DNA of 25,450 nt from a virus: the IMG/VR virus record IMGVR_UViG_3300044981_000043, positions 1 through 25,450 of that record; one strand, 5' to 3'. This document shows, in pieces, positions 1-25,450 of the stretch. The first letter of the stretch is position 1, and each line of letters opens with the position of its first letter. The notes below the pieces were generated by a model. That model was given only the letters and a program-made list of their open reading frames with translations. It was not told the origin of the DNA and did not search any database. Made by a program: the position numbers and the translations under genes.

Positions 1-378
1 GACATCACGAACGTCGCTAAGACGCGCCAGCCCGGCGCGGCGCCGACCGACCGCACGCACAATACGGCCGATGGGCTTTACATCGGCGGCGTGTTGAACG
101 CCGACCCCACGCAGTGGGTGAAGTTCAACCCGGCCGGGGGCATCGACATCTCGTCGTCAGGCACGCTCACGCTGGAAGCGGCGACCACGATAGCCCTGTC
201 GGCCCCGAACGGCATCACCCAGACCACTGGCAGCGGCACATGGCAGATGACGTCCACCGGCATCACAACGAATTTGAAGATCACGACGCCTGACGTTGTT
301 GTACCGAACGGTTCAGTAAATAGCCACTATCACTTCGTGCCGTCGACACCGGGTAATTCCAATGTCATGACGGGCTAG
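1..378 (+). CDS. Baseplate central spike protein, C-terminal part (5' truncated by the window)
   Basis: The frame is open from base 1, so the true start lies upstream; 125 residues are visible, ending in TAG at 376-378. The sequence is a run of short polar strands (alternating T/S/I/V, for example around LTLEAATTIALS and TSTGITTNLKITT), as expected for the triple-stranded beta-helix of a membrane-piercing spike. Near the end is SVNSHYHFV. The HxH in this position matches the iron-binding tip of the P2 gpV and phi92 gp138 spikes, where three chains each give two histidines. The protein would sit at the centre of the baseplate, under the tail tube, and pierce the outer membrane. It is followed 31 bases later by baseplate J, the usual order. 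The family assignment (gpV/Gp138-like) is inferred from the C-terminal part only. Confidence 0.75.
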   Translation, partial: DITNVAKTRQPGAAPTDRTHNTADGLYIGGVLNADPTQWVKFNPAGGIDISSSGTLTLEAATTIALSAPNGITQTTGSGTWQMTSTGITTNLKITTPDVVVPNGSVNSHYHFVPSTPGNSNVMTG

Positions 379-397
379 TCAACCGCACGCGCTCCGG

Positions 398-412
398 TAG
401 AATCCCGTTATG
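398..412 (+). promoter_or_regulatory. -10-like element abutting the baseplate J start codon
   Basis: TAGAAT at 398-403 is followed by exactly six bases and then the ATG of baseplate J. No Shine-Dalgarno lies in the 31-base gap. If this is a real -10 box, transcription would start at or next to the A of the ATG, giving a leaderless mRNA. No good -35 hexamer is visible 16-18 bases upstream. Confidence 0.35.
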
Positions 413-1681
413 ACTACAAACGTCCCGCTTCCGACTTTCACGCCGACCGGTCTATCGGTACCCGCGCCGCAGCTCGTGCTGGCGGGCGTGCAGGCCGACT
501 GGGTCAGCGCCTTCTCGCTGACGGGCAAGGCGCTATCGACCGAGCTCACGACGCCGCAGGGCCAGCTGCAACAGTCGCAGTCCTATATGGTGTCGGCGTT
601 CTTTTCTGCCATGTCGCAGCTGGTCGCCAATGTCGACCCGATGACGTCCCAGGGGATCTACCAGGACGCGCTGGGCCGTATCTACTTCCTCGTGCGCCAG
701 CAAGCGACATTCGCGACCATCATTGGCGCCATCGTGACCGGCACGCCGGGCCAGAATCTACCAGCCGGGTCCCAGGCGCGATCGAGCGACGGCTCGATAT
801 GGCTGACGCAAACGGCGGTCACTTTCGGCCCGTTGAGTACGGCGACCGTAAACTTCGTGGCCCAGGTCGCCGGCAGTGGGCCCGAAGCGGGCGTAAACGA
901 CCTGACCATCTACCAGCAAGTACCCGGCTGGGAGAGCATCGCGAACGCGACGGGCAGCGTGCCCGGCACGGACACCGAAAGCCGCCAAGCGTTTGAGCAG
1001 CGCCGGGCCGGATCCGTCCAGATCGGCGGCATCGGCCAACCCGGTAACGTGCGCGCGGCGGTGGGCAACGTCACGGGCGTGACGGACGCGTTCGTCTACA
1101 ACAACGGCGGCGACACGGCTATCACCTACGGCACCAGCAGCTACCCCATTCCCGCGCACTCGATCGCGATCATCGTTTCGGGCGGTGCCAATGCGGACAT
1201 AGCGAACGCGATTCATTCGAAGCTCGATTGTGGCTGCGGCCTGCCCACGTCGGCGGGGCTCGGGACACTGGTCACGGTGAACGTGCAAGACACCGTGAAC
1301 TACGTAGCGCCCTATCCCACCTATGCGGTCACGTTCGTGCGCCCGGCCGTGGTGAATGTCTACTTCACGGTGAACGTGGCGAACCTGTCGAGCTTGCCGG
1401 CGACCTACGTCAGCCAGGTGCAGCAAGCGATCGCTAACACGTTCGACAATGGTTTCATGTCCCAGGACGGCACGATCACGGTCAGCCGCGCACGCATCGG
1501 TGGCCAGATCGTCGCCGCGGAGTTTGCCGCGCCCATTCTCGCGCTCGGCAATATCACCCCTGTGACGATCTTCATCGGCACGACCGCATCGCCGTCGTCG
1601 GGCGCCTCGCTGACGCTGGGCATCGATCAGCAGCCGGTGACCGTCAAGCTCAATGTGACCGTGAACGCCGTCTCGATATGA
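410..1681 (+). CDS. Baseplate J-like protein (wedge protein)
   Basis: This 423-residue protein forms part of the baseplate wedge or rim that surrounds the spike and triggers sheath contraction. It has the pattern of the Baseplate_J family (P2 gpJ, Mu gp47, T4 gp6): an N-terminal part with a helical segment (SYMVSAFFSAMSQLVAN), a TGT...LPAGS strand pair near residues 110-125, then TDTESRQAFEQRR followed by a glycine-rich turn and GNVRAAVGNVTGVTDAFVYNN, typical of the family core. The length is normal. The start is the only ATG that makes sense after the spike stop; no ribosome-binding site precedes it (see the -10-like element). Its stop overlaps the start of the next gene by four bases (ATGA), so the two are probably translationally coupled. 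Confidence 0.9.
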   Translation: MTTNVPLPTFTPTGLSVPAPQLVLAGVQADWVSAFSLTGKALSTELTTPQGQLQQSQSYMVSAFFSAMSQLVANVDPMTSQGIYQDALGRIYFLVRQQATFATIIGAIVTGTPGQNLPAGSQARSSDGSIWLTQTAVTFGPLSTATVNFVAQVAGSGPEAGVNDLTIYQQVPGWESIANATGSVPGTDTESRQAFEQRRAGSVQIGGIGQPGNVRAAVGNVTGVTDAFVYNNGGDTAITYGTSSYPIPAHSIAIIVSGGANADIANAIHSKLDCGCGLPTSAGLGTLVTVNVQDTVNYVAPYPTYAVTFVRPAVVNVYFTVNVANLSSLPATYVSQVQQAIANTFDNGFMSQDGTITVSRARIGGQIVAAEFAAPILALGNITPVTIFIGTTASPSSGASLTLGIDQQPVTVKLNVTVNAVSI

Positions 1682-2355
1682 GTGACTATCTCGGCAAGAC
1701 CGTCATGAAACAGTACAGCAACAGTGCGACGTTGCTGGCGCTGCTTGATGACTTCGATCAATGGGTAGACGTCTCGAAGTTTTCGGCCGACTTCCTGGCG
1801 AACGTTTGGGACATCTCGACCGCTGTCGGCTTCGGCCTGGACATATGGGGGCGGATTCTCGGCCAGTCGCGTTACATCCAGATCGCGCAGTCGCCTGGCG
1901 ATAACTTCGGCTTCAACATCAACGCGCACCCCGGCACGCAATGGCAGCCGTGGTCGCAGGCGCCGTTCTACAACGGCGCGGCGAATGGCACGGTGTCATT
2001 CCCGCTGGTCGATGACTACTATCGCCAGCTTTTGATGGTGAAGGCAGCGGCCAACATCGCCACGAGTGACTGCCCCTCGATCAACGCCTTGATGCGTGCC
2101 ATGTTCGGCAGCCGCGGCCGGTGTTATGTGGGGTATGACCCCGCCGTGCCCATGCACATCGGCTATCACTTCGAATTCTTTCCGACGTCTGTGGAAATCT
2201 CTATCATCCAATCGGGTCTCTTCCCGCAACCGGCCGGCACAAAGGCCGATTACATCTTCAAAACTTTGTCGTACGCGCCGTTTGGTTTCGCAGGCGCCAA
2301 TCGTGGCGCGAATCCGAAAGCGGTTGTCGGCTTCAGTCAAAACCCGTTCGTTTGA
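1678..2355 (+). CDS. DUF2612-type tail/baseplate protein
   Basis: This 225-residue protein starts at the ATG that overlaps the baseplate J stop (ATGA). The N-terminus, with a LLALLDDFDQWVDVSKFSADF stretch followed by WDISTAVGFGLDIWGRILGQSR, matches the start of the DUF2612 family, found directly after baseplate J in many myoviruses. This position corresponds to P2 gpI or Mu gp48, which link the baseplate to the tail fibres. A second conserved-looking block, VDDYYRQLLMVKAAANIA, lies in the middle, as in the family. It has no signal peptide or membrane segment. The role as a baseplate-to-fibre linker is inferred from gene order: the next gene is the tail fibre. Confidence 0.8.
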   Translation: MSDYLGKTVMKQYSNSATLLALLDDFDQWVDVSKFSADFLANVWDISTAVGFGLDIWGRILGQSRYIQIAQSPGDNFGFNINAHPGTQWQPWSQAPFYNGAANGTVSFPLVDDYYRQLLMVKAAANIATSDCPSINALMRAMFGSRGRCYVGYDPAVPMHIGYHFEFFPTSVEISIIQSGLFPQPAGTKADYIFKTLSYAPFGFAGANRGANPKAVVGFSQNPFV

Positions 2356-2370
2356 TCATAAGGCCCCGTC

Positions 2371-3741
2371 ATGCAAATTTCCTCGACCCCCGTCAAATGG
2401 ACCATTCCTTTCGCGACGAACGACAGCTCGAAGGTGGAGATCCCTGCGACCACGTCGGATCCCACGCGCTTCTCGCTCTCGCTCGGATCGCCGCCGCTGA
2501 CGGGTCAGCCTCCCGAGTCGGGCGGCGTGCCGCCGCAGCTCGAAGACTTCAATGGCGCGTTCAATCAGATCTCGCGCTTCGTCTGGTGGGCAATGGGCGG
2601 CGGCCCGCTCCCCTTCGACCCGACCTGGTCGGCCGATCCGAACGTCAATGGTTACGCCAATGGCGCGATGATTCCGGCCGCCGATGGGCTCGGCGACTGG
2701 ATCTCGACCGCCGACAACAACCTGATCAACCCCGACACGGTCGGCACGAACTGGGTGCCGGGCTACGCTTACGGCAAACTGTCGCTGACGGGTCAGACGG
2801 GCGGCACGGTCACGCTGACGCCGGCCCAGGCCATCAAGACGGCCATGAGTATCGCCGGCACGCTGACCAGCAACCTCACGATTATTGTGCCGACCTGGCT
2901 GCGTAACTGGGACGTGACAAACACCACGACGGGCGCCTTCACGGTCACGGTCAAGACGGCGGCCGGCGCGGGCGTCATCATCCCCCAGAACAGCACGCCG
3001 ACGGCAGTCGGCGGCGACGGTACGAATGTCACCCAGCTGCCCAAGAACATCGCGCCGGCTACGCAGCTCACGCACGCGGTGCAGTTGGGGCAGGCTACGG
3101 GCCGTCTCATCAACACGCAGATATTCACGGCGTCGGGCACCTACACACCGACTGCAGGCACGACGAAGATTCGCGTACGGGCGGTGGCGGGCGGTGGCGC
3201 GGGCGGTGGCACGCAAGCGACGAGCTCAATTGCGGCCGCGGCCGCGGGCGGCGGTGCATCCGGTATGTACGCCGAAGTCGGTATGGCCAACCCTGGCGTG
3301 CAGACTGTGACTATCGGTGCGGGCGGTGTCGCCGTGTCCGGCGGCGCGGGCGGCGCGGGCGGTAATACGTCGTTCGGCGCGTTGGTTGTGTTAATCGGCG
3401 GACTAGGCACCTCAGTCGGCGGCGCGGGTACGCCTCCCAACGTATCCCCAAGCGCGGCGGCGGGCACGGGTGGCACCGTGCCAGGTACTGGCGTGATCAA
3501 TTTCAATAACGGCACGTCGGCCGCGCCGGGCTTTTCTCTCAGCCTTACCCAGGTTATAGGCGGTGGGGGAGGTTCAAACCCATTCGGCTCGGGTCAGCAA
3601 CGCAATCAAGTGTCAGGCGCGGGTGTTATCGGCTCGGGGTACGGCTCGGGGGGTTCGGGCGCGGCTGCCGGTGCCAGCACGGCCGCATTGGCAGGCGGCA
3701 ATGGCCAGCCGGGTATTCTGATCGTCGACGAATACGCATAA
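2371..3741 (+). CDS. Tail fibre with glycine-rich C-terminal tip
   Basis: This 456-residue protein is the likely receptor-binding fibre. Residues 1-100 resemble fibre N-termini that attach to the baseplate (GGVPPQLEDFNGAFNQISRF, then a W-rich stretch). The middle (about 130-250) is a Thr/Val/Ile-rich beta region (VTLTPAQAIKTAMSIAGTLTSN and similar), ending in LGQATGR. From about residue 252 the sequence changes to FTASGTYTPTAGTTKIRVRAVAGGG followed by some 200 residues of Gly/Ala/Ser-rich sequence with poly-glycine islands. This is the glycine-rich tip seen in many adhesins, where Gly loops form the receptor contact; T-even gp38 is a functional parallel. It ends with GILIVDEYA, also common in this class. 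No separate chaperone gene follows. Host range may map to the glycine-rich part. Confidence 0.85.
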   Translation: MQISSTPVKWTIPFATNDSSKVEIPATTSDPTRFSLSLGSPPLTGQPPESGGVPPQLEDFNGAFNQISRFVWWAMGGGPLPFDPTWSADPNVNGYANGAMIPAADGLGDWISTADNNLINPDTVGTNWVPGYAYGKLSLTGQTGGTVTLTPAQAIKTAMSIAGTLTSNLTIIVPTWLRNWDVTNTTTGAFTVTVKTAAGAGVIIPQNSTPTAVGGDGTNVTQLPKNIAPATQLTHAVQLGQATGRLINTQIFTASGTYTPTAGTTKIRVRAVAGGGAGGGTQATSSIAAAAAGGGASGMYAEVGMANPGVQTVTIGAGGVAVSGGAGGAGGNTSFGALVVLIGGLGTSVGGAGTPPNVSPSAAAGTGGTVPGTGVINFNNGTSAAPGFSLSLTQVIGGGGGSNPFGSGQQRNQVSGAGVIGSGYGSGGSGAAAGASTAALAGGNGQPGILIVDEYA

Positions 3742-3755
3742 ACAGGGGTGTCTAT

Positions 3756-4112
3756 GTGATGGAAGAACGCGAGGCAATTATAGCGGGGGCGTCGCAAGGC
3801 GCCTTGGCCGCTCTCGGCGGATACATCGGAGTCATGCTACGCAACGAACCCACTAGCTGGCGTCACCAGGTCATCGCGGCGGTCGCGGCCGGTTTCGTGG
3901 GCCTACTAGTGGGCAAGCTGTGCCACAGTGCAGGCGTTGGTTCAGATATGACGTTCGTCTGTGTGGGAATATCCGGGCTGGTCGGGGCCGCGCGAACCGT
4001 TGGCGCGCTCACTCGACTTGTGGAGCGCCAGCTAGGCGTCACCTTTGAGGCGCCGAAGGATGCAGGACGCGATGACAAGCCAGCGGATCCGGGCGAGGAC
4101 AACGTTCAATGA
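3756..4112 (+). CDS. Holin-like small membrane protein
   Basis: The product is 118 residues (from GTG at 3756; ATG at 3759 gives one residue less). An AGGGG ribosome-binding site lies at 3744-3748. Three hydrophobic segments are visible: about residues 8-28, 37-56 and 64-84, then a charged C-terminal tail rich in K, D and E. Three spans and a charged cytoplasmic tail fit a class I holin, which forms holes in the inner membrane that release the endolysin. The position after the tail fibre and before another small membrane protein supports a lysis role. The following gene overlaps by four bases (ATGA). I see no clear family signature, so the call rests on topology and context. The ATG at 3754 is followed at once by TGA and is not a start. 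Confidence 0.65.
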   Translation: MMEEREAIIAGASQGALAALGGYIGVMLRNEPTSWRHQVIAAVAAGFVGLLVGKLCHSAGVGSDMTFVCVGISGLVGAARTVGALTRLVERQLGVTFEAPKDAGRDDKPADPGEDNVQ

Positions 4113-4378
4113 ACCCTAACGATCGTGCGTTTCGCAACAGCGTTGCGCTGTTGCTGGTGCTGACACTCTCCAATCTCGGGGCATCCTTCACGGCGCTTTA
4201 CGCGTGCCACGCGTTGCGCGACGAATCAAGCGCTCGGGCGATGGAGATTCACGCGATCAACGCGCGCCTGGACGAACTGGCGCTCTCCCTGTGCCAGCTC
4301 GATAAGCAGGTCTGCCCGAAGGCGCCGCCCCTGACGGTGGGTCATCCGTTGGACATGCCGCCCGCGCCCAGCAACTGA
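4109..4378 (+). CDS. Small single-span membrane protein, possible spanin or holin partner
   Basis: The product is 89 residues, starting at an ATG that overlaps the holin stop. It has a basic N-terminus (R6, R9), one hydrophobic span at about 11-31, a helical stretch with charged residues (about 35-68) and a proline-rich tail (KAPPL, DMPPAPSN). This layout fits an inner-membrane spanin (Rz type) shortened to under 100 residues, or an antiholin. The span ends in LYAC, which resembles a lipobox only weakly because Tyr is unusual two residues before Cys, so an outer-membrane lipoprotein is less likely. No second embedded spanin frame was found: the alternative frame stops after about a dozen codons. 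The last 37 bases overlap the endolysin gene, which converges from the other strand. Confidence 0.55.
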   Translation: MNPNDRAFRNSVALLLVLTLSNLGASFTALYACHALRDESSARAMEIHAINARLDELALSLCQLDKQVCPKAPPLTVGHPLDMPPAPSN

Positions 4379-5115
4379 GTGTAGGCCGCGGCGAGCTTCG
4401 TGTCGTAGGAATTAGCCAAATAGCCGGCCCCGTTGTATATCCGCGCGACGGTCGCCCATTGGTGGGCGCGGATGGCCGGCAGTAGCGCTATGTTCGCCGT
4501 TTCGAGGAAATGCGCAAATTGCGCGATCTGCGTCAGTTCGTTCTTGGCGGCGTCCGCCATAAAAGCTGCCGCCGTACCATAGCCAAGCTGTTTGTAAGCG
4601 TCGCCCATGATCTGCCCCATGCCCCATGAGCACGAGCGCACGGCGATCTCGATGCCGGCGACGGCAGCGACACGCTCGAAGCGATCCCATTCGCCCACCC
4701 CGCCGACATAGCCGCCCGGCGTCGGGCTGCAGATATCGGCGGGCAGCTTGCCGGCAACCGATGAGGGAGCCAGGCGGTAGACGTAATGGCGTTCGAGCAG
4801 GATTTTCGGGCGCCCATCGGACAGGAACCCCGCGCCGCCCGTCTCGGTCATCAGCACGGCGCCAAACTCGGGCAGCGTCAGGCCGATCAGGGCCGCCGCG
4901 GCCTTGACGTTAGCGTCGGTATGTCCGGTCAGCGCCGCGTTCGTCAGTGGGCCATACACGCCGTCAGCGGTCAATCCGCGCGCGAGCTGGGCGGCCTTGA
5001 GCATGGTGACTGTGCCCGCGTCGAACGTGCCGGTGGGAATAACGCCCAGGCGGGCCTGCAGGAAACCTACGGCCCGCCCGGTCGATCCCAGCTTGAGGCT
5101 AGGAAGTGTCGCCAT
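4342..5115 (-). CDS. Modular endolysin: peptidoglycan-binding domain plus DUF3380 N-acetylmuramidase
   Basis: This 257-residue lysin cuts cell-wall glycan at the end of infection. Residues 1-62 form a peptidoglycan-binding domain (PG_binding_1 pattern LKLGSTGRAVGFLQARLG ... FDAGTVTMLKAAQ ... DGVYGPLTNAAL). Residues 70-250 are the muramidase domain: ETGGAGFLSDGRPKILLERH places the likely catalytic Glu at residue 91, by analogy with Glu101 of the Salmonella phage 10 Gp110 enzyme. SWGMGQIMG and the late YNGAGY motif are also typical. There is no signal peptide or SAR segment, so it should depend on a holin. It starts in a TAATG overlap with the upstream Ala-rich gene. It lies on the opposite strand from the holin-like gene, which is unusual. 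Confidence 0.92.
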   Translation of the reverse strand: MATLPSLKLGSTGRAVGFLQARLGVIPTGTFDAGTVTMLKAAQLARGLTADGVYGPLTNAALTGHTDANVKAAAALIGLTLPEFGAVLMTETGGAGFLSDGRPKILLERHYVYRLAPSSVAGKLPADICSPTPGGYVGGVGEWDRFERVAAVAGIEIAVRSCSWGMGQIMGDAYKQLGYGTAAAFMADAAKNELTQIAQFAHFLETANIALLPAIRAHQWATVARIYNGAGYLANSYDTKLAAAYTQLLGAGGMSNG

Positions 5116-5753
5116 TACATGCCCTGCGTGTTCATGGTCGGCGTTGTATCCGGCGCAGAATCGCCCTGAAAGGTGCTTGCCGCCACCTCCAACGCGGCGC
5201 CGACGAGTGCGCCGGATCCGGGCAATGCCTTGTTGGCCAGACCTTCGACGACCGTCTCGCCCACGCTGACAGCGGTCTGGGCCAACGATGCGCCCGCCAG
5301 TGCGGCCGTGCTGGCGCCGGCAGCCGCGCCGCCCGTGAGCGCCTGCTCGGCGATCGGCTCGGCGATGGCCACGATCGGCGCAGCTTCCGGCGCGGCGATA
5401 GAGACGGCAACGGCCGCGGCCTTCAGCGCGTCATCTTCGAGTGCGGACTTGTTGCCGGCCAGGGCATCGGACACGGCGCCAGCGGCCGCTGCGGCGACCG
5501 GCTGAAACTTCGCCGGCAGATGCGCCTGCGCGAAGGTGGTCATCAGCGCGGTCATGCCCTGCGCGAAGGTCTGCAGCGCCGTCCCGCCGGCTTCGGACGT
5601 TGCGGCATGGGCAGCCAGGGTGTCGACGTGATCGTCGACGGTGACCGGGTGACCGGCCTGTGCCAGCGCGCTCGCAAACTGCGCGTGCAGCGCGGTAGCG
5701 GCGGCCTGGAACACGGCGACCGCATTGGTCTTGAAATCACTGAAAAGCGACAT
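5115..5753 (-). CDS. Ala-rich protein of unknown function, co-transcribed with the endolysin
   Basis: The product is 212 residues, about a third of them alanine. It has a good ribosome-binding site (AGGAA before the ATG at 5753). The N-terminal 80 residues look amphipathic and helical (FKTNAVAVFQAAATALHAQF). A long stretch between about 105 and 185 is hydrophobic and small-residue-rich (AAAVAVSIAAPEAAPIVAIA, then GGAAAGASTAALAGASLAQ), which could form membrane-active helices or glycine-zipper-like packing. It has no cysteine and no charged active-site pattern. I do not recognise the family. Tight coupling to the lysin (TAATG) suggests a virion or lysis-linked role, but this is inference. The upstream neighbour on the same strand is a GIY-YIG endonuclease 72 bases away. 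Confidence 0.7.
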   Translation of the reverse strand: MSLFSDFKTNAVAVFQAAATALHAQFASALAQAGHPVTVDDHVDTLAAHAATSEAGGTALQTFAQGMTALMTTFAQAHLPAKFQPVAAAAAGAVSDALAGNKSALEDDALKAAAVAVSIAAPEAAPIVAIAEPIAEQALTGGAAAGASTAALAGASLAQTAVSVGETVVEGLANKALPGSGALVGAALEVAASTFQGDSAPDTTPTMNTQGM

Positions 5754-5824
5754 GGGCTATTTCCTTTTGGGCTTGAGTTTGGGTTTACGTCGCAAGTGTA
5801 CGACGGGTGGTGCGACTTCGCGAA

Positions 5825-6517
5825 TCATCGGTGAGCGGCGACTGCCGCAGCGGCCGCTTCGATACTATCGAATCGTCCGATGTGCTTGTACTTGCCCTGT
5901 ACGGTTATGCGTGCGCTCCATTTTGCGCCGGATTTCGATACACCCCGCACGCCTGCGGTGTTGTCAGAGCGAACAGATTTCAGACATGCCTCGCGGACTT
6001 TGGCGACATGCTCGGGTGTTAATGCCTTACCACGTTTGGCCGCAGCTTGCTTCTCGCGTGTTTCTGCGGTGGGGCTCTTACCCCGCAGCGAGCTTGCCAA
6101 TTTGGCTAAATGCTCGGGTGAACGGTTGCTCGAATAGTGAGACATCAATGCTTTTGTCTCTGACGAGCGACGGCGACCTTTATTTATTTCAGATATGCGC
6201 TGCCGAAATCCGTCGGGCATTTTAAAGCCACGTAGGCTTCCCGCAGTGAACGTCGAGTTATAGAGCTGGCGCGGCGCTCTGCTATCAAAGTAATGCTGTT
6301 CACGTACGAGCAGTTTATCGATGTCGCAAAGCTCTAGAACCGAAAACGTCAACTTTGCTACACCGTATTTGCTAGCCGCGAATTGCAAAGCTCGGCAGTG
6401 ATGCGTCCCCTTCGTGAGCTCTTTGCGGTGTTGCCACCAACGCTTGGTGATGTTGGCGCTACTCCCCACATAGGAACGCCCGGAAGGTGAAGTAATCGCA
6501 TAAATTCCGGATTTCAT
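5825..6517 (-). CDS. GIY-YIG homing endonuclease with NUMOD3 and AP2-type DNA-binding parts
   Basis: This is a 230-residue free-standing homing endonuclease. The N-terminal domain carries GIY at residues 4-6 and YVG at 16-18, with the conserved Arg26, catalytic Glu73 (VREQHYFD) and Asn87, so the nuclease looks intact. Residues about 98-165 hold repeated RKG/KGKS-type segments (ISEINKGRRRSSETK, SLRGKSPTAETREK, KRGKALTPEHVAKVR), the NUMOD3 DNA-binding pattern. The last 45 residues (TAGVRGVSKSGAKWSARI ... HIGRFDSIEAAAAAVAAHR) are an AP2-like domain. I chose ATG 6517 because it overlaps the RusA stop (ATGA) and follows GGGA; a longer frame exists upstream. The gene is AT-richer than its neighbours, consistent with transfer. 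It probably spreads by cutting genomes that lack it near rusA. Confidence 0.88.
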   Translation of the reverse strand: MKSGIYAITSPSGRSYVGSSANITKRWWQHRKELTKGTHHCRALQFAASKYGVAKLTFSVLELCDIDKLLVREQHYFDSRAPRQLYNSTFTAGSLRGFKMPDGFRQRISEINKGRRRSSETKALMSHYSSNRSPEHLAKLASSLRGKSPTAETREKQAAAKRGKALTPEHVAKVREACLKSVRSDNTAGVRGVSKSGAKWSARITVQGKYKHIGRFDSIEAAAAAVAAHR

Positions 6518-6891
6518 GGCGCTATTTCCCTGATGGTGTAGCAGGCGCATCCCGTCTTTGTAGGGGCACCCCGCGATATCGTGAGTATGTCAATTTGCGA
6601 ATCGTCTAGCCATACTCGTTGTTTTGTCAGGCCATCGTTAGCAATTTTTTCACGATTACCCAGATCCCATATGCCTTTAAGCTTTGTAGGTGGGTGAAGC
6701 ACAATCGAAACAGATAGGCGTCCGGTCAATGGTTTAACCGGGCCTGTCGGCAACGCATTCGCGAGCTTTACGTGATAAGCCTTCGCCTCTTTGCTTAGCA
6801 CGATGCGCCCCAGGACGGCACGCCATAGGCGATTGACGGACGGCGGCCAGGGAAGCGTGAGCAGCACGGTACGGCCTTGGTACGTGTTCAA
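6514..6891 (-). CDS. rusA: RusA-type Holliday junction resolvase
   Basis: This 125-residue nuclease would resolve branched DNA during recombination and before packaging. The frame is open further upstream, but that part is an Arg-rich shadow of the ssDNA-binding gene. I place the start at TTG 6891, preceded by AGGGG five bases upstream, which gives a normal RusA length. Family features are LPWPPSVN near the N-terminus, HPPTKLKGIWDLGNREK at 66-82 and WLDDSQID at 94-101. In E. coli RusA the metal ligands are Asp70, Asp72 and Asp91; here the matching positions read D76-L-G78-N79 and D96/D97, so the second Asp is Gly. The gene sits in the leftward replication operon, after the ssDNA-binding protein, and overlaps the GIY-YIG gene by four bases. 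Confidence 0.8.
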   Translation of the reverse strand: MNTYQGRTVLLTLPWPPSVNRLWRAVLGRIVLSKEAKAYHVKLANALPTGPVKPLTGRLSVSIVLHPPTKLKGIWDLGNREKIANDGLTKQRVWLDDSQIDILTISRGAPTKTGCACYTIREIAP

Positions 6892-6910
6892 TGCAACCCC
6901 TGAAAGTGAC

Positions 6911-6928
6911 GGGGCGCCGAAGCGCCCC
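6911..6928 (-). promoter_or_regulatory. Intercistronic UUCG-loop hairpin between the ssDNA-binding gene and rusA
   Basis: On the minus-strand RNA a 7-bp perfect GC stem (GGGGCGC/GCGCCCC) closes a UUCG loop with a C-G closing pair, the classic extra-stable tetraloop. It begins 10 bases after the ssDNA-binding stop and ends about 20 bases before the rusA TTG start. No U tract follows, so it is more likely a transcript stabiliser or attenuator than a full terminator. It could set a lower level of RusA relative to the binding protein. Confidence 0.6.
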
Positions 6929-6937
6929 GCCGTGACA

Positions 6938-7579
6938 TCACGCGAACGGATTCGAACCGGTGGCCGGCTTGGCCGCCTGCGCGAACGGATCGGCCGAACC
7001 GGTGGCCGGCTTACCGGCAAACGGGTCATGCTTCGCCGGCTCGCTGTGGTTGACCTGACCGGCGTTCGGATCGGCGTACTTGCCGAACGTGCCCGCGACA
7101 TCGTTGTTGCCGATGGCCAGGCGCTCGCCGTCGGCGACGGACATCACGCCGTCCAGGTTGAACGAAATGCCGCCACCTTCGTTGGGCCAGAAATAGGCGG
7201 AAAGCGCGGCGCGGACCTTCTTGCCGGCGTAGAACTTCGAGCGAATGGCCGCCTGCTGGGCCTGCTGGTCGAGCTGTGCGCCCGTCTCGTCGGCCAGGTA
7301 CGGGGCGAACTGCGACGCGGCACGGATCACGAACCAGTCGCCCGGCACACCCGGAATCGGCTTAGCCGTGTTGGCGTTGCGGGGCACGCGGATATCGATA
7401 CCGGCGAGTGAACCGCCCGGTGCGACGGACTTGAGGACGGCGGCCAGATCGTCCTGCGCGGCGGGCGGGAACGCCAGCACGGCGTAGAACTGCAGCGGGT
7501 TGCCGACTTTCTTGCGGTTGGGCACGGCCTGCGCCAGTGCGGAATGGGTCAGAATTGCGATGTGGTCGGTAATAGCCAT
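6938..7579 (-). CDS. Enc34-type single-stranded DNA-binding protein (DUF2815-like)
   Basis: This 213-residue protein has a GGAG ribosome-binding site before ATG 7579. The body has the pattern of the phage Enc34 ssDNA-binding family: KVGNPLQFYAVLAFPP near the N-terminus, GDWFVIRAASQFAP in the middle, and KVRAALSAYFWPNEGGGISFNLDGVM followed by DGERLA. It should coat ssDNA at the replication fork and protect recombination intermediates. The C-terminus is a low-complexity tail with three copies of a PFA tip (DPFA 185-188, DPFA 197-200, NPFA 210-213) separated by KPATGS spacers. This recalls the acidic/aromatic DDIPF tip by which bacterial SSBs recruit partners. It lies between a RecB-like nuclease and RusA, consistent with a replication/recombination operon. 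Confidence 0.8.
   Translation of the reverse strand: MAITDHIAILTHSALAQAVPNRKKVGNPLQFYAVLAFPPAAQDDLAAVLKSVAPGGSLAGIDIRVPRNANTAKPIPGVPGDWFVIRAASQFAPYLADETGAQLDQQAQQAAIRSKFYAGKKVRAALSAYFWPNEGGGISFNLDGVMSVADGERLAIGNNDVAGTFGKYADPNAGQVNHSEPAKHDPFAGKPATGSADPFAQAAKPATGSNPFA
6942..7012. repeat. Tandem repeat coding the tail of the ssDNA-binding protein
   Basis: Two blocks are repeated. GCGAACGGAT occurs at 6942-6951 and 6981-6990, and a 17-bp identical block beginning GAACCGGTGG occurs at 6954-6970 and 6996-7012. The duplication creates the repeated PFA/KPATGS units at the protein C-terminus and could change copy number by slippage. Confidence 0.8.
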
Positions 7580-7624
7580 GATGAACTCCGTAGTTTAGTA
7601 AACGATTGATTGCGGAAAGTGAAA

Positions 7625-7737
7625 CTACGACGGTAGGGACTCGAACCGCTACTGTGTCCGCAGGCGTCCAGCGTATGCGCCGCCTTTGTCTTGTTCGCAC
7701 ACAATCCCGTTACGCCGCAACGGGCAAGACGTCGTAG
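7625..7737 (-). ncRNA. tRNA-like structured RNA, not a canonical tRNA
   Basis: This lies in a 228-base gap between two genes of the leftward operon. On the minus strand the element opens with CTACGAC and closes with the exact complement GTCGTAG, a 7-bp acceptor-like stem. Just before the 3' strand is GGTTCGAGTCC, a consensus T-loop sequence; its stem (GTAG and GG against CC and CTAC) is complete apart from one bulged C. Near the 5' end is a perfect CCCGTT/AACGGG hairpin whose loop contains GG, like a D-arm, enclosed by a 6-bp GTCTTG/CAAGAC helix. Further stems (AGGCG/CGCCT, GCG-CATA-CGC) follow. The length of 113 nt, the lack of a 7-base anticodon loop with U33 and the lack of an encoded CCA argue against an ordinary tRNA. 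It may be a decayed tRNA or a tRNA mimic. Confidence 0.45.
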
Positions 7738-7740
7738 TGC

Positions 7741-7807
7741 GGTGGCGCCGGGCTCGGCATCGTCGGATGAATGACTGGCGTACTGCCGGCACGACCACGA
7801 GCGAATA
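7741..7807 (-). other. Rest of the intergenic region: imperfect hairpin, no gene seen
   Basis: Between the tRNA-like element and the DUF2800-type stop, the ends GGTGGCGCCGG and CCGGCACGACC can pair at 9 of 11 positions. No start codon with a ribosome-binding site and no second T-loop is visible. It may be a 5' extension of the same RNA. Confidence 0.3.
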
Positions 7808-9010
7808 TTAAGTCTTTCTGACGTACTTGTCAAACGTTCCCGCAACGGTCGCCGGATCCGCCGTATCGACCGTCGAGATCGTCTTAGCGCCCGCGGCGCG
7901 GCCGATCAGGGCGTCGTGCATCTCGGCGGGAATGGCCGGCAGGGCGTCGCTCAGCGCGCACGGCTGCACGAGATCCGCACGGCCCAGGGCGAGCAGGGTA
8001 AGCGCGGCGGTCTGCGGGTCGGCCCACACCCGCCGGCCTTGCGAGACTTTCATCACGAGCCCGTGCGTGCCGGCGCCGGCCATCTTGGCAATGCGCTCTT
8101 CGACGTCCTCCCAAAAGTTCTTGAAGGCGGTCCGCACGGACCACAGCGCGATGATTTCCTCGTCGGTCATCTCGTGCACCATCGACGTCGAGACGTACGC
8201 CTTGAGCGCCGTCTTGCCCGCGTGGTGCGTGGTCGGACAGCGTGAGGACGCCCGGCAGTAGCGGCAATGCTTGCCAGGGACCGGCTGCATCGTTTCGTCA
8301 TCGTAGGCGCGGCGGACCTCGCGCGCTTCGGCCAATATCTTGGCGCGCTCGGTGGCGATCCAATGGCCCGGCAGCGCCAGCAATTGGCCGGGCTCGCCGT
8401 GGATGCGCCGCGGCTGGTAGATCCCGAGCGAGACATCGGCCGGTTCGAGTTTGAAATCTTCGCAGGCGGCGACCGCATAGCCCGCGGCCTGTTCGTTCGG
8501 CGCATCGGCCGTGCCGACCTCGACCTCGCCGAACCCGTACTTGTAATCGATGACGGCGAGCTGGCGCTCGGTCGGGAACCAGATGAGACAGTCGGCCGTG
8601 CCGAACAGCGGCGGCGACGTGCCCGAAATGGCCACGCGGCGTTCAAGCACGATGTGCGCCAGGCTCGTGCCGATGAACTCGGCAAGCCACGCGGCGTATT
8701 GCTTGCCGTGATAACGCAGCTTTTCGTTCCACTGCTCCGGCGTCTGGCCTTTCAGATCCAGGCCGACCGGCACGACCTGCTCGGGCGCCTCGCCGGCTTC
8801 CGCGCCAGCTAGGCCGAACCGCTGGCGCACGTAGAACTCGGCGACGGTATGGGCGCGCGTCCCTTCCTCTGCGGCGGGGCCCGGCTCGTCGGGCAGCCCG
8901 TCGGACCAGGGCACCGATTTAGCGCATTTCGACCAGCGCGACCGCGCGGACATGCCCAGCTTGCTGTGTTTCGGGAAATCGTCAGTATCGACGGCCGTCT
9001 GTACTGTCAT
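7808..9010 (-). CDS. DUF2800-type PD-(D/E)XK nuclease (RecB/Cas4-like) with probable Fe-S cluster
   Basis: This 400-residue protein is first in the leftward operon and starts at ATG 9010 behind AAGGA. It has the RecB-like nuclease signature in order: AEEGTRAH (Glu49, His54), a strand with Glu123, GTAD (Asp140), VIDYKYG (Asp155, Lys157) and QAAGYAV (Gln174, Tyr178). Four cysteines, Cys29 near the N-terminus and Cys249, Cys252 and Cys258 (HCRYCRASSRC), match the split 4Fe-4S arrangement of AddB/Cas4-type nucleases. It probably processes DNA ends during phage recombination or replication, together with the ssDNA-binding protein and RusA encoded downstream. The family match is strong by motif; the exact substrate is unknown. 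Confidence 0.85.
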   Translation of the reverse strand: MTVQTAVDTDDFPKHSKLGMSARSRWSKCAKSVPWSDGLPDEPGPAAEEGTRAHTVAEFYVRQRFGLAGAEAGEAPEQVVPVGLDLKGQTPEQWNEKLRYHGKQYAAWLAEFIGTSLAHIVLERRVAISGTSPPLFGTADCLIWFPTERQLAVIDYKYGFGEVEVGTADAPNEQAAGYAVAACEDFKLEPADVSLGIYQPRRIHGEPGQLLALPGHWIATERAKILAEAREVRRAYDDETMQPVPGKHCRYCRASSRCPTTHHAGKTALKAYVSTSMVHEMTDEEIIALWSVRTAFKNFWEDVEERIAKMAGAGTHGLVMKVSQGRRVWADPQTAALTLLALGRADLVQPCALSDALPAIPAEMHDALIGRAAGAKTISTVDTADPATVAGTFDKYVRKT

Positions 9011-9046
9011 GGCGTAAGTCCTTGAATGGTGAGGAATTGCGCCGAC

Positions 9047-9075
9047 ACGGTAGCACGACTTTAGGCGATAGTCAA
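9047..9075 (-). promoter_or_regulatory. Probable leftward early promoter
   Basis: On the minus strand, TTGACT (9070-9075) and TACCGT (9047-9052) are separated by 17 bases, a good sigma-70 geometry. It lies 37 bases upstream of the DUF2800-type start. The spacer and -10 share AGTCGTGCTA with the promoter-like region of the homing endonuclease gene at 19656. Confidence 0.6.
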
Positions 9076-9096
9076 TCCATACTTAAGGGCTTTCGG

Positions 9097-9241
9097 TACT
9101 GACGATACTGACGTACTGAGGCACTGAACGTACTTTCACTTAGGTCCTAGAAATCCGAAAAGCACGGTAACCTCTTTTCTCACTTCTAACTCATTTATTT
9201 ACAATTATGTAGTTTGATAGTAGATCGTCAGTACGTCAGTA
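9097..9241. repeat. Iteron-like TACTGACG repeats flanking an AT-rich core; candidate origin or operator
   Basis: TACTGACG occurs at 9097-9104 and 9106-9113, with a variant TACTGAGG at 9114-9121. Two adjoining copies in the opposite orientation (CGTCAGTA) lie at 9226-9233 and 9234-9241. Between them, 9186-9223 is strikingly AT-rich for this genome. The clusters sit upstream of both divergent promoters. This layout suits a replication origin with a melting region, or operators for one regulator acting on both sides. Confidence 0.55.
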
Positions 9242-9285
9242 CTTTGGTCTGTCGGAGAAGGGCGGTTTGCGAAAAGTGAGAAAAG
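9174..9285. repeat. 12-bp inverted repeat pair in the divergent control region
   Basis: CTTTTCTCACTT at 9174-9185 is exactly repeated in inverse orientation as AAGTGAGAAAAG at 9274-9285, 88 bases apart. It interleaves with the TACTGACG clusters. The 301-base gap 9011-9311 holds no open gene, only these repeats and the two promoters. Confidence 0.6.
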
Positions 9286-9299
9286 GCCGCCCATCGGGT

Positions 9300-9314
9300 T
9301 AAACTCGCGCCATG
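9300..9314 (+). promoter_or_regulatory. -10-like element abutting the small terminase start codon
   Basis: TAAACT at 9300-9305 is followed by six bases and then ATG 9312, with no Shine-Dalgarno in between. This is the same spacing as at 398-412. It may drive a leaderless late transcript. No consensus -35 is visible, so an activator or an altered polymerase may be needed. Confidence 0.35.
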
Positions 9315-9794
9315 ACGTCGACCCATGACCTACAACCCGTCAAGGCATCCCTCATTGCGGACCTGGTCGGACTGATCAATATCAACCTGGCTGATCTGTT
9401 ACAGGTCAAGGCCCGGGCGTGTTTTGACTGTGACGGTACGGGCATGTGCGGCGACCCCGATGACGCGGGCGCATCCACACTAGCGACCTGCGCGACATGT
9501 GGCGGGATTGGTGCGGTCGAACAATTCACGTTCGATATGGCCCGGATGAAATCCGTCCAGTTCGGCCGCCTGGTCGAGGGTTGGGACGTCAAACAGGGTC
9601 AGATCGTCCCCAAGATGCGCAGCAAAGACAAAGCGTTTGCCGTGCTCGTGAAGCTGCTGGGCTTCGACAAGGCCATTCTCGAAATAGCGAACGCCGCGCC
9701 GTTCACCGAGTCCATACCGGACGAGCAGCGGGCGGCCTACGTCGAGCAGCTCAAGGAATTGGCCTCGCTGGGCCTGCTGGACGCGCGTACGTGA
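9312..9794 (+). CDS. Terminase small subunit with DnaJ-like zinc finger
   Basis: This 160-residue protein lies directly upstream of the large terminase, whose start overlaps its stop (GTGA). The C-terminal half contains KMRSKDKAFAVLVKLLGFDKAI, resembling the Terminase_2 ending (DKLKALELLGKHLG). The N-terminal part contains CFDCDGTGMC (Cys37, 40, 46) and CATCGGIG (Cys60, 63), two CxxCxGxG-type halves like a DnaJ zinc finger. The protein would recognise packaging sites and load the large subunit; the finger may contribute to DNA or protein binding. The start ATG has no ribosome-binding site. The small-subunit call is based on position and the C-terminal pattern; the zinc-binding call is based on visible cysteines. 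Confidence 0.75.
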   Translation: MTSTHDLQPVKASLIADLVGLININLADLLQVKARACFDCDGTGMCGDPDDAGASTLATCATCGGIGAVEQFTFDMARMKSVQFGRLVEGWDVKQGQIVPKMRSKDKAFAVLVKLLGFDKAILEIANAAPFTESIPDEQRAAYVEQLKELASLGLLDART

Positions 9795-11314
9795 CCGCTG
9801 CAAGTGCAACCCTAGCTACCCTAGCGGCTACCCCGGCCGACGCGCAGGACGGCCCACAGGCGCCGGCTGTCGACCCCGTTGCGTTCCTGATCGAGGCGGC
9901 GCGGACGAACTACGGCGCGTTCATCTCAGCCGTGCATCGCCCGCGGTTCAAACATTCAGCCTTCTCGGCGCGTGTCTGCCGGGAAATCGACCAGTGGGTC
10001 GAGGACGTCATCGCCGGCAAGCGGCCGGTCTTGATGCTGACGGCGCCCCCGCAGCACGGCAAGAGCTCGCTGATCTCGCGCTGTTTGCCGCCCTACCTGT
10101 TCGGGCGCCTGACAGCCGAGCTCGATGCGGTTCGCATTGCCTGCGCGTCCTATGCGCTATCCCTGGCCCGGCGCAACACGCGCGACGCAGGCGGCATCAT
10201 GGACGAGCCGATCTACCGGGCCATCTTTCCGCATACGGCGCTGATCGGTTACAAGGGCGTGCGGACGGCGGACGGCTTCGACGTGCCGCAGGGTGGGGGC
10301 TTACGCGGCGTCGGTGTCGGCGGCGGTCTGACGGGCTTCTCGCTGGAAATCGCGATAGTGGACGACCCGACCGCCAATGCCCAGCAAGCCCTATCGGCTG
10401 TGGTGCAGGACGGGCTAGAAGCCTGGTATGAATCGGTCTTGATGACCCGCCTGCAGCAACGCTCGGGCACGCTGGTGATCGGTACGCCCTGGTCGGCGAA
10501 CGACATCTTGGCCCGCGTGCGCCGCAAGATGACCGGCGACCCACGTTTCCGCCATCTGTCGTTCCCAGCGCTGAACCTGCCCGGCGAGCTTGGCTACAAC
10601 CCGGATCTGCCCGAAGGCGCGCTCGTGCCGGCGCTGCATAACGAAGCAAAGCTGCGCGAGATGAAAGCCCACATGTCCGAAACGTGGTGGGCCTCGATGT
10701 ACCAGCAGGCGCCCCTGGCCGACTTCGGCGCGATCTTCAAACGCGAGCACCTGCAGTATTACCGGCGTGCGGAACTGCCGGCGACCTTCGTACAAGTCAT
10801 CATGTCCGTGGATGCGACGTTTAAGGACGGCACGGCCAGCGACTTCGTGGGTGTGGGCGTTTGGGGCAAGACGGCGGACGAGCGCGTCTGGCTGATCGAT
10901 TGGCGGCGCGAGAAGCTCGCCTTTATGGCGACCGCATCGGCGATCATCGACCTGAAACGTAAGCACCCCCGCGTCTCGCGCGTGTTCATCGAGGACGCGG
11001 CCAACGGTGCGGCCCTGGTCGACATGCTCAAGAAGCACATTCCGGGCCTGGTCGGCGTGCCGCCGCTCGGATCGAAAGAAGCCCGCGCGGCGGCGGTGTC
11101 ATGGGTGTGGGAGAACAAAAATGTCATGCTCCCCCATCCGGACGAGAATCCCGGCATCGTGCCGATCGTGTCCGAAATTACCAGTTTCCCTGATACCGTG
11201 ACCGGGCATGACGATGCGGTCGATATGATGACTATCGCCTTACATCAGTTATGCTTGCGCTCGCCCATCGCGGCGCTGATCACGAACGACATTCTACGCA
11301 TGGCGGCCCTATGA
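9791..11314 (+). CDS. Terminase large subunit (packaging ATPase and nuclease)
   Basis: This 507-residue motor protein pumps DNA into the prohead and cuts concatemers. I chose GTG 9791, which overlaps the small-subunit stop (GTGA); the frame is open upstream but there it is a shadow of the small-subunit gene. The ATPase domain has Walker A APPQHGKS (residues 85-92), Walker B IAIVDD (Asp191, Asp192) and the coupling motif GTPWSANDIL (231-240). The RNase H-like nuclease domain has Asp341 (MSVDATFKDG), Glu401/Asp402 (FIEDAANG) and Asp474/475/478 (GHDDAVD), a complete metal-binding set. It belongs to the Terminase_6-type nuclease group. The portal gene overlaps its stop by four bases. Confidence 0.95.
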   Translation: MTAASATLATLAATPADAQDGPQAPAVDPVAFLIEAARTNYGAFISAVHRPRFKHSAFSARVCREIDQWVEDVIAGKRPVLMLTAPPQHGKSSLISRCLPPYLFGRLTAELDAVRIACASYALSLARRNTRDAGGIMDEPIYRAIFPHTALIGYKGVRTADGFDVPQGGGLRGVGVGGGLTGFSLEIAIVDDPTANAQQALSAVVQDGLEAWYESVLMTRLQQRSGTLVIGTPWSANDILARVRRKMTGDPRFRHLSFPALNLPGELGYNPDLPEGALVPALHNEAKLREMKAHMSETWWASMYQQAPLADFGAIFKREHLQYYRRAELPATFVQVIMSVDATFKDGTASDFVGVGVWGKTADERVWLIDWRREKLAFMATASAIIDLKRKHPRVSRVFIEDAANGAALVDMLKKHIPGLVGVPPLGSKEARAAAVSWVWENKNVMLPHPDENPGIVPIVSEITSFPDTVTGHDDAVDMMTIALHQLCLRSPIAALITNDILRMAAL

Positions 11315-13023
11315 CTCTCAAGAAAGGCAACAAGACGAAGCCCCGGCCGCCGATTCACGTTCCGCCGCCGTTGGCGGACACGATGGAAGGCGGCCCGATG
11401 ATCGGCGAGCGTGCCGTGCAAGATGCTCCCGGCCCGGGCCTGACGCCGTCGATGACTCAGGCAACGGCCCACGAAGTCGATCCAGCGCGCTACACAACGC
11501 AGGAACGCAAGGCCGCCGAGCATGCGATGGATTTCAACGGCGCGGCGCAGAACGCACTGACGTTTGTCGAGACAACTGGCTTCCCGGGTTTCCCGACGCT
11601 GGGCCTGCTCGGCCAGCTGGCCGAATACCGCACGATGCACGAGACGCTCGCCGACGAGACGGTCCGCATGTGGGGCAAGGTCAAGGCGGCCGGCGACGCC
11701 CCACCCGAGAAGCTCGAAGAGATCGAGGAAGAGCTCAAGCGCATGGATCTGCGCAAGCATGTGCGCCAGGCGGTCATTCACGACCAGGCATACGGCGGCG
11801 CGCACGTCTACTTCAAAATGAAAGACGACCAAACGGCGCGCGACGTGCCGCTGATCTTTCGTCCCTATTCCGTGCCCAAAGGTGCGTTCGAAGGCGTGCG
11901 CGTCGTCGAGCCGTTCTGGGTCACACCCAACGCCTACAACTCGATCGACCCGACGGCCGAAGACTTCTACATCCCCTCGTCCTGGTGGCTGCTCGGCATC
12001 GACGTGCATGCGACCCGCCTGCACACGCTGATCTCGCGCCCCGTCGCCGACATGCTCAAGCCGGCCTATTCGTTCCGCGGCGTGAGCATGACGCAACTCG
12101 CCATGCCCTACGTCGACAACTGGCTGCGCAGCCGTCAGAGCATCTCCGACACGCTCAAGCAGTTCAGCGTCTCGGGCGTAGCGACCGACCTGCAACAGAT
12201 CCTGCAGCCCGGCGCGGCGGTCAATTTGCAGCAACGCGCCCAGCTGATCAACGCCTACCGCGATAACCGCAATTTGCTGTTTCTCGACAAGGCGACCGAA
12301 GAGTTCTTTCAGATCAACACGCCACTATCGGGCCTGGACGCCCTGCAAGCGCAAGCCCAAGAACAGATGGCGGCCGTTTCGCACATTCCGCTGGTCAAGC
12401 TGCTGGGCATTACACCGACGGGGCTCAATGCGTCGAGCGAGGGCGAGATCCGCGTGTTCTATGACTACGTGCGCGGCTACCAGACGAATGCGCTTGGCGC
12501 GTTGATGCAGGACGTCTTGCAGCTGGTACAGCTCTCCCTGTTCGGCGCGATCGACCCGGGTATCTCGTGGGAGTGGGAACCGTTGATGGAACTCTCGAAG
12601 CTCGAAGATGCGGACCGCCGCAACAAGGACGCGCAGACCGCCGATTACTATGTGACGATGGGCGCGCTCAACGCCGAGCAGGTCGCGCAGCATCTCGCGC
12701 AGGATCCGACCAGCGGTTATTCGGGCCTATTCGATGGTCAGGACGACTCGGCCGAACCGGCCGACGACGACATCGCCGGCATCACTCAGCAAATTCTAGG
12801 CATCGGCCACCACCCGAACGACGAGGACAACGATGGACATTCGAGCACCGGGGAAACGCGACAAGTATCTACCACCGATCCCGCCCAACGCACAGACGGC
12901 AGCGAAATACCGGCGTCAGTTGAACCGGGCCGTCCAAAGGATGACAAAGAGCTATCTTTGGTGGCTGCAAAGCCGCTACAGCTCGGCGCTAAGCCAAAAC
13001 GTCGAAGCGGGACGATTGCCTGA
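11311..13023 (+). CDS. Portal protein (DUF1073 type)
   Basis: This 570-residue protein forms the ring at the capsid vertex through which DNA passes. I chose ATG 11311 because it overlaps the terminase stop (ATGA); an earlier in-frame ATG at 11251 would lie inside the terminase gene. DUF1073-like features are IHDQAYGGAHVYFKM, the PAYSFRGVSMTQLAMPYVDNW region, SGLDALQAQAQEQMAAVSHIPLVKLLGITPTGLNASSEGE (central helical crown) and WEWEPLMELSKLEDADRRN. The last 64 codons, rich in S, T, D and K, overlap the start of the next gene in another frame by 191 bases; this tail is probably not essential for the ring. Confidence 0.88.
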   Translation: MTLKKGNKTKPRPPIHVPPPLADTMEGGPMIGERAVQDAPGPGLTPSMTQATAHEVDPARYTTQERKAAEHAMDFNGAAQNALTFVETTGFPGFPTLGLLGQLAEYRTMHETLADETVRMWGKVKAAGDAPPEKLEEIEEELKRMDLRKHVRQAVIHDQAYGGAHVYFKMKDDQTARDVPLIFRPYSVPKGAFEGVRVVEPFWVTPNAYNSIDPTAEDFYIPSSWWLLGIDVHATRLHTLISRPVADMLKPAYSFRGVSMTQLAMPYVDNWLRSRQSISDTLKQFSVSGVATDLQQILQPGAAVNLQQRAQLINAYRDNRNLLFLDKATEEFFQINTPLSGLDALQAQAQEQMAAVSHIPLVKLLGITPTGLNASSEGEIRVFYDYVRGYQTNALGALMQDVLQLVQLSLFGAIDPGISWEWEPLMELSKLEDADRRNKDAQTADYYVTMGALNAEQVAQHLAQDPTSGYSGLFDGQDDSAEPADDDIAGITQQILGIGHHPNDEDNDGHSSTGETRQVSTTDPAQRTDGSEIPASVEPGRPKDDKELSLVAAKPLQLGAKPKRRSGTIA

Positions 13024-13789
13024 CCTGGCGGAAGATGCGGCAGTGATAGCAGAGGACGCCGCGCCGGAAACCCCCGGCCAGGCGTCCCAGGCACTTTTCG
13101 GCGAGCTCAAACGGCTAAAAAAGTACTGGAACACGTACTTCGACGATCTCGCGACGCACCTAGCGACACGCATTATCGAGGACACGTACCGGGATAATGC
13201 GAACGCCTGGAAAGCCCAGCTGCGCAAGGCCGGCTTTACGGTCGATATGCAGCTGTCGCCGGCCCAGCAGCTCGTGCTGAAATCGAGCATCGCCGAGAAC
13301 GTCGCGCTGATCCAGTCGATCCCGGAGAAGTTCCACACCGACGTCCAGGGTATTGTGCTGCGTTCGTTCGTGCGCGGGCGCGATCTCGCCACGATGGCCG
13401 ACGAGATCAAGGCACGCGGCAAGGTGACGACGAACCGGGCCGCGCTGATTGCCCGCGACCAGTCCAACAAGGCGACGGCGCAGATGAACGCCGCGCGCCA
13501 GCGCGAGCTGGGCCTGACGTGGGCGGTGTGGAAGCATTCGAGCGCGGCGAAAGAACCGCGGCATACGCACGTTCGGGCCGGGCGCGAGCAGTGGATCTTC
13601 GACACGCAGCAAGGCATCGATTTCGGCGACAGTTTTGGCCAAGTTTTACCCGGTCAGGCCATAAATTGTGGGTGTGTATCGCGCACGCTGATCCCAGCCA
13701 TCGGCCGCGGGCTTGCGGGTGGCAAACAGTTCGACGCCAACAAACTCGAACCGGTTCCAGGCTTTCCCGGCGCCTACCGTCAACCCTAA
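12833..13789 (+). CDS. Mu gpF-like head morphogenesis protein
   Basis: This 318-residue minor head protein is ejected or assembled with the portal. ATG 12833 follows GAGG. This early start is supported because LPPIPPNAQTAAKYRRQL and MTKSYLWWLQSRY resemble the usual N-terminus of the family. The C-terminal domain has the Mu F signature: NRAALIARDQSNKATAQMN, WKHSSAAKEPRHTHVRAG and LPGQAINCGCVSRT, with the conserved His and Cys residues that suggest metal binding. It overlaps the portal gene by 191 bases in another frame. A gene with a GGAG leader follows after 14 bases. Confidence 0.88.
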   Translation: MDIRAPGKRDKYLPPIPPNAQTAAKYRRQLNRAVQRMTKSYLWWLQSRYSSALSQNVEAGRLPDLAEDAAVIAEDAAPETPGQASQALFGELKRLKKYWNTYFDDLATHLATRIIEDTYRDNANAWKAQLRKAGFTVDMQLSPAQQLVLKSSIAENVALIQSIPEKFHTDVQGIVLRSFVRGRDLATMADEIKARGKVTTNRAALIARDQSNKATAQMNAARQRELGLTWAVWKHSSAAKEPRHTHVRAGREQWIFDTQQGIDFGDSFGQVLPGQAINCGCVSRTLIPAIGRGLAGGKQFDANKLEPVPGFPGAYRQP

Positions 13790-13791
13790 CC

Positions 13792-13806
13792 GGAGCTTCG
13801 CCCATG
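13792..13806 (+). repeat. 15-bp leader repeat (Shine-Dalgarno to start codon), copy 1
   Basis: GGAGCTTCGCCCATG, from ribosome-binding site through start codon, is identical to 20416-20430 before an unrelated gene. It may be a conserved initiation cassette or a recombination boundary. Confidence 0.7.
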
Positions 13807-14256
13807 TCGTCTGGACATCACCAGCTCGATCCCGCGCTCGCGCGCAAAGTCGTCGACCGCTCCCTGGCTGCGTTGCTGCGCGACGTCCGGGTTGTCACGC
13901 GCTACTGGGTCCCACTGCTCGGCGGCACGGCCCGCGATTGGAGCCGACCGATCGTCTACATCGACGGGCGGTTTCCCGACCAGCTGCTGGTCGAAGGGCG
14001 CCTTATGCATCCGCATCGCTACATCGTCGTACACGAATGCGTCGAGCGCGTCCTCATGGACGAGCTGGGCCTGCCCTATCTCGGCGGCGCGCATACATTC
14101 GCGACCGCGGCGGAACAGTCCGCTGTCGAGGCGGACGGTTTCTCGTGGAACGGCTACACGGTTGCGCTGCGGCCGTATATCGCGCTAGCGCGCACGAAGC
14201 CCGAGACGATGATCATCGCCCCGGGCCTGGACATGCGGCCCGCCAACGCGCATTAG
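13804..14256 (+). CDS. Conserved phage protein with HExxE motif, function unknown
   Basis: The product is 150 residues from ATG 13804, seven bases after GGAGC. The core reads YIVVHECVERVLMDELGLPY and then AHTFATAAEQSAVEADGFSW: His77-Glu78-x-x-Glu81, His97 and Glu104. Proteins with this HExxE...AHxxATxxE pattern are common near head genes of phages, to my recollection without a proven function. The paired His/Glu residues suggest a metal site, possibly a hydrolase or a degenerate metallopeptidase fold, but this is inference. Its stop is overlapped from the other strand by a tiny antisense ORF. Confidence 0.7.
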   Translation: MSSGHHQLDPALARKVVDRSLAALLRDVRVVTRYWVPLLGGTARDWSRPIVYIDGRFPDQLLVEGRLMHPHRYIVVHECVERVLMDELGLPYLGGAHTFATAAEQSAVEADGFSWNGYTVALRPYIALARTKPETMIIAPGLDMRPANAH

Positions 14257-14336
14257 CCGACCGTCGTGATCGTCGATTTCGCGAGAGATCCGGCCGGGCA
14301 CGGCTTAAGCTCGCGGCACGCTGTAAAGTCGGTCAT
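14253..14336 (-). CDS. Tiny ORF, 27 aa, possible remnant of a Lar-like zinc ribbon gene
   Basis: This minus-strand frame starts at ATG 14336 in a TGATG junction with the preceding small ORF, with a strong GGAGGG seven bases upstream. It reads MTDFTACRELKPCPAG and then diverges. LKPCP followed by FCG is the usual opening of Lar-like restriction-alleviation and related zinc-ribbon proteins; here the second half is lost after CPAG. It could be a truncated gene or a real micropeptide. The ribosome-binding site is convincing; the function is not. Confidence 0.4.
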   Translation of the reverse strand: MTDFTACRELKPCPAGSLAKSTITTVG

Positions 14337-14431
14337 CACTTACCCTCCACGTCTGGCTTTGGCGCAAATCCCCTCTGCGCAGCTTTGATGAAATCAGTGC
14401 AGAACGAAGCGTCCGCAAAGCCGAGCGTCAC
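14336..14431 (-). CDS. Tiny ORF, 31 aa, unknown
   Basis: It starts at GTG 14431, just beyond the stop of the 198-residue gene (14445), and reads MTLGFADASFCTDFIKAAQ with the C-terminus PKPDVEGK. That ending resembles the PQPDDTEGKV end of its upstream neighbour, and both are followed by a GGAGGG-type ribosome-binding site, so the two ends may be duplicated. No good ribosome-binding site precedes this GTG, so expression is uncertain. Confidence 0.3.
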   Translation of the reverse strand: MTLGFADASFCTDFIKAAQRGFAPKPDVEGK

Positions 14432-14444
14432 ATATGCTCGATGC

Positions 14445-15041
14445 TCATACCTTTCCCTCCGTGTCGTCGGGCTGCGGGGCTGCAGCGAGCATGGCGCGCC
14501 TACCACTCAGTAATCCATTAATGGCAACTCGAAGCGCCTGCTGCATGTTGTAACCGCCATAAACGGTATTGAAGTCTGAGTATGCCTTCCAAAGTTCAGG
14601 CGATGACTTTTCGTCGCAGGGCTCAACATCGTGCAGCCCATCCCGCACCCCGCCATTGCCTTGCGCGATCATCGCTTCACGGCAATCGTTCCAACCTTTG
14701 ACATAACCGACTCCATGCTCACTAGCATTAGGAAATAGCTTAAGGGCATCAGGCACCTTCGCGGCGACGGGCAGGGCGACGGCTTCGATAGCTAATCGCG
14801 CTTCGGGCGTGTACGCCTCTATCCAATACGCCGATTCGTTATAGCTGTGGAACCGGCATAGCGCTCGTGCAACACGTTCGACCATCTCATCCGTCACCCT
14901 CACTGGCTCGCGGGCTAGGTGGGCCTTGTCCAGCTCATCGGCGACATGTTCAAGCGCCATCGGAGCGCATGTTCCGTGCTCGCGAATTACTTTCGCCAGT
15001 CCATACAGTTTCTTTGCGGCCAGCGTCATCGGCTTATCCAT
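14445..15041 (-). CDS. Early-type hypothetical protein (Ea22-like style), antisense to the head operon
   Basis: The product is 198 residues from ATG 15041, behind GAGAG (ATG at residue 5 is an alternative). It contains VTDEMVERVARALC and GYVKGWNDCREAMIAQG, phrases common in accessory early proteins of lambdoid and other phages, often in genes with no known function. It has no membrane span and no catalytic motif I recognise. It is transcribed against the structural genes from a strong promoter at 15071-15099, and its base composition is less GC-rich than the flanking head genes. I read it as a moron-type cassette inserted between the HExxE gene and the protease. Confidence 0.7.
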   Translation of the reverse strand: MDKPMTLAAKKLYGLAKVIREHGTCAPMALEHVADELDKAHLAREPVRVTDEMVERVARALCRFHSYNESAYWIEAYTPEARLAIEAVALPVAAKVPDALKLFPNASEHGVGYVKGWNDCREAMIAQGNGGVRDGLHDVEPCDEKSSPELWKAYSDFNTVYGGYNMQQALRVAINGLLSGRRAMLAAAPQPDDTEGKV

Positions 15042-15070
15042 TGCTGTTCTCTCGTGGTGAATGGTGCGTC

Positions 15071-15099
15071 ATCCTCGCACCGTAAGATTCCCTTGTCAA
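15071..15099 (-). promoter_or_regulatory. Leftward promoter of the antisense cassette at 14253-15041
   Basis: On the minus strand, a perfect TTGACA (15094-15099) is followed after 17 bases by GAGGAT (15071-15076). The 22 bases from TTGACA through ACGGTG match the promoter at 20326-20347 at 19 positions. Confidence 0.6.
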
Positions 15100-15151
15100 C
15101 AGGCCGACATCGCAAACCCGACCGTTCACTAATTGCATACGCTGGCGCGCC

Positions 15152-15157
15152 TAGATA
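15152..15157 (+). promoter_or_regulatory. -10-like motif resuming rightward transcription before the protease gene
   Basis: TAGATA lies two bases before ATG 15160 and eleven before ATG 15169. With normal spacing the transcript would begin between the two start codons, so ATG 15169 could be nearly leaderless. No -35 or Shine-Dalgarno is visible. Confidence 0.3.
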
Positions 15158-15159
15158 CC

Positions 15160-16557
15160 ATGCGATGCATGCCCGATAACCGCATCATTTTCGCCTTCGA
15201 TAAGCAAACCGCCCGCAGCCGCGATGCGGATGGCCGCATGCGCGTCAAGAACTGCATTCTCTCGACCGCCGAGATCAACCCGTATCGCGGCGAAGAGATC
15301 CCGAACTATGACCGGCTGGGCCTGAAGCCGAACCAGGTCTACGACCTGTACCGCGACCCGGACGAGATGCGTAAGGCCGCCCCGACGTTTGAGGGCGTGC
15401 CGTTGATGATCAAGCACGTCGCCCAGACGGCCGACGAGCCGCGCAAGGAATACCAGGGCGGCGCGGTGCATTCGGTGCGCTTCGACGGCAAGCATCTGCG
15501 CGGCGACCTCTTGGTATCCGACGGTAAGGCCATCGACATGATCGAGTCGGGCGCCGCCGCGGATCTGTCCTGCGGATATCGCTACGTGCCGGATATGCAG
15601 TCGGGCGAAGTCGACGGGCGCCGCCACGACGGCGTCATGCGTACCATCCAAGGAAACCACGTCGCGCTGGTCGATGACGGCCGCGCGAGTGGCGCGCATG
15701 TCGCCGACAGCGCATTATTCAACCCGCAAGGGCCTGACCCGACTATGCAAGGAGTCGATGACATGAGTGGTAAAGACGAACTGCCGGCAGGCGGGCCCCC
15801 GGGCTCCGAAGCGGGCGAGCAGCACGAGGGAAGCGCAATGGCCCAGGTCGGCCAGGCACTGAAGCATATCGCCGGCCTGCTCGAAAGCATTCACGGCAAG
15901 CTGGGCGGCAGCGCCGAGCCGGCCGAAGGTGCGACCGACAACGAGGAAGGTCGCGAGGAAGGCGAAGGCCGCCCCGAAGGCACCGAGCGTGAACCGGAAG
16001 GCGCGAACGATTTCGAGCTCGATCCGGCCGTGCGTGAAGAGGCCGTGCATTCGCGCGCGATGGACGAAGAGTCCGACGGCGAAGGCGAAGAGATGGAAGG
16101 CGCGATGGACGAGGAAGGCGAGGGCGACTACCCCGTGCCGTCGCAGTCCGCCCAGAACGGCACCCCGGCCCGCGGCGAAAAGACCCCGCATGGCGCGATG
16201 GATGCTAAGAGTGTGCGTACCTACGCCGCCCAGGTGGCCGCTGACGCCGTCGCGCGTGAGCGCCGTCGCGCCCAGGCCGTCGAACAGGCGAAGCGCGATA
16301 CGCGCGGCGTGCTGGGCGATGTCTACGGCATGGACAGCGCCGGTGCGATCTATCGCGAGGCGCTGAAGGCGGTCGGTCAGGACGTGACCCAGATTCCGAA
16401 GGGCATGGCCCGCGTCGCCTGGAATACGCACGTCGCGGTGGCCGCTCGTACTGCCGGCGTTCGCCCGCAGTCCGAGATGGCGCTCGACGCTGCGGGTGTC
16501 GAAAAGCAACAGGCCGGCGTATTGGCCCATCTCAGCCGCATCAAAGTTAAGGGCTAA
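15160..16557 (+). CDS. Prohead protease fused to scaffold region (DUF2213 type)
   Basis: The product is 465 residues from ATG 15160 (ATG 15169 is equally possible; neither has a ribosome-binding site). Residues 1-175 are the protease domain. AEINPYRGEEIPNYDRLGL is typical of DUF2213, and His86 (IKHV), Ser127 (DLSCGYRY) and His157 (GNHVALVDDGRA) fit the His-Ser-His triad of assembly proteases. Residues about 200-465 are helical and very acidic in the middle (runs of E, G and D at about 250-330), then basic-helical (AVARERRRAQAVEQAKRD), as expected of a scaffold. The protein should shape the prohead with the capsid protein and then digest itself. An internal start at 15763 would release the scaffold part alone. 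Confidence 0.85.
   Translation: MRCMPDNRIIFAFDKQTARSRDADGRMRVKNCILSTAEINPYRGEEIPNYDRLGLKPNQVYDLYRDPDEMRKAAPTFEGVPLMIKHVAQTADEPRKEYQGGAVHSVRFDGKHLRGDLLVSDGKAIDMIESGAAADLSCGYRYVPDMQSGEVDGRRHDGVMRTIQGNHVALVDDGRASGAHVADSALFNPQGPDPTMQGVDDMSGKDELPAGGPPGSEAGEQHEGSAMAQVGQALKHIAGLLESIHGKLGGSAEPAEGATDNEEGREEGEGRPEGTEREPEGANDFELDPAVREEAVHSRAMDEESDGEGEEMEGAMDEEGEGDYPVPSQSAQNGTPARGEKTPHGAMDAKSVRTYAAQVAADAVARERRRAQAVEQAKRDTRGVLGDVYGMDSAGAIYREALKAVGQDVTQIPKGMARVAWNTHVAVAARTAGVRPQSEMALDAAGVEKQQAGVLAHLSRIKVKG
15763..16557 (+). CDS. Nested in-frame scaffold protein (internal start within the protease gene)
   Basis: ATG 15763 is in frame with the protease gene and is preceded by AAGGAG eight bases upstream, the best ribosome-binding site in this gene and better than that of the full-length start. 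It would give a 264-residue protein beginning MSGKDELPAGG, without the protease domain. It keeps the acidic low-complexity part and the C-terminal helices that contact the capsid protein. The same arrangement is known for lambda C/Nu3. The coding frame is shared, so only the start-site evidence is independent; the separate product is an inference. Confidence 0.55.
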   Translation: MSGKDELPAGGPPGSEAGEQHEGSAMAQVGQALKHIAGLLESIHGKLGGSAEPAEGATDNEEGREEGEGRPEGTEREPEGANDFELDPAVREEAVHSRAMDEESDGEGEEMEGAMDEEGEGDYPVPSQSAQNGTPARGEKTPHGAMDAKSVRTYAAQVAADAVARERRRAQAVEQAKRDTRGVLGDVYGMDSAGAIYREALKAVGQDVTQIPKGMARVAWNTHVAVAARTAGVRPQSEMALDAAGVEKQQAGVLAHLSRIKVKG

Positions 16558-16577
16558 GGGCCCCCGGAGAACCGACC

Positions 16578-17075
16578 ATGTTTCAGAATCAGGTTTACAT
16601 CAACCCGGCCCAGGCCGTCCCCGGCGACTTCGCCTCGACGAACCCGACGATCTTCAAGCTGTCCGGTGCGGGCAAATGCGTCGCCGATAGCTCGGGCGTC
16701 ACCGTCGGCCGCTTCGCCGTGCTCAACGCAACCGGCACCGTCACCAGCATTCCCGGTTCCGCGCCGGGTGCGACCCGTCTGGGCTTCGTGCATCGCGAGA
16801 ACAACGCGCAGATCGTCACGTATCTCGCCGAGTCGGGCAACACGATCCAGCCCGGCCAGGCCGTCTCGCTGTTCGGCAAGGGTGATTTCTTCATCAACGC
16901 CGATGCCGTGACCAGCGCGCCCGTACGCGGCGCTGTGGTCGCGTGGGACTATACGACCGGTCTTGTCAACATCGGCGCGGTCATCGCCGGCACCCTCGTC
17001 GACACCGGGTATGTCCTGCTGTCGGAAACGGCGTCGGCGGGTCAGACCGTCATCATCGGCAACACTGGCGCGTAA
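16578..17075 (+). CDS. Capsid decoration/cement-type structural protein
   Basis: The product is 165 residues, with GGAGA before ATG 16578. It is rich in beta-prone residues with the segments GRFAVLNATGTVTSIPGSAPGATRLGFVHRENNAQIV, GQAVSLFGKGDFFINAD and VRGAVVAWDYTTGLV, like the small structural or cement proteins that sit between protease and major capsid genes. It likely binds the outside of the expanded head. There is no cysteine cluster and no signal sequence. It lies 20 bases after the protease and 21 before the capsid gene, so the three are one transcript. Family naming is uncertain; the position is diagnostic. Confidence 0.7.
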   Translation: MFQNQVYINPAQAVPGDFASTNPTIFKLSGAGKCVADSSGVTVGRFAVLNATGTVTSIPGSAPGATRLGFVHRENNAQIVTYLAESGNTIQPGQAVSLFGKGDFFINADAVTSAPVRGAVVAWDYTTGLVNIGAVIAGTLVDTGYVLLSETASAGQTVIIGNTGA

Positions 17076-17096
17076 GCGAACAAAGGAACCATTCCC

Positions 17097-18104
17097 ATGA
17101 AAGATGCACAGCTTATTGCCCAGCTCGCCACGCGCGGCATCATCCTGCCGGCAGGCGTGAAGGACGTGACCACGCCCCGCGGCGAGTACGCGATGGACGC
17201 GGCCAGCCTCACGCCTACCCTGGTGGGCACGCCGAATTCCGGCATCCCGTCGTTCCTGACCACCTTCGTCGACCCGAAGGTGATCGAGGTGCTCGTCGCC
17301 CCGATGAAGGCCGCCGAGATCGTCGGCGAGTCCAAGAAGGGCGACTGGACCACCCTGACGGCGACTTTCATTCAGGCTGAACCGCTGACCCGTGTCGCCA
17401 CCTACGGCGACTACTCGACCGACGGTACGTCGGACGCGAACGTCAACTACCCGCAGCGCCAGGCGTACTTCTTCCAGACCTGGACTCGTTGGGGCGAGCG
17501 TGAACTCGCGATGGCCGGCGCCGGCCGCGTGGACTGGGCCGGTCAGCTCAACTATTCGAGCGCGCTCGGCCTGGCCAAGTTCCTGAACTCGACCTACCTG
17601 TTCGGCGTGTCGGGCCTGCAGAACTACGGGCTGACGAACGACCCGCGCCTGGTAGCACCGGTGGCCGGCTCGGTCAACTGGGCGACCGCAACGCCCGACG
17701 CGATCTTCAACGACATCGTTCGCATGTACAAGCAGCTGCAGTCGCAGTCGCTGGGCATCATCGAGCAGGAAGACGATCTGCGCCTGGCACTGCCGCCGAC
17801 CGCCGCTGGCGATCTGAACAACGTCAACACCTACGGTCTGTCGGCCGCCAAGCTGTTGAAGGATGCGTTCCCGAAGATCTCGCTGGTCACCGTGCCGGAG
17901 TACGACACCGCGGGCGGCCGTCTCGTCCAGCTGTGGGCACCGGTCATCGAGGGCCAGGAAACGGCCACCTGCGGCTTCACGGAGAAGATGCGCGCCCATG
18001 CGATCGAGCGTTACAGCTCGTACTTCCGCCAGAAGAAAAGCGCTGGTACGTGGGGCGCGGTCATCTTTCGTCCCCTTGGCATGGCCGCCACATTGGGCGT
18101 CTGA
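17097..18104 (+). CDS. Major capsid protein (DUF2184 type)
   Basis: The product is 335 residues, with AAAGGAAC before ATG 17097, fitting high expression. Recognisable DUF2184 blocks are GIPSFLTTFVDPKVIEVLVAPMKAAEIVGE near residues 48-80, FFQTWTRWGERELAMAG at about 125-142, NYSSALGLAKFLNSTYLFGV, GIIEQEDDLRLALPPTAAGDLN and TCGFTEKMRAHAIERYSSYFRQKKSAGTWGAVIFRP near the end. It has the HK97-type size and forms the icosahedral shell. No N-terminal delta domain of HK97 length is present, consistent with a separate scaffold. A terminator-type hairpin follows 24 bases after the stop, closing the head transcript. Confidence 0.92.
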   Translation: MKDAQLIAQLATRGIILPAGVKDVTTPRGEYAMDAASLTPTLVGTPNSGIPSFLTTFVDPKVIEVLVAPMKAAEIVGESKKGDWTTLTATFIQAEPLTRVATYGDYSTDGTSDANVNYPQRQAYFFQTWTRWGERELAMAGAGRVDWAGQLNYSSALGLAKFLNSTYLFGVSGLQNYGLTNDPRLVAPVAGSVNWATATPDAIFNDIVRMYKQLQSQSLGIIEQEDDLRLALPPTAAGDLNNVNTYGLSAAKLLKDAFPKISLVTVPEYDTAGGRLVQLWAPVIEGQETATCGFTEKMRAHAIERYSSYFRQKKSAGTWGAVIFRPLGMAATLGV

Positions 18105-18127
18105 TTGGTGGGGCGCAGTGTTTGACG

Positions 18128-18153
18128 AAAGGCCTGGCTCACGCCGGGCCTTT
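18128..18153. terminator. Bidirectional terminator hairpin between capsid gene and antisense endonuclease gene
   Basis: An 11-bp stem (AAAGGCCTGGC with GCCGGGCCTTT, one G-U pair) closes a four-base TCAC loop. It lies 24 bases after the capsid stop on the plus strand. On the minus strand the loop TCA at 18139-18141 is the stop codon of the homing endonuclease, so translation ends inside the hairpin. No long U tract follows on either strand. Confidence 0.65.
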
Positions 18154-19656
18154 CTGCGTCCAGCGCCATAACTTCTTTCCGCTGTCCCATACACGCAACG
18201 CGTTGACGGCGTCCTCGATGTCCCATTCGGTGCGCGGATCCGTCGCGGGATCGAATGCCAGCTCGGTGCGGCTGATCTGCCGCAAGCGGTCCGGAATACG
18301 CTTGCGGGCCCATGCACCTTTGGGGCGAAAGCCGGTTGCGTGATGGTAGACCCGATAGTCGGGCGGGATCTCGCGCGCCAGCTCGAAGCCCATGTGCGCG
18401 TAAGTGCGGCCATCGAACCAGTCATTGGCCGAATACGACACGACCTCGCGACAGCCTAGCGTCCGCACGGCATGCGTGAACAACTTCGTTGCGCCGCCGC
18501 GCACGCGCGCCGATGACGCGAATCGCGTGAGATCCCATACGCCGGCCTCGCTGCGGTTGCGATCGTAGGCGTCTTTGCTGAATACCATCACAGCGACTAG
18601 GCCATGCTCAGGGTGCACCAGGCCAAAGCGGTGGGCGTTGATCGCGCCCGGCTGCTGTGGGTGATGCAGGTCAAGGAACCGCACGGCTTCCGTGTTCGGC
18701 ACGTCGACCACGGCGCAATCGCGGGCGTTGAGCGCGGGCCGCATGTCATGGCCCAGGGCGACGCGCAGCAAGTGCTCAAACGGCCCGCGACGTTCCGTCC
18801 AATCTTTGCAGGCGATCGCGATCAGGCGATAGCCGGCCGCGGCGCACGCCTGGTGTTTGATCTGTGCGGCGGCGCGTTCGCGCGTGCGGCGGTCGGAATG
18901 CCAGTACACACCGTTAAGCTCGATCGCCAGCTTGCGCGAAGGGACAACGATGTCCAGCTCTTTCGGCTTGATGATCGTCCGGTCGGACTGGTACGCGTCC
19001 GGGCAAAGTGTCTGCACGAAGGCGAACAGATCGCATTCGGTAGGCGATGGTGCACCGCTGACACAACGCGGGCAGCCATAACCGTGCCCATGATTGGCTG
19101 GCGTCTGGTCGAAGGGGCCGTGCTTAGGGCAAACGATAGTGACCTTCGACAATGCCTCTACATATTCAACCTGGCTGTAGTCGTAGCGGTCGCCGTGCTT
19201 GGCGCGTGCGCGTGCGACGAAGTGCGCTAGGTCTTTGCGACGACCGATCGACTTGCGCACGTTGCCGCAAAGCGGGCAGCCCCGGCCACCTGTGTGCCAG
19301 CCCGCGACTTGATCGAACGCGCCGTGGTCCGCGCAGACAATGCGAACCTTGAACGGGTCGCCGCGATAGTCCGCCTGGCTGTAGTCGTAGCGGTCACCGT
19401 GCGTCGCACGGGCCTTAACGATCCAGGCGGCCGTATCGAAACGTTGTCTGTCGCCGCGCGCGATGTAGCTGCATTCGCGGCACTGATCGCCTTCGGCATG
19501 CTTGCCCGCCGCCTGTTCGAATGGCCCGTGGTCTGGGCAGACAATCGCGATTTTCGCCTTCGTGCCGTGGATCGTCTGCGGCGGGTAGGTGTAGCGGTCG
19601 CCGTGCTTGGCGGCGAAGCGGGCGAGCCATGTCTCGGTGCTGATAGGTGCGTTCAT
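18139..19656 (-). CDS. Composite homing endonuclease: three zinc-ribbon repeats, Vsr-like nuclease, acetyltransferase-like C-terminus
   Basis: The product is 505 residues. Residues 10-200 hold three repeats of a DUF723-like unit: HGDRYDYS...Y, then VxIVCxxHGxF, then GCPxC. The putative metal ligands are Cys40/His43/Cys59/Cys62, Cys108/His111/Cys127/Cys130 and Cys176/His179/Cys195/Cys198. Residues 205-290 look like a Vsr/EDxHD-type PD-(D/E)XK nuclease: KELDIVVPSRKLAIELNGVYWHS with Asp235, Glu246 and His253, then AGYRLIAI. Residues about 295-450 (HRFGLVHPEHGLVAVMVFSK, RGGATKLFTHAVRTLGCREVVSYS, YAHMGFEL) suggest a GNAT-like fold. It probably cuts phages lacking this insertion. It is antisense to the structural operon and lies between capsid and head-completion genes. 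The last domain assignment is tentative. Confidence 0.8.
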   Translation of the reverse strand: MNAPISTETWLARFAAKHGDRYTYPPQTIHGTKAKIAIVCPDHGPFEQAAGKHAEGDQCRECSYIARGDRQRFDTAAWIVKARATHGDRYDYSQADYRGDPFKVRIVCADHGAFDQVAGWHTGGRGCPLCGNVRKSIGRRKDLAHFVARARAKHGDRYDYSQVEYVEALSKVTIVCPKHGPFDQTPANHGHGYGCPRCVSGAPSPTECDLFAFVQTLCPDAYQSDRTIIKPKELDIVVPSRKLAIELNGVYWHSDRRTRERAAAQIKHQACAAAGYRLIAIACKDWTERRGPFEHLLRVALGHDMRPALNARDCAVVDVPNTEAVRFLDLHHPQQPGAINAHRFGLVHPEHGLVAVMVFSKDAYDRNRSEAGVWDLTRFASSARVRGGATKLFTHAVRTLGCREVVSYSANDWFDGRTYAHMGFELAREIPPDYRVYHHATGFRPKGAWARKRIPDRLRQISRTELAFDPATDPRTEWDIEDAVNALRVWDSGKKLWRWTQKGPA

Positions 19657-19662
19657 GGCCGC

Positions 19663-19692
19663 AGGTTAGCACGACTGGCGCATGGGGCGCAA
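19663..19692 (-). promoter_or_regulatory. Promoter-like element abutting the composite endonuclease start codon
   Basis: On the minus strand, TTGCGC (19687-19692) and TAACCT (19663-19668) lie 18 bases apart. The -10 is followed by six bases and then ATG 19656, with no clear Shine-Dalgarno, the same leaderless geometry as at 398 and 9300. The region shares AGTCGTGCTA with the leftward early promoter at 9047. Confidence 0.4.
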
Positions 19693-19775
19693 TGGCTAAT
19701 ATCGAGCCGCATTTGATAAGCTGACCGCGTTTGAGTCGTTGCGGCGGAGTGGGCGCCGCCGCATGATCGAACAGG

Positions 19776-19804
19776 AAGGCCGCCGTAAGGCGGCCTTTCT
19801 TTTA
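19776..19804 (+). terminator. Rho-independent terminator
   Basis: A 9-bp perfect stem (AAGGCCGCC) around a GTAA loop is followed by TCTTTT on the plus strand. It would stop rightward read-through from the capsid operon across the antisense cassette. On the minus strand it directly follows the stop codon at 19802, so it may also end that gene, though the U tract is poor in that direction. Nothing else gene-like is visible between 19657 and 19775. Confidence 0.8.
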
Positions 19805-20011
19805 GACGGCCGTGATGTCCACGTACAGGCCGCCACGCTGCCAGTGACGGCGCGACTGCAACGGCGTCGGTCGGTTGTGTACCCAGCTCTGCTCGGGATT
19901 TCGGTACTTCCAATGCGAGTACGCGATGGCGGGCGTCTCGCCGAAACCGCACCAGCGGCCGTCGGCGCAGTAGTAGCCGAATGCGCCTTTCGTAATGTGC
20001 GGCTTTACCAT
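19802..20011 (-). CDS. Small hypothetical protein, 69 aa
   Basis: ATG 20011 follows GGAG by eight bases; the frame is open further upstream but that part is a shadow of the preceding gene. The sequence (MVKPHITKGAFGYYCADGRW, then CGFGETPAIAYSHWKY) is rich in aromatic residues, with two cysteines, and looks like a small folded accessory protein. I do not recognise a family. It overlaps the upstream zinc-binding gene by seven bases, which indicates coupling, and is followed at once by a terminator hairpin. Confidence 0.65.
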   Translation of the reverse strand: MVKPHITKGAFGYYCADGRWCGFGETPAIAYSHWKYRNPEQSWVHNRPTPLQSRRHWQRGGLYVDITAV

Positions 20012-20292
20012 CGTTCCCGCTCCTCTAACATGCTCGGCGTCAACGCCGGATTGTGATCGCACCAGCGCGAGCCGCGCCGATGCGGAAAATGGTAACCCTG
20101 GCAGCCCGACCGATCGGGCCGGCAGACGGCCGCCCTGTTGTGCCGTTCGTGCGACTGCCGGTAACCGTCGACCCGCAGCAAGCCTTTGCGGCACACCTTG
20201 CAACGTGGCGGCTTGACATACGTCTCGGGCCGGAAGCGCTTATTCTGGCGTGCTTGGCAGGCTTTGCGGCGGCAGCGGCACGGCCAGGACAT
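20005..20292 (-). CDS. Small Cys/His-rich putative zinc-binding protein
   Basis: The product is 95 residues, with GGAG eight bases before ATG 20292. It is strongly basic. Cysteines occur as CRCRRKAC near the N-terminus, RCKVC in the middle, then CRPDRSGC and a final RWCDHNP preceded by GYHFPHRRGS. The second set (CxxC ... C ... C) could hold one or two zinc ions. Small basic zinc proteins of this style are frequent in phage early regions and are usually thought to bind nucleic acid, but the function is unknown. It is transcribed from the strong promoter at 20320-20347, together with the following 69-residue gene. Confidence 0.7.
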   Translation of the reverse strand: MSWPCRCRRKACQARQNKRFRPETYVKPPRCKVCRKGLLRVDGYRQSHERHNRAAVCRPDRSGCQGYHFPHRRGSRWCDHNPALTPSMLEERERW

Positions 20293-20319
20293 TGTCGTTT
20301 CTCCGGTGGTGTGCTGCCG

Positions 20320-20347
20320 ATTCTACACCGTTACATTGCCTTGTCAA
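20320..20347 (-). promoter_or_regulatory. Strong leftward promoter of the small-gene cassette
   Basis: On the minus strand, TTGACA (20342-20347) and TAGAAT (20320-20325) are separated by 16 bases. This is the best sigma-70 match in the window. It is nearly identical over 22 bases to the promoter region at 15078-15099. Confidence 0.75.
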
Positions 20348-20380
20348 CACCTTTCAGACGAAAAGATCGAAACGCTTTGC

Positions 20381-20386
20381 TAGACT
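20381..20386 (+). promoter_or_regulatory. TAGANT motif before the resumed rightward operon
   Basis: TAGACT lies 41 bases before ATG 20428 and directly after the antisense cassette. It resembles motifs at 398, 22742 and 24975. No -35 consensus is present. Confidence 0.35.
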
Positions 20387-20415
20387 CGCGTCACAGTCCG
20401 TACCAACCGCAACAA

Positions 20416-20430
20416 GGAGCTTCGCCCATG
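20416..20430 (+). repeat. 15-bp leader repeat, copy 2
   Basis: Identical to 13792-13806: GGAGCTTCGCCCATG. The flanking bases and the encoded proteins differ. Confidence 0.7.
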
Positions 20431-20814
20431 CCTGCTGTCAAGCGTTCCGCTAAGACCGTTTCCATTGCCTGCAAACTCCCGCAGGGCCTGCACATTCACC
20501 TCGACGGCCGTCGCGAGCCGATCAAGCTGCACGGCCAGAACTCGCCGTTCAATATCGCCGGTCACGGCATCACCCAGGGCGTCTCGGTCGACGACTGGGC
20601 AGCCATCCAAGCGCAGTACAAGGAATCGCCCTGGCTGAAGAACGGCTTCGTGTTCGCCAACGGCGACGGCGACGACCTGGCCGAAGAGGCTGACGACCGC
20701 AAGGACGTCCAGACCGGCTTCGAGCCGATCGACCCGCGCAAGCCGGATGCCCGCAGCGGCTCGCTGGCGGCCATCCAGCCGGACGGTGCCCAGGATCCGG
20801 GCGAGCGGGCCTAA
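20428..20814 (+). CDS. Hypothetical protein at the head-completion position
   Basis: The product is 128 residues from ATG 20428, behind AAGGAG; the frame is open upstream but without a start supported by a ribosome-binding site. The first 40 residues (AKTVSIACKLPQGLHIHLDG, then NSPFNIAGHGITQGVSVDDW) look folded and conserved; the second half is acidic and polar (GDGDDLAEEADD), probably disordered. It has no cysteine cluster or membrane span. Genes of this type commonly stand between capsid and DUF4054 adaptor genes in related myoviruses, so a structural or assembly role is likely but unproven. Confidence 0.7.
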   Translation: MPAVKRSAKTVSIACKLPQGLHIHLDGRREPIKLHGQNSPFNIAGHGITQGVSVDDWAAIQAQYKESPWLKNGFVFANGDGDDLAEEADDRKDVQTGFEPIDPRKPDARSGSLAAIQPDGAQDPGERA

Positions 20815-20817
20815 GCT

Positions 20818-21282
20818 ATGGCCGTCGTCGTGTTCGACCCCGCGGCCTTCGTGGCTACGTACCCCGAGTTTACCGGGGTCGATCCGGCGCGCCTGACGTC
20901 CATGTTCACCGTTGCCGAGCAGAGCATCCTCGACAACACGGACAATTCGCCCGTCATGGACATCAATGTCCGCACGCAATTGTTCTACCTGCTGGTTGGC
21001 CATCTGCTGTTGATCTTCGGCATTGCGCCGACCAGCCCCGACAATACGCCTCCCGGCCGCCTGTCCAGCGCGACCGAAGGCACGATCACCACGGCGTTTG
21101 AATACATCATGCCGGCCGGCTCCGGTTTGGCCCCGTGGTTCCTGCAAACGAAGTACGGCGCCATGTACTGGATGATGACGGCGCCCTATCGCAGCGCGCT
21201 CTACATCGCCAACGGGTCCAGCGGCATCGGCGCGGCCATCGCCTACGGGTCGACCATCCCCAGCCTGCCGAACGGGCTGTGA
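20818..21282 (+). CDS. Head-tail adaptor (DUF4054 type)
   Basis: The product is 154 residues. The opening FDPAAFVATYPEFTGVDPARLTSMFTVAEQSI, followed by a long helix with QLFYLLVGHLLLIFG, is the DUF4054 pattern, equivalent to the gp6-type connector that binds under the portal ring. The late YGAMYWMMTAPYRSALYIANG also fits. It begins three bases after the stop of the previous gene. The role is to close the head after packaging and offer a site for the tail. Confidence 0.8.
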   Translation: MAVVVFDPAAFVATYPEFTGVDPARLTSMFTVAEQSILDNTDNSPVMDINVRTQLFYLLVGHLLLIFGIAPTSPDNTPPGRLSSATEGTITTAFEYIMPAGSGLAPWFLQTKYGAMYWMMTAPYRSALYIANGSSGIGAAIAYGSTIPSLPNGL

Positions 21283-21283
21283 C

Positions 21284-21772
21284 ATGAGTGTCGCGCGCCG
21301 GGGGCTGAAGCTGCCAGATACGCTCGAAGGCATGTTCGCACCGGGCAGCGTCAAGGCTGGCGTGCTCTCGGGCGCAACCTATCCCGCCGCTATCCTCAAG
21401 AACGCCGAGACGGGCGCCACGATGCCCGACCCGCGCGCCGGTATGGCGGTCGCGGTCATCGCCGCGGCGCTCGAATACGGCACGAACCAGAACCATCCCC
21501 GCCCGTTCATGGCCATGACGGTCATCAAGCACGGCAAGGAATGGACGGCCGCCTTCATCGCGCTGCTCAAGCAGGGCGTAGCGGCCGAAGCCGCGCTGCG
21601 CACCGTCGGCGTGACGATGGCCGAAGATATCCAGGCGACGATCACATCCTGGCCGGCTGACAACTCCGAAGCGTGGGCCGCGTTCAAAGGATTCGATGCC
21701 GGACTTCGCTTCACGAAACACTTGCTGCATTCGATCAAGTCGGAAGTCGTCGAGCAGGAGGGCGCCGGCTGA
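21284..21772 (+). CDS. HK97 gp10-like neck/tail-completion protein
   Basis: The product is 162 residues. It has the pattern of gp10-like proteins: a short N-terminal helix region, VKAGVLSGATYPAAI, AALEYGTNQNHPRPFMAMTV (the usual G-x-x-x-x-x-PRPF), a helix with EWTAAFIALLKQG, and FDAGLRFTKHLLHSIKSEV near the end. It probably joins the neck or completes the head-tail joint. The stop overlaps the next start in TGATG. Confidence 0.8.
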   Translation: MSVARRGLKLPDTLEGMFAPGSVKAGVLSGATYPAAILKNAETGATMPDPRAGMAVAVIAAALEYGTNQNHPRPFMAMTVIKHGKEWTAAFIALLKQGVAAEAALRTVGVTMAEDIQATITSWPADNSEAWAAFKGFDAGLRFTKHLLHSIKSEVVEQEGAG

Positions 21773-22200
21773 TGGCCAATTTCAACATGCATGGTGTCGT
21801 CCGTGGCGCAATCCAGCAAGTGAACCTCGATACGCCCGGCACGGTCTACATCTCAACCGGCTACACGAACACGAATGGCATCCTGACGCCGAGCTATATG
21901 CCCGTCGCGGCGATGCTGCAGGTCCAGGCCGACACGCACGATGCGCTGTCGCATGACCGCTCGCTGTCCTACACGACTGGCTACACGACGGTCTATGCGT
22001 TCGGCAACTTCTCGGATCTCGAACGCCCCAACGGCAAGGGCGGCGATATCATCAACATGTCAGGCAAATGGTACGGCATCATGCAAGTCCTCGAATGGTG
22101 GCCCGGCTGGTGCTCCGTGTCGGTCACGCAACAGCTCAATGCCGCTTCCCTGGCCGCCCTGCAGGCGCTTATCGCTAACGGCTCGGTGGCCGCGCCATGA
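21772..22200 (+). CDS. Conserved neck/tail-completion protein of unknown detail
   Basis: The product is 142 residues starting at ATG 21772, coupled to the previous stop (TGATG); a longer frame upstream lies within the gp10-like gene. It is beta-rich: MHGVVRGAIQQVNLDTPGTVYISTG, MPVAAMLQVQADTHDAL, VYAFGNFSDLERPNGKGGDI and WYGIMQVLEWWPGWCSVSVTQQL. This small, single-domain form and its position between gp10-like and tail terminator genes suggest a head-tail joining protein. The next gene overlaps by four bases (ATGA). Confidence 0.7.
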   Translation: MANFNMHGVVRGAIQQVNLDTPGTVYISTGYTNTNGILTPSYMPVAAMLQVQADTHDALSHDRSLSYTTGYTTVYAFGNFSDLERPNGKGGDIINMSGKWYGIMQVLEWWPGWCSVSVTQQLNAASLAALQALIANGSVAAP

Positions 22201-22733
22201 GTGCGACCATCCTTGTCTCGCCGACCGAAGACCAGACCTTCGCGGGCGTCTGGGCCCTGCTGGCGCTACTGCTCTCGCCGACTGACAAGCTGCAGCTCTT
22301 TAAGGGCTTTCAGAACTTCACGGCGACGCCGCCCGGTACGTATGCGGTCATCTCGCCGGGCGTCATGGTCCGGCAGAACCAGGGCATGCGCAATTACGAC
22401 TCGGTGAATGGGTTTCAGATCATCCAGCGCAACACGACCTACTACTACCAGATCGACTGCTATGGGCCCTTGGCGCCCGACTGGGCGAACATGATCACCA
22501 TCGCCTGGCGATCGATGTGGGCTTGCGACAACAACCCGAACCCCACGCTGTTCACGCCGCTTTATGCGGACGAGCCGGCACAGATGAACTTCGCCAACGG
22601 CGAGAAGGTTTACGAGCAGCGGTTCGTGACGAAGCTCTATTTGCAGGTGAATGAGACAGTGAACTTGCCGCAAGATTTCTTTACCGAAGTACCCCCCACG
22701 ATCCTCATTGCGGCGGACACCTTGCCGCCCTGA
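22197..22733 (+). CDS. Tail terminator-like protein (gp12-like neck terminator family)
   Basis: The product is 178 residues. Conserved-looking parts are TYAVISPGVMVRQNQGMRNYD and the strand pair TTYYYQIDCYGPLAPDW, then MITIAWRSMWACDN and EKVYEQRFVTKLYLQVNE. This matches the LIC_12616/gp12-like neck terminator family, which caps the tail tube and sheath at the head end. It starts in an ATGA overlap and is the last gene before the sheath, the usual order. Confidence 0.75.
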   Translation: MSATILVSPTEDQTFAGVWALLALLLSPTDKLQLFKGFQNFTATPPGTYAVISPGVMVRQNQGMRNYDSVNGFQIIQRNTTYYYQIDCYGPLAPDWANMITIAWRSMWACDNNPNPTLFTPLYADEPAQMNFANGEKVYEQRFVTKLYLQVNETVNLPQDFFTEVPPTILIAADTLPP

Positions 22734-22741
22734 ATATGCGC

Positions 22742-22747
22742 TAGAAT
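22742..22747 (+). promoter_or_regulatory. TAGANT motif before the tail sheath gene
   Basis: TAGAAT lies in the 49-base gap before the sheath gene, 35 bases ahead of its GTG and upstream of AGGAGC. It could give extra transcription of the abundant sheath and tube proteins. No clear -35 is seen. Confidence 0.35.
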
Positions 22748-22782
22748 TTTGCGCGCAACCGGTCCCATTTAGGAGCTGACCC

Positions 22783-24270
22783 GTGACTATCCCTGTTAGC
22801 AAAAAAGTTACCGTCCTACCGGGCGTCGTCGCGGGTGGTGGCCAGGCGTCCAGCCTTGGCGGCCTCGTCGTCTCCCAGGACACCTCCATTCCGCCCGGTC
22901 AGCAGCTCGACTTCATCAGCGCGCTGGCCGTGTCCAACTGGTTCGGACCGAACGCGCCCGAGACGCTGATCGCGAACAACTACTTCCCGGGCATCGTCAA
23001 CGGTGGCCAGCTGCCCTACGATCTGAAGTTCTCGGCGTACCTGCTGGCAGCGGCGCCGGCCGGCGTCTACGGCGCGAGCACCGCGGCGCTGACCCTGTCG
23101 GCCTTGCAGTCGCTTACCGGCACGCTGATTGTGACCACGGCGGCGCTGCATACGTCGAGCGTCATCAATCTCTCGGCCGCGACCAGCTTCGCCAACGCCG
23201 CCACGATCATGACGGCCGCGTTCACCTCGCCCGACTTTGCCATCACCTATGACGCGGTGCGCCAGCGCTTCCTGCTGCTGACGACCTCTACCGGCCCGAC
23301 GGCGGCCTGCTCTCCCGTGACCGGTACCCTGGCCGCCTCGATCGGTCTGGCGGCCAGTGTGGGCGCGTATAACCAGGCCGTGGGCGTAGCGGCCGACACC
23401 CCAGCGTCGGCGATGAACCGCGCCATTGCCGCCTCGACCAATTGGGGTACGTTCACGACCAGCTATGCGGCCGTGATCGCCGATCGCGAAGCCTACGGCG
23501 CGTGGAACAGCGGCCAGAACTTCCAGTACATGTACGTCTCGTGGGACTTGGATGCGGCCAGCATCGTGCCGAACAATTCCGCGTCGTTCGGTGCGGTCGC
23601 CTTCGCGACGCCTTACCAGGGCGTGCTGCCGATCTACGGCGGCGCGGACTCAGCCGGCGCGATGCAGGCATGGGCTGCCTCGACGAACTTCAGCGTGGCC
23701 AACGGCCGCACGAACCTGGACAGTCGCCAGTTCCTGTCGGGCGTCGCCCCGGTGGTGAACGATGCGACCACGGCCGCCGCGCTCGATTCGAACCACTACA
23801 CCTACATCGGCGGGTACGCCAACCAGGCGAACACCTACACGATCGCCACGAATGGCGCGGTGTCCGGTCAATTCCTATGGTCCGATACCTACCTCGACCA
23901 GATCTACTTGAATCGTGAGCTGCAACGCGCACTGTTCGAGGCGCTGCTCGCCTACAACTCGATTCCGTACAACCAGGACGGCTACACCGAGCTTTACCGG
24001 GCAGCGGTCGACGTGATCGACGCGGCGGTGACGTCGGGCATCATCCGCGCCGGCGTAACGCTGTCGCAGACCCAGGCGCAGGAAATCAACACGCAAGCCG
24101 GCCGGGTGATCGACCCGATCGTATCGACCCGCGGCTGGTACCTGCTGTTCGGCGACCCGGCCAACGTCGCCCAGGCTCGTCAGAACCGCACCAGTCCGAC
24201 CGCGTCTCTCTGGTATACCGACGGCGGTTCGATCCAGCAGATCACCATCGCCTCGCGCGCGATCATTTAA
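22783..24270 (+). CDS. Tail sheath protein (DUF3383 type)
   Basis: The product is 495 residues from GTG 22783, behind AGGAGC. The contractile sheath surrounds the tail tube and drives it through the host envelope. DUF3383 features are VTVLPGVVAGGG and LGGLVVSQDTSIPPGQQLDF at the N-terminus, WFGPNAPETLIANNYFPG, a variable middle domain (about 95-200), WGTFTTSY, VAFATPYQGVLPIYGG, FSVANGRTNLDSRQF, and LDQIYLNRELQRALFEALLAYNSIPYNQDGYTELYRAAVDVIDAA near the C-terminus. The length is normal for this group. It is followed on the other strand by an HNH gene whose last eight bases overlap its end, so sheath and tube genes, normally adjacent, are separated here. Confidence 0.92.
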   Translation: MTIPVSKKVTVLPGVVAGGGQASSLGGLVVSQDTSIPPGQQLDFISALAVSNWFGPNAPETLIANNYFPGIVNGGQLPYDLKFSAYLLAAAPAGVYGASTAALTLSALQSLTGTLIVTTAALHTSSVINLSAATSFANAATIMTAAFTSPDFAITYDAVRQRFLLLTTSTGPTAACSPVTGTLAASIGLAASVGAYNQAVGVAADTPASAMNRAIAASTNWGTFTTSYAAVIADREAYGAWNSGQNFQYMYVSWDLDAASIVPNNSASFGAVAFATPYQGVLPIYGGADSAGAMQAWAASTNFSVANGRTNLDSRQFLSGVAPVVNDATTAAALDSNHYTYIGGYANQANTYTIATNGAVSGQFLWSDTYLDQIYLNRELQRALFEALLAYNSIPYNQDGYTELYRAAVDVIDAAVTSGIIRAGVTLSQTQAQEINTQAGRVIDPIVSTRGWYLLFGDPANVAQARQNRTSPTASLWYTDGGSIQQITIASRAII

Positions 24271-24934
24271 GGAGACGAGCCGAGGACAAGGACGTCATCG
24301 GCTCAAACTTATGGCCTTTGCGGCGGTTCGCAGTAGCGGTGATAACGCGGAGATTGGTTTCGACATGCAAGCCGCACACGTTCTTGCCTTGCAATGGGAT
24401 TTCATGGTCTACCTCGTGACGTTCGCCGGTTTCTTTTGTCAGGCGTTCGGCATTTTCGTAGACAGCCAAAATAGCGGCAGAATCCGCCCATCCTGGCGTC
24501 GCTCGGGCGACGTGTTGCTGCCGCCGGCGAGTCTTTACAACAAGTCGTGCCTTATGCGTAGCGCGCCACGCTTTGCCACGCTCTCGGGCCGCTTCGATGA
24601 CTTCGGGTTGTTGGCGATAGGCTTCATCAAACTGTCGAGCACGTTCGCTGAAACGCCAACCATTTTCGCGGTCAAGCCAGCGTTCGCGATTTGCTTGATA
24701 GTAGGCAAGACCGTACGCGCGGCTAGCTTCGTGATTGGTTTGGTAATGCGCCAAACGTGCCGCGCGTTTCTTAGATGCGGGCGCGTTATAGCGCTCTTGC
24801 TCTGCGAGGCGGCGGCATTCATAGCAGGATTTGTGCGGGCCCTCACGCAATTCACCTTTCTGAGTCTTCCAGCGTCGCACCGGAAAGTCCGTGCAAGGCT
24901 TGCTTTTCTTGCAGGTTTTGCAGACGTATTCCAT
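24263..24934 (-). CDS. HNH homing endonuclease inserted between sheath and tube genes
   Basis: The product is 223 residues, with GAGAG before ATG 24934. The N-terminus has CKTC (Cys5, Cys8) and CYEC (Cys37, Cys40), a zinc ribbon. The middle (about 45-150) is basic, helical and rich in Arg, Ala and Tyr, with NRERW-like repeats, probably a DNA-binding stretch. The C-terminal HNH core is HEVDHEIPLQGKNVCGLH (His173, Asp176, His177), then NLRV (Asn194) and ANRRKG (Asn203), so the active site looks complete. The gene is AT-richer than its neighbours. Its orientation is opposite to the tail genes and it overlaps the end of the sheath gene by eight bases. Confidence 0.88.
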   Translation of the reverse strand: MEYVCKTCKKSKPCTDFPVRRWKTQKGELREGPHKSCYECRRLAEQERYNAPASKKRAARLAHYQTNHEASRAYGLAYYQANRERWLDRENGWRFSERARQFDEAYRQQPEVIEAARERGKAWRATHKARLVVKTRRRQQHVARATPGWADSAAILAVYENAERLTKETGERHEVDHEIPLQGKNVCGLHVETNLRVITATANRRKGHKFEPMTSLSSARLLK

Positions 24935-24974
24935 ACTTCTCTCAGCTATTTCCCGACTTCGCGGCGCGTACTGT

Positions 24975-24980
24975 TAGAGT
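24975..24980 (+). promoter_or_regulatory. TAGANT motif before the tail tube gene
   Basis: TAGAGT lies 36 bases before ATG 25017 and just after the antisense HNH gene. It could resume rightward transcription for the tube gene. Confidence 0.35.
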
Positions 24981-25004
24981 ACCGTACATGCGAGTCCTAC
25001 ACAA
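24976..25004 (-). promoter_or_regulatory. Possible leftward promoter of the HNH gene
   Basis: On the minus strand, TTGTGT (24999-25004) and TACTCT (24976-24981) lie 17 bases apart. The -10 overlaps the rightward TAGAGT motif, so the two directions may compete. Confidence 0.35.
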
Positions 25005-25016
25005 TGGAGACTTGAC

Positions 25017-25448
25017 ATGCCCGCAACCTTGACCGTGGCCAATTCGGCCCTACTGCTGACAACCGAAGCTCTTTTCCCCCAGGCCCAACGCCTCCAGGGG
25101 TATGCCGCCGATGATGCCTTCGATTTCGAAAATGTGGAATCAGGGGAGTATTCGATGGGTATCGACGGCAAGCTCTCCGCTGGCTTCGTGTTCAACGAGA
25201 TCCCGCTCAGCATCACCCTGCAGGCGGACAGCCCCTCGCTGACGCTGTTCGAGCAGACCTATCAATACGAAGTCTCGAACCGCACGAAGCTGCAGCAAGA
25301 TCTGACCATCACGCTGCCATCCGTCAACAAACGGTACGACCTGAAGGCGGGCTTCATGCGCCGGTACAAGGCGCCGAGCGGCAAGAAGATCTTGCAGCCT
25401 GGCGTCGTCGAGTTTGTGTTCGCTCGGATGGAAGTGAGCCCGCTCTAA
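25017..25448 (+). CDS. Tail tube protein (DUF3277 type)
   Basis: The product is 143 residues, with GGAGA before ATG 25017. It has the DUF3277 pattern: SALLLTTEALFPQAQRLQGYAADDAFDFENVESGE, MGIDGKLSAGFVFNEIPLSITLQADSPS, FEQTYQYEVSN and the final KRYDLKAGFMRRYKAPSGKKILQPGVVEF. The protein forms the inner tube through which DNA passes. Its stop TAA overlaps an ATG (TAATG, 25448-25450), so the next tail gene probably begins at the very edge of the window. Confidence 0.9.
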   Translation: MPATLTVANSALLLTTEALFPQAQRLQGYAADDAFDFENVESGEYSMGIDGKLSAGFVFNEIPLSITLQADSPSLTLFEQTYQYEVSNRTKLQQDLTITLPSVNKRYDLKAGFMRRYKAPSGKKILQPGVVEFVFARMEVSPL

Positions 25449-25450
25449 TG

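Follow-up and report, generated by a model that had tools for sequence, protein, structure and literature searches.

A free-standing Hef-like endonuclease gene beside a phage capsid gene encodes a predicted GNAT-fold tail related to Mu Mom

The window, by which we mean the whole stretch of DNA that was analyzed, is a virus record of 25,450 bases that resembles the Bcep781-type phages of Burkholderia. It includes a gene for the major capsid protein (17097–18104, + strand), whose product is about 69% identical to its counterparts in Bcep781, Bcep43, Bcep1, and BcepNY3 (about 69–70% for the major head protein of Bcep781). The capsid gene is followed immediately by an uninterrupted frame of 505 amino acids on the other strand (18139–19656, − strand, stop codon included). 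The two convergent genes are separated by a hairpin (18127–18154; seen in the sequence and by folding) that extends into the final codons of the endonuclease gene. This hairpin is possibly a shared terminator that ends both transcripts; a simple terminator scan did not flag it. Beyond the insertion region, the next conserved head-region gene (20428–20814, + strand) is similar to gp09 of Bcep781 (50% identity over 119 residues; phrog_2085). We saw no intron around the endonuclease gene. About 660 bases upstream of it, there is a promoter-like site (20347–20320, − strand) with 11 of 12 consensus bases; shuffled sequences contain 0.7 such sites on average.

Other nuclease genes of the mobile type are found nearby. 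A GIY-YIG homing endonuclease gene (5825–6550, − strand; Pfam E = 5e-9, phrog_314) is the second such class within 25 kb, and a gene similar to endonuclease VII or HNH proteins (24263–24934, − strand; phrog_1035, E = 3e-13), which is antisense among structural genes, is the third. Also, in the contig with the closely related endonuclease L001 (84% identity), a gene that looks by eye like an HNH nuclease (702–1358, − strand) lies between head genes; it is absent from that place in the window.

We assign the 505-residue protein, from its sequence, to the Hef-like homing endonucleases, a common group of free-standing phage enzymes. Residues 5–502 match phrog_559 (E = 3.7e-88), and phrog_3339 was matched as well. 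The Pfam matches (MTES_1575, Vsr, and DUF723) are all below threshold. Relatives of the protein occur in 888 of 50,697 phage records, with a coverage of at least 80% in 123 of them. The genes matched by its C-terminal part (the tail) are mostly annotated as homing endonuclease, Hef-like, or hypothetical protein, and include F-LimX of LIMEstone1 and others annotated as Hef-like. Members of phrog_559 and phrog_3339, such as gp15 of phiL7, share the repeats, the nuclease, and the tail over the whole length, and they too are free-standing between structural genes. The AlphaFold model of the whole protein, from an alignment with 60 rows, has a mean pLDDT of 90.8.

A sequence-only reading of this DNA had described a composite homing endonuclease, with three zinc-ribbon repeats, a Vsr-like nuclease, and a GNAT-like tail, and we find all of these parts in one frame. 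The three repeats (all on the − strand) are residues 1–66 (19459–19656), with C40, H43, C59, and C62; residues 67–137 (19246–19458), with C108, H111, C127, and C130; and residues 138–201 (19054–19245), with C176, H179, C195, and C198. They are seen both in the model and in an alignment of 10 relatives, where the pattern is C-x2-H...C-x2-C and all 12 ligand positions are invariant (10 of 10). We class them as zinc ribbons of the DUF723/CapR type. The earlier label of DUF723-like is weak for the window protein itself, in which repeat 3 has a match below Pfam's cutoff (E = 0.065), but the DUF723 match of the relative from phage phiR1-37 is above it. The nuclease domain (residues 203–302; 18751–19050, − strand) has D235, E246, H253, and K267, and all 60 sequences compared share these residues. 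In the model, residues 202–303 align to the endonuclease-like protein 3hrl with Z = 12.6 and an rmsd of 2.0 over 88 positions. We take EDxHD to be the lettering of the Vsr-type class to which this nuclease is assigned.

The rest of the protein (residues 303–505; 18142–18750, − strand) is predicted to be a GNAT domain. That an extra C-terminal domain follows the nuclease had been noticed before, but it had been put at 150 residues and is longer than that. When modeled alone, from the same 60 source sequences as the whole protein, the tail has a pLDDT of 93.2. Its strands and helices come in the order that is typical of GNAT proteins, and in structure searches it matches many solved GNATs. In a Foldseek search of the PDB, the Mom protein of phage Mu (8bv8, the S124A mutant) ranks first for both models (E = 8.9e-5 for the whole protein and 1.3e-6 for the tail). 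But structure does not single out Mom: with VIA-align, the C-terminal model is as close to N-terminal acetyltransferases (up to Z = 14.2, for 9qqb_XB, with an rmsd of 2.6 over 133 positions) as it is to Mom (8bv8_A; Z = 13.8, rmsd 2.8, 137 positions). In a comparison with predicted viral structures, the tail is closest to proteins that are mostly endonuclease-like, many of them without a name, and a Mom appears at rank 23.

Profile comparisons are more specific. As a statement about descent, kinship of the tail to Mom in particular, beyond GNATs in general, has good support. With hhalign, an alignment of 60 tails matches 11 Mom proteins with a probability of 97.4–97.5% (E of about 1e-11), while 60 column-shuffled controls gave at most 1.0%. 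Four subsets of 3–5 Mom sequences, matched in size to sets of generic GNATs, gave 94.1–96.7%, as compared to 2.2–17.7% for three sets of E. coli GNATs (RimI, RimL, a fragment of RimJ, MnaT, and SpeG). We therefore rejected a generic GNAT identity for the tail, and the earlier guess of a Mom-type domain looks sound. (Comparisons to single sequences do not discriminate: 7.0% or 17.7% for Mom and 2.9% for RimI.) The Pfam model for Mom (PF25680) gave no match to the tail with an E cutoff as high as 10, so we describe the tail as a relative of Mom and not as a Mom protein.

Within this subfamily, fusion of the Mom-like tail to the nuclease is obligate. We used alignments of the tail alone to scan viral contigs, taking the best 80 loci per scan, which covers this tail subfamily rather than all relatives of Mom. 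Of the 163 tail-bearing frames obtained, 156 also contain the nuclease. Of the other seven, six begin at the cut end of a locus and one is a fragment. We considered g151 of phiR1-37, which is annotated as "exonuclease ABC C subunit," as a potential case of a different nuclease partner. It has DUF723 and Vsr matches, so we found no domain swap. In Arthrobacter phage MaGuCo (L136), an annotated LAGLIDADG endonuclease is followed, two genes later, by a Mom-like gene that is free-standing.

We then compared the conserved residues of the tail, using 187 unique tails (81 representatives at 70% identity), to those of Mom. The profile alignment pairs H58, R111, S146, D149, and Y159 of Mom, none of which varies among the 11 Mom proteins, with positions 332, 378, 407, 410, and 419 of the window protein. 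Across the 187 tails, H332 is present in 185 (with 2 gaps), R378 in 186 (with 1 gap), and Y419 in all; position 407 is serine in 179 and threonine in 8. D410 is present in 181, and the other six all have alanine. The loop before helix alpha-3 (residues 384–392, RVRGGATKL; 18481–18507, − strand), which is at the site of the acyl-CoA pyrophosphate loop of GNATs and may have that role, is also kept across the family: G387 is present in 186 tails (with 1 gap), G388 in 146, and A389 in 169. The sequence-only reading had proposed to look for an acetyl-CoA binding loop, for which this one is a candidate. Neither of the two outcomes named there as counting against that reading was seen: the predicted fold is that of GNATs, and the relatives retain the loop. 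Position 390, in the same loop, is S in 124 tails, D in 40, G in 15, T in 4, and N in 3. The title of 8bv8 calls the S124 mutant of Mom inactive; S124 has no secure counterpart in the tail because the loop aligns ambiguously. Since the conserved residues of Mom are retained in most of the family, the tail is probably still active there, or still binding.

The window protein and its closest relatives are different. Residues 410–412 are A-N-D (18421–18429, − strand), instead of the D-x-R of most of the family, which aligns with D149-x-R151 of Mom. The six tails with A410 represent four proteins: those of the window, L001 (with a longer copy, L012), XapPhi5, and phiL7 (L005 and L013). All four have D412, where 173 of the 187 tails have arginine. 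Other full-length relatives, from the Xanthomonas phages MK21, phiXacJX1, Valrath, and CP1, fall outside this count and may or may not share the alanine. The clade thus differs from the rest of the family at a position that is invariant elsewhere, and because this position aligns with D149 of Mom, it is doubtful that the window copy modifies bases.

Nevertheless, the tail of the window protein is still under purifying selection. Between the window and L001, omega is 0.084 for the tail (dS = 1.27), 0.028 for the nuclease (dS = 2.13), and 0.050–0.103 for the zinc repeats; these are from a simple counting method and are imprecise where dS is above 1. Compared to the more distant phiL7, the tail is the most conserved part (58% identity, versus 43% for the nuclease and 40% for the zinc repeats). 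D412 might stand in for the lost D410, and the Mom domain of this homing endonuclease could then be active in every clade, including the window's. The co-occurrence of D412 with A410 in all four proteins, and the conservation of the tail, fit this idea. But the aspartate is otherwise invariant at 410, as D149 is among the Mom proteins, and conservation of the tail also fits a structural role. We consider this alternative to be unlikely. A caveat for the opposite view is that the Mom proteins with this fold are enzymes, so a purely structural tail requires that the loss of the aspartate matters.

Evidence for mobility comes from a relative in Klebsiella-type phages. In the Jedunavirus-type phages 1611E-K2-1 and ZCEC13, a relative's gene of 1,581 bp lies between the capsid terminator and the gene for endonuclease VII. 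In SBP, P12620-1, and RCIP0054, this gene is absent, and about 25 other bases connect the two flanks. The flanks are mostly 80–99% identical per 100-base block, but are less similar for RCIP0054 (down to 0.62 downstream and 0.73 in the capsid gene). These occupied and empty alleles favor homing. SBP and P12620-1 (L302 and L303, at about 1345–1380) have empty alleles in which the extra bases start with ACCCGT and the right flank starts with ACGGGT. This inverted repeat is flush with the borders of the insertion, and its left arm is missing from RCIP0054 (L304); it could be the target or a chance occurrence.

In the window's own phage group, XapPhi5 has the gene in the same antisense place after the capsid gene, Bcep781 and Bcep1 lack it there, and in PhiXhv-2 the place is taken by another endonuclease, which matches GIY-YIG weakly. 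The region 18105–20427 of the window, as compared to the corresponding loci (L125, L127, L128, and L004), is a cargo site of this group, located after the capsid gene. It contains a small gene in Bcep781, a methyltransferase in Bcep1, the other endonuclease in PhiXhv-2, and the Hef-like gene in the window and in XapPhi5. We found no empty allele in a near-identical relative of the window phage; the capsid protein of Bcep781 is 70% identical.

The divergence of the endonuclease gene parallels that of the adjoining capsid gene, with 84% and 83% identity, respectively, to L001 and 56% and 52% to XapPhi5. This fits long residence as well as it fits active homing. On the other hand, phiL7 (in which the 7.5 kb of L005 contain no relative of the window's capsid protein) has a copy with 47% identity in the tape-measure region, relatives are flanked by different genes in different phages, and tail-bearing genes occur in up to 10 places per phage genome. 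Together, these observations suggest both long residence and transfer between phages. The gene might instead be domesticated, as a long-resident nuclease that has lost homing and serves the phage by excluding rivals or by regulating the capsid region, which would fit the parallel divergence, the purifying selection on all domains, and the convergent arrangement next to the capsid gene; but its relatives are mobile and adjoin different genes in different phages, so we think this is quite improbable.

The architecture is common, and it has been published in parts. The zinc and Vsr part corresponds to a large unrecognized outgroup of EDxHD/Vsr homing endonucleases that was described in 2025, according to the sections available (PMC12350094). 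There, the CapR/DUF4379/DUF723 plus EDxHD/Vsr enzymes of phage group II introns likewise have 3–5 zinc domains followed by a Vsr-like nuclease. As presented in those sections, they end with the nuclease, whereas the window protein adds a GNAT tail of 200 residues. DUF723-type domains were reported in 2023 to be DNA-binding parts of phage homing enzymes (PMC10448857, in the portion available). The Hef of phage U5 enters this comparison by its description in another paper.

As for Mom, the GNAT fold is shared, and H58/H332, R111/R378, S146/S407, and Y159/Y419 are aligned and conserved. Unlike the window's tail, which is fused to a nuclease, has no Pfam Mom match, and has alanine in place of D149, Mu Mom is a separate protein. 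The combination of Mom and a nuclease, which the sequence-only reading had taken to be new, is not: fusions of Mom domains to restriction-fold nucleases were already reported in jumbo phages, with a predicted role in restriction-modification (Iyer et al. 2021, PMC7824862, in the excerpts available). The same excerpts give five momylating enzymes for phage PA5oct, which yields exactly five members of the window protein's family. Because these numbers agree (a match by count, not by accession), the Mom-REase fusions probably belong to the same family. The word "homing" has 0 occurrences in that paper. Our literature search found no paper that joins homing endonucleases with Mom, although works outside its range may do so; and we did not find in print the identity of Hef-like proteins with Mom-nuclease fusions, the strict fusion, or the clade's loss of the aspartate.

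Could these proteins be single-chain restriction-modification systems, in which adenines of the phage itself receive a mark from the Mom domain, and host or rival DNA without the mark is destroyed by the nuclease? This is what was predicted for the Mom-REase fusions (in the available part of Iyer et al.), and the count in PA5oct would fit, as would the near-universal fusion of tail and nuclease and the retention of H332, R378, Y419, and D410 in nearly all tails. But up to 10 tail-bearing places per genome, as well as presence/absence variation at one intergenic site, suit selfish mobility better than a single genome-wide marking system, and the window's clade has lost D410. Thus, we view restriction-modification as an improbable explanation.

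Overall, we favor the view that this is a free-standing, mobile, Hef-like homing endonuclease whose tail is derived from Mom, and that in the window's clade, the tail is more likely to be for recognition or structure than for modification. We give this a probability of roughly 65%. In this model, the three zinc ribbons would read a DNA target, probably near the capsid gene; the Vsr-like nuclease would cut phage genomes that lack the gene; and repair from a genome that bears the gene would copy it in. The C-terminal domain is a descendant of the Mom family, whose GNAT enzymes modify adenines, and it would work only when joined to the nuclease. For most members, DNA probably still receives an acyl-type mark from this domain, or the domain at least binds DNA and acyl-CoA. 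For the window's clade, given the alanine that aligns with D149, DNA recognition or structure seems the more likely role.

A more speculative version of this homing model, which we would not bet on, is that Hef-like enzymes are chimeras of a reader, a cutter, and a writer. The tail would mark adenines at or near the target and would shield the genomes that bear the gene from their own nuclease, and the window's clade would be a natural variant that has lost writing. A free-standing gene need not interrupt its own target, so a protective mark would spare the genome that carries it.

Either way, a domain related to Mom, Mu's acyl-type modifier of adenines in DNA, is present in a large group of phage nucleases whose annotation is loose. 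An active tail could account for how homing genes that are free-standing spare their own genome. If the tail is inactive instead, then a modification enzyme would have been reused as part of a machine for cutting DNA. The clade without the aspartate, to which the window protein belongs, is a natural comparison for both outcomes, and each of them can be tested directly.
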